Shown piece after piece: positions 1-64,000 of a stretch of 64,000 nucleotides of DNA. The position numbers were made by a program, and so were the translations under genes. The DNA is taken from contig NC_088789.1 of assembly GCF_949628265.1 (NCBI RefSeq), positions 22,995,883 through 23,059,882 of the forward strand, read 5' to 3'. Below the pieces are notes generated by a model that was not told the origin of the DNA, made no database searches, and worked only from the letters and a program-made list of their open reading frames with translations. The stretch's first letter is position 1; each line of letters begins with the position of its first letter. The stretch is from Cloeon dipterum. Taxonomy: Eukaryota; Arthropoda; Insecta; Ephemeroptera; Baetidae.

Positions 1-284
1 TAATATGGAATTTCTTGCACAAAAAAATCGATCTTCCGGAAATTCCTGAAAAAAGTAATTGGAACATGGAAATCTTCAAGGTCGCATTTTTGCAATGGTA
101 GTCGCGGTTTTGAAAACAATACCCGGCTGGCTGGCGCGGCTCGCCAAATCTGGCGGCTGCGGCTGGCTGAAAATTCGAGCAAACACGGCGGCGCGGCTAG
201 GCTAGCTCAGATCTCTAATGTAAGGGACCACCACATAGAATGACATAATGGAATTTCATGTAAATTAACTTAATGCTTTTGAAA

Positions 285-1614
285 TAGAGCGTATTCAAGA
301 ACAGATTTTCGCATCTTGTCTTTCCAGTTCCGGTAAAAAGTTATTCCGGTTGTTTCCGGTTCTTGTTTAAGCTAACTCAGAGAAGATCCTGTCCGGTCCT
401 GTTCCGGTTAAAATATTTCCGGTTCCGTGTGAAAAACCGGAAAAGGACCGGATTCCGGTTTTCAATTTCGGTCTTCGGATCGGAGTTCGTTAAAACCCGC
501 ATTTTTCTTCAATTTTGCGTATGTTACGCATTTTTTCCGGAATATGAATATTTTGTATGGATAATTTTAGTTTGTGAATGTCTTTTTTCCCGTTTAGTTT
601 ATAGAGGAGAATTAGATAAATAAGCAATTACGCATCAACGAATATAATTCCAATAAGTTTTAAAACAAGAGTAAAAGTTTAAAATTACAAATATATAAAA
701 AATTGAACTATTTTTTAATATATGCTTTGGAAAATTAGAAAAGGTAAAAAAGTGGTCCCTTTACAAGTCTGAACTTAGCAGAAAATTTCATAGAGACTGG
801 TTTATATTTAAAGAATTCCACTTCACCTAAAAAAAGAAATTTTTCCTAAGTCGCTATTTTTGCAACTCGAAAACTCGGGTTCTGACTATCACAATTGTAA
901 AAACTATACTCGCCGCCGGACTTTTCTAGACCTACCCTGACCAGCATATGGGTTTAGAGGCACTTACCCATCACCCCTTAGTTGCTTTACTTCATCCCCC
1001 TCGAAAAGAGTAAAACATTTTAAAAATCTGGAAATTTGAATTGATTTGCACATAATTTTAAAATATTTTTATTTTTTAGTTTGAGAGAAGGGATGGGGTG
1101 GTTATGTAGATTCAATTTTGGATAGTTTAGAAATATTTTTAATCATAGAGGTAACATGGTAAAATTTTTGATATCAAAATTGGAGAGATGGGGTTGAAAG
1201 GGGATGTAAAAAAGCACCCCCTTAACACTTTGGCTAGTTAGTGGAGGCCAAGATGAGTCTAACGATGGTTAGTTGTTGAAATTCTGATGGTTAGAACCAA
1301 AGATTTGGAGGCGCAAAGAACCAAAAAATAGAAAAGTTACATGTTTATTTAAAATATTTGAAGTGGAATTTCACGAAAATTAAAATTAACAACACTCTGC
1401 AAATTAAGAAATTTTTAGCCTTCTTTTTTGCTTTGGGCCATAATTATTTTTATTATTTATTATTAGAAAATGAAAAAACCCGGAAAATTTTTTGATCAAT
1501 AAAAATCCTGTCCGGTCCTGTTCCGGATGAAATATTTCCGGTTCCGTTTGAAAAACCGGAACAGGACAAGATTCCGGTTTCCGGTTACGGTTTCTTGTCT
1601 TGGAATACGCTCTA
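285..1614. mobile_element. Non-autonomous hAT-like DNA transposon, 1330 bp
   Basis: The left end reads TAGAGCGTATTCAAGA and the right end, on the opposite strand, reads TAGAGCGTATTCCAAGACA, forming terminal inverted repeats. The flanks carry a perfect 8-bp direct repeat TTTTGAAA at 277-284 and 1615-1622. The paralogous site in copy B (about 10505-10515) has a single TTTTGAAA and no insert, so the ends are exact. An 8-bp target duplication and this type of end are characteristic of the hAT superfamily. No transposase reading frame is visible. Internal TTCCGG-rich subterminal repeats occur near both ends (about 385-465 and 1505-1580). A foldback repeat is nested inside. Confidence 0.88.
860..1320. 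repeat. Foldback repeat, copy 1 (nested in the hAT-like element)
   Basis: The left arm (about 860-1000: a CTCGGGTTCTGACTATCA-like start, then GACC...CTGACCAGC and cattaccCC-rich sequence) is the imperfect reverse complement of the right arm (about 1200-1320, ending in GATTTGGAGGCGCAAAG). Two further copies occur at 6890-7351 and 9842-10229. There is no coding potential; it looks like an old foldback MITE. Confidence 0.7.
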
Positions 1615-2409
1615 TTTTGAAACCTTAGATCTTTACCATTATTATCTTGCAGCATTAATGCATTTATAAATGGACAATGGTTTCTGTTTTATTATTTTGG
1701 GAGCTTAAGATACTGCAGGCTATGGGTTATCCTTTTGCATGCATTATGGAAAAATCAGCTTGCTATGGTAATCAAAGGGGTTGCTTAAATGTTAAATAAA
1801 AATTGTTTTTTTTTTAGTTTGAAGGCCAGTTTTTTAAGACAAATAATTACATGGTATCTTTAATTCTTTTCAAAACTCTAAATTTTAGTGAAACATAGCA
1901 GGATCAGTAACTGACACACACCGTGTTCCTAACCCAAGCAATGATTGGAATGGTTTGGATGAGTCTCAATTCATGATTAATTATGCTGTTAGCTCATAAT
2001 GTTCAGGGGCAGAATGCCTACTGACTCACTTTACATTGCCAACTTAAGCACATTCAGATCTGGGAAAATGTGAAAGTAGTCTTAATCCCTGCTTGCTGGT
2101 TTAACACTTGATGTCACGCGTGTGATTTTATCACGTTTGTCATTTTGATAAGACCCCAAATGCAGAGAAAAGGGGTTTATTTGCAAATTTATTTAGTTCA
2201 CATGGCTTGTTGCCACCTGCGGTTGGAGTAGGATTGCCTTGCTCAGTAAAGAAATTGTTACATTAATCCAAAAATAATGGAATGCAAGGCCAAATTTGAT
2301 ATCAATTAATTTGGTTTGAGAAAGGAGTTGACTCTGCGCCATGCTTTTGAAGGCCAAGGAATTATTTGCTTTAGAATCTCGCACTCGGGTTATTTTAACC
2401 GCATTAGAG

Positions 2410-5400
2410 TCAAAATACTCTATCTTGGAAGCCGCCATCGAGGGTGCTTGAAGGTTTTGCCTGGGCCCTTTGCTGTGAAGGGGCAGGCCGCATGATCCCT
2501 GGTCTGCGAGGTGGCGCGAGATATTCAAACATGCTATGTGTGTGCTGAGCTAGCATGCTAGACAAGTCAGTTGGAAATGGCTCTGTCCAGAAGAAATCGT
2601 GATTCAAAGCAACATTGCTGTCAACTCGCTTTTCTGGGTCCAGCATCAACAGCTTGTCCAGTAGGTCACATGCGTAAGGGTCCTTCAGGTACGGCTTCAG
2701 GCGTTCTTTGACCTTGCGCTTTTGGCCAGGCGGCAACACGACTTTCTTAAACGATTCTAGCGACTCAACGTCAGGCCAAACATCAGTTGTGATGGAGCCA
2801 CAGAGCTGGCAGATGAGAGTGAGCTGATGTATTTCAGTACTCCCCTGTGAAATGAACACCAGAACACAATGAACCAAAGTTAGAAGAACATTTGACTGTT
2901 AACCAAATTTTTGTTACAAATACACCATATTAATAGTGACACTTGATTTGCCTAAAAATGGAATGCCAAAATGCAGTTAGAGGAATTGCATTGAGGCTTT
3001 ACTGCCCAAAACAAAATTAGGTTGCAATATTGGAATGCCCTAATTCAGATGAGTTTGCAAAATCAATTTTATTTATCAATATGTTCTTGAACAAAATGCG
3101 TTTCGATTTAAAAGATTTGTTTTTTTTTTTGCTCTTTTTATCCTTGTCCGTCCGAGGACCGGGAAGGGCGCGCACTGCACTAGCACGAATGCTGAAACCC
3201 GGGTCCCAATAACACCGCGAACGGATAACATGGGCGCACCAGGCCGCACAGGGACCCAGCCCACTGAAGGGCCACTTGCCTCTGCACCGAGGACTGCATT
3301 GAAACGCTAGACATTTGTCCCGTGAAGCCAAATCACGCATGCTGGAAAGGTGCAAACCAGCAAGTAGCGAGTCGGCGCCGGTGCGCCTCCCAGCCCGTCG
3401 AGCAATTTGAGCAATTCGAGTCACTAAACTAACCACTTTTTGCCATCTCTGACATTGGGTAGCCAGTTTTAGATCTCCGAACTGCTCAAATACCTCACAT
3501 TGCTTTGACACTCCTGAGAGTGCCTTAACAATGCGAGCCAACGGGCTGGTCTAATTGTTTATTGCATTTAATCTCGCTTCTAAATTTAATTGTAGCAGTG
3601 GAGACTTTCTGGCCCTAAAGTCTCAATGTTAGTAGTTGGCCTCATTCAGGATCAAGGGTAATGTGATTTTGTTATTCCTGAAATATTTCTATCAGGTGCC
3701 AAAACAGCTAGCAGTAAGAAGTAGAAACGTGCCTTTTAGCTCGTACATTGATCTAGCTCAGAGGCATTATAAGTAACCAAACTGAGGCCTTGAATAAACC
3801 ACAGGAGACTATTTAAAAACGGTAAAAAATTGCCCAAATTTGAAGTCTTGGTTATGCAAAAAGATCCCAAAAATGAACGAAAACCTTCCAGCCTTATGGG
3901 CCCCAAGTCAAGGCCCTCCGGGATTTATTCCTTCTCTCGGCCGTGAACATCCATCACTGGTATATAAACCCCATCAGTTGAACTTTCTACCATAAATGCT
4001 CAAAATTTGGGCATTTTAATATTAACCGTTCAAATTTCAGGAACTCTACGACTACACTATTCCTTTTACAGCCATTCCAGGTATTTTATAAATGTTTCAG
4101 AAAAAACATGAAGATCCAAAGAATAATAATATCCTATCATACTGCATGTAGTTTATCTTACCTGCATTATGGGGCTCCTAGTCCACATTTCAGCCATTAT
4201 GCATCCAGCTCCCCATAGGTCCACAGGAGGTCCGTAATTTCGCTCGCCAAGCAGCAGTTCAGGCGGGCGATACCATAAGGTCACCACACGATTTGTGTAT
4301 CTGGGAGGGAAATTAGCTTTGTTAAGAGTAATTATTGCTAGTGCAAGGAATATTACCTGTTCTGCTGCCCACTTGTAGAGACAGTGAACGCTCTAGACAA
4401 TCCAAAATCGGCCAATTTGAGAATGCCTTTTTTGGTCATAAGTATATTGGCAGTCTTTAAATCTCTATGCAGTACCTGAAAAATGAATCATATTTCAGTT
4501 TTGTTTTGTTAAGAATTCCTCATTGTCAGTAGAGGAAAAATTGCGCGCATGGCTCAACATACTCGTTTTCCTTGTTGAGGAAAAGGGCAACAATCAATTC
4601 AACAATAAGTTTTGGTGTTTGTTAAGCGATGCGCAATTTCTGTACTTCCAAAATGGATACAAAGAGGGGAACTTTCTGATTTTTACCTTGTTGCTGTGGA
4701 TGTAATAAAGGCCATTCAACAACTGTTGCATCACCATTTTTATTTCGCCCATGCTAAATTTGACGTTGACATTTGAGAGAAGACCAGCAAGGTCATGCTC
4801 ACAAAACTCAAAAACATAGTAGAAATTAGGGATGTATTTGTTTTCTCGAGATGCTGAAAGAGGAACAAATGACAACAAATACTTGAAAGAGTGTTGAGTA
4901 AATACGTACGTTTTGTGCGGCATACCTCGATGAGATCCACAACATTCTCGTGCTTGAGATTTTGCAGGATTTTCAGCTCTCTCAAGGCCGTGATTGGGTA
5001 CTGCAAGAATAACAAGATGATAGCATGAAGTACCACAAATTCAATCGCCTGTAAAATTGCGCATCGCACAACACCTTAACTCAATTTTCTTCATTGCAGG
5101 AAAAGATCAAGCATCAATCGATTCATCATTAACAATTAGTTTGTGGTGCAATGCACAATTTGATCTCCACCAGGGGGTATCGCCAGAATTTTACACCAAG
5201 GCTAAGTGCATGCAAACGTGAATTTCCTTGTTGCAAGAAAAGGTGAACAATCTATTTGACAGTGAAAATTTGAGTGTTTGTTGAACGTTGCGCAATTTTA
5301 CCAGGACCAGGACGAAATTAAGGACTGATCACCACTAAAAGGCTTTCTATCTATACACTCTGATGCTGAAATTAATTTATTATTTGAAACCCAAAATTTT

Positions 5401-6027
5401 CAAGCCCGTATTTAACATGTTCACTTTGCTAACTTAGATAAAAAAACCATCCAAGGGCTGCTCTTAAAGGAACACCAAATGTCAAGGTACTCTCTACACC
5501 CCACACAAGAGGACTCACGCTTTCCGATCACTCACACTTGTTGCTCTGATGGGAAAGAATCATAATACCCTTCCCAGAGAGAAGTGTGCGTTGGTCGAAA
5601 AGTGTGTCTTCCATTCCACATTCACAAAAATGATCCAATTCAAAATAAAAATGGCACAAAAATAGTTCCTTACTCCTTCTTTCTCATTCTCCATCAGCAC
5701 CTTTTTTAAAGCCACAAATTTCAGCGGGTTTTTCCTGTCTCTTGCCTTAAAGACTTCACTGAAAGAGAAAATTAATTCAAATTTACAATGGTATTTGAGA
5801 AACCACTCAACTAACCCAAAGGTCCCCTGTCCGATTTTGGCGACCTTTTCGTATTTCACCACGTCCTGACAATATGGGAAATTGCAGTTCTCCATGTATT
5901 TTTCTTTGTCCTTCATTTGACAGAGCAATCCTGACGCTATGAGTGGGTCATCGCTACTGGAAGAGCTATTGGAACTGGAGGAGCCGGACGGGCGTCCACT
6001 GCTGGTGCTGGCACTAGTAGAAGCCAT
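2410..6027 (-). CDS. CDK9: Cyclin-dependent kinase 9 (P-TEFb kinase), copy A
   Basis: Seven coding exons: 6027-5816, 5758-5674, 5000-4910, 4853-4687, 4475-4357, 4300-4162 and 2844-2410 (1248 nt, 415 aa). CDK9 with cyclin T forms P-TEFb, which phosphorylates the Pol II CTD, DSIF and NELF in the nucleus to release paused polymerase. Visible motifs: Ser-rich N-terminus, glycine loop IGQGTFGEV, VALKK lysine, the cyclin-binding PITALRE helix, [10 protein letters not shown] catalytic loop, DFG, T-loop [16 protein letters not shown] with the activating Thr, the basic KRKVKERL motif, and a FEYLAPPRR tail. All catalytic residues are kept. Compared with copy B and the usual family sequence it has drifted: HRDLKTANI rather than [17 protein letters not shown] rather than DFGLARAF, and YPITALRE rather than FPITALRE. 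Possible poly(A) signals (AATAAA, minus strand) lie at 2176-2181 and 2188-2193. The last intron (2845-4161) holds a SINE-like insert. Confidence 0.95.
3120..3551 (-). mobile_element. SINE-like retroposon with poly(A) tail, in the last intron of CDK9 copy A
   Basis: A GC-rich unit ends (minus strand) in a poly(A) run at about 3118-3130 and is absent from the equivalent intron position of copy B (about 11878). A second nearly full copy lies at 29503-29884 and a 3' fragment at 46741-46900. On the minus strand the stretch TAGTTTAGTGA resembles a Pol III box A; a convincing box B was not found. The reading frame through it (174 aa) is not shared as protein by the other copies, so I do not call it coding. 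Confidence 0.75.
5213..5314. mobile_element. AATT-targeting MITE, left-truncated, copy-A specific
   Basis: The stretch matches the full MITE at 10890-11039 (shared core AATTTCCTTGTTGCAAG and right end ACCAGGACCAGGACG) but lacks the left terminal repeat. Copy B at about 13435-13445 reads TGCATGCAAATTAAGGAC with no insert, so this insertion postdates the duplication. It lies in the intron between CDK9-A coding exons 2 and 3. Older, degraded relatives occur in introns of both copies (about 4510-4650 and 12700-12830; 5042-5175 and 13255-13395). Confidence 0.75.
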
Positions 6028-6418
6028 TTCTCAAAGTTGAAATATTATTTCTCCTTCGCGATTCTCAAGCTCAGCTGTGAGGGTGTAAGAGGGGTTCCTG
6101 TGTACAGATGTATACATAAAAACATAAATGTTTGACGGTTGACGTTATAGTAGCATACCGAGGCATAAACAATCATAATGAAAAAATAGTAGTTTCTGTC
6201 GGGTTACACATCTTGCCATATTGTACATACTTATGTAATACAATATATTCTCGCGGTTCGCCTCCCTATTCGGCGGCCGATCTAAGCTGTTTCGACGCCG
6301 AATATTTCGATTGAATACATGGGTACATATGTTCATTGCATACATAATGTCATCCAAAAATCGGCCAAATTATCTATTATATTATCTACTTTCTTTCCAT
6401 CTTCCAAGTACATATCGT

Positions 6419-7627
6419 TGTGGCAGCGGATTTTGCCGGTACATATCTGCGCGTGACAGCGAGCGGTAAAAGCCTGGCAACGAAAATGCCAGGGCGTGAA
6501 ATACCGCAGTATCATCTGCATGTTTCCAATTTTTTCAGGAGCATCAAAAAGCCGATTTACCACAACACAGCAACAGATAGAATGAAAATTGGTCGATATT
6601 TTGTATCAATCTGCACTATCATCCGGTTATTTTCATATGCTTTACCGATCATCAAAAAATATGCCTTATCTGCAAGATTCACTTGCTGGAACAAGGCAAT
6701 ATCGGGGCCATTATTTATCGTTGCCACTTACTCTGTTTCCACGAGATAATAATGTTTTACAGACATGCTACTTAATTTTTATGTAAAGTTTAATATATTT
6801 TTATGGATATTTATTATTTCATTCGTTGTATTTATTAAATTTCGGGGTCAACCTAATACACAGTCATATGAGATTTTTCGACTTTTTGTTTTCTTTGCAT
6901 CTCCAAATCTCGGGTTCTAACCATCAGAATCTTAAAAACTATCCACCGTTAGACTTGTCTCGACCTCCCCTGACCAGCTTAAGGGTGCTTACCCCCCATC
7001 ACCCTTCATCCCCATTATATTGCTACTATTTATCGATAATAAATTTTTTTGCATGCATCCTCTGGCCTTAAAAATAAATTTGAAATTGTCTAAAACTCCT
7101 TCTAAACTAACACCCCATCCCTTCTTTCAAACCGAAACAGACCAAATATTTTAAAAAAGCACATTAAATACAAAATCCGAGAGGTTTAAAATGTTTTTCT
7201 TTTTTTAAGGGGGTTGACGTATAGCAACTTAGGGGTGGAGGGTAAGCACCCCTAAACCCTTTAGCTGGTCAGGGGAGATCGAGACGAGTCCAACGGTGGG
7301 TAATTTTCGCTATTCTGATCTTTAGAACCCGCAGATTTCGAGTTGCAAAAGTAACATCATGCGCGCCTGGGCATGAGTTACTAGTAGGCTGTATTAATAT
7401 TGTTCTGGTTATTCTAATCACCCAAAAGATGGCTTCCTATGTTTGTAATGATGTTTAAAATTTCGTCAGGACGTCGGTCATTCCGAACAAAAACGATTTC
7501 GCGCGAAAACGTGTTAGGCAACGAAATTCAGATATTGCATGGTATTTCACGCCCTGGCATTTTCGTTGCCGGGCTTTAACGCTCGCTGCCACGCGCAGAT
7601 ACTGGCAAAATCCGCTGCCACAGCAAT
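6419..7627. repeat. Widely spaced inverted repeat (arms about 97 bp)
   Basis: The left arm 6419-6515 (TGGCAGCGGATTTTGCC ... GAAAATGCCAGGGCGTGAAA) is repeated as its reverse complement at about 7530-7627 (TTTCACGCCCTGGCATTTTC ... GGCAAAATCCGCTGCCA). The arms are about 90% identical and enclose about 1 kb that includes a foldback repeat. This fits a non-autonomous DNA element with long terminal inverted repeats, but no target duplication was recognised. Confidence 0.65.
6890..7351. repeat. Foldback repeat, copy 2
   Basis: Left arm begins TTTGCATCTCCAAATCTCGG; the right arm ends CAGATTTCGAGTTGCAAAAG. The arms pair over roughly 130 bp, including the CTGACCAGC / GCTGGTCAG and GGTGCTTACC / GGTAAGCACC segments. 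Same family as 860-1320 and 9842-10229. Confidence 0.75.
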
Positions 7628-8486
7628 ATATTTATACAGATCGCCCGCCCGGCAAAAAGCGGGGTGGTTAGGGCGTCGCGCTCACTTCTGACACCGACCA
7701 CTTGCTGACGCGTAAAACTGGCAGCCAAATGCACCCTCCCCCGAGTGATCGGAGAGCCTGCATTTGGGCTTCCTCTGATATGGTTTTATATAAATATACA
7801 TAAATGTATCATACATACCAAATTTGATGATCTCCAAAACAACGTGTGACCCCACGTGTTATTGCCGTGGCGACTATCGAATGGTCTAATCGTCTTTTTT
7901 TGGAAATACAAAAAGAGAGATGCCTCGGTGTTGCAGGCAATCAAGTCCCTGACAAAGGCATAGAGCGAGAGAGAGCTGAGCGAGGTGCACGTGCGACAAA
8001 GGAGAGCGAAACTTCGAAACTGACGCGATGAGGGTTACTTCCAAAGTGATCGGCTCACAACGCATTTTTCCCCTCCCTTTGAAGCAATAACATTTTTCTT
8101 TTGCTTCCCGTTCCGCTCTGCAAGACACCAAAAATGGACAAAAGGGTATTTTGGTTGTCATCCCTACCGCCCTCACAAAAATTCCACTGGCTATACACCT
8201 GTAACTCTGCGAACAACTATTTTCAGATACAACCAATAAATAAATTTTTAGAAATACATGTTGCTTCGAGCATCTACAACCTTGCAAGCACAAAAATATC
8301 CGCCTGAACAACATGGGTGGCTTGAGTCCCTGCAGCTCTATTGAAACAGCTCACACATTTATACACATATTTTTTCTTTTGCTTCTCCCAATCCTCAGGA
8401 ATCAATATGTTTTCGATAAAAGGATGCGAACAGAAGGAGAGGGCCCAACTAAAGTGCTGCTTCTTCATACCTATAGTAAAATCTAA

Positions 8487-8622
8487 AACGGGGTGCACTG
8501 CAACCCTTTTCATTTTTCCGAAATGTGCCGAGTAAAATTGAATAAAAGCGTTTTTTTAATTATGAAACGGGGTGCATACTGCACACCATTTCAGTTTTAT
8601 GAAATGTAACGAGAAAGACGAG
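8487..8622. repeat. Two-copy direct repeat
   Basis: The segments at about 8487-8539 and 8571-8622 share an AAACGGGGTGCA...CTGCA start, a TTTTCAT/TTTCAG..TTT middle and GAAATGTR-CGAG end. This is a local tandem duplication about 85 bp apart with no evident function. Confidence 0.6.
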
Positions 8623-9579
8623 TAAACATTTTCACTATAGTTGTGAGAGATTATATATCTTCAGGAGGATAATTTACCTCACGATTCGATTTCAAAATCA
8701 AAATCACGCCTGCAAACATTTTTGCGATTAAAATGGAATAAAAAATATTTTGAATCGCACACCGTTGGATAGACCGCGAAGGAGGCTTTGTAATGAACGA
8801 AATGAAGTGTAAACATTATTGACACACCGTTTAAAATATCTTTCATGATATTTTGCAAAATCGTCGAAATTGAACTACTTTGATATTTTATAATTACAAG
8901 TTGAAGAGATTTAAAAACAAATAATACATAATTGTAAGTCGTTTTCGCAGAATTTCACTTCAAATTCAACGATAAAAATTGTAATCTATTGATAAATATT
9001 TAACTTTCGTCAACTTGAAGATCAGTTAAAAGAGCGCATTCCAGCCCGTTGAATTATTTTAGCGTTTCTGTTGAAAGGGTTATAGCATCACAATAAATTG
9101 TATGATAGGTTTTTTAAAATGTTTTTTTTGTAAGCAGCCCCAGAATACATTTTGGCAAGAAGTAATTTTGCTGCATGGCCCAACTTTTATATTTTTATTT
9201 ACTGTGCTGCTACGGAAGTGAAATAGTTAATAAGGTAAATATGTTGATCTAACAGTACTGAAAATATTAACTTCAAATTAAAAAATGTTGATTTTAAATT
9301 GAGAGCTTCAAATATTATGGGAAAACTGGAAATTGAAGGACATGGAATTGATGCAAATATGATGGCAACTATAAATCAACGGCCTCCTAAGTTGAAAGCT
9401 GGACTCTACACTCTGCCACTGGAATATTTCCTGACCGTATGTGCCATACAAGTAACGGCTAAAAAAATCACGTTTCTTAATTTTTTTCCACCAATTTTTT
9501 TCCAAAATTAACCTTTAAGAAGTTCATTAGGTTTCCCGAATTAATTAACTTATTTGTGCTTCCTATCAGTCAGCAAAAG

Positions 9580-9720
9580 CGTATCTCAAGACAGGTGAAC
9601 AAAACTGGTCCTTTTGTGGTTTTTCACATGGAACCAGATATATTTTAACCGGAAAAGAACCGGAAAGGATAATTTTAATAAACGAAAATTTTTTCGGTTT
9701 CTCTTATTCGGATGAAAATA
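9580..9720. mobile_element. Relic end of the hAT-like family
   Basis: AGCGTATCTCAAGACA at about 9580 resembles the TAGAGCGTATTCAAGA end of the element at 285-1614 and is followed by similar AACCGGAAAAGAACCGGAAA subterminal sequence. No matching right end is visible. As in the intact element, a foldback repeat lies a few hundred bases inside, so this may be a decayed copy of the same composite. Confidence 0.4.
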
Positions 9721-9841
9721 ATAATTACTATTCTCGCGCAGCAAAAGAAGCAAATTGAAAATTGTAGTGGGGTTTTATTAATAGTATTCTAGAAATTCCT
9801 CAACAAAAATAAAAAATGGCATTTTAATTTTTTTTGAGTTA

Positions 9842-10229
9842 TTTGCACCTCCAAATCTAGGGTTCTAACAATCAGAATTGAAAAAACTACTCACCAATTG
9901 ACTCATCCCGACCTCCACTAAGCAGCCAAAGCGTTTAGGGAGTGCTTACCACCATCCCCTTTCATCCCCATTGCTTCAATTTTAATTATAAAATTTTTTC
10001 ATGCTTCCTCTGTGGAATTTTATACCTAAACTCTTCAAAATTAACACCTCGTCCCAAAAACAGAACTTTTTAAGTCAAGGGAGTATAAGTATATGGTATA
10101 GAAACTTAGGGATGCAAGCTAAGCACCCTTAAACCCTTCAGCTAGTTAGGGAAGGTCGAGATAAGTTCTACGGTGGGTAGTTTTTTCAATTCTAACGGTT
10201 TGGACCTTATAGATTTCGAGTGGCAAAAA
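9842..10229. repeat. Foldback repeat, copy 3
   Basis: Left arm starts TTTGCACCTCCAAATCTAGG, right arm ends TAGATTTCGAGTGGCAAAAA. It is shorter in the centre than copies 1 and 2 but the arms align to both. Confidence 0.7.
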
Positions 10230-10889
10230 AACCAAACTTTGAAAAATTCCATTTTTTCAACGTAAATAATATTTATGGAATTTCATGAAAAAAATAGATC
10301 TAACTGAAATTTTCTGCAAAGTAATTGTTACATGGAAATCTTCAGGGTGACATTTTTGCAATACCCGGCTGGCTGGCGCGGCTCGCCAAATCTGGCGGCT
10401 GCGGCTGGCTCAAAATTCGAGCGTGGCTCGGCTCGCTCAGACTTCTAATGTAAGGGACCACCACATAGAAGACATAATTTAATTTCATATAAATTAACTT
10501 AATGCTTTTGAAACCTGAGATATTTACCAATATTATCTTGGAGAATTAATGCATTTATAAATGGACAATGGTTTGTTTTATTATTTTGGGAGCTTAAGAT
10601 ACTGCAGGCTATGGGTTATCCTCGTGCATGCATTATGGAAAAATCAGCTTGCTATGGTAATCAAAGGGGTTGCTTAAATATGTTAAATAAAAATTGTTTT
10701 TTTTAGTTCGAAGGCCAGTTTTTTTAACACAAATAATTACATGGTCTCTTTAACTCCTTTCAAAACTCTACATTTTAGTGAAACATAGCAGAATCAGTAA
10801 CTGACACACACCGTGTTCCTAACCCAAGCAATGATTGGAATGGTTCAGATGAGTCTCATTCAATTATTGCCTTGCTCAGTAAAGAAATT

Positions 10890-11039
10890 CGTCCTGGTCC
10901 CGGCAAAATTGCGTAACTTTCAACAACCAAACGCGAATTTCCTTGTTGCAAGAAAAGGACAACAATCAATTCGACAGTGAAAATTTGGGTGTTTGTTGAA
11001 CGTTGCGCAATTTTGCCGGGACCAGGACGAATTGTTACA
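10890..11039. mobile_element. Intact 150-bp MITE with AATT target duplication
   Basis: The ends are inverted repeats: CGTCCTGGTCCCGGCAAAAT at the left and the reverse complement at the right (ATTTTGCCGGGACCAGGACG). AATT is duplicated at 10886-10889 and 11040-11043. The paralogous position in copy A (about 2247-2258, AAGAAATTGTTACAT) is the empty site with one AATT. Relatives occur at 5213-5314, 22708-22803 and 46920-47062. Too small to encode anything. Confidence 0.9.
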
Positions 11040-11170
11040 TTCAATCAATAATAATGGAATGCAAGGTAAAATTTGATATCAATTAATTTGGTTTGAGAAA
11101 GGAGTAGATTCTGCGCCATGCTTTTCAAGGCAAAGGAATTTGCACTCAGGTTATTTTAACCGCATTAGAG

Positions 11171-14147
11171 TCAAAATACTCTATCTTGGAAGCCACCATC
11201 GAGGGTGCTTGAAGGTTTTGCCTGAGCCATTTGCTGCGAATGGGCAGCCCGCATGTGCCCTGGTCTGCGAGGGGGCGCGAGATATTCAAACATGCTCTGT
11301 GTGTGCTGAGCTAGCATTTTAGACAAGTCAGTTGGCATTGGATCTGTCCAGAAGAAATCGTGATTCAAAGCAGCGTCGCTGTCGGCTCGCTTCTTTGGGT
11401 CCAGCATCAACAGCCTGTCCAGTAGGTCACATGCGTAAGGGTCCTTCACGTACGGCTTCAAGCGTTCTTTGACCTTGCGCTTTTGGCCACGCGGCAACTC
11501 GACTTTGTTAAACAATTCTAGCGACTCAACGCCAGGCCAAACATCAGTTGTGATGGAGCCACAGAGCTGGCAGATGAGAGTGAGCTGCTGTATTTCAGTA
11601 TTCCCCTGTGAAATGAACACCAGAACACAATGAACCAAAGTTAGAAGAACATTTGACTGTTAACCAAATTTTTGTTACAAATACACCATATTAATAGTGA
11701 CACTTGATTTGCCTAAAAATGGAATGCCAAAATGCAGTTAGAGGAATTGCATTGAGGCTTTACTGCCCAAAACAAAATTAGGTTGCAATATTGGAATGCC
11801 CTAATTTAGATGAGTTTGCAAAATCAATTTTGTTTATCAATATGTTCTTGAGCAAAATGCGTTTGGATTTGAAAGATTTTTTAATTGCATTTTATCCCGT
11901 TTCTAAGTTTAACGGTAGCAGTGGAGACTTTCTGGCCCTCAAGTCTCAATGTTAGTAGTTGGCCTCATTCAGGATCAAGGGTAATTGAATTTTTCATACC
12001 AGAAATATTTCTATCAGGTGCCAAACAGCTAGCAGTAAGAAGTAGAAAAGTGACCTTTAGCTCGTACATTTCCAGGATTTATTCCTTCTCTCGGCCGTGA
12101 ATATCCATCATTGGTATATAAACCCCATCAGTTGAACTTAAACGTAGAAATTTCATGCATTCCACAATTCAACTATTCCTTTTACAGCCATTCCAGGCAT
12201 TTTATGAATGTTTCAACCAATTCTGGGCACTATTTTCAGGCTAAACCTTGTTACCTCTAAAGTATATCTCATATCTAATACCAGAAAAACATGAAGAATT
12301 AAGAACCAAAATAATATCCTATCATACTGCATGTAGTTTATCTTACCTGCATTATGGGGCTCCTAGTCCACATTTCAGCCATTATGCATCCAGCTCCCCA
12401 CAGGTCCACAGGAGGACCGTAATTTCGGTCTCCGAGAAGCAGTTCAGGCGGGCGATACCATAAGGTCACTACACGATTTGTGTATCTGGGAGGGAAATTG
12501 GCATGATCAAGAGTAATTATTGCTAGTGCTAGGAATATTACCTGTTTTGCTGCCCAGTTTTAGAGACACTGAACGCTCTAGCCAATCCAAAATCAGCCAA
12601 TTTGAGAATGCCATTTTTGGTTATAAGAACATTTGCAGCCTTCATATCTCTGTGAAGTATCTGGAAAATGAATCATATTTTATTGTTGTTTTGTTGTTGT
12701 TTTTGTTCAGCAGAGGAAAAACTGCGCATAGCTTAACACTCAAACTCGTTTTCCTATTTTTGAAGAAAAGGGCAACAATCAATTCAAGAATTAAAGTTTT
12801 GTGTTTGTTATGCGATGCGCAATTTCAGTGCTACCATAATGAATAATAAGTGTGGAACTCCTTTATTTTTACCTTGTTGCTGTGGATGTAATAAAGTCCA
12901 TTCAACAACTGTTGCATCACCTTTTTTATTTCGCCCAAGCTAAATTTGACGTTGACATTTGAGAGAAGACCAGCAAGGTCATGCTCGCAAAAGTCAAAAA
13001 CCAAGTAGAAAGTGGATTTGTATTTGTTGTGTTGAGATGCTGAAAGAGGAACAAATGACAACAAACACTTAAAAGAGTGTAGAGTAAATGTGTACGTCTT
13101 GTGCGGCATATCTCGATGAGATTCACAACATTCTCATGCTTGAGGAGTTGCAGGATTTTCAGCTCTCTCAAGGCCGTGATTGGGAACTGCAAGAATAACA
13201 AGATGATAGCATGAAGTATATGTACTACTTATACAAAAATAAAACGTCGTTTGCCCTACCGCCAGTAACATTGTGCAGCGCTCAACCGCATAACTCAATA
13301 TTCCTCATTGCAGGAAAATTAATATCAAGCAAAAATCGATTCATCATTAACAATTTGTTTGTGGTGCAATGCACAATTTTATCTTCACCATGCAGGGAGT
13401 ATTTTATTGCCAGTATTTTACACAAAGGCTATGTGCATGCAAATTAAGGACTCATCACCACTAAATGGCTTTCTATCTAACACTGTTTGGCTGAAATTAA
13501 TTTATTTGAAACCCAAAATTTTCCAGCCTGTAGTTTACATGTTCACTTTGCTAACTCCGATCAAAAAAACATCTGAAGGGCTGCTCTTAAAGGAACACCA
13601 AATGTCAAGGTACTCTCACACCCCAAACAAAGGGGGACTCACGCTCTCCGATCACTCACACCTGTTGTTCTGAGGGAAAGAATCATAATACCCATAATAC
13701 CCTTCCTAGAGTGAAGTGTGCGTTGGTCGAAAAGTGTGTCTTCCATTCCACATTCACAAAAATAAAAATAAAAATTGCACAAAAATAGTTCCTTACTCCT
13801 TCTTTCTCATTCTCCATCAGCACCTTTTTTAGAGCCACAAATTTCTTCATGTTTTTCCTGTCTCTTGCCTTAAAGACCTCACTGAAAGAGAAAATTAATT
13901 CAAATTTACAGTGGAATTTGAGAAACTACCCAACTAACCCAAAGGTCCCCTGTCCGATTTTGGCGACCTTTTCGTATTTCACCACGTCATCACAATAAGG
14001 GAAATTGAATGTCTCTATGTATTTTTCTCTGTCCTTCATTTGACAGAGCAATCCTGACGCTATAAGTGGGTCAGTGCTGCTGGAAGAGCCTGAGGAACTG
14101 GAGGAGCCGGACGGGCGTCCACTGCTACTAGCACCAGTAGATGCCAT
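11171..14147 (-). CDS. CDK9: Cyclin-dependent kinase 9 (P-TEFb kinase), copy B
   Basis: Seven coding exons: 14147-13939, 13881-13797, 13186-13096, 13039-12873, 12660-12542, 12485-12347 and 11605-11171 (1245 nt, 414 aa). Introns sit at the same positions and phases as in copy A. Motifs in order: Ser/Gly-rich N-terminus, IGQGTFGEV, PITALRE, hinge [35 protein letters not shown]-loop [17 protein letters not shown]-terminal FEYLAPPRR then a short Gln/Ala/Pro tail. These match the canonical family sequence better than copy A does, so this is probably the copy under the stronger original constraint. It is the P-TEFb kinase that phosphorylates the Pol II CTD. Exon 3 uses a GTACAC donor where copy A has the better GTACGT. 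The two copies lie in the same orientation about 8 kb apart. Confidence 0.96.
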
Positions 14148-14275
14148 TTCTAAATGTTGAAATATTATTATAATTTCGTCAGTCTTCCAGTCTTGCTCCA
14201 CGCGATTCTAGAGCTCAGGTATGAAAAGGTGGTCCTGTGTACAGACACATACATAAATTGTTGACGTAGGTGCAA

Positions 14276-14979
14276 AGACTCAGCAAAATCATGTCGAAAA
14301 TATACTGTTTACGACGGGTTAGATCTATACTTCTCACCAGAATCTCATTAGTGGAATATCTATTTATACATTTTTCACTGCAACTTTACTTGTTTTTCCC
14401 GTTTTTCCACCCAAACTTGAAGATGATAAAAAAGTATCTCTTATGTATTACAACGGATACTCGTCATATGAACTGGCGAAGTGTGTCGAAATAATACTCG
14501 ATAATACAGTACTTAAGTAACAAATTGGATGTTGGATAAATTAATTCTTCAAAACAATGATAGTTCTTAAGGGTTCGAAGGGTTCTTACAATTATTATGT
14601 ATGTTCTTGATTGTTAGCCCTTTAATTAAGGAGAGTAGAGACTCTACTCTCCTTACCTTTAATGTTAGATGGATTTTGGATGGCAGGCTAGCCACCAGAA
14701 AAGTACTGTGAATGAACGCCAGTCACGCCAATGCGGATTTAGTTCCAATCTCCCTTAATCAACATTAATTAGTTTAACCGCACTGCTAACAATTAAATTT
14801 TTCCCTCTACCTTTCTTCGTAGCTGAAAAAAATTGCGCATAGCTGAAAAATTTATATTATAAGCTTGATAATACAGAATTTACGGAATTTACGTGTGATT
14901 TTAAATTTTCCCGCGCACAAAGAGCGCTCGAGTGTCACATTGAAAAAGGAGCGTGATAGTTTCTACATTGTGTGCGAAA
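14276..14979. other. Spacer between CDK9 copy B and PRPF19
   Basis: No gene is visible. It should contain the promoters of CDK9-B (minus strand) and PRPF19 (plus strand), which are divergent. A 29-bp perfect palindrome lies at 14627-14655. No TATA box is obvious near either start. Confidence 0.6.
14627..14655. other. Perfect 29-nt palindrome (hairpin potential)
   Basis: TAAGGAGAGTAGAG is followed by one A and then its exact reverse complement CTCTACTCTCCTTA. It lies in the shared upstream region of the divergent CDK9-B and PRPF19 genes. The function is unknown; it could be an insertion footprint or a binding site. Confidence 0.85.
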
Positions 14980-17976
14980 ATGGCGCTCTTCTGTGCAAGT
15001 GAGTGTTTTCTAACATAAATTTTTCATTTTTTTCGGCTGATTCCTGGCCTTATTCTCAATAAAATTTTCCCAAATCTTAATACCAACTCGTTATCTCCCG
15101 CTTTGCATACGTTTTAATTACCCAAACGTCAAAATTACCGAGAAAATACGGAGTGAAATTTGCCGGCTCTGTTTGTTTGGGTTTGATAAACAACTCTTAA
15201 AACCTAAACATGTGGAATTTTGCAGTTTCCAACGAGGTGCCTGAACATCCCGTGGTCTCGCCGGTGTCAGGGTCCATTTTCGAGCGGCGGCTTATCGAAA
15301 AATACATAATTGAAAATGGAATTGATCCAATCAATGGAAAGGAGCTCACAGAGGACATGCTCATCGACATAAAATGTAAGAATTTAAATAATTATCTGTA
15401 ATAAAATTAATTATGTTGATCAAATTCTCAGCCACACAAGTAGTTAAGCCGAAACCACCGTCGGCCACAAGCATTCCGGCCATCCTGAAATCACTGCAGG
15501 ACGAGTGGGACGCGGTCATGCTGCACAGCTTCACACTGAGACAACAGCTTCAGACGGCAAGACAGGAGTTGAGGTGCGTTGTTTCATTGAATTAGATAGG
15601 CTCGTAGAGTAAAAGTCGATTTTAGTCACGCATTGTATCAACACGATGCGGCGTGCCGAGTGATCGCCCGACTCACGAAGGAAGTGTCTGCCGCCAGAGA
15701 CGCTTTGGCAACACTGAAGCCCCAAACAGGAATGGCTCCTGCCCCTGTTGGAGTGCAGCAACAGGTAATTTACAAGAAAATTAACAAATTTTGTCATTTA
15801 CTGTTGGGTTTACACAGGTTTACGCCGCCGAAGCGTCTGGTGCAGCGGCACAGCCGCAAGAGCAAGCGGGCATGACGCCAGAGGTCATTCAAAAGCTGCT
15901 GGACAAGGCTCAGGTTCTGACGCAGGACCGCAAGCGACGCGGCAAGGTTGTTCCAGAAGACCTGGCCACGCCTGAAAACATCAGGGCATTCAGGACCCTG
16001 GCTTCTCATCCAGTAAGCTTATTAGTGCTTGAAATGAGGAGCCTTGATGCTTTAGATTTTTTTATTTAACATCAAATTTAGGGAAATTTTACGTTTTAAA
16101 AAACGACCCACAAATCAATTTTTCCTATTGGAAGGTGGTTTTTAAACTTATTTTAAAATATTAATAAAACTATTTTTTAAATATCTTTAAAATTTAGGTC
16201 ATTTTTTTAAATTATCATAAATTTGCTTCTGTCCTCTATTTGAACTTTTTCCTTTTTAGTCCGTGGAAAGTTTGAAATCTGAAACATCAAAACCTTTAAG
16301 TTTCCTTTGTAAAGAAAATTACTTCTACTATCCTATTAAATTATTAAACAATTATTTTTTCAAATGTCAATCCAAATGTACAGAAAATAAGATTATTAAT
16401 TTTCTTTCAGGGTATTCACAGCGCCAGCATGCCAGGCATCTTGGCCCTGGACATCCACAGCGGAGACTCGGCTAAAATCCTCACTGGCGGCAATGACAAA
16501 TGCGCCGCTGTCTTCAACAAGGACACTGAGCAGGTGGTTGCAATCCTCAAAGGACACACCAAGAAGGTCACTAGAGTCATCTATCACTTTGATGAGGTTT
16601 GTTTCACCAATAAACACAAATTATTTTGAAATTAAATCCATTTTGCTGCAGGACACGGTTCTTACTGCTTCTCCCGATACGACAATTCGTGTGTGGAACG
16701 TGCCAACGTCTCAAACAATCCAACTCCTGCGCATCCACGACGGTCCCGTGACTGGACTATCGCTTCACCCGACTGGCGACTACGTGCTTTCGACCTCAAT
16801 TGATCAGCACTGGGCCTTCTCTGACATTCGCTCTGGACAACTATTGACAAAGGTTTGTTGCTTACCACAGTTAAAATGTGCGGTTTTGATAGGATTTTGT
16901 TTTATAAATTTACAAACAATAAAAAAATACGAAATTTTACACAAAAAATATTAGCTTGAATTTAGCTAACTCAGATTAAAGAAAGTTAACTCTTTTAATT
17001 GGTTCAAGCGCTATATCAGGTGTTGAAGTAATTTTTACCATTAATTTAATTATTTAACTTTAAAATTTTTTTATTAATCTTTGCTTTGTGACAAGATCTA
17101 GAAATAAAAATGCACATTTACAGTTAAAACCCATATTTAGTCCTTATAATTGTCACAGTCTGCATTTTAAATAAGACTAAACCCGATTAAAATTAACGCA
17201 ACCACCTTTTCCCTTGAGATATCTCAATTAAAATAGTAAAAAGAGAACTATGTAACTGTTTTAATCCTCTTTTAGGTGACTGATGACGGCTCAGAAGGCG
17301 CAGGATTGACGACAGCCCAGTTCCACCCTGACGGTCTGATTTTCGGCACGGGCACCACAACATCGCAGGTGAAGATCTGGGACGTGAAAGAGCAGTCAAA
17401 TGTGGCAAACTTCTCTGGCCACGCAGGCCCCATCACGGCCATCTCGTTCTCTGAAAACGGCTATTACCTTGCCACGGCTGCTGAGGACGCGTGCGTCAAG
17501 CTTTGGGATTTGCGCAAGCTGAAGAATTTCAAGACAATCCAGCTGGAGGATGGCTATGAAATCAAGGATCTGTGCTTCGACCAAAGTGGAACTTATTTGG
17601 CCATCGCCGGAACAGATATAAGGTAAATTTTGCATTTAATATATTTAAATAATATACTATTTTTTGAATAAATTTTCTAATTATATTGATCATTACCACT
17701 TTATTAGAAATGTAATTTATTTTTTGAATTATCTAAGAATTCATGTTAAAAATTGTAATTTGATAAACTTGACGGTTAAGAGAACAGGTAATTGGATTTT
17801 CACGACAACTAATGAATTTACCTCCTCTCTCCAGGGTGTACCTCTGCAAGCAGTGGCAAGATTTGAAAGTGTTCAATGATCACACAGCAATGGCGACAGG
17901 CGTGCGATTTGGCACAAATGCGCAGTATATCGCCTCCACATCCATGGACCGCACACTTAAATTGTATGGAATGTAA
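14980..17976 (+). CDS. PRPF19: Pre-mRNA-processing factor 19 (U-box E3 ligase of the NineTeen complex)
   Basis: Nine exons: 14980-14998, 15226-15375, 15432-15573, 15626-15764, 15818-16012, 16411-16596, 16652-16852, 17276-17622 and 17835-17976 (1521 nt, 506 aa; the family is about 504 aa). The first exon codes only MALFCA plus one base; joining to exon 2 gives [19 protein letters not shown], which matches the family start. An ATG at 15210 that would replace this exon lies in intron 1. PRP19 is the tetrameric U-box ubiquitin ligase of the spliceosomal NTC. Seen: U-box at residues about 1-70, a coiled-coil tetramerisation region ([18 protein letters not shown]) at about 70-140, and seven WD40 repeats from about residue 215 to the end ([22 protein letters not shown]). 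A poly(A) signal AATAAA follows at 18030. Confidence 0.97.
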
Positions 17977-18740
17977 TTAATTCCGAATTTTTCATTTTGC
18001 TGTTCCATTTTGTCTCTTCGCCAGCCACAAATAAACTACATTAGAATATTAAGGAAACAAGATGCTGTCATGTTAATCGGTCTTCCAAACACCCTTTCTT
18101 AAAGCTAACAGTTCATTTAGGAAAGAAATATTTCAAAGTATAATTAATTTCTAACAAGGGAACTCATAATTTGACGTTTTTGTGTAAAATTATTGAATTT
18201 ATAAGCCTGTTACTATGATGTGAACTATGTTCAGTAGTGGACATTTTTTAGAATTAACAATTTTAGCTATTTATGGTGGTTTTAAGAAAGTGGCTCAATT
18301 TCCAAAATTGATTGACAAAAAGAGTTCATTCTCATACTAGCAGAATTTTGGTTTTTAAACACTTCAACGAGACAAATTGATTGGTAGGCAATTTTTGCGT
18401 CCAGGAAAGGTCAATATTTTAATTAATTTCAAATGAAATAACTTATATAATTGTGAATCTAGTAGAAACGAGTTTGAAATTTGATTATATTGCATGGTAT
18501 GAATTTTTTTATCCCCTAGAGCTTCATCCATGTTCACCTTATCGCAAAATAAAACACAGGCATTCCAGAAAGGTGATGTATTAAGGAAAACCAGCGAATA
18601 TATTAGTAGGAATTTTCCGAAAATCAGAATAAAACATAATATTCCTGAGCGACATTCTCTTATGTTTTAATTCTTTTCAAAATATATTTCTAGTTTTTTC
18701 CTAACTTAGTGAGGCGACACAAAACAATTAAAACAGAGTT
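17977..18740. other. Convergent 3' flanks of PRPF19 and MNAT1
   Basis: No coding sequence. The PRPF19 poly(A) signal AATAAA is at 18030-18035. The 3' UTR of MNAT1 runs leftward from 18740; a variant signal (ATTAAA, minus strand) is near 18664. Confidence 0.6.
18030..18035 (+). terminator. Poly(A) signal of PRPF19
   Basis: AATAAA occurs 54 bases after the PRPF19 stop codon. Confidence 0.7.
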
Positions 18741-20074
18741 TCACGCAACTTGGCCTGTCCATCTGGCAACAGCCACAGTTCTAAGTCCATCAAAGGCCTC
18801 CTCAAGCGCCCTGAGACACGCGAGCTGCGGCAGGTAGCCGCCGGCCCTCTCCACCACTGAGGACTCCCTGACGTGGTTGATGTACTTCTTCTCCGTGACC
18901 TCCTCCCAAGTGGGCGCTGATGGTCCATTCCTCGTCAACACAAGCGGTTCGTACTTGAAGAGCGGTGTGTCGTCTTCCTTAGGCACTGGCAGGAAACCGT
19001 CCTTGGGAATGCGCTGGCTGAACTTGATGCCCGTGGAGAACTGCGTGGCGGCCACCAGGGGCGGCGGCGATGGCTCTCGATGCCGCTCCATCTCCTCCTG
19101 CTCCTCCAGTTTGCGCTTCTTGAACGTCTCGACGATGCTGGCTGCGCTCTGCTCGGAAAACATGAGCTCGTCGATCAGCGCCTCTTTTGAACGCATTTTC
19201 TTCTTTTTCTCCAGCATCTCTTCATGTGCGATGGCCCTAAAATTCAATTTCAATTATTTTATCTCTTTAATTTAAATATATAGTTGCACATATGGGCTTT
19301 ACCGCAAAGACCATGAAAACCGATTAATTCCATCAAAAGTAAAAATCGGAAAAATGCATAAAAATCTAAAATAATTGCATTTTTCCTGCTGATCTTTTGG
19401 CACATTAAAATGGTTTTATATGTCTGAAGACAGTTTTGGCAGTTTAAAACGAAATTAGACCGTTACACAAAAAATTTTGAAAAATAGAATTCGCGCTCAA
19501 TTGATGATCCCGAATTTATAAGCTCAGAAAAAATATTTTTTGATCCAGCTAACAAACAATTGAAGCCAAATCCATAAAAAAATCACCTCTTGCGGCTCTC
19601 CACCAGTATCTTCTCCTCTTCTAACAGCTCCTCCAGGATGATCTCCTCGCGGCCGGACCTGATGCGGTTCTTGGCGATCAGGTCCTTGTTCTCACGCTTG
19701 AACCTGTCGATGCTCTGGTTGGTGCTGACGATTTCGATGTTGTTTGTCAGGTTGTACACGATCCTCTCCACCTCCTCCAAGTAATTATTGTAGTCCTGCA
19801 GGTTCGCAAAGTCCTCCTCTTTGAGGTTGTAGTCCCTCATCACGCGCCGCCTGATGTCCATCTCTTTTTCCACGAAAGGGTCCTCGAAGATCTGCACCCT
19901 GAAGTTGCTGCGCCGCAACGGCACGCCGCAGTCTGGGCACGACCCTGAGCCCTTCAAGAACAGCAGGTCCACGCAGCTGTCGCACAGGGCATGTCCGCAC
20001 ACATTGACCATCAACTTCAGGGATGGGTTGCGGTACTTCGTCGTTTTGCATCGAGGGCAAGCCTGCTCGTCCAT
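18741..20074 (-). CDS. MNAT1: CDK-activating kinase assembly factor MAT1
   Basis: Two exons: 20074-19587 and 19236-18741 (984 nt, 327 aa; family about 310-320 aa). MAT1 assembles CDK7 with cyclin H to form CAK and anchors it in TFIIH, where CDK7 phosphorylates the Pol II CTD and cell-cycle CDKs. The N-terminal C3HC4 RING finger is complete ([13 protein letters not shown] ... CGHALCDSC ... CPDCGVP, residues about 5-50). A long helical, Glu/Arg-rich coiled coil follows (about 60-215), and the C-terminal CAK-activating part ends in YINHVRESS ... [20 protein letters not shown]. The junction AG|G codes Arg between SRK and AIAHEE. The start codon is the first ATG, directly before the RING. The gene is head-to-head with MED7, 426 bases apart. 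Confidence 0.97.
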
Positions 20075-20500
20075 GATGAATCGTCGATTGAAAGAGAAAT
20101 TTAATCTGTCGTGGAAAAATCAGAAGTCATAAAATTGCCGCAATTATTCATTTAAAATATACCAAAATAAAAATATACCGATGATGCTTGTGTGGTACGT
20201 AATTTTAAAATTTTTCCAGCAAAACATCATCACTGCGCCATGCTTCACTACAAGCCTGATCTTTACAAGCTCATTGTCAGATTGTCAGCGAAAATAGCAA
20301 AACTGTTCGGCGGTAAGGGGGCGTGACATGGCTTGTCAAGTTACGCCTACTTTGCTATTTGTAGTCATTTCTGTTGCATTGTGAATATTTTCCTAAAATT
20401 GCGTAGAATTGAACAGAAAGCTCCAGCCGCTCCAGCCAAGTTTTGTGAGTCAATTTAAACCACTCAAAACACACATAATATTAAATTGATTTGCAGGAAA
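20075..20500. promoter_or_regulatory. Bidirectional promoter region of MNAT1 and MED7
   Basis: The two divergent start codons are only 426 bases apart, so both 5' UTRs and core promoters must fit here. On the plus side a donor GTGAGT at 20445-20450 and acceptor TTGCAG ending at 20496 suggest a 52-nt intron in the MED7 5' UTR. No TATA box is evident. Both genes belong to the Pol II machinery, so co-regulation is plausible but is inference. Confidence 0.65.
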
Positions 20501-21293
20501 ATGGCGAACGCTGAGCCCACCAACGTAAGTTCGGCGTTCCCATTGCCACCGACGAATTACTACAGCCTCCACACCGATGAAAATATCCGGCGAGGACGCG
20601 TTTTGAGACCGCCGAATCCTGTGGCTGATTCCTACGCGATGTTCGGCACGACGTACCAAATGGACGACTCGATTATCAGACCTTTGGAGAGCCAGGTTTG
20701 TCTTAGATTCAAGTTTTTCACCAATATATGTTTAACCCTAATAAAACCCATTAATTTTCAGGGCATTCGCCGATTGTACCCTCAAAACTGTGACAGGAGA
20801 CGAGAGCTTAGGAAGCTGAACCACTCGCTCCTGGTAAATTTCTTGGACCTGCTCGACCTTCTGGTGCAGTGTCCTGAGTCGCCGAGGCGGGCGGAGAAGG
20901 TCGACGACCTCAGCCTACTCTTCATCCACATCCACCACTTGCTGAACGAATTCCGACCGCACCAGGCCAGGGAAACCCTGAGGGTGATGATGGAATTGCA
21001 GAAAAGGCAGCGGATCGAAACAGCTGACAGATTTCAGAAGCACTTGGAAAAGGTAAAATGCAAACAGTCATATTTCTTGGTTTTTAAATTTAATTGAATA
21101 ATTGTGCCCTTAGGTCATGGAAATTCTGGACCAAGCTCTGCAAATGTTGCCTGAAAATGAGGATTTGGACTCAAAGTTACTCGTGCCCATCGATGAAATG
21201 GAAAATATGGACGTCACAAGTGGTGACGATTCGAAAAACGAGGCTTGCAGCCCACTGGACAGAATGATGTGTGACATAGTGGATGCAATGTGA
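20501..21293 (+). CDS. MED7: Mediator complex subunit 7
   Basis: Three exons: 20501-20695, 20762-21052 and 21114-21293 (666 nt, 221 aa; family about 220-235). MED7 is in the Mediator middle module and pairs with MED21 and MED31. Seen: [20 protein letters not shown], the Pro-rich N-terminus that binds MED31; [20 protein letters not shown] at the start of exon 2; then a long helical part ([39 protein letters not shown]) that makes the MED7-MED21 coiled coil. The acidic C-terminus is variable. The ATG chosen starts [13 protein letters not shown] and follows a probable 5' UTR intron acceptor; an in-frame ATG five codons upstream falls inside that intron. A poly(A) signal AATAAA lies at 21351. The gene converges on API5. 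Confidence 0.97.
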
Positions 21294-21350
21294 ATTCTGT
21301 AGTGTTTCGTGAAGGACAGACTTTGTTTTAAATGAAAGCTAAAATACAGT

Positions 21351-21356
21351 AATAAA
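21351..21356 (+). terminator. Poly(A) signal of MED7
   Basis: AATAAA 58 bases after the MED7 stop codon. Confidence 0.65.
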
Positions 21357-21735
21357 CATTAAAAAATTAAAGAAATTTGTAAGATGAAGACAAACCATGA
21401 AATATTTATTTTTGAATATTTCTTTAACTTCATTAATTTAAAATACAATGCAGTTAAATTTCCGTATCTCAGCAATGCAGTAAAATAAATAATGTATCAA
21501 ATCCACATGAAAAAAATGATTTTTTTGCTTTGAGTGAGCGCTTAAAATTTCAAACTCCAATCAAGTGTACTTGTTTTATTCCAATTTATTCTACTCTGAT
21601 TCATCGCAGTAAATAAACGTGCAGTCAACGTCAATCACACAAATTCTGACGTTTGTACATTCATAACCACACCTGTAAAAACACAATTTAATATATTATT
21701 TATTATCTTGCTAACCTTTCAGAATGCACGCACAC

Positions 21736-21741
21736 TTTATT
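21736..21741 (-). terminator. Candidate poly(A) signal of API5
   Basis: AATAAA on the minus strand about 195 bases beyond the API5 stop; further copies occur near 21580-21595. MED7 and API5 therefore end convergently within about 600 bases. Confidence 0.5.
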
Positions 21742-21934
21742 TAATGAATTTGTGAGACAGCATTCATAACTCTGAACAAAACACTTCTTGCATTAACTAA
21801 TTACACGCTCAAGTAAGAAAGTTTACATTGTATAATATAATTAATGTTACGACAGTGCTTCACTGATTGGCTCTAAACTAACTGTTGATTTTCTTAAAAT
21901 CTTAGCTCTTGCAGTCCAGGTGGTTGAACACTTC

Positions 21935-24900
21935 TTAGTAAGTGTTGCGCCAGGTGCGGTTTCTGCCGCGGAAGTTACCCCGTCTGCCGCCTCTGTATCC
22001 GCCACGAGGAGCTAAAACAGATACACAAGAGATGATGAGTGCGCTGAGACTAAAGTCCTGGATAAAAATATCAGAAAAATAAAATCATAATGATTATAAT
22101 TACGGCACTTTTGGTGACGACAGTTAAATTTCAAGTTGTTTGTCAGTTAATTTTAAAGGTACATATTTATTTAATTGAAAAACCTGATACCTCAACTTCT
22201 TACAACTCGGGTTTATTCACCACTGGTTTTTCCAGTCGATTTTAGCGAATTTCTTGCGCACGAAACTATTTTTCAATTTAGACCCAGCGAAAATAAAAGT
22301 TTTCGGTTTTAAGTAAAAAATCTGCTGTTTTGTTGATTTAAAATTTAAAAAAAATGCTATTCCAGATCACAATTTCACCAGAATTTTCAGTATAGCCTTT
22401 GCTCAGGTTGAGGTCGTGACTTACAAATTATTACAAACCTGAGCAGAGTTTACAAAATTTAAATTATTGTTAAATAGTTTACAGTTCGAGAACGTTTAAA
22501 TTAATTGTGAAAAACTCGAGTGCTTCTGCCTTCATACGCTATAATTATCCAGAGCTTAGAGCCATTCAATTCAACAATTTCAAAGTCTTTAAATTAAGAA
22601 GATTACCTTCTAGATAAAAAACCCAATGTACAGCACTTTTATAAATCTTGATGGTTTTTAGTAACGTTTTAAATTTCTAAAAAAAGCAATGTAAGTTTCC
22701 TCCTGATCCCGGTAAAATTGCGCAACAAACGCGAATTTCCTTGTTGCAAGAAAAGGGCAACAATAAATTCGGCAATGAAAATTTGGGTGTTTGTTGAATG
22801 TTACCGTTTTGTAGAATTCCAAATTAAAACATCATTACACTAACCACTGTAAGAGGAGATGCGCTCGCTGTACTTTCCACTGGGTGGCTGGTAACGGGCC
22901 TGGTCGTCGCTTTTCCTCGCCATCTTGGCGCCGTTGCCCTCGAAGGTGATGGGGGCGTGTCTCTTGAGGCCACCGTCATCCTTTTTCTGCGACACGGCAG
23001 TCCACGACAGGACAATACTGCTCTTGTAGATGGGAGGAGTGTGGAAAAGATCCTTGATCAGCGCCAGAATGTTGGTCGTCGTCTTCAGCGCCACCGTCTT
23101 GATCAGGTTATCGTCGTCCTTCAATTGGCTTTGTGTTTTGCCGTTCAGCATCTCCTTCAGCTTCTTCATGTAGCCTTGAGTGGCGCGGGCAAAGTACTGA
23201 AGCCTTCGATAGAATTGAAATATTATTATTAGTATATAAAGTTTGGATCGGCAGAGAGAAAGTTATGAGACTTGATTAGAAAACCACCTACCTAATGCGG
23301 AAATCCTTCATCCTTTCCGGGTTGTTGGCTAAAAAGTCTGGGTGGTGCTTTCCGAAACGGTGCAGAATGTAGAGTAGACACTCCACATAGGAGAATTCCA
23401 GGAGTGGGTCCTCAGTGGCCAGTTTCTCAGCATCGCCTTCAGCTGGCAGCGGCATGTACTCCTAAATTAAATAAAAAAGAGGCGCATCTTATATCATTCA
23501 GTTCATACAAAGAAAGATTGAGACTAGTCTAACGCTGTGCAGTTTTTGCAATTCTTAAGATTAGAACTTGAGATCTGATAGGGAGAAACTTTGCCAAATT
23601 AGAAATTATTGTTATATTCCAGTTTCAAAGTGGAACGTTTTGAAAACGAAACCTCAAAGAAATGTATACTCTGGGGCTACTATGGAAAGATAAATAGCAA
23701 AAAATTATAAAAAACACCTCAAAAAGTTTTCAAAAAATGGCAAGTAATAGCTTTTGAATTATTGGATCAATGCCATTAAATTTGGTATTTGTTCAGAAGT
23801 TCTTGAACAGAAAAATCCAGAGCATCATATTTAAAAAATATCTGCCAAATCCCAATAAAATTTAACGTTCTTTTAAAATTTCTAACACTAATAAATGCTG
23901 ATTATTTGATTTAAATTGGTCAAAACCATTCTTTTGTACTTGCGTCTTTAGCATAAGATTTTTTTAAAGATATCCACGGATGATTCCCGTTACACACTAA
24001 CCAGCAAGAGGGTGAATACGTGGTTGAGTTTGCTCTCGGGCGACTCCACGCTGGAGCAGTGCTTGCACAGCTCTGCTGTCAACTTGAGAAGCTCCAGGTG
24101 AGCGTCAGAGTCAGGAGTCTGCAGGGTTTTTGGCACCGACGCCAAAACAGGCAGCACGTCCTCGCACATGAAAGTCACAAACTTGGTTGGCTCCACTTGA
24201 GACTGGAAGTGCATAAAAATTAATTAAATTACAACTTTTAAACAAGGAGGAAAGTCTGATTCATATTTCTTCTGCAAAATACAAAAAAAATAATGCTTAC
24301 AGAGAAGTAAGGGAGTGCATGTTGCGTGCAGGCAATCAGTCGGAGAACGTTTTCAGGCTCAGTGGCCCCGAACGGCTGGTCAAGCTCTGCCTGCTCCACG
24401 ACCAGATCAACCAACTCATGGTGTCCGGACACGGTTTTTCCCAGGCGGGTCTCGCTCAAAACGTCCATCAGCAGTTTGAACTCATCAGCAGTCACGTCCT
24501 ACAACGAATTTGTATTAAATTTTGATCATGAATTAGTCAATTTATTGTGCTCACCTGCAAAACCTTCTTGACTTCAGCTATGACGTATTCCTCCACTTCT
24601 TTGGTTATTAAATTTGGACCCAGGGTTTTATACCGAGTTGCGAGGAATTTGATGCTTCTCTCGCGAACAATCTCTTCTCCAGCAAGGATTTGGTTGAAAA
24701 TGCCGCCAAAAGTGCCTAGAAAAATACAGTCATATTAGTTTTTGAAGAGGTAAAGTGGAGAATAATATTTAAGGGAAGAATTTTTATGGTAATTACTCTT
24801 GACCCAGTATTTAAAAATACAATTGTAACAATTCAAAAGCAACAAATTTAAAAATTTTCAATCAACAACTTAAAAAAGTAGAAAATGACACCCTAGAGAA

Positions 24901-25478
24901 TTCAGCAACTAATAATTTGCACACCTTTGGCGTCGATCTTAAACAGAGCATTCAGCGAGCTCTGCACGACGGATAGCTCTGAAGGATCATCAATCTGCAG
25001 CAGCTGGGTCAAAATGTCTGCAACCTTCCTTGTGTACTCTTTGTTGTCCTTGCAGTAGTTGGGCAGATCCCTCACTGCATATTTCCTTATCTAGAAACGT
25101 GTATGAAAATTATTGCTCTGCTCAAAAATAAGAAAAACAGTACCATTGAATCTTCATCCTCACAGAGATCAAACTGGCTCTCGATGGACTTCTCTAGAAG
25201 GGACGGAAAGCTTTTGAAAAACTTTGCGATGAACTGCGCCGCAAGCCGTTTTTCCTTGTCGGATCCCTTGACTGCCTCCAAAAGCAAGAGGTATTCGGCC
25301 TCGTGCTACGAAAATGAATTTAAATGAACATGTGCGAAATACGTAACCTACGTGGGGGACATTCACCGGTGCCGTAAACAAAAACACGCTTGAAAGTACA
25401 TACCTCGGATATTTTGTCTCCCGCACCTGACAGAACGGCGTAGATTTCGTAAATCTTATCGATGTTGCTCTGCGACAT
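21935..25478 (-). CDS. API5: Apoptosis inhibitor 5 (API5/AAC-11)
   Basis: Nine exons: 25478-25404, 25305-25144, 25090-24925, 24715-24555, 24498-24301, 24202-24002, 23461-23292, 23203-22845 and 22011-21935 (1569 nt, 522 aa; human 524). API5 is a nuclear helical-repeat (HEAT/ARM-like) protein linked to anti-apoptotic function and mRNA export. Family segments seen: EKRLAAQFIAKFFKSFP and LCEDED near the N-terminus, KVADILTQLLQ, FNQILAGEEIVRERSIKFL, the repeat core, YVECLLYILHRFGKHHPDFL, and the basic tail with ARYQPPSGKYSERI followed by an Arg/Gly-rich end (RGGYRGGRRGNFRGRNRTW) on a small last exon. The start is MSQSNIDKIYEIY, which aligns with the family's short N-terminus; a longer upstream open frame from 25688 has no family match. 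The 833-nt last intron holds a decayed MITE. Confidence 0.96.
22708..22803. mobile_element. Decayed AATT-type MITE in the last API5 intron
   Basis: GATCCCGGTAAAATTGCGCA at the left and the shared core AATTTCCTTGTTGCAAG match the element at 10890-11039. The right terminal repeat is mostly lost after TTGTTGAATGTTACCG. Confidence 0.65.
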
Positions 25479-26719
25479 CTTTTGAGATTGTTTAAATGCG
25501 CTTTCAATGACTGGAATGAGTGAAGAATCAGCCGTGTTTTCGAATTCTGTTGAAATGAAACTAACGACGATGTCCTCCCAAAAACCGTGTTGTTCTGCGA
25601 TGGAAGGCAACGTAAACACTAAACACGCCACACGGGCTGTAAATATGTTTAGTGATCCAGCTTGACGATAGATGTCACGTTGACGCAATTCACATGCATG
25701 GTTGCGTTCAGGAGAGAAAAGTGGATAGTAAAAAGAATTATTTTTTAAATTTAATTTGAGTGGATCCTGGACATTTACGGTACATTTTAATCTTCAAAAT
25801 TATCGAATTAGTCATTTTCATTTTCCTGTTGCTTCTCTGATCTCTATATATTTGTTTCTTGACCTTATACGCATTTTTTATTGGAAGGGGGGGAGCGGGG
25901 AGCCATTAAATTGCCCGCGAATCTTGCAGCGCGCTTTCTAGGACGTCGATTTTGACAATTTTATGAGATTTTTTTTCGCCTTGCAATATATTGGGTCTAA
26001 TTTCCTTCTCTATTTTTACAATCCCGATTCAAATGATTGAAATTTATTATAAAGATACATTAGCAATGTTGTTATGTTAATGTGAAAAAAACGATAGAGA
26101 TGGCAAATTAATCTGGATAATTTGGCATTTATGTTCCGTCGTCTGAGATAAAAAAATATATTTTTGGAAAAACGGACTGATATAACTAAAACCTTAAACG
26201 TTAAGACTAGTGCGAATGGACAATATATAATTCTGCGCGAGCGGTTAAAGGTACATGATGTGCTTTTCGTTTAACTGTATGTGAATATGAAGTTTATTAG
26301 AAAAAGAAATTAGGTTTCTGCTTATTGTACATTATTAAATGGTACCCTACCAAAATTAATTGAAATGGAGTGTAAGTACTCTGAAGACCCAACTGCTTGT
26401 CCTGATCGTTAGCCTATTCTTCCCTGGTACCTGAACACTTTCCAGCCAGATGAACGCTCTCATCAGTTCAAAATAAAAGCCAACAACCTTGAATTTATTT
26501 CATTAATTTATAGCCTGCATGTATAATTGTTTCAAACTTTAATTTTTCAGAGTTATCGAGCACGATGCACTATGTTTAATAAAATTTGACAGCAATGAAA
26601 AGATTTCCATACTGTTTTAAATTGCTAATTTGTAAAAATATCTTATAACTTAAATTTCATGAGGTGTGAATATTTAAATAAAATGTGATTGTTTTTCAAA
26701 AGTCAATTGTATTAGACAC
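25479..26719. other. Spacer between API5 and RpL10A
   Basis: API5 upstream region and RpL10A 3' flank, both on the minus strand. No gene found. A G-rich run (GGAAGGGGGGGAGCGGGGAG) lies at about 25884. The CTCATCAG at 26458 was examined as a possible hammerhead core and rejected. Confidence 0.55.
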
Positions 26720-28128
26720 TTAGTACAATCTCTGGGGTGGTCCCATGGTACTCTTGATGTGCAGAGAACGCACATTCTGCCAGTGCTTCTTCAGAAGAGA
26801 CACCAAGAAATTGATGCTCAGATGCACATTCTGAGCAAGATCGTCAGCGCTCATGCCGACGTTGCCGACAGCCACGGACAAACACAAGACCTTCTTCATC
26901 TGGAACTTGATGGTGGCCTTGACTTCGTCGATCTTCATCATCATGGACTCCTGGTGAGTGAGGAGACCAGGGAATTTACCAGCCTTATTCAGACCAGGAC
27001 CCAGCAGACGTGGGATCTGCTTGATGAGAGACTCGGACGCGAGGAAAGCGTCGTACTTCTTGGCTGTTAACAAATAAAAATTGTTATTAATACGAGAAAT
27101 TGGTTAATTATAATTTGAGGAGAAAATTACAATTATATCAGTTGTGAAAATCCACATAATAAATTTTTCGGTCAATACATGCACCTTCATTTTTCCTCAC
27201 GTTAATTTAAATACAAATAATGAAATTTAACGTGTAATTACCCAATTTCTTAACAGCCTTCTTGTTCTTGTTAAGCTTCTTCAAAGCCTCGGCGTCCATG
27301 AAAGGCACCTCGTTGGCCTTAGCCTCGTCGCAGTGCTGCTGGTCACCAAGGATGCAAACGCTCATCTTGGGACGAGGAATGTGTTTGAGCCTGAAATTTT
27401 ATTAAATAATAAATAATAGAGCATTAAATCCACTTTGAACTTAAAGATTATGAATCTGATAGCGTCCACGTCATTAAATCACATCCATCCAAAATATGTA
27501 ATAACGAAAATTAAGCAATTGATTGCACAATTCACCTATTTCCATACTAAATTAAATAAAATTCTTAATTTAAGGCGTAGGACATGTGGTGCGAATCACG
27601 TTGATTGTTTGCGTCATTAAAATGTAGACTTACCGCTAGCATGGGTCTAAAATTCATTAAATTTCAACCCTATCTAGCAGTGGCATTTGTCCACAAAGGA
27701 CGTAACCACCTCCCCAATTATTTCAAGACCCTGGGTCAAGGTCACACGTACTTCACAGTGCCGCTGAAACGCTTGTCCTTCTGGGGATCGTAATTCTTCA
27801 GGCCGATCTGCAGCTCGACCGTTTCCAAGAAGTTCTTTTTCTTTTCTTCGGAGTGCTTCAGCAGAGCCTCCACGCCCTCGTAAAGGGTCTCCCTGGATAC
27901 TTTGGACCTGTGAGAGGCACACGAAGGAAAAAAGGAATTAATTTCAAGTTGCCAGCATGGCCGTGAAACATGGTGCCGCTTTGAATGAGATATTTGGCTG
28001 AATTTAAAACGAAATATCAACAAATATCTATGCCACTTGGCGTGGAAATCAGTCTTAAACAATTAAAATGTGTTCGAAAGAGTCGATAGGTCACAAAATT
28101 AAGGATGATTCAGGATAACTTACGACAT
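26720..28128 (-). CDS. RpL10A: Large ribosomal subunit protein uL1 (RpL10A)
   Basis: Four exons: 28128-28124, 27907-27752, 27390-27242 and 27063-26720 (654 nt, 217 aa, exactly the family length). The first coding exon is only ATGTC; spliced, it gives [20 protein letters not shown]. uL1 forms the L1 stalk of the 60S subunit beside the tRNA exit site. Seen: [40 protein letters not shown], the [20 protein letters not shown] signature, [20 protein letters not shown], and the C-terminus [10 protein letters not shown]. Such a tiny first exon is common in ribosomal protein genes. A CCTTTTATTC stretch about 65-75 bases upstream of the ATG is a candidate TCT-type initiator. Confidence 0.98.
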
Positions 28129-28192
28129 GATGACTGTTTGATGCCGCTCACGCTAACTCGGCAGCAGAGCAAGACCAGCCAACGCCACGGGA

Positions 28193-28203
28193 AGAATAAA
28201 AGG
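28193..28203 (-). promoter_or_regulatory. Candidate TCT-type initiator of RpL10A
   Basis: GCCTTTTATTC on the minus strand, with more pyrimidine tracts nearby, fits the polypyrimidine initiator used by ribosomal protein genes in animals. It would give a 5' UTR of about 70 nt. Position is inferred, not demonstrated. Confidence 0.4.
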
Positions 28204-29239
28204 CAAGAAAATTAGCAAGCGAACGAGTGGAAAGGGGGAGTGGCGACTGACGAGTGCTGAGTGGAGAAGTGACAAACACGGAGCGTGGTTTCTTTTGCCC
28301 GCGAAAGGAAAGAGCGGGAACTAAAGCGATGGAGATGGAGATTGGATAAGTCTTTTACATTAAAGTGAAGCCTAAACAAAAAGGAGCAAAACAGCTGGTG
28401 ATTAAAAAATTAAGCCGGTGGCCGGTGTTAGTGAAATACCTACTGACAACAATGAACGCATGAGATTGCAGTGATTAGAATGGTAAAATGAGACTTAGAA
28501 AACAATATTAAAATTATTGTCGCTTTGTAAAACACAAGATGATATACATACTTATACGCTTGACATTTCAGCCAATGCATTTTGCCTACTAACTTCCGAT
28601 ACTGCTAACCCGACTGAATTTGAGGTAAGTTTTTAAAATTTCCATGAATATTATTAAACTTGAATTATAAATTTTTCGCTCTAAAAGAGCTAATCATTGA
28701 TCTAAAAGGCTATTGCTGTTACTCTAACGATCGCGTTCGTTGGAAATAGGTGGCAAAAGTTTAGTTGAGAAGTGTTTTGATATTATACATACACAACTTT
28801 GGTGTGTGCGAGGGCTGCGAGTCCAGCAACACCTTTGTCACGTAGCAGGGTGAATATTATGCTCTCCATTGCATGTCCAATCTCTGAAACTTCGTATCGT
28901 ACATTCGCACGCGTATGTATTCTACTATGACGAGACACAATAAACAGCGTTAGTCTTCTTGCAAGCATGCTTGCTCTCAATAAACAAGCACGGCTAGGCT
29001 GGTGCCTGGCTGGTGCTAATACATAATTATTTATCGTCTTTTTATCACTGTTTTGTATAATATACAGGATAAATACTAAAAATCATTTTTTGAGGTTTAA
29101 CTTTTTATTTCTTATTTTTTTTCAAAACAACCATATATTATACATCAAAAATGTTTTTGTCTTAAAAATATTTTGTACTTCTAGCAAAGTTTGTGCTCTT
29201 TTTTATTCTACAAAATTGGAGATCCCGTAATAAAGAGGA

Positions 29240-30265
29240 TTGATAGATTGATACTGCAAAAAAGCCTAGACAATCCTTGTTGGCAAATGCATGAACTAAA
29301 GTCTATTAAAATTCAGTTGAAGCCAAAGTTGACCTGCAAGGTGCAAAGTTAGCCTGCTTTTCAAATGGTGAGGACCGACTCCTTATTTGAAACACGATTA
29401 TTTTTAAAATCAAAGAGTTTCCCCAATTTTAGAGAAAATTTGAAAAATTTGAATTTTTCTTTAGCAAGTTCCTTTTTTGATTGTTTTATTTGTTTTGTTT
29501 AACTTCCTGTGTGCTCACCGGGTTCCAATAAAACCGCTGTGAGCGGATAACTTGGGGCCCGAGTGGCCACAGAGGAAGAGCAGCTTGGGCCTAATGGTGC
29601 CACCTTTTCGCCTCCCCGCACCGAGGTCTTTAATTGAAACGCAGCAGACACTCCCTGAAGCCGCTCGGGAGGTGCGAAAACCAGACAGTGGCGAGTCGGC
29701 GCCGGTGCGCCTTTTAGCCCGTTGAGCTATTTGAGCATTTTGAGTAACTAAACTAACCACTTTCTGCCATCTCTGATACTGGGCAGCCACAGTATTTTAT
29801 CCCCGAACTGCTCAAATATCTCGCACTGCGCTTATTTTTAGACACTCCTGAGAATGCCTTAAAAATTCGAGCCAACGAGCTGGTGATTATTGCAAATTGT
29901 AAGAACAAATTATTTATCGATCAACTGCTTGTCAATTACATCTAACAATTGAAAGTTATTTGAATTGTTGAATCCAACAAGCAGTTTATGGATAAAGAAT
30001 TTGTTCAACAATTTACAACAATAAAAACAAAGTACATTTTGCTACAGAAAAATTCAAATTTTTCAAATTTTCTCCAAAATTTACTGTGAAAATTGACCAT
30101 AGTTTCTTGGCAGATTTTGTGAATCTCCTCGACCAGATCTGTCCAACGGTGTATGACAATTTTTAGGGAAACTCTTTGTTTTGAAATAAAATCAGATTTT
30201 AAGTAAGGAGAAAGTACTCACCATGTGAAAAGCATGCTAACTTTGCAGCCACTTTTCTAAAAAAA
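29240..30265. repeat. Foldback structure interrupted by a SINE-like insert
   Basis: Segment 29340-29460 (AGTTAGCCTGCTTTTCAAATGG ... AGAGTTTCCCC ... TTGAATTTTTC) recurs as its reverse complement at about 30045-30245 (GAAAAATTCAAATTTTTCAAA ... GGGAAACTCTTTG ... AAAAGCATGCTAACT). The centre holds the SINE-like unit 29503-29884 and a smaller hairpin. Confidence 0.65.
29503..29884 (-). mobile_element. SINE-like retroposon, second copy
   Basis: It aligns with 3120-3551 over most of its length: GAGTCGGCGCCGGTGCGCC, AACTAAACTAACCACTTT, TGCCATCTCTGA and GACACTCCTGAGA are shared. It contains indels and a T-rich (minus-strand A-rich) left end. Confidence 0.7.
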
Positions 30266-30380
30266 TTACGCTGCTTTTGGCTTAAACGGAATCCTTATAG
30301 GGATGAGTTCCTGCATCAGCAACAAGGATTCTCCGGGGTTTCGCTGCATGAATCTTCTTAGGTCTGTAACTGCTTAAGAT

Positions 30381-31292
30381 TTAATTTGTTCCCACTTCTG
30401 ACTCTAAGCCACGAACTTGCTCATTGTACCAATTATACAAAGTCAACAGAATATACTCTGCAGTCGATCGAGAGGACATCGAAAAAACTCTCAGGTCTGC
30501 GACAAGGTTTTTCAAGTCATTGGAGTTCTGAGTGGATAGTAGTCTGAAGGAAATGTCTGCATGCAGTTCCTCCAAACAACGCAGCGTGTGGCAGAGAAAC
30601 TTAACATGATCAAAAGAGATGGAGCAACAATTGACTTCGAGTATTTTCAGCTTTTTCATGCTGCAAATCGACTTGATTGTCTCCATATCCACAGTCAAAT
30701 TCTTGACCTCATCCAAAGAACAATTGTCTAAAGGTGATTCATCAACAGTGAAGTACAGGCTCTCGATGTTTGGGCAATGGGTGGAAATAAGTTGAACAAC
30801 CTGTTTCATACAATAATTTTGTCATTTTCTTACAAATCAAATGGTAAAGTATATAATTTTTACCCTTGCAAACGCGTCCTTAATAATTTCTCGGGGGCAG
30901 AAGGACATCAAGCCGCCACAGTCTATTTCGGTCGTTTCGCTATCCACAGGCAGCAGCAAATCAAAGGCTTTGAAACGCTTTTGGAATTCACCAAGATCTC
31001 CTTCTTTCTTTTTACACGTGGACCTTGTCAAAGCATGCAGCACCTGTCGCTGCATCGGTTTTGCTGTTTATATAGAAATTAATATTTAGTACACACAACA
31101 TTAAGTTTGAAATCAGTTCGACTTACAAAGACAAAGAAGGTCTTTCGTATAATGTACATCCTTGCGGGTGTAGTCTCCGATGTGTCCAACAATAGTGTCT
31201 AGCACGATGTCGAAAAGCTTCTTTGGGTTGAAACATTTCTTCGTTATTGTGTCTTGCGTCATTGTCTCTGATCGTACACCTTCTGACTCCAT
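30381..31292 (-). CDS. Array gene copy 1, uncharacterised LRR-like protein
   Basis: Coding exons 31292-31127, 31063-30864 and 30800-30381 (786 nt, 261 aa); a non-coding 5' exon ends at 32121 and intron 1 is 31303-32120. I do not recognise the family. The N-terminus (NPKKLFDIVLDTIVGHIGDY) and exon 2 (MQRQVLHALTRS, then GDLGEFQKRFKAFDLLLPV, CGGLMSFCPREIIKDAF) are helical-looking; an F-box-like fold is possible but unproven. Exon 3 has a leucine-rich-repeat-like rhythm (VVQLISTHCPNIESLYF, MKKLKILEVNCCSI, LRCLEELHADISF). No signal peptide or membrane segment. Its C-terminus (YNWYNEQVRGLESEVGTN) is unlike the other copies, so it is the most divergent member. Intron 1 carries a hammerhead-like motif in sense orientation. 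Confidence 0.8.
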
Positions 31293-31587
31293 CGTGAGGG
31301 AACTGTAAGACAAAATAAATAGATTACGTTAGTGTAAGTAATTTCATAGAAATGAACATAAATTTTTCATTTAAACAAGGCCCTCAAGCAATAATTAGCT
31401 CTAATCTAAACCAAATAACGTTTTTCTGTGTGTTCATAATTTTTCTGGAAGTTTTGCAGGTATTTTAAAGCTAAGAAATACAGTAAATACACACATAGGC
31501 TATATTTTAAAATTTAAGAAAGGTTTAATAATGCCTTTATTATGTGTGGAAAATTAATCTGGATGGCTATATTTATGAGGAAAAATC

Positions 31588-31638
31588 ACATACTAGATAG
31601 CGGCTGTTTCGGCCCCACAGGCCTCATCAGCAGTTTAC
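31588..31638 (-). ncRNA. Hammerhead ribozyme motif (type I), copy 1, in the 5'-UTR intron of array gene 1
   Basis: Reading the minus strand: ACTG (stem I), core CTGATGA (31630-31624), stem II GGCC-TGTGG-GGCC, core GAA, stem III ACAG-CCG-CTAT, C17 at 31596, then TAGT (stem I). All invariant core residues are present. Stem III has one C-A mismatch compared with the copy at 37183-37233, so activity is likely reduced. The motif is in the sense strand of the host intron (31303-32120). Confidence 0.75.
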
Positions 31639-32121
31639 TCAAAAATGGATATTTTGTTTTGGAAGCAAAGTATTCTAATTTTTCATTTTTTCAGTGTTTA
31701 CAAGATGATCTATTGCGCTGAAAAGCTGCATGAATACTTGAAAGAGTATGAGGAGCTGTCAAAAGACAGAAACAAAACATTTCGTAATTTAAAGTGATCA
31801 CAAAAGCAGATATTATTACATGATATAATACTATTTGCTTAAATTTGATCGCAAATAGTTTTTAACTTCAATTAAATTAATAGAAAATCAAATTGCGGAG
31901 AAATTGTAAAAGAGATCCACACGACGTAGGCAAAATATTCACTTGCGAGACCAAAACATGCATCTATTATTTATGTTTGTCAAAGAGCGACTCACACTAA
32001 ATTATATCCATATCGTTTCCGTTAAATTTCTTTTAAATAAGTCAACCTCTTTTCCGTGCGCTAACACTATGTTATAGCAAATTCAGCTTAAGAAAAATAT
32101 TATATAGGACGTAATATTACC

Positions 32122-32330
32122 TGGAGTTCTGCATTAAATCTTCTAAACTTGTAATATTAACTTTTTATCGTCCACACGTGGTTTGGATAGCAGCTGGGTC
32201 GTGCGCGTCTTTCTCTCTATTAGTTGTGTGATGATATGACAGGGGAAGGCGGTCAGAGGCGATTTTCAGAGATAAAAAACGTAAAGCGCAGGCGCAAAGG
32301 AGGGTGAACACCCTTCTATGAACAGATAGA
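32122..32330 (-). promoter_or_regulatory. Promoter region of array gene 1
   Basis: E-box CACGTG at 32175-32180, NRF1-like GCGCAGGCGC at 32286-32295 and the dyad GGGTGAACACCC at about 32302-32313 precede the non-coding first exon, whose donor follows AACTCCAG at 32121. The same trio precedes all six copies. Confidence 0.6.
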
Positions 32331-33014
32331 ATTTCCTAGACGTTTCTCGAATCCCAAAATCGGAGGAATATTTAGAAATTTTCTGATGCAACACCCTTCT
32401 ATACATTTATTTATGCTTATTTTTATTGGCCGTATGATTAATTTGGTTCGAAATTCCAAATGAACTTATTGGAACGTTTCTACAAATGACTTAATAGTAA
32501 ATTACAAATTCAAATCATGTATGTTTAAGGAGTATATATATAGATTAATAAAATTCACTGATCTATTTGTTTTCATCCTTTGTGCAATTTTATTGAGCAA
32601 GTTAAACTGCATTTAATTGAAGACACCAGGTTGCTTTAAATAGAAACATAATTTTGGCTATAGCCATTTTAGAATGTTTTGTCATCAAATGTTATCCCTC
32701 ACTGTAATATATATTTTGGAAAATTTATCGTCATTTTGACATCGTTTTATTTTAAGACGAAAGTGCCTAAAAATATTTTTAGAGTTCCACAATTTTTATC
32801 TCATATATTATTTATGAAAATACCAATATCAGAAATATATATAGAGGTTGTTAAAATATTTTAAACAGGCAACAGGCAATATGGAATCGTCGGACAAAGT
32901 TTTTACTCATTTTATCTTTTAAATAGAAAAGATATCCTCTGCAATTGGTAAAAATGCACTCTTTTTAAAAACGAGGGGGAAGAAGAGCGAACTTTTCACA
33001 CCAGATCAAAGCTA

Positions 33015-33919
33015 TCAATCTGTTTCCATGTCTGATTCTGAGCTAAGAGTTGACTCTTCTAAGGACCTTAAAAAATTCAATCGACGAATCAACTTCAAAT
33101 ACGATCGAAGAGACGGTGTAAAAACTTTAAGGTGTGTGTTAATAATGATTGTATTTTCTATTAGGTCTTGTGCAGACACATTTCTGTAGCTAATGTCGAC
33201 TTCTAGCTCCTCCAAAAAACAGAGAAACTTGATATGTCCAAAAAATATGGAGCAACAGTTGACTTTGAGTATTTTCAGCTTTTCCATGCTGCATATTGAC
33301 TCGATTGTCTCCATATCCAGAATGTTTTTCTCCTCATCTTCAGCACACTCGTCTAAAGGTGACTCATCGACAGCGTAGGACAGGCTCTCGATGTTTGGGC
33401 AATGAGTGGAAACAAGTTGAACAACCTGTTTCATAAAATAATTTAGTCATTTTCTTATAAATAAAAAATGGTAAATAAGTATATAAAAATTACCCTTGCA
33501 AGCGCGTCCTTAATAATTTCTCGGGGGCAGAAGGACATCAAGCCACCACAGTCTATTTCAGTGGTTTCGCTATCCACAGGCAGCAGCAACTCGAAGGCTT
33601 TGAAGCGCTTTTGGAATTCACCAAGATCTCCTTCTTTACTGTTGCACTTGGACCTAATCAAAGCATGCAGCACCTGTCGCTGCATCGGTTTCGCTGTTTA
33701 TAAAGAAATTAATATTTAGTGCACACAACATTGAGTTTGAAATCAGTTTGACTTACAAAGACAAAGAAGATCTTTCGTAAAATGTGCATCCTTGCGGGTG
33801 TGGTCACCGATGTGTCCAACAATGGTGTCTAGCACGATGCCGAAAAGCTTCTTTGGGTTGAAACATTTCTTCGTTGTGTCTTGTGTCAGTTTCTCTGATC
33901 GTACACCTTCTGACTCCAT
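33015..33919 (-). CDS. Array gene copy 2, uncharacterised LRR-like protein
   Basis: Coding exons 33919-33757, 33693-33494 and 33425-33015 (774 nt, 257 aa); the non-coding 5' exon ends near 34447. Protein architecture as in copy 1, but exon 3 is shorter in the middle (KFLCFLEELEVDISY, without the CHTL residues) and ends LRSLEESTLSSESDMETD, an acidic tail. It is nearly identical to copy 4 (38626-39530), from which it differs by a handful of residues, so the pair is recent. Its 5'-UTR intron carries a 433-bp foldback MITE instead of the hammerhead motif. Confidence 0.8.
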
Positions 33920-33975
33920 CGTGAGGGAACTGTAAGACAAAATAAATAGTTTACGCGTTAGTTAGTGTAGTAATT

Positions 33976-34408
33976 GACCAGTTGCATGAACCCTTAGTTA
34001 TTGAAGCCGCCAACAGATGGCGCAACCACAGACTTTCTTAAAATTTTTGTTTTAAGGCACTTCCGCTGCGATTTCAGACTCAATCTAGCTACCGTGCATT
34101 CTTAATTAAATATCCTCTCATTTTACGTTGTGAAAACCAAAATCGGTTCAACCAATCGCCGTAGAATCGTGAAAAACTATTTTTTGCTTAAAAAAATCTT
34201 TTCCAACGTTTCTACGGCGAATGGCTGAACCGATTTTGGTTATCAGTACGTCAAAAAAAGCAAAAATAATTGAGAAATACATAATAGCTAGATTGAGTCT
34301 GAATCGCAGCGGAAATGTCTTAAAACCGCTTAAAACAAAATTTCTTAAGAAAGTCTGGTTGCACCATCTGTTGGCGGCTTTGAACACTAAGGGTTTATGC
34401 AACTGGTC
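33976..34408. mobile_element. 433-bp foldback MITE in the 5'-UTR intron of array gene 2
   Basis: The ends are inverted repeats (GACCAGTTGCATGAACCCTT at the left; AAGGGTTTATGCAACTGGTC at the right) and the arms pair almost to the centre (GCACTTCCGCTGCGATTTCA with its complement). AATT flanks both ends (33972-33975 and 34409-34412). A paralogous copy is at 39589-40021. Confidence 0.8.
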
Positions 34409-34447
34409 AATTCAGATTTGAAAAATGTACAAGGCGTGTAATTACCT

Positions 34448-34620
34448 GGAGTTCTCTGCATAATTTTTTTTTTAATCTTGTAAATACTTTACACAATTAT
34501 CCACGTGGTGCTTGGAGAACAGCGGCAATTGCGAACAACCTCTACCCAGACCTATGAGCGCATGCGCTGCTTCTGAGGGTAAAAAACACCCTCTGCTGCC
34601 TGGAAGATGGCAGCAGTGAT
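34448..34620 (-). promoter_or_regulatory. Promoter region of array gene 2
   Basis: E-box CACGTG at 34502-34507, a perfect NRF1-type palindrome GCGCATGCGC at 34558-34567 and the dyad GAGGGT...ACCCTC at about 34577-34594. Confidence 0.6.
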
Positions 34621-34906
34621 ATCGAGTCCTAAAAAACAGTTGACAGTAGAAGATTGCAATATAGCTGTTTCAGTATTTGTGCAGCCTGATGAATTTTACC
34701 CGTTTCCCCCGCCATTTTTATTAATAGCCGCGCAAGATTGAAAAATAAATTATTGATATTTGGGTTTTTCCCAAAATACTTCAATTTTTTTACATGTGTA
34801 GGCCAAGTCTTTTATGAAATTGACGTACGATGAAATATCTAACTAAAAAATTGCTTTTAAAAAACAACGAAATCTAAATTAGAGCTTAAATATATATAGC
34901 GACATT

Positions 34907-35165
34907 TCGTTCGTGCCGCGGAAAAAGTCCGATCTCGAACTTGAACTTGCCAACGGTACAATTGTCCGATCTCACTGTTGTTCATCATGGGTCTCAAATT
35001 GAAGCAGATGTCACGCTGATCACGTGACTGTGTTCAGAATCGAGTTTTGCCACAATAATGAGATCGGAAAATTTTACCGTTGGAAAGAAAAGTAGTCCGT
35101 CGGACTTTTGCTGGCAAGTTCGAGTGGCAAGTTCGAGATCGGACTTTTTTCCGCGGCACGAACGA
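34907..35165. mobile_element. 259-bp element with terminal inverted repeats, unit-I specific
   Basis: TCGTTCGTGCCGCGGAAAAA begins the left end and its near-exact reverse complement ends at 35165; the inverted repeats extend through AGTCCGATCTCGAACTTG. The paralogous site at about 40714-40735 (TAGCGACATTATTGTAAGTT) lacks it, so insertion postdates, or excision followed, the duplication. Confidence 0.8.
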
Positions 35166-35968
35166 TTTTAAGTTGAGTTTGGCTTTGATGATCAGTCTCA
35201 CGCTCTAATAAGACTTGCGATCGCGAAATTGGCCGTAAATTACGTTTTACGGAGTTGAAATTTATGCTGACTATATAGCCATAGAAAATTAAAACGTCAA
35301 TTCTTCCTTGTGACTATTGCAAGGGAAAATAGGGGCAACTAGTGGCCGAGGCGAGGGAGTGATGATGCTCGGTAGAGATCAGGAGTTCCGCCAGCTTGCG
35401 AAAGCCACCTTGATGGCTCGAGGGATGGATTTGACATCAATTGGGGTGTCACATGCCAGTTCAATGATAGGAAAATTACATTTTAAGGGCGTGAAAGACG
35501 TCAAAAGCCAACTTTAAATTAAACAGTGCTCGTTCAACGTTAATAACTGAAAAATAAATAAAAGCCAATTTTTTACATGTAATTGTACTTCTTGGTAGGA
35601 AGCCCTGGCCGCAGAGCGCTTTGCCTTTGGTTCTGCAGGCGCGTATTGGGGGCAGATCAGACCGATGCGTCACGACAAATAATATCGTTTATTTACAGAG
35701 GAAAATTACTAAAACAATTTTTTTAGAGTTTTCACAAATTTATATCACACACCATTTAAAAATACACATTATCAGAAATATATTCTATGTACCATAAAAA
35801 ATTTGAACAGAGTAGGCTATGCCATAAAGTCAAACTATTAGTTCACTCTTTTTCGCCATAAAATAGAAAATGCGCTCCTTTTAATGATCGATGAGAAAAG
35901 CGCACTTTGTACACTATATAGATCATGCATGGCAAACAAAGAGTTATCAAACTACCCATAACTGTCGA

Positions 35969-36883
35969 TTATTCAGTGTCTTTTTCCACTTCATATTCAG
36001 ATTCTGAAAAAAGCTCGGAAATTATACTATTGTAATTCAACCGACACAACTCAAGAGCCGACCGATCTGATAGCGAAAAAACTTTCAGGTCGTTGTTGAG
36101 AATTGTATAGTCCATGCAGTCCTCGTAGGAAAAATCTCCAAAGAAAATGTCCACTTTTAGTTCCTCCAAACAACACAGCGTGTGGCAGAGAAACTTAGCT
36201 TGTTCAAGAGTGATGGAGCAACAATTCATTTTCAGTGTTTTTAGTTTTTTCATGCTGCATACTGACTCGATGGTCTCTATATCCAGAATGTTCTTCACCT
36301 CATCCAAAGAAGACTCGTCTAAAGGTGACTCATCAAACGCGGACAGGCTCTCGATATTCGGGCAATGGGTGGAAACAAGTTGAACTACCTGTTTCATAAA
36401 ATATAATTTAGTCATTTTCTTATACATCAAATGGTAACCATATAAAATTTACCCTTGCAAACGCGTCCTCAATAATGTCTTTGGGGCAGAAGGACATCAA
36501 GCCGCCACAGTCTATTTCGATCGTTTCGCTATCCAGCACAGGCAGCAGCAAATCAAAGGCTTTGAAACGCTTTTGGAATTCACCAAGATCCCCTTCTTTA
36601 TTCTTGCACTTGGACATTGTCAAAGCATGCAGCACCTGTCGCTGCATCGGTTTCGCTGTTTATATATAGAAATTAATATTTAGTACACACAATATTAAGT
36701 TTGAAATCAGTTTGACTTACAAAGACAAATAAGGTCTTTCGTATAATGTACATCGTTGCGGGTGTAGTCTCCGATGTGTCCAACAATAGTGTCTAGCACG
36801 ATGTCGAAAAGCTTCTTTGGGTTGAAACATTTCTTCGTTGTGTCTTGCGTGAGTGTCTCTGATCGTACACCTTCTGACTCCAT
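35969..36883 (-). CDS. Array gene copy 3, uncharacterised LRR-like protein
   Basis: Coding exons 36883-36721, 36655-36453 and 36388-35969 (786 nt, 261 aa); the non-coding 5' exon ends at 37726 and intron 1 is 36894-37725. Exon 2 has one extra residue (LLPVLDSETIEI). Exon 3 reads VVQLVSTHCPNIESLSAFDE, MKKLKTLKMNCCSITLEQ, CCLEELKVDIFFGDFS and ends with an acidic SESEYEVEKDTE tail. It is closest to copies 5 and 6. Function unknown. Intron 1 contains the best hammerhead motif in the window, in sense. Confidence 0.8.
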
Positions 36884-37182
36884 CGTGAGGGAACTGTAAG
36901 ACAAAATAAATAGATTACGTTAGTGTAATATTTAGAAAGTAATTTCATAGAAATGAACATACATTTTTCATTTAAACAAGGCCCTCAAGCAATAATTAGC
37001 TCTAATCTAAACCAAATAAGGTTTTCTGTGTGTTCATAATTTTTCTGGAACTTTTGCAGGTATTTTAAAGCAAAGAAATACACACAGAGGCTATATATAT
37101 TTTAAAATTTAAGAAAGGTTTAATAATGCCTTTATTATGTGTGGAAAATTAATCTGGAAGGCTATATTTATGAGGAAAAATC

Positions 37183-37233
37183 AAATACTAGACAGCGGCT
37201 GTTTCGGCCCCACAGGCCTCATCAGCAGTTTAC
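37183..37233 (-). ncRNA. Hammerhead ribozyme motif (type I), copy 2, complete core; in the 5'-UTR intron of array gene 3
   Basis: Minus strand, 5' to 3': stem I strand ACTG (37229-37226); core CTGATGA (37225-37219); stem II GGCC (37218-37215), loop TGTGG, GGCC (37209-37206); core GAA (37205-37203); stem III ACAG (37202-37199), loop CCG, CTGT (37195-37192); C17 at 37191; stem I strand TAGT (37190-37187). Every core position fits the hammerhead consensus, all four stem III pairs are Watson-Crick, and cleavage is predicted between 37191 and 37190. Stems II and III are closed and stem I is open, which is type I. Such minimal type I ribozymes are known from Penelope-like elements and introns. Confidence 0.85.
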
Positions 37234-37726
37234 TCAAAAATGGATATTTTGTTTTGGAAGCAAAGTATTCTAATTTTTCATTTTTTCAGTGTTTACAAGA
37301 TGATCTATTGCGCTGAAAAGCTGCATGAATACTTGAAAGAGTATGAGGAGCTGTCAAAAGACAGAAACAAAACATTTCGTAATTTAAAGTGATCACTAAA
37401 GCAGATATTATTACATCATATAATACTATTTGCTTAAATTTGATCGCAAATTTAACTTCAATTAAATTAATAGAAAATCAAATTGCGGAGAAATTGTAAA
37501 AAAGATCCACACGACGTAGGCAAAATATTCACTTGCGAGACCAAAACATGCATCTATTATTTATGTTTGTCAAAGAGCGACTCACACTAAATTAAACATT
37601 TTGATCCGAATCGTTTCCGTTAAATTTCTTTTAAATAAGCCAACCTCTTTTCCGTGCGCTAACACTATGTTATAGCAAATTCAGAATTCAGCTTAAGAAA
37701 AATATTATATAGGACGTAATATTACC

Positions 37727-37930
37727 TGAAGTTCTGCATTAAATCTTCTAAACTTGTAATATTAACTTTGTATCGTCCACACGTGGTTTGGATAGCAGCT
37801 GGGTCGTGCGCGTCGTTCTCTCTATTAGTTGTGTGATGATATGAGAGAGGAAGGCGGTCAGAGGCGATTTTCAGAGATAAAAAACGTAAAGCGCAGGCGC
37901 AAAGGAGGGTGAACACCCTTCTATGAACAG
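37727..37930 (-). promoter_or_regulatory. Promoter region of array gene 3
   Basis: E-box CACGTG at 37780-37785, GCGCAGGCGC at 37891-37900 and GGGTGAACACCC at about 37907-37918, in the same order and spacing as for gene 1. Confidence 0.6.
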
Positions 37931-38625
37931 ATAGAATTTCCTAGACGCTTCTCGAATCCCAAAATCGGAGGAATATTTAGAAATTTTCTGATGCAACACC
38001 CTTCTATACATTTATTTATGCTTATTTTTATTTGCCGTATGATTAATTTGGTTCGAAATTCCAAATGAACTTATTGGAACGTTTCTACAAATGACTGAAT
38101 AGTAAATTACAAATTCAAATCATGTATGTTTAAGGAGTATATAGATTAATAAAATTCACTGATCTATTTGTTTTCAGTTTTCATCCTTTGTGCAATTTTA
38201 TTGAGCAAGTTAAATTGCATTTAATTGAAGACACCAGGTTGCTTTATAAATATAAACATATACTTATGGCTATAGCCATTTTAGAATGTTTTGTCATCAA
38301 ATGTTATCCCTCACTGTAATATATATTTTGGAAAATTTATCGTCATTTTGACATCGTTTTATTTAAAGACGAAAGTGCCTAAAAAATATTTTTAGAGTTC
38401 CACAATTTTTATCTCATATATTATCTATGAAAATACCAATATCAGAAATATATATAGAGGTTGTTAAAATATTTTAAACAGGCAACAGGCAATATGGAAT
38501 CGTCGGACAAAGTTTTTACTCATTTTATCTTTGAAATAGAAAAGATATATCCTCTGCAATTGGTAAAAATGCACTATTTTTAAAAACGAGGAAAAGAGCG
38601 AACTTTTCACACCAGATCAAAGCTA

Positions 38626-39530
38626 TCAATCTGTTTCCATGTCTGATTCTGAGCTAAGAGTTGACTCTTCTAAGGACCTTAGAAAATTCAATCGACGAAT
38701 CAACTTCAAATACGATCGAAGAGACGGTGTAAAAACTTTCAGGTGTGTGTTAATAATGATTGTATTTTCTATTAGGTCTTGTGCAGACACATTTCTGTAG
38801 GTAATGTCGACTTCTAGCTCCTCCAAAAAACAGAGAAACTTGATATGTCCAAAAAATATGGAGCAACAGTTGACTTTGAGTATTTTCAGCTTTTCCATGC
38901 TGCATATTGACTCGATTGTCTCCATATCCAGAATGTTTTTCTCCTCATCTTCAGCACACTCGTCTAAAGGTGACTCATCGACAGCGTAGGACAGGCTCTC
39001 GATGTTTGGGCAATGAGTGGAAACAAGTTGAACAACCTGTTTCATAAAATAATTTAGTCATTTTCTTATAAATAAAAAATGGTAAATAAGTATATAAAAA
39101 TTACCCTTGCAAACGTGTCCTTAATAATTTCTCGGGGGCAGAAGGACATCAAGCCACCACAGTCTATTTCAGTGGTTTCGCTATCCACAGGCAGCAGCAA
39201 CTCGAAGGCTTTGAAGCGCTTTTGGAATTCACCAAGATCTCCTTCTTTACTGTTGCACTTGGACCTTGTCAAAGCATGCAGCACCTGTCGCTGCATCGCT
39301 TTCGCTGTTTATATAGAAATTAATATTTAGTACACACAACATTAAGTTTGAAATCAGTTCGACTTACAAAGACAAAGAAGGTTTTTTGTATAATGTACAT
39401 CCTTGCGGGTGTAGTCTCCGATGTGTCCAACAATGGTGTCTAGCACGATGTCGAAAAGCTTCTTTGGGTTGAAAAATGTCTTCTTTGTGTCTTGTTTCAG
39501 TGTCTCTGATCGCATGCCTTCTGACTCCAT
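38626..39530 (-). CDS. Array gene copy 4, uncharacterised LRR-like protein
   Basis: Coding exons 39530-39368, 39304-39105 and 39036-38626 (774 nt, 257 aa). It pairs with copy 2. Exon 1 has drifted most (GMRSETLKQDTKKTFFNPKK; YTKNLLCL), exon 2 begins KAMQRQ rather than KPMQRQ, and exon 3 is almost unchanged. All splice sites and the reading frame are intact. The 5'-UTR intron carries the paralogous foldback MITE (39589-40021). Confidence 0.78.
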
Positions 39531-39588
39531 TGTGAGGGAGAGCTGTAAGACAAACTAAATAGTTTACGCGTTAGTTAGTGTAGTAATT

Positions 39589-40021
39589 GACCAGTTGCAT
39601 AAAGCTTAGTTATTGAAGCCGCACACAGATGGCGCAACCACAGACTTTCTTAAAAATTTTGTTTTCAGGCACTTCCGCTGCAATTTCAGACTCAATCTAG
39701 CTACCGTGCATTCTTAATTAAATATCCTCTCTTTTTACGTTCTGAAAACCAAAATCGGTTCAACCAATCGCCGTAGAAACGTGAAAAACTATTTTTTGCA
39801 ATAACAAAATCTTTTCCAACGTTTCTACGGCGAATGGCTGAACCAATTTTGGTAATCAGTACGTCAAAAAAAGCAAAAATAATTGAGAAATACATAATAG
39901 CTAGATTGAGTCTGAATCGCAGCGGAAATGTCTTAAAACCGCTTAAAACAAAATTTCTTAAGAAAGTCTGGTTGCACCATCTGTTGGCGGCTTTGAACAC
40001 TAAGATTTTATGCAACTGGTC
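39589..40021. mobile_element. Foldback MITE in the 5'-UTR intron of array gene 4
   Basis: Paralogue of 33976-34408 with the same ends and AATT flanks. It was duplicated with the unit rather than inserted independently. Its left arm (about 39655-39765) is the likely source of the inverted segment at 40539-40620. Confidence 0.8.
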
Positions 40022-40064
40022 AATTCAGATTTGAAAAATGTACAAGTCGTACATATAATTACCT

Positions 40065-40240
40065 GGAGTTCTCTGCATTAATTTTTTTTTAATCTTGTAA
40101 ATACTTTACGCAATTATCCACGTGGTGCTTGGAGAACAGCGGCTATGTGTGTCGCTATATAGTGCGAACAACCTCGACCCATACCTATCTAGAGCGCAGG
40201 CGCTGCTTCTGAGGGTAAAAAACACCCTCTGCTGCCTGGA
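40065..40240 (-). promoter_or_regulatory. Promoter region of array gene 4
   Basis: CACGTG at 40129-40134, GCGCAGGCGC at 40194-40203, and GAGGGT...ACCCTC at about 40212-40230. Confidence 0.6.
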
Positions 40241-40538
40241 AGATGGCAGCAGTGATACAGCGTCCTAAAAAACAGTTGACAGTAAAAGATTGCAATATAG
40301 CTGTTTCAGTATATGTGCAGCCTGATGAATTTTACCCGTTTGCCCCGCCATTTTTATTAATAGCCGCGCAGGATTGAAAAATAAATTAACGATTTTTGGG
40401 TTTTTCCCAAAATACTTCAATTTTTTTAAATGTGTTTAGGCCAAGTCTTTTATGAAATTGACGCGTACGATGAAATATATAACTAAAATAGTGCATTTAA
40501 AAAACAACGAAATCTAAATTAGAGCTTATATTTATATA

Positions 40539-40617
40539 TTCAACTGATTTTGGTTTTCAGAACGTAAAAAGAGAGGATATTTGATTAAGAATGCACGGTA
40601 GCTATAGATTGATTCTG

Positions 40618-40620
<3 letters not shown>
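40539..40620. repeat. Inverted templated insertion from the foldback MITE arm
   Basis: TTCAACTGATTTTGGTTTTC onwards is the reverse complement of about 39660-39755 with only a few differences, and is absent from the paralogous site at about 34885. It abuts a long TA microsatellite. Confidence 0.7.
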
Positions 40621-40707
<87 letters not shown>

Positions 40708-40713
40708 TATATA
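40621..40713. repeat. TA dinucleotide microsatellite, about 93 bp
   Basis: An uninterrupted (TA)n run to about 40700, then one register shift. The unit-I paralogue at about 34890 has only a short AAATATATATAG stretch. Confidence 0.95.
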
Positions 40714-41549
40714 GCGACATTATTGTAAGTTGAGTTTGGCTCTTATTGAACAGTCTCAATCTAATAAGACTCGCGATCGCGAAATTGGCCGTAAAAATTA
40801 CGTTTTACAGAGTTGAAATTTATGCTGACTAAAGCCATAGAAAATTAAAACGCCAATACTTCATGTGACTATGGCAAGGGAAAATAGGGGCAACTAGTGG
40901 CCGAGGCGAGGGAGTGATGATGCTCGGTAGAGATCAGGAGCTCCGCCAGCTTGCGAAAGCCACCTTGAAGGCTCGAGGGATGGATTTGACATCAATTGGG
41001 GTGTCACATGCCAGTTCAATGATAGGAAAATTACATTTTAAGGGCGTGAAAGACGTCAAAAGCCAACTTTAAATTAAACAGTGCTCGTTCAACGTTAATA
41101 ACTGAAAAATAAATAAAAGCCAATTTTTTACATGTAAATTGTACTTCTTGGTAGGAAGCCCTGCCCGCCGAGCGCTTTGCCTTGGTTCTGCAGGCGCGTA
41201 TTGGGGGCAGATCAGACCGATGCGTCACGACAAATAATATCGTTTATTTACAGAGGAAAATTACTAAAACAATTTTTTTAGAGTTTTCACATATTTATAT
41301 CACACACCATTTAAAAAAACACATAATCAGAAATATATTCTATGTACCATAAAAAATTTGAACAGAGGCTGTATGCCATAAAGTCAAACTATTAGTTCAC
41401 ACTCTTTTTCGCCATAAAATAGAAAAATGCGCTCCTTTTAATGATCGATGAGAAAAGCACACTTTGTACACTATATAGATCATGGCAAACAAAGAGTTAT
41501 CAAACTATCCATAACTGTCGATTATTCAGTGTCTGTTTCCACTTCATAT

Positions 41550-42432
41550 TCAGATTCTGAAAAAAGCTCGGAAATTATACTGTTGTAATTTCCGACACAA
41601 CTCAAGAGCCGACCGATCTGATAGCGAAAAAACTTTCAGGTTGTTGTTGAGAATTGTATAGTCCATGCTGTCCTCGTAGGAAAAATCTCCAAAGAAAATG
41701 TCCACTTTTAGTTCCTCCAAACAACACAGCGTGTGGCAGAGAAACTTAGCTTGTTCAAGAGTGATGGAGCAACAATTCATTTTCAGTGTTTTTAGTTTTT
41801 TCATGCTGCATATTGACTCGATGGTCTCCATATCCAGAATGTTCTTCACCTCATCCAAAGAACACTCGTCTAAAGGTGACTCATCAAACGCGGACAGGCT
41901 CTCGATATTCGGGCAATGGGTGGAAACAAGTTGAATAACCTTTTTCATAAAATATTATTTAGTCATTTTATTATAAATCAAATGGTAACCATATAAAATT
42001 TACCCTTGCAAACGCGTCCTCAATAATGTCTTGGGGGCAGAAGGACATCAAACCGCCACAGTCTATTTCGGTCGTTTCGCTATCCAGCACAGGCAGCAGC
42101 AAATCAAATGCTTTGAAACGCTTTTGGAATTCACCAAGATCCCCTTCTTTACTCTTGCACTTGGACATTGTCAAAGCATGCAGCACCTGTCGCTGCATCG
42201 GTTTTGCTGTTTATATAGAAATTAATATTTAGTACACACAATATTAAGTTTGAAATCAGTTTGACTTACAAAGACAAAGAAGATCATTCGTAAAATCTTC
42301 ATCCTTGCGGGTGTAGTCTCCGATGTGTCCAACAATGGTGTCTAGCACGATGTCGAAAAGCTTCTTTGGGTTGAAACATTTCTTCGTTGTGTCTTGTGTC
42401 AGTTTCTCTGATCGTACACCTTCTGACTCCAT
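41550..42432 (-). CDS. Array gene copy 5, C-terminus altered by a frameshift
   Basis: Coding exons 42432-42270, 42206-42004 and 41939-41550 (756 nt, 251 aa); the non-coding 5' exon ends at about 42862. It matches copies 3 and 6 until the last residues, where a 2-bp deletion near 41587-41592 changes the shared SIISELFSESEYEVE tail to CRKLQQYNFRAFFRI and a stop. The intron 2 acceptor is also unusual (AAAAAG instead of AAACAG). The protein may still be made without its acidic tail, or the gene may be decaying. Confidence 0.7.
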
Positions 42433-42862
42433 CGTGAGGGAACTGTAAGACAAAATAAATAGTTTCAGGACCTTCAACAGCAGTATTAGTTTATTGATTT
42501 TGAAAATTGATCATGATTTGGAGGTATTCTGATTCTAACTATTTATTTCATTGTCTAAAAGACGATTTTATAGCGTAGGAAAGCTGCATGAATACTTAGA
42601 ATAGGTGGAGGAGCCGTCAAAATCAAAGAACAAAGAAAAACACGAACTTTATTTCGTACTTAAAAGTGATTTTTTATATTATTTGATTTTTCGAAACGGA
42701 AATGGATCAGCATAATTATGACACGTGCAAGTTTCTAGATCTTTTATAATAATAAATTCGTAAAAATAATAAGTCAACCTCTTTTTGAGTGCGTGAACAC
42801 CATTTCATAGAATATATTATAGCAAATTCAATTTAAGGAAACTATACAGGGCGTGAAATTAC

Positions 42863-43060
42863 CTGGAGTTCTGCAATTCTTTACTAATCTTGCACGACTT
42901 TATATCCCACGTGGTTTGGAGAGAAGCTGCGTCACGCGTCTTTCTCGCTACTATGCCTGTGATGCTATGACGCTATGACCAAGGAGATTTTTTCAGAGAT
43001 AAGAAAAGTAAAGCGCAGGCGCAGCGGAGGGTAAACACCCTCCTTGCACGCGGTTAAGGT
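42863..43060 (-). promoter_or_regulatory. Promoter region of array gene 5
   Basis: CACGTG at 42908-42913, GCGCAGGCGC at 43013-43022, and the dyad GAGGGTAAACACCCTC just beyond. Confidence 0.6.
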
Positions 43061-45069
43061 TGCTAGCATCGAACAGATTGAATTTTCTAGATGTTTCTTA
43101 ATTTCAAAATCGGGATTTATCATCGGGTGTCGTGTTCAATTTTTCAAAATTTAGTGAATTTTCGAATTTCTATCAATTAAAACACGAAAAACCACTTCTA
43201 ACCTAGAATTTGACCTCAACTTGATGCAATGAAAGGTTGAAATGAGCCGAACAATTGATTTCTAGGTATTATAGATAAGAAAAAACTAATTAAATTAACA
43301 ATCATAATATAGTTTTATTTGTTCCACCTGTATATTAAAGTTACAGGACGTTGGCAACCGAATTATTCATAATAAGATATATATAAATTAACTGTCCATG
43401 ATGTGGTATTTGAACATTGACATCATTCCAGAAACTGCCAGAAATATCTTTTAATTTATCGGTCAGTGTCCACTTTGACACAAAACTGTCAAATTGAAGC
43501 TAAAACGAATCAATTAAACTATTCAGTAGAAAAAATATTGGAAATCGACTTACATGATAGTATTTTATAACGATTCAGAATTCACAGAATTTCAGGTTTT
43601 TATGATATAATTTTTTCTCTGGTGGCAAAAGTCAAAGAGACAGAAAGTGCAAGGCAACAATTATATTTAGGGAAATGTACAAACTTCGAACACCAGCTTT
43701 CACTCAAAAACACTGAAAGACCAGATAAACAGCTTTCTAGTCTTTTAATATCATGCAAATAATTAATTAATCAAATAGTCTGTTTGTTGAAGATCACAGG
43801 TTAATGCAACAATAGGATTCCATTAAGTTTTTGTATATTTATAAGCACATTTATTCGGATATAATTATTTATTTGGATAATTTTCCGCTATAACAGTGTG
43901 TTTTTGAGAAAACCGATTTTATTATTCAATCATGAACGCTGCTATGGTTACTGGAATTTATTTTTGATTTTGAGAAAGCTATTTTACTGGGTGTCACCTC
44001 GATTTCAACCGCTTACACGAGACTAGTAGAGTGGATGAATTCAAAAGTTTTGTTACAATTATATCAATCCAATGTTGTTTACAATTCAACAAAATTGAGC
44101 AAGATTGGATTAAAATATATAGAGGAGTGATTTCACCTTAGTATTTGAGTTGTAACAACCACAAAATTATTAGCTTTCGAAATAATATAATTTTTATAAT
44201 GCTTTTCATACACAGACAACAAATTGAATCACGGTGAAAAATATTGCTTTGCTCAAACACAATGGGTGTTAGGACGTGAATGCTTCACAACTGCAGATTT
44301 TAATGATTCTGTTTTCTAAAATTGTTCTTGAACAGCGAAAGTTTATTCAGAAATTAAATAAGCTATGCGAACAATTTAGAAAATTAAATTAATAGTTGAA
44401 TTATTTATTAAATTTTGTTCAAATATATTTTTATAGGGCATATAGTGCGTAATTTTCTGAAATAGATGATCCAGAATTTGTTTGAACGAATCAGAAACTG
44501 TCCAAATGAGTTCTCTATGACTTCGACAAATTTATTTTACACGTTTCTACGTCGATTGGCGCTGGGCCAATTTTTTGTTTTAGCAAATCAAAAGAGTAAA
44601 TTTTAAGTGAAGAATGCACAGTGGCAGCGATGAGTGTGCTAAAATCTAAAATAACCGCTGGCGCCATCTATTGGCTGCTTCAGACACTAAAGGCTTTTGC
44701 AACTGGTTAAATACGTTATAATTGATTATGTAGTAAAACTGGCGATAATCGTACAATTAACAAGAAAATTCATCTGTGATGAAACTAAATAATTCATTTG
44801 TTTCTGTAACCTTCCATCAATTTTATAAAAATCCATTGGATTTAAGCTGTATTCTGAAAGACGCTGTTCAAGAGCAATTTCGTACCAAATAAAATCAAGT
44901 TTTCCTGCATTCCATCCTGCTAAATAAGCACGAACCTCTCATAAACCTATACAAAAAATCAAATCGAAAACAAAATATCGGCATAGAAAAACTAAAAACG
45001 TGTCAAAAATAAAAAAATGCAATAAGAAAGATTAGCTCTGCGCCTCTGTACAGCCAAAGCAGAGCACTG
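43061..45069. other. Non-coding spacer, duplicated at about 49210-51186
   Basis: No reading frame or RNA gene was recognised. Near 44535-44710 lies a half-copy related to the GACCAGTTGCA foldback MITE (GCAACTGGTTAAAT end), duplicated at about 50696-50828. Confidence 0.6.
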
Positions 45070-45549
45070 CTATTTCTTGAGGGGCGTCTGCTGGGCAACC
45101 TTGGGGGAGGTGGGGGTGGGGGCGGGGGCCGACTGGTTGGCCATCTGGGCAGCCGCCTGCGTCAGGTTCATCTTTCGCAGCGACACCTCGAGCGCCATTC
45201 GCTCGCCGTGCAGCTCGTCAATCTTGGCGCCGAGCCTCTGCTTCTCTTCGGTGAAGAGGCGCTCGGCGGCCAGCAGTCTTCTGCGCAGCTCCTCGTTCTC
45301 CCTCGTGAGCTCAGCAGCCTTTCGCCGGGCCACCTCAACCTCAAACTGGCTGCTCGTCGGGCTGACCGATATGCCCGACCCCGCTGCACTGCCCCCGGCC
45401 GGCTCGATGATGAACGCGCCTGACGCTGTCCGCGGCACCTTCAGTTTTGATATGCACACGTTGATTGGCATGTTGCTGGCCGAACCGGCCAGCTGGCTCA
45501 CTGCAGACCTGTCTTCGCTCAGGTGCATCTGCACGTTTTCCAGCACCAC
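45070..45549 (-). pseudogene. Duplicated terminal coding exon of BLTP3 (open, with splice acceptor)
   Basis: This 480-nt exon (159 aa plus stop) differs from the BLTP3 last exon at 51187-51666 by only about five residues: P for S and I for F near the start, S for A twice, and a final K for R. It keeps the acceptor TTTGTGCAG, the phase 0 start (VVLENVQMHLSEDRSAV) and the coiled-coil segment. No upstream BLTP3 exons were copied. It is therefore an orphan exon, unless BLTP3 transcripts skip 51187-51666 and read through array gene 6 to use it as an alternative end. The lack of stops fits recent origin, constraint, or both. Confidence 0.8.
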
Positions 45550-45714
45550 CTGCACAAAGTCGAATAAAGGAAAATTAATACAGCAGTTTAGCTAATTTGA
45601 TATCAATAGATCTTAGAGGTCCAAGCCAGCCGCGCTGCGCCGCCGCAGTGAAAGATGGTAAAAAATAAACAAAATGCAGGAGAAATATTTTTTCGACCTT
45701 TTGGGCAGTTAAGT

Positions 45715-45966
45715 AGAAACGTTGGAAAAGATTTTTTTATTTCAAAAAATAGTTTTTCACGATTCTACGGCGATTGGCTGAACCGATTTTGGTTTTCAGC
45801 ACGTCAAAAATTAGCAAATTAATTGAAGAATGCACAGTAGCTAGATTGAATCTGAAATCGCAGCGGAAGTGCCTTAAAATCGAAAGTCTACGGTGGCGCC
45901 ATGTTGGCGCCGTACGAAGCCGCCTGCTGACGGCTTCGAACACTTAGGGTTTATGCAACTGGTGAA
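45715..45966. repeat. Half copy of the GACCAGTTGCA foldback MITE
   Basis: One arm only: CGATTGGCTGAACCGATTTT through GGGTTTATGCAACTGG, matching the right half of 33976-34408. Confidence 0.65.
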
Positions 45967-46252
45967 TTAAATAATAATCTTACAAAAATGGACACACTTT
46001 TATTTTAACAAGGCCCTTTAGCAATAATTAACTCTTTTCTTAACTAAATATCGTTTTTCTTTGTGGTCATAAATTTTTTGGAATTGTTTCAGATTTTTTA
46101 AGACAAAGAAATACTCACACAAGGCTTTATTTAAAAATTTAAGATAAACTGAACGGCTCTCTATGCTTTGTGGTAAATTAATCTGGATGGTTATAGCTAA
46201 TAGTGAAATTTTTTTTTATATTTATTATGAGAAAAAATCAAATATCACGTGT

Positions 46253-46304
46253 TCGTACTATATAGCTGCTATTTCGGCCCCGCAGGCCTCAATCAGCAGT
46301 TCAC
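46253..46304 (-). ncRNA. Hammerhead ribozyme relic, copy 3, with covarying stem III
   Basis: Minus strand: ACTG stem I; core CTGATTGA with one inserted T (46296-46289); stem II GGCC-TGCGG-GGCC; core GAA; stem III ATAG-CAG-CTAT; A17 at 46261; TAGT stem I. Stem III keeps four pairs because the second pair has changed from C-G to U-A, a compensatory change relative to 37183-37233. The extra T in the core probably inactivates it. The surrounding 46000-46560 is an old paralogue of array intron 1. Confidence 0.65.
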
Positions 46305-46740
46305 TCAAAAATTGGTATTATATTTTGGAGGCAAAATTTTCTAATTTTTAAATTTTCACCATCTTCAAGACGATTGACAGTGCAGAAAAGCTGCATGAAT
46401 TTTGAAAATGTTATATGAGTTGGAAGAGCTGTCAAAAGTTGAAGAAAGACTCGATCGAAATACAGCATTTCATTGTGAAAAGTCTCATAAATTAAAGTAA
46501 ACTTATTAACATCATAATATGAACAAACATAATATTATTATGTTTATTCAAATTTGATCGAATACATAAGGTTAAATCTGACATTGTGCCAAGCCGCTAA
46601 AGGAAAAACGAACACTGATGTGTGATTTAATTATTCTGTATATTATTCTGTTGTACACCTTTTGGCGTCTAATAAATATTTCATTCATATAAGGTTGAAT
46701 GTTTTTTTCAATTTCAATGAAAATATTAAAAATGGAAAGG

Positions 46741-46900
46741 GAGGCAAGTTGCCCTTGAGTGGGCTGGGTCCCTGTGCGGCCTGGTGCGCCCGCATGTTAT
46801 CCGTCCGCGGTGTTATTGGGACCCGGGTGTCAGCATTATTCGTGCTAGTGCAGTGCGCGCCCTTCCCGGTACTCGGACAGGGATAAAAAGAAAAAAAAAC
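46741..46900 (+). mobile_element. SINE-like retroposon, 3' fragment
   Basis: GTGGGCTGGGTCCCTGTGCG onwards matches the reverse complement of 3125-3290 and ends in an A-rich tail at about 46888-46900. It is 5'-truncated, as is typical of target-primed retroposition. Confidence 0.75.
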
Positions 46901-46919
46901 GAATAGTAAAAATATGTAT

Positions 46920-47062
46920 CGTCCGGCTCGCGGTAAAATCGCTAAACTTTCAACTAACACCCAAATTTTCTTTGTCGAATTGATTGTTGCCCTGTTCTTG
47001 CAACCAAAAGAAAATCCACGTTTGGTTTGTTGAAAATTGCGAAATTTTACTGGGCCGGGACG
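46920..47062. mobile_element. AATT-type MITE, inverted copy
   Basis: Ends CGTCCGGCTCGCGGTAAAAT and TTTACTGGGCCGGGACG; the core is the reverse complement of that in 10890-11039 (CAATTGATTGTTGCCC-like). Lies just before unit III, right copy. Confidence 0.75.
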
Positions 47063-47683
47063 ATACTATATGTTTCTTTAATATAAAAAGCGTCAAAAAT
47101 ATAAATATTGACTGAAAATCGTTTTTTAATATTTCTGAACTTGCAAATCAGACAGAATAAGAATTTCTCTTTCTCATATATAATTATGATAACATTTTAA
47201 GGGCGTGAAAGACGTCAAAAGCCAACTTTAAATTAAACAGTGCTCGTTCAACGTTAATAACTGAAAAATAAATAAAAGCCAATTTTTTACATGTAATTGT
47301 ACTTCTTGGTAGGAAGCCCTGGCCGCAGAGCGCTTTGCCTTTGGTTCTGCAGGCGCGTATTGGGGCAGATCAGACCGATGCGTCACGACAAATAATATCG
47401 TTTATTTACAGAGGAAAATTACTAAAACAATTTTTTTAGAGTTTTCACAAATTTATATCACACACCATTTAAAAATACACATTATCAGAAATATATTCTA
47501 TGTACCATAAAAATTTGAACAGAGTAGGCTATGCCATAAAGTCAAACTATTAGTTCACACTCTTTTTCGCCATAAAATAGAAAAATGCACTCCTTTTAAT
47601 GATCGATGAGAAAAGCGCACTTTGTACACTATATAGATCATGCATGGCAAACAAAGAGTTATCAAACTATCCATAACTGTCGA

Positions 47684-48600
47684 TTATTCAGTGTCTGTTT
47701 CCACTTCATATTCAGATTCTGAAAAAAGCTCGGAAATTATACTATTGTAATTCAACCGACACAACTCAAGAGCCGACCGATCTGATAGCGAAAAAACTTT
47801 CAGGTCGTTGTTGAGAATTGTATAGTCCATGCAGTCCTCGAAGGAAAAATCTCCAAAGAAAATGTCCACTTTTAGTTCCTCCAAACAACACAGCGTGTGG
47901 CAGAGAAACTTAGCTTGTTCAAGAGTGATGGAGCAACAATTCATTTTCAGTGTTTTTAGTTTTTTCATGCTGCATACTGACTCGATGGTCTCTATATCCA
48001 GAATGTTCTTCACCTCATCCAAAGAACACTCGTCTAAAGGTGACTCATCAAACGCGGACAGGCTCTCGATATTCGGGCAATGGGTGGAAACAAGTTGAAC
48101 TACCTGTTTCATAAAATATAATTTAGTCATTTTCTTATACATCATATGGTAAACCATATAAAATTTACCCTTGCAAACGCGTCCACAATAATGTCTTTGG
48201 GGCAGAAGGACATCAAGCCGCCACAGTCTATTTCGGTCGTTTCGCTATCCAGCACAGGCAGCAGCAAATCAAATGCTTTGAAACGCTTTTGGAATTCACC
48301 AAGATCCCCTTCTTTACTCTTGCACTTGGAAATTGTCAAAGCATGCAGCACCTGTCGCTGCATCGGTTTTGCTGTTTATATAGAAATTAATATTTAGTAC
48401 ACACAATATTAAGTTTGAAATCAGTTTGACTTACAAAGACAAAGAAGATCTTTCGTAAAATGTGCATCCTTGCGAGTGTAGTCTCCGATGTGTCCAACAA
48501 TGGTGTCTAGCACGATGTCGAAAAGCTTCTTTGGGTTGAAACATTTCTTCGTTATTGTGTCTTGCGTCAGTGTCTCTGATCGTACACCTTCTGACTCCAT
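47684..48600 (-). CDS. Array gene copy 6, uncharacterised LRR-like protein
   Basis: Coding exons 48600-48435, 48371-48169 and 48103-47684 (789 nt, 262 aa); the non-coding 5' exon ends at about 49031. It resembles copy 3 closely (SAFDESPLDECSLDEVKN, CCLEELKVDIFFGDFSFEDC, acidic SESEYEVETDTE tail) and has the longer ETLTQDTITKKC N-terminus seen in copy 1. It is the intact counterpart of copy 5 and shows that copy 5's frameshift is derived. It lies between the two BLTP3 terminal exons, on the same strand. Confidence 0.8.
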
Positions 48601-49031
48601 CGTGAGGGAACTGTAAGACAAAATAAATAGTTTCAGGACCTTCAACAGCAGTATTAGTTTATTGATTTTGAAAATTGATCATGATTTGGAGGTATTCTGA
48701 TTCTAACTATTTATTTCAGTGTCTAAAAGACGATTTTATAGCGTAGGAAAGCTGCATGAATACTTAGAATAGGTGGAGGAGCCGTCAAAATCAAAGAACA
48801 AAGAAAAACACGAACTTTATTTCGTACTTAAAAGTGATTTTTTATATTATTTGATTTTTCGAAACGGAAATGGATCAGCATAATTATGACACGTGCAAGT
48901 TTCTAGATCTTTTATAATAATAAATTCGTAAAAATAATAAGTCAAACTCTTTTTGAGTGCGTTAACACCATTTCATAGAATATATCATAGCAAATTCAAT
49001 ATAAGAAAACTATACAGGGCGTGAAATTACC

Positions 49032-49220
49032 TGGAGTTCTGCAATTCTTTACTAATCTTGCACGACTTTATATCCCACGTGGTTTGGAGAGAAGCTGCGT
49101 CACGCGTCTTTCTCGCTACTATGCCTGTGATGCTATGACGCTATGACCAAGGAGATTTTTTCAGAGATAAGAAAAGTAAAGCGCAGGCGCAGCGGAGGGT
49201 AAACACCCTTGCACGCGGTT
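49032..49220 (-). promoter_or_regulatory. Promoter region of array gene 6
   Basis: CACGTG at 49076-49081, GCGCAGGCGC at 49181-49190, and GGAGGGTAAACACCC just upstream. Confidence 0.6.
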
Positions 49221-51186
49221 AAGGTTGCTAGCATCGAACAGATTGAATTTTCTAGACGTTTCTTAATTTCAAAATCGGGATTTATCATCGGGTCGTGTTC
49301 AATTTTTCAAAATTTTTTTAATTTTCGAATTTCTATCAATTAAAACACGAAAAACCATTTCTAACCTGTAGAATTTGACCTCAACTTGATGCAATGAAAG
49401 GTTGAAATGAACCAAACAATTAATTTCTAGGTATTAGATAAGAAAAAAACTAATTAAATTAACAATCATAATATAGTTTTATTTGTTCCACTTGTATATT
49501 AAAGTTACAGGACGTTGGCAACCGAATTATTCATAATAAGATATATATAAATTAACTGTCCATGATGTGTTGTTTGAACATTGACATCATTCCAGAAACT
49601 GCCAGAAATATCTTTTAATTTATCGGTCAGTGTCCACTTTGACACAAAACTGTCAAATTGAAGCTAAAACGAATCAATTAAACTATTCAGTAGAAAAAAT
49701 ATTGGAAATCGACTTACATGATAGTATTTTATAACGATTCAGAATTCACAGAATTTCAGGTTTTTATGATATAATTTTTTCTCTGGTGGCAAAAGTCAAA
49801 GAGACAGAAAGTGCAAGGCAACAATTATATTTAGGGAAATGTACAAACTTCGAACACCAGCTTTCACTCAAAAACACTGAAAGACCAGATAAACAGCTTT
49901 CTAGTCTTTTAATATCATGCAAATAATTAATTAATCAAATAGTCTGTTTGTTGAAGATCACAGGTTAATGCAACAATAGGATTCCATTAAGTTTTTGTAT
50001 ATTTATAAGCACATTTATTCGGATATAATTATTTATTTGGATAATTTTCCGCTATAACAGTGTGTTTTTGAGAAAACCGATTTTATTATTCAATCATGAA
50101 CGCTGCTATGGTTACTGGAATTTATTTTTGATTTTGAGAAAGCTATTTTACTGGGTGTCACCTCGATTTCAACCGCTTACACGAGACTAGAGTGGATGAA
50201 TTCAAAAGTTTGGTTACAATTATATCAATCCAATGTGGTTTACAATCCAACAAAATTGAGCAAGATTGAATTAAAATATATATAGGAGTGATTTCACCTT
50301 AGTATTTGAGTTGTAACAACCACAAAATTATTAGCTTTCGAAATAATATAATTTTTATAATGCTTTTCATACACGGACAAGTAATTGAATCACGATGAAA
50401 AATATTGCTTTGCTCAAACACAATGGGTGTTACGGTGTTAGGACGTGAATGCTTCACAACTTCGGATTTTAATGATTCTGTTTTCTAAAATTGTTCTTGA
50501 ACAGCGAAGGTTTCTTCAGAAATTGAGTAAGCGATGCGAAAAATTTGGAAAGTTTAATTTTGTTCAAATATATTTTTATAGAGCATAGTGTGTAATTTTC
50601 TGAAATAGATGATCCAGAATTTGTCTGAACGAATCAGAATTTGTCCAAATGAGTACTCTATGACTCCAGCAAATATTTTTTTTGTGCAAATTTATTTTAC
50701 ACGTTTCTACGTCGACTGGCGCTGGGCCAATTTTTGACAGTGGCAGCGATGAGTGTGTTAAAATCTAAAGTAACCGCTGGCGCCATCTATTAGCTGCTTC
50801 AGACACTAAAGGCTTTTGCAACTGGTTAAATACGTTATAATTGATTATGTAGTAAAACTGGCGATAATCGTACAATTAACAAGAAAATTCATCTGTGATG
50901 AAACTAAATAATTCATTTGTTTCTGTAACCTTCCATCAATTTTATAAAAATCCATTGGATTTAAGCTGTATTCTGAAAGACGCTGTTCAAGAGCAATTTT
51001 AAACCAAATAAAATCAAGTTTTCCTGCATTCCATCCTGCTAAATAAGCACGAACCTATCATAAAACTAATACAAAAAATCTTATCGAAAACAAAATATCG
51101 GCATAGAAAAACTAAAAACGTGTCAAAAATAAAAAATGCAATAAGAAAAATTAGCTCTGCGCCTCTGTACAGCCAAAGCAGCACTG

Positions 51187-54100
51187 CTATCTCTTGAGGG
51201 GCGTCTGCTGGGCAACCTTGGGGGCGGTGGGGGTGGGGGCGGGGGCCGACTGGTTGGCCATCTGGGCAGCCGCCTGCGTCAGGTTCATCTTTCGCAGCGA
51301 CACCTCGAGCGCCATTCGCTCGCCGTGCAGCTCGTCAATCTTGGCGCCGAGCCTCTGCTTCTCTTCGGTGAAGAGGCGCTCGGCGGCCAGCAGTCTTCTG
51401 CGCAGCTCCTCGTTCTCCCTCGTGAGCTCAGCAGCCTTTCGCCGGGCCACCTCCACCTCGAACTGGCTGCTCGTCGGGCTGACCGAGATGCCCGCCCCCG
51501 CCGCACTGCCCCCGGCCGGCTCGATGAAGAACGCGCCTGACGCTGTCCGCGACACCTTCAGTTTTGATATGCACACGTTGATTGGCATGTTGCTGGCCGA
51601 ACCGGCCAGCTGGCTCACTGCAGACCTGTCTTCGCTCAGGTGCATCTGCACGTTTTCCAGCACCACCTGCACAAAGTGGAATAAAGGGAAATTAAATTAA
51701 TACAGCAGTTTAGCTAATTTGTTATCAATAGATTTTAGAGGTCTCAGCCAGCCGCACGGCGCCAGCCGCCAGTGAAAAAAAGGGCCAAAAATTAAAAAAA
51801 AAACAGGAGAAAAATTCTTCCAGCCAGCCTTTCAGGCAGTTAAGTACTATCAAACGTCACGTTAAAATATTTTCAGACGCGGCAGCCGCTAGCCACCAGT
51901 GAAAATGGCCAGCCATCGCCAAAGAGAAAATTCTGCTAAGCTGGCCCCACCAGCCGCCGCATTAAATCTCGCGGCTGAGACCTCTAACTGATCTCAATAT
52001 GTGTATGAACTAGTTCCCAAAGACTCAAATCTATTTTTAGCTGAAGTTTAATTTTTCTAGAAAAACGGTATGTACGTTAATCATTATGATTTACATTAAT
52101 AATAACTTCCATTCAATTCAACAACATACAGCAACAAAAATAAGACATTAAAATAAAAAAGGCATAATTCATTCTGATCATCTGTGCCTCATGAATAGTA
52201 AATTAATATTAAAAATAAAATTTTCTATCACCTCCATGGGAACGGGCTTTGGCATGATTTCATCGTCCAAGAGATCCGCCAGTCCAGACACGGAAACCAT
52301 GGACATGGAGAGATTCACATTGGCGATTTCGGCGGCGAGGTGTTCCGTAAAGAGCTGTCGAATGATGCTCGCCATGTTGGTGGTGTCAAAGGTTCCAGGC
52401 TCAGGGTCTGTGTCAGGCGCCCTGTCCAGGCGAGCCTTGATGCTGCAACGCCGCGCCAAATCTCGCTCGTCGCACCATGCTCGGGTGCGCGAAGAGAATT
52501 TACTCTGTAATTGTTTTTGAAAATCAGTGCGAAAGTTTATGTTGAGAGCAAAGCTAGACTAACTGTATGTCTACGGACTACCGTAACGAATAAATAACGA
52601 TAGGTGCAGGAAAAACTATAATTTATAAAGCTACAATGATGGTTTCCAAGTGCCGAGGAAGGCCAGACGAGTTGTTTTTTGTTCAAGGACAAAACCACAG
52701 AGGGAAAAAAGCCAATTTTTATTAAATATCATCCTAGTTAGCCAGTCCAAAATTTCCGCGGCAAAATCAGACTGTAAAAATTAGCGATTTTAAGTGGCAT
52801 TGTCCTGAAAACCCTCACATTTATATTAGCCAATTTTATAATTTATTCTAAGACTTGTAAAAAATTTTCTAACTGGGTGAATTTTTATTTGGTGGTTAGC
52901 AAACAAAACAAAATTCACGCTATGTTCGATTCTAAAAAGGTGGAAACACAGGAAAAGCAGCTGGTCCAACGTACTCTACGATGCAGCTCTAGCTAAAATT
53001 ATCGCTAGTCATGCCAAAAATAAAAATATCAGAGCCAATACCTTCCTCTTGGCCTGTGAAAATTGCCATGACACATTGACAATCGAGTTTTTCAATCATA
53101 GGAGCATGCGAGGAAAAGTGTTTAGAAGTTAATTTCTGTATTTGTTTTTCGTAGTCGCAGGTTGGGGTGAATCTGGGTTTTAATAATAATAATTGTGTTT
53201 CTCAAAGTGCATTGAAAACTTTATAGTTGTTAAAACCACGACGGAGCTGCTTTTAAAGTTTCCATGCGGTGCCAGAATAATTTGGAAAATACTTTCAATA
53301 GGGGAATAATATGTATTTACATCTGCGAAAAAAAATAAAATGTCCCGCAAAAGAAATCTGTGTCGTTACCTGAAACTCGTCCCAAGGAATACTTCCGCAT
53401 TCCTCAGATGAAATTCCGGAGCACTGCAGCCTGAGGCAGGACTTGAACCCTTGTGACTGGTAGATCGCCTCCACTCGACTCAGCTTCACAGTAGTCACGC
53501 TGATCTTTAAATTTCATGAAATTAGCATGAGGAAATTTGATTAGTAACGCAAACAGACATAACGAAAAAGGGGCGAGATTCCTTGCAAGGCCTGGGGAAG
53601 ATTTAAAAACACAAATAAATTAAGAAAGTAAAATAAAAAAATAAATCACCGGAAGTTTTACCGGGTCAGAGCGGCGTAAAATGCTCATTTCCGAGTGCAG
53701 AGAGGCGTCGTCCGCCTCCTCCAAAACCTCACTGGCCTCGTCGACCATCGGCCTGGCAGCCCTGTTTGACGCAGGGATAACAAACATGGCGTTGAGGATG
53801 TCTGTGCGGTTCTGCTGCTCCAAATTTACGACGACGAAACGCTCGCTGTCCGAGCTGCCATCGCTGCGGACCGACATGTTGTCCAGGCCGTCCTCAGCGC
53901 CCTTGGTCGCATCAAACGAGGTGATCAGCGTGGAGAAGCCGCTGGCCAGGCCCTTAGAGAAGGTGCTGAAGTTGCTCTTGAACGAGGGGGTCTCGGGAGG
54001 CAGCGGCTCGGCGGCCCCCACTGCATTTTCAGGAATAAAACTCGTCTCTTCAAAGAAGACCTGGTCGCCGTGCACTATGTCCGAGTCTGTTTCTTTGGGC

Positions 54101-57100
54101 TCGTAAGCGCTTTTCGGCGGTGTGATGGGAATGTTGGGGATGTCGGCCAAACTCGAGCTGTCTGGGATGACTGAGTCCAAGTCGAACGACTCCTTGGCGT
54201 GGCAGTGCGCCGGCATCACGAATGTCACCTCAACCTGTGACAAGTTTTGCAAAATGTCATTAGGTGTTTTGCAGTAAAATTAGGAATTTTTTTTGGAGCC
54301 AAGAAAAAAATAACGAAGTACTTCAATTTTATACCAATAATTTTAGGGCTTAAAATAAAATATCTATTTGAACCCCACCAGTAACACTTTAGGGGGTATT
54401 GGGGCATCCACAACTCCCAATAAATTAAAACAGAATTATGTCTGACTGACCTGTGGTAAAGCCGTGCCGACGCAAATGCAGCCGCCCTCCTCGCCAGTGA
54501 TCTTCTTCGAGTCCATCTGCAGGAAGGTGGTCAGCTCGGAGATGTCGTCCAGCAGCCGCGAGATGAATAGGAACTGGTAGTGATTCAGCTGCACGCTCAC
54601 CAGGCTAGGAATGTGCGTCACGGCGTGGATGTGCTTCTGGTCGATCAGGCACAGCCACACCGTGACTGGCACTGCGTCCAGAAGCGGCACCGGCCGCGCT
54701 GTCGACTTCATCCCAGTGAACTCAACCCACGCTGGGTCCAGCTGCACGAACCAGATGTCCTTGGCGTCCACCCAGAAGAGCTCCCGACTCAGTCCTTGCA
54801 TCACCTCCTCCATTGTCAGGCTGGACAGGTCGGCTTGGCGACGTAGGTTGTCACTCGCTACACACAAAATGCAAAATCTTAAAATCGTTTAGGGTCACGA
54901 CAGGGTCAGACCCTGATGGTCGAAATTGCCCTCAAGGAACACTGAAAAATTTTGCTTATTTTTGAAAATTTTAAGTGATTAGATTACTTTTAAAATTTAT
55001 TGATACGTTTCAATCCAAGGAGCATAACAATTCTCGCCAGTTTTAAAAACTATGGTGAGACCCACTGTTTGCCCTTCAAACATTTGTAAATAAAACGATT
55101 ACTTAATTAATTAGCAGACTAAATGAAACAATTCCCATCAAATTAAAGTATGCTTTCAACTATTTACTAGAATTTCAATGACCCTAAACAGCTTCAAGTT
55201 GAAAATTGCAAAATTAAAAAATACATTCAAATTTCACGGTTTTGTTTTAGAAATTCCAACAGTAATAATTACCATTGACATGCCGCAGCAATCGTTCAAC
55301 CACGGCAGACTTGTCTCCCTCTTTGGTGGGAAAGCCAGAGTTGAAGAACAGTTCACCCTGCTGGAGATCGTTCAGACATGTGGCCAAGTCGGCTCGAGAG
55401 CCGACCGTTCTCGACCTGATGTTTGTCACGGTTATCTTTGAGGTCTGCAGCTGGAGAAACTGTGGACGGTCTCTTTGCATTCTGGAAGAAGTCACTCCCT
55501 CGTGAGCAGAGCTCTCACTCATGATTATCTGGAATTGCATAAAAATTATTACATATATTTTATATTTTTGGCAGTAATGGTGCAAGAGAGACCTCATTTA
55601 GAGGGTTTAATTATTTTAAAACATTAAAAATAAAAATAAGACAAAAATAAATCTTCAATTTTCATTCCAAATCTTTCGTTTATAATTAATTTGATTATTA
55701 AATTTGAAGGTAAGTTTTCTCACCCGTGGCATGATCGCTTCCATTCGAACATCAATGTTAAAGAGATCGTTAGTGTTCGTATTTGCAGAAGCGTTTTCGG
55801 TCAGAGCACTGAGGGTTCTCAGCAAGTAAAGACCGAACGACTGGAGCCACAATACGGTGAGCATATCAAAGTGGATTTGAACAGGATTGCAGTAGACGTA
55901 GAACTGAGGTGGAGGCACTGAAATTCGTTCGTTAGTACCGTTGCAGGAGGAAAACTAAAAAAAGCTCACGTGGGAAGGGGATGTCATCAGGGTAATAAAA
56001 GTAGGTGAACTCTGCATGGATGAGTGACATCTCCTCTGGCAACTTGTACAGCTCTTTGTCACCTAGAATTAACAAATTTGTAATCGAAAGAACTGACAGA
56101 AGGTTTTGTTTCTAAATTTCCCACAATGGCCATGCAGGTTTGGTTTGTCGCAAAGCAGATTTAGTTTCAAAATCTGTCGTGTTTCGAGTTATTTTTGTTG
56201 GTTTGATAATTGCAAGGGAACACTTTTAAAGGTCTCAGCTCTAGTAAATTTCTACAAAAACTCAGTCTTCAATTTTTTCCGATAATTCCACTTGGTGCTC
56301 ATTTTTTTCTATTTTACTGAGACCTCTATCTTCTAACTACAAAGCATGCTGGACATCAATTCCTTGCAATGATACCTGGCTTAATGTTTCTCTTCTTTTT
56401 CCTGCGAGCTACGAGAATAGCGGACACGTTATGAAAACACTGAGCGTTTCTTTGCGTCCTGTTCACGAATTTGAGTAGCCAAATTCCTACTTACTGGAGA
56501 GGAATTCCTTCGGGGCCTGCTTCCTCGACGTGGTCGATACCTTGAACAGCGTAACGTCCTCCAGGCGCAACACCACGCACGAGGACATCAGTTTGGCCAG
56601 GTGGCTGGTGATATAGTTTTTCACGGCGTTGTGCTGGCCGTTGGCATTCTGGAAGTCGGGACCCTTGGAACCCTGTGCATATAATTTAAATTATTGTATA
56701 TTTGATAAAATAGAACATCAGCAAAATATAAAACCGAGTTTAAAACTAGAAACAAAAAGCTCACCGGCGAGCGAAGGTCATCCATGTGCGGCTCAGCCCT
56801 GGAAAGGGGTGTGTGCGAGTTGGTCCCAGCGTCCATGGCCTCCATAAAAGTGGCCTTGAAGCTGGTGAGCGCCTGCTCCAGCCACTGAGCATGGATGTCC
56901 TCCTCGTAGCTGGGCCAGTGCTTGCGGTCGCTCAGAGATAAGTGGTAGGGGTAGAAGTCCACCTTGAAATGGTGCAGCCGGATCTGGAAGGCACCGCCGT
57001 CCTTTAAGTGAGGGTGGCTTGACCTGCCGTCACCCTCGTCGTCGCACAGGTGCAGGTCGATTTGCTCCGAGAGAAAGTGGAATGACGTTTCGATCACGTC

Positions 57101-60100
57101 GCACTGGCTGAACACCTTGCTGATGGCACTTTTCTTTGTGTTCTGCTGGCGAGCTTGCTGCGACACCCATGCCTGGTACTCTGGCAGCATCTGGACATAG
57201 CCCGATTTATTTGGGTTGATAGTTGTAAAGGGTATTGTTTAAAATTAGGTAATAAGCAAAAATATGATGAAATAATTGTATCTGCTTCTCAAAGAAAAAT
57301 CCATCAATACTGGTTAAAACCACTGTTTCAAGCGAGTATTATTATATGTAGACGTTTCCTAGCTTAAAATTTTTATTTTTACAAGAACAAAATTAATCAT
57401 TTATTTTGGAAAGGAAAAAATCTATAAATATTTTATTTTGAGTTTCAGATAAATAGTATAAACAAAAATGTAAAAAGCATTTTGAAGGTAAAATATTAAT
57501 TTTTAATTTTTCAGTAAATAATTTGAAAAATGACGGGCAAAAATATATTTTGTGACTATTTAATAACAGAAAAATGTAGTGTCCTTTATTATTGATTTGG
57601 AATGCACTGAATTGTAGCTATCTTAAAACTTCCTCTAGCTGAAGTCAAGATCAGAGATAAATTAATGGAAAAAATCAACTTTCTCAGACGCTGATTTTAA
57701 ATTTTGGGCAGCACTAATTGCTACCCTGGCTCATAAATTAATTTCTATTGCTGAAAATTCAACTATGAAAATTTATGTTCAATGCTTGATCGTTACATTG
57801 TGAATTCTGCTAGATTAAAAAAACATTAATTCATTCTAGAAGAACAGTAAGACTTTTTTTACTGATAAATAATATTTTTGAGTTTTTTCTTGTATATTTG
57901 ATAAAACGGAATCAGCTACTTAAGAGCAAGATCCCCTTCCATATATTTCATAACAACAAAATGCCTGAAATGATTTCATCAACTTTTTAGTAATCCATCT
58001 ATGGCGTTACACAATTGTCTTAATCCTATATATCACCATTCTGTCAGCTTGTTTGCCATTTCTAATCAGCAAACATTTGTTTGCTGATGTACTATGATGA
58101 ACATTGACCTTTCGTTGAAAATATACCGTAGTAAATCAAAAAGTAAAAAAAATGATATTTCTATAACCTACATAATATATTCTTCAGTGGATGTTATGCA
58201 AACTGGCTTCAAAAGTATGAATAATATTTGTTTTTATAGCTACAAATTAAATGCGAATGAGAACAAGCACGCAGAAAATTTTGGAGCCCTGCCAGATTAC
58301 TATAAACTACGCGTCATATCTAGAGTAGTTCATACCTCGATTTTCCTAGCTGCCTTCCGTTTTCTAGTGATGTCTGTTGCTTTTTGCACCAGACCGGCGA
58401 GCGACTCAACAAAATAGAGCGCCGCTCTGAGTTGCGAGTCAGTGAGCACCCACAGAAGGTCCTCCAGAATCAAAACAAGACGAGATCCCAAGACAAAACA
58501 GTCTGAAATCCAAGAATTAAAATTTGTCTCTTGAGCAAGATTTGCGAAAATTACCTGACAGTCGTTTTTTAATCGTAATTCGACATCTAGCCTGATTAGT
58601 AAGGAGACGAAGAGGAGTGAGAGACGGATTTTCCGTTGACTTGGCCTCTATTCTAACCGTTTGCCACTCCACCTCTTTGAAAAGTAAAATTTCGCCGCGA
58701 ACCGAGTCTTTTACTCTGGTCATTCTCAGGTCATTCCGCTTCCAGGTCGGAGTTTTTGATTCTGCAACTATCCTGGAAACCTGAAACAGCAATTCCCTGA
58801 ATAAGTACGCAATTTCTAACGCTTTAGAATCAGGGTTGCTGGTTTATATATAATTTTATTACCAACTTTTTACACATTTTCAGTTGGTTTTATGAATTTT
58901 TCGGGGGAAAAAATTAGTAAACCCCCAAAATGATTTTTCCCGCAAGGTTAGCCAATTTTGTAATGAGCAAAAATTCACCACTGGATTTTTTGCACAAAAA
59001 ACATCCAGAAAGCCCATCAATTTTGGGTTTTCTCGCATTTTTCCGGATTTGACTACAGCAATATTATCATATTATCATATTTTGCGCCAATCAAGACAGA
59101 AAGTGAGAAAATTCCCGTAATTAAATTTTAAAATATATATTTTTGTGAAAACAGTGGCATTGAAAACATTTGGATGATCTTTTATGATTTACAAACCCTA
59201 ATGGATATTTTGGAATTGAAAGAAAAACGCAAAAATAAGTTTTTTGTTTGCAATGCAGGGGTTTTATCGGAAACAGGCGGAAATTTCGATCCTTTTATTC
59301 CTCCTGGTTTAGAGTGCAAAAATGTGAATTGTTTTAGCATTGAAAGGAAAAAATTAAAGGAAAAAAGGTATTTGCCAGTGCTTTTGCATTAAAACAAAAC
59401 GATAATTCTGAATCCTATCTGCATATATATGCTTTAGCAGTAAATCAGAAAATATTGCAGTTTATGTGACACATATTTTTAAAACTCAACAGAAATGATT
59501 TCTTCCAACTTTTAGTTAGAGTTAACGCATTCAAATAAAAACAGAAAAAAATGCAATAAAAATAGTGTCACCTGAACAGAGGCCACAAACGCCGGGCTCT
59601 TGAATGTGACCAGCACAGCGTTCACGGTGACGGTCATGCCGTCTATCACTTTGTGGATGAAACTGTAGCGGCCACTGGACATCGACGACAGCCCCTGATT
59701 CGCAGACATGGAACGCAGATCCGGACATGTCTCTACAACTACTTGCACCTCGTCCAGTCGCTGTGGAAAGGAGCAAAAAATAAATAATTGTGTCCAGGGT
59801 TCAAGGACGGTTGAGGCGTCACCAAGACTATGGGCACGGTTTTGATGTTCGTCCATTGGATGCGGAAGCAGACGCGGTTGCACCAGGCACTCGTGAGCCG
59901 CAGCCAACTGGGCAGTTCCAGCAGGTCGGTGAGGACGTTCTCGTCCAACTCTAGGTTGCTCAGCTCGCCCTCGCCCTTCAGGGTGCTCAGGTTGATGCGG
60001 TCCGGAGACAGATTCTTTGTGAACCTGGAAAATCAATCGATCATGAGTGTGAGTCACAAATGCATTCGAATGGAGACAACCTTGAGAGATGTTTAAAGAT

Positions 60101-60124
60101 CTGGTTCTTAATTAAAGTGACCAT
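51187..60124 (-). CDS. BLTP3: Bridge-like lipid transfer protein, UHRF1BP1/SHIP164 (BLTP3) family
   Basis: Fifteen coding exons: 60124-60081, 60024-59823, 59760-59572, 58780-58555, 58502-58336, 57190-56765, 56672-56495, 56062-55970, 55917-55724, 55528-55273, 54857-54451, 54234-53650, 53504-53370, 52504-52232 and 51666-51187 (3855 nt, 1284 aa; vertebrate members about 1440-1460). The start is MVTLIKNQIFKHLSR|FTKNLSPDRINL, the VPS13-type chorein N-terminus. Family members form hydrophobic-groove rods that move lipids between membranes, mainly on early endosomes. Seen: LELDENVLTDLLELPSWLRL; RGEILLFKEVEWQTVRIEA; LEDLLWVLTDSQLRAALYF; EEMSLIHAEFTYFYYPDD; SVQLNHYQFLFISRLLDDI; an acidic Ser-rich linker; and a C-terminal coiled coil (ELTRENEELRRRLLAAERLF). 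The largest intron is 57191-58335. No membrane segment. The last exon is GC-rich and duplicated at 45070-45549. Confidence 0.92.
52505..53369 (-). other. BLTP3 intron of 865 bp, nothing else seen
   Basis: Intron between coding exons 13 and 14. No gene, RNA or repeat was recognised in it. The introns 57191-58335 and 58781-59571 likewise show only AT-rich non-coding sequence. Confidence 0.6.
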
Positions 60125-60460
60125 GTTGCGGCTATGTGCTCCTTTAGGCCCCGATTGCACTCTTGACGAATTTACATGCTCTACGTTGGCAACGCGACAG
60201 CCCCGAATGCGACCCAACAACAAATATCACAGCGCATTTTCCAACCGCGAACGTGGACCGAGAGGAAAATGATTTAGTTTATTACTACTGACAAAATATA
60301 GAATGCCACTCCAGCTGATCGGCTCTGGAGGTCAATATCTGACAAGGAAAACAGCGCGGAATACAAAATCCACTGCGCCCATGCAGGGGTGTGAGGAACG
60401 GAGTTAAGTTCACCTGTGGCGTTTGATGTTTGATCCCACTCATCAGCTACTAAAATTGAA
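60125..60460 (-). promoter_or_regulatory. Upstream region and probable promoter of BLTP3
   Basis: A comparatively CpG-containing stretch directly upstream of the BLTP3 start codon (CAACGCGACAG, AACCGCGAACGTGG). No TATA box or clear initiator could be assigned. Confidence 0.45.
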
Positions 60461-63400
60461 AATATTTTGAATTAAATCTAATTTTATTATTAAAGTGATT
60501 TAATTTTCAAATTATTGCTTTTCAAAAGCCTATCAACATAATTTAAAAATATTATTTAGCGTTTCACGTATTTTTAACGAATTTTTATCATTGTCATAAC
60601 AATTAAAACGCAATCTGAAATAAACAATATTGTTGACACCCTGCTGGAATTATGGAAAAATTGGCTGGAGGTGTTGCCCTAGAATACACCTATGTCGCAT
60701 TCTAAAACATTGGTTCAAAATTCCTGAAATTGCCTATTTTAAAGGGGCTCAACGTTAACGATTTTGATATTTAGGACAATTTTAACCATTTTGATCAGAT
60801 CGAGTCCAAACTATTCTACTTTTGACAATTAAACACTTGACCATGGTAACAAACTTCGTAGGTCAACGTCATAAAAATTAAAAAAATCCTGCGTATCCAG
60901 TACACATAACATGTATGTGGAAAGTTAAAAATAGGCAAAAATGTGGCGTACATGCATGGTAGTAAAAAAAAATTACCAAATTGGTGATACATTATGGTTT
61001 TTCTTTTTTATTAAAAAATCAATGTCAGGTTAAAAATTCCTGATGTCAAAATTTTATAAAATTGAAATTTTTGTGAAAATTTTGAGGGGTTCATTGTGAT
61101 AGCTAACAATAATGTGTGACGAGATCATCGATTTTCTTTTTAAATTATTCTACCACATTTTAGAGGAGACGTAATAATTATTTTTACTTTTCTTAATTAT
61201 GAAAAGGATGAAAAATATTACCTACGCCAAGTAAAGCAAATTTATAATGAAATCTAGATAAAATTAACGCAATTTAATTTTAATTTTAGAAATTAAATTG
61301 TAAATATTAAAGCAAAAAATGTTAACTCAATTAGAAATTTGTAAAGCTGTCTGTGTTAATGAAGAAAACTACCAATATCTGTCTTTAAACTACGTCTTGG
61401 CTGATTTAAATAATTTTAAAATATTCAAATTTATTTAAAAGGTTAGTATTTATTTTATGTGTGGTCATTTTATTTATTTCCATCTATTTATACGAGCCCG
61501 CATTATATTATATCGATGGAGAGACGAAAAGCAGTCATCCTTGCATTTTATTGGGTGAGTTGTTGGAATTACACAGGATGCGCGCATCAAAGAAAAAGGG
61601 TTAGAGGCGAAATGTGAATGGCTTCAGGTTAACCTTGCTCTTCTCGGCCCCAAGAATAATTCCATTTTCCGCATGCGCAATCTCAAACACTCTTTCAAGG
61701 ATATTCTCAGCTTTTTTTGGTGGAGAATTTGCATGACGAATTAATAAGCAATTATCGAGTGAGTGTCAAAACCTGAGAAAAAATGCGTTTCTTTACCTGG
61801 TTAAAATTCCTTTCAAGAAGATAAACTTGCGGTTTGACTAAATAATATTTGAATTTCCTGATTTATTTCTCACAGCTCTTCTGGGTGTAGCTGAAAAATA
61901 ATTTAAACAGGGGAATCAAATTTTGATTTTTCTCAGCATATTTTTTAAAATTCTTTTTCTTGTCCATTTATCTAAATAATAATTTTTAAATTGAAATTGT
62001 TAGTTTATTGAATGAAAATTTATTTCAAAAATTAAATTGTTAACAAATAAATTGCAATTAATGCCTTTTAATTCCCTCAAAGCGGAAAAACGTCAGTTTT
62101 ACTTCAATAATTATAGTTTCAGCTTATTTCCGAAGCCGTATTTCATGAACAGTGAGATAAATCTTAGAATAATATATTTAAAATTTACACGTAAATTAAT
62201 TGGTACTTCGCAAATTACCATTAGGTTTAAAAAAGCATAAAAACAGTCCTATTACAATCCTGTCCATTATTTTTTTAAAAAAAAGAAAACAAAAAAACGG
62301 GAATTTTAAAAGACAGTTTTTGCGATCCTAACTGTGCTAGATAGATAAAATGTTAGAAGTCGACCGAGATGATCAGTTTTTCGCATTAAATCATTGGAGA
62401 CAGGGAGAGCAGGTACGTGCGCGATCGCAGCGTCGGTTCTTAAATGATACTTCTTGATTGTTGCTGTGAGCACATCACATAATATCCAGCGCGGCGGCAG
62501 CTCGGCGGTGCGGCGCGCGGCACGCGGTGAGAAATGATGCCAAGGAAGATGCATTAACTTACTTCTACGTACACATTCTTATCTGCTGCTGTGGCCGAGA
62601 GACCAGCCAGCCACCACAGCCGCCGCTCGACCTAACCTTTAAGGCCTCGCAAATTACGCGCTGGCCAAAATATGAGATATCTTGTGTAATTTTGTCGCGA
62701 AAAAAAATAACAACTCCCATTAATAACCTACGCGTCCAATACCTTGAATTCCATCTAAAACTAGAGATTTCGCACTTCGCCATTGACATTTTTGCTCAAC
62801 ATTATTGCTTGGTTCATTGTAATTTAAATTGCTGAGTGCGTGACTTTGAGACAGTGTAAGGTGCTTTTAAAATTATATACGAAGTAATGAAACACACACT
62901 TGACAGTGAGTGAAAAATGGATTTGCTCTTGTGATTTTTATTTTTTTGATAATTTATGTACAAGAAAAATTGCGTGGAAAATCGTTGAATAAAAAATATC
63001 TATGATTTTACTTCTATTTGTAGGATTAAGGGTTGATATTGATACTTTTTGACGGCTATATTTCTCAATTAAAGAAAAAAGGGATAGGAATTTTAGTGTT
63101 ACTATCGGTTTATAGTCAATTTTACCACAAAGTAGATATTTTAACCTCCAAAAATCCAAAAATCTTTGGAATGAGCTTAAATTTTCCAAGGCTATACCGT
63201 TTAAATATCTGAAATTGGCTTGCTATAATAATCAAGCACTGCCCTCCTCTAAAAACCAATGATTTATTTCTCCAGTTAAATCCAAAGTCTTGCAAGAGCG
63301 CGTTTCATGCTCATTTCTCTCATTCAAATTACTAAAAAATACCGTCAATCTTGTTTGTTTTGGTATGACACAAGAGAATGGTCGCGTGTGCCTTGTGTGT

Positions 63401-64000
63401 GTGTGTTTGTCCAGACAAATCCGATCATCGACGCGAGAATATAGTGATGCAAGCGCCGTTAGATATAAATCTCGGGCTGGCGGCTGGCTCTTTTGCGTGT
63501 ATTTGAAGCAAAGTAGGGATGCTCTCTGTGAACTTTCTCTGCGCGCTGCTATAAGCCTTTTGCGTCACGTCCGTGAGCAAAATGCAGTGCGCGCTCGCAG
63601 CAAGCAAGCAAGCAAGAAACGAATTGTTTGTACAGGTTGATCACGAATGAGAGAGAAGAAGCGCTCGTTTTCTGATCATCAGCCAACAAAGTCTTGAGTA
63701 ATTATGTAATGCACACAAGGGCCGCGCGCGTTCCAACGCTTTGGACGATGAAAAGCAAACGTGAGCCAGTCCGCAATTGTTATTTGCTCTCCCACACGCG
63801 AATTAGCGGCGATCAATGCGGATTTTCCATAAAGGTTACAGAAAGGAATATTGTCGGCATCTGCAAATATCATTTCCTTATTGTGCAGGATAACTTTATT
63901 ACATCCCAAACTCGCCAGCTGCCGCTTGAACTGTTCATCGATCGTTTATATCTCTTGTTAAGAAACATTTTTGGTTTTGAATGTGTTCTTACGTAAGCTC
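60461..64000. other. Intergenic right end of the window, no gene supported
   Basis: AT-rich DNA with only short unsupported reading frames. A CpG-rich patch at about 62495-62530 (GGCGGCAGCTCGGCGGTGCG then GTGAG, a possible donor) and another GC-richer stretch at 63420-63640 could be promoters or 5' exons of a gene lying outside the window. A CAAG/GCAA tetranucleotide run occurs at about 63598-63617. Confidence 0.5.

Follow-up and report, generated by a model that had tools for sequence, protein, structure and literature searches.

A probable hammerhead ribozyme module from a dispersed palindromic repeat in the first intron of a Cloeon dipterum array gene

Type I hammerhead ribozymes (HHRs) of animals have been described in tandem non-LTR retrozymes and in Penelope-like elements, and most of the classical ones are reported in retrozymes, which are small, AT-rich, non-coding repeats, according to the portion of the source available to us (PMC7229834). 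Metazoan non-LTR retrozymes consist of 150-450 bp repeats in direct tandem order (Cervera and de la Pena 2020, PMC7229834). The HHR motifs of Penelope-like elements usually lack helix III, and those in amniote introns (RECK, CTCL) show long-term conservation and are attributed to a retroelement origin, as stated in the accessible sections of a further account (PMC6155905).

The window analysed here, a stretch of 64,000 nucleotides of Cloeon dipterum DNA, carries a tandem gene array at 30381-48157, with a two-gene duplication unit of ~5.6 kb that is 94-99% identical in the stretches listed. The array genes are presumably short LRR/F-box-like genes. A preliminary description had placed a type I hammerhead core with its stems in an intron of array gene 3 (36894-37725), on the sense strand, and the minus-strand letters, the splice signals and a structural scan all agree with it. 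The HHR core lies at 37229-37186 on the minus strand, which is the strand of the gene, and reads ACTG-CTGATGA-GGCC-TGTGG-GGCC-GAA-ACAG-CCG-CTGT-C-TAGT; stems II, III, and I are each of 4 bp, stem II gaining a fifth if a U-G pair is counted and stem I including a G-U pair that adjoins the cleavage site. The features of a type I HHR are present, namely the CUGANGA core, GAA, A15.1-U16.1, H17, and three stems with stem I open. C17 falls at 37191 and position 1.1 at 37190, and the proposed cleavage between 37191 and 37190 holds as a predicted site; C is the usual base at the hammerhead cleavage position. When the whole window was scanned (stem II at least 4, stems III and I at least 3), the gene 3 site was the sole match, while order-3 Markov copies of the window yielded 0.004 matches per window at a minimum of 4/4/4 (1 in 250) and, with loops of 8 or fewer, none in 250 copies. 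The predicted intron, the first of gene 3, lies in the 5'-UTR, and its borders (G37725-G36894; a slash marks the junction) read CAG/GTAATA at the 5' end and TTGTCTTACAG/TTCC at the 3' end; gene 5 shares its 5' end, and genes 1, 2, 5, and 6 share its 3' end.

The motif is one of many. A 141-nt query taken round it gave 44 matches in the species' own genome (190 Mb, 10 contigs): the gene 3 and gene 1 copies themselves, 38 others with E values of 3e-7 or less, and four weak ones. The 38 strong matches are restricted to the HHR-holding part, within query positions 43-128, and ~44 nt of the HHR recur at dozens of sites on contigs C1-C5. The exact family pattern CTGATGANGCCTGNNGGGCNGAAACAGC occurs at 18 sites, including two window copies, and its backwards control at none. 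Flank queries returned 286, 96, and 212 first-look candidates, rough counts with 40 scored per query, and candidates in such number indicate that the family is large. The mobile-element origin that had been proposed for the intronic HHR is thus upheld, the motif being a module of a dispersed repeat. The exact pattern was absent from collections of viral contigs and genome contigs, and consensus H had no match in phages; since these collections hold viruses and prokaryotes, both absences carry little weight.

Aligned copies resolve into modules V-U-H-D-E, of which H is the HHR, and the modules run E'D'H'U'V' in the left half and VUHDE in the right half, internal deletions being frequent (79 sequences, comprising 78 of 90 loci and the 46 kb copy of the window; the 12 excluded loci were redundant or represented the gene 1 copy). 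Modules occur in both directions in 33 of the 79, and in 31 of these 33 every minus module stands to the left of every plus module, the exceptions being loci L020 and L064. Nine sequences have two H modules, as judged in 3 kb loci; the two are inverted in eight of them, and the same-direction pair, in L064, adjoins a second, nested-looking element. Family conservation ceases at the outer ends at ~CTTTGTCTTAAAAT, and the element has terminal inverted repeats with common ends. Spans from D to D of 568 (L069), 598 (L025), and 657 bp (L004), together with ~55 bp of E per side, suggest a fuller element length of ~680-770 bp. No target-site duplication was found in 16 loci read by eye, where both outer ends are rarely preserved. 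Judged from these alignments, the repeat is palindromic, and each of its arms carries an outward-pointing predicted HHR.

The gene 3 copy retains only part of this architecture. On the minus strand it contains module H (37186-37229, with CTGATGA from 37225, then GAA and C17), module D, the inner part of the arm end (37125-37164, 83% over 41 columns), and module E, the outer element end at which family conservation stops (37067-37116); on the plus strand, a 20-nt scrap of module U from the opposite arm (37246-37265, 90%, E 0.009) is inverted and deletion-joined to H. As its modules are read here, the copy is a deletion derivative, in which the left arm (E, D, H) is fused to a right-arm U scrap. 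The preliminary description, sound as to this motif, had missed two more copies that the window contains, at 31643-31583 and 46309-46248. The former is the gene 1 copy of the insertion (31591-31634, minus strand), which has a stem III mismatch (CTAT). The latter, an older copy at 46 kb (46246-46300, minus strand), has an inserted T in the core (CTGATTGA) and a two-sided change in stem III, from C-G to U-A, and its modules D and E lie at 46098-46208 on the same strand. The element is absent from genes 5 and 6 save for a likely H scrap, which was shuffle-tested in gene 5, where the intron end (42443-42545, minus strand) has a possible scrap (ACTGCTGTTGAAGGTCCTG) with the remainder missing and 4 of 2000 shuffles reach its score. 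No match to the element was obtained in the gene 2 and gene 4 introns, whose similarity to gene 3 here is confined to the surroundings of the second exon. In these two genes the second exon is preceded (34073-34303 and 39685-39916) by a different MITE-like inverted repeat, with arms of 111-113 nt that are 74-75% complementary and parts that recur at 45713-45969.

The segment 36932-37360 aligns with 45967-46438 at 69.6%, extending past the element ends, and gene 1, gene 3, and the 46.3 kb relic have the insertion plus its flanks in common. These common flanks place the insertion before the array expansion; as the sequences compare, it predates the split of gene 1, gene 3, and the 46.3 kb relic, and the HHR was not retained throughout. 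Setting aside 14 gap columns, H of gene 3 matches that of the 46 kb copy at 39/44 positions, vs 284/370 in the surroundings (p=0.083), which leaves room for a weak constraint on H. The stretch 45967-46438 is a diverged array-intron relic with the element, downstream of gene 6 and outside the six frame-bearing array copies, and this suggests an old, lost array member.

Across the family, copies ascertained by their flanks permit H to be compared with the rest of the element. Those found by the U flank (n=30) have kept 259/300 of the H core, 613/766 of the H stems, and 989/1246 of D, while those found by the D flank (22 of 30 used) have kept 107/133 of the core, 299/360 of the H stems, and 393/499 of U. 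The core is slightly better kept than D in the U-ascertained set (nominal p=0.006) and does not differ from U in the D-ascertained set (p=0.72); the H stems do not differ from the flank module in either set (p=0.73 and p=0.14). Letter-perfect cores are found in 10/28 and 4/13 of the flank-ascertained copies spanning H. H shows little or no conservation beyond the rest of the element.

The identity of module H as a ribozyme was assessed from models, folding, and chance expectation. At gathering score, Rfam gave no match in the window; for a short stretch round the gene 3 motif, RAGATH-1-hammerhead scored 21.5 bits (cut-off 56.3, E 0.11) and Hammerhead_3 15.1 bits (cut-off 48.5, E 0.96), and no hammerhead family appeared at E<=1 in 20 of the 90 family loci (two of them the same place). 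With a covariance model trained on 30 copies of the family, the gene 3 motif scored 69.1 bits, a value that is partly circular because the model includes the gene 1 and gene 3 copies. Locus L011 has, at 2734-2927, sub-threshold matches to three Rfam miRNA families that overlie a single stretch in both orientations, which may be a long hairpin repeat. When 71 nt round the motif were folded unconstrained, the result scored no better than shuffles (z 0.16) and was not the hammerhead fold. A nearest-neighbour energy model, in which core and tertiary contacts are not represented, favours a competing hairpin over the HHR fold both in the consensus (-16.2 vs -12.6 kcal/mol) and in gene 3 (-13.4 vs -6.3 kcal/mol, a gap of ~7 kcal/mol); the constrained consensus fold has an internal loop after stem I. 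Covariation in the HHR stems did not exceed shuffles in 30 copies or in 61, and RNA-level selection is accordingly unsupported; such a lack of covariation is to be expected of dead copies from one source.

Within its 320 nt, the consensus arm has a single type I HHR, with stems of 6/5/4 bp, a full core, G10.1-C11.1, A15.1-U16.1, H17, and three stems. In 467 Mb of simulated order-1 Markov sequence with the composition of the consensus arm, the looser 4/4/4 form arose 3 times (~4e-6 per arm, two strands), and no HHR with stem I of at least 6 arose. The odds are milder than computed, because many windows or repeats may have been screened before this choice. Module H is very probably an HHR by descent.

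No coding part of the element was seen in the fetched loci. Open frames of at least 110 aa numbered 172, in 77 of 90 loci, and among the 60 longest, read by eye over their first 110 residues, many were host-gene-like or of low complexity and one was RT-like (L087, reverse strand, 124-1188; non-LTR-like by eye); no reverse transcriptase regularly adjoining copies was seen among these 60, and no enzyme for the element was found. A search for piggyBac transposase, prompted by TTAA-like ends, gave 0 matches and is uninformative, as the control also matched nowhere. Penelope was tried as a candidate source, and the GIY-YIG family gave 1 match in 190 Mb at E<=0.001, a search that would pass over elements lacking this domain. 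The Penelope-like source that had been suggested was thus not borne out, the element being a non-coding palindrome with a stem III of 4 bp.

MITEs and fold-back elements are short, non-coding, and built with long inverted arms, and they give rise to derivatives by internal deletion; the present element resembles them in each of these respects. We know of no ribozyme motif in MITE or fold-back arms. The element is like the non-LTR retrozymes in being a short, AT-rich, non-coding, multicopy animal repeat with a type I HHR; unlike those direct tandem repeats, it has two inverted HHRs in a palindrome with common ends (PMC7229834, as far as the available text describes them). It shares with Penelope-like elements and Terminons the placement of an HHR within repeated mobile-element ends, and differs from Penelope-like elements, as characterised in the accessible sections of PMC6155905, in having no coding part seen, no enzyme found, and a stem III of 4 bp. 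The amniote intronic HHRs are likewise type I and intronic, with a retroelement source thought for them; whereas those are long conserved, paralogues in this array have lost or broken theirs (PMC6155905, same sections). What is new is the two-arm, inverted HHR layout. Going by the partly available sources, the described animal settings are tandem retrozymes, Penelope-like elements, and a few introns, so that an inverted two-arm element would be new; no description of an HHR in an inverted-repeat element was recognised in the open-licence literature, which does not imply its absence from print. Tentatively, the family may represent a palindromic class of mobile element with an HHR in each inverted arm and RNA predicted to self-cut from either strand, one that would combine a ribozyme step with an inverted-repeat (DNA-transposon-like or fold-back) element. 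If so, a ribozyme may aid a DNA-transposon-like element, e.g., by cutting host read-through transcripts.

We consider it probable that the gene 3 motif is a decayed HHR module of a non-coding, palindromic, dispersed element, with most likely no role in the gene. The source element would have carried type I HHRs pointing outward in both arms, a symmetry by which a transcript of the full element, whatever its direction, would include a single sense HHR close to where it leaves the element. The original job of the HHR would have been RNA processing in the element life cycle, a read-through transcript cutting itself inside the element. One copy would have inserted in the first intron of the array ancestor and then lost most of one arm; it would have multiplied with the array and thereafter decayed in a mostly neutral manner, the gene 3 core staying intact through chance or weak constraint. 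The gene 3 copy may be capable of slow cutting and would most likely be spliced away with the intron; at present it most likely does nothing, or cuts slowly in an intron that is removed by splicing, and a function of the HHR in the gene is doubtful. The case illustrates how an HHR may enter a gene intron and then be lost.

A present role, in which an exapted ribozyme causes gene 3 pre-mRNA to cut itself in the 5'-UTR intron and thereby tunes expression or splicing, a role proposed for the conserved HHRs in amniote introns, appears highly improbable. Such self-cleavage had been raised as a possibility, and what stands in its favour is an intact, sense-strand, intronic core with C at position 17, to which may be added the slightly higher identity of H than of its surroundings when gene 3 is compared with the 46 kb relic (p=0.083). 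A function in the gene family is weakened by the gene 1 mismatch, the core insertion at 46.3 kb, the retention of at most a scrap in genes 5 and 6, and the lack of a match in genes 2 and 4, and a self-cleavage role in gene 3 itself by an HHR fold ~7 kcal/mol worse than the competing hairpin; stem I there has just 4 bp, one of them G-U. The opposite proposal, that CTG/CAG-rich nested hairpins in a DNA inverted-repeat arm mimic a hammerhead that never had any RNA step, would accord with the missing covariation, the success of the competing hairpin even in the consensus, the Rfam results, and the resemblance to DNA fold-back elements or MITEs. We nevertheless judge it quite unlikely, given the full consensus HHR set against chance matches so rare, and given that the competing hairpin has no need of complementarity in stem I or in the 3' strand of stem III. 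Unlikely, too, is derivation from a known HHR retroelement (a non-LTR retrozyme or a Penelope-like element) that was inverted later, a reading that departs from the decayed palindromic module only in the origin of the element. Size and low GC resemble those of retrozymes, where most classical animal type I HHRs are reported (PMC7229834, in the available portion); against this, the direct tandem layout is absent from the 3 kb loci, with eight of nine two-H sequences inverted, the GIY-YIG family gave a single match, and the 60 longest frames, read by eye, included a single RT-like one.

Two other features of the window lie apart from the element. A long (TA)n run adjoins a 66-nt inverted-repeat arm at 40539-40708. 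A second duplication in the window comprises two frames 8.8 kb apart (2410-2877 and 11171-11638), identical at 134 of 155 residues (86%), which we take to resemble the C-terminal part of a CDK9-like kinase.
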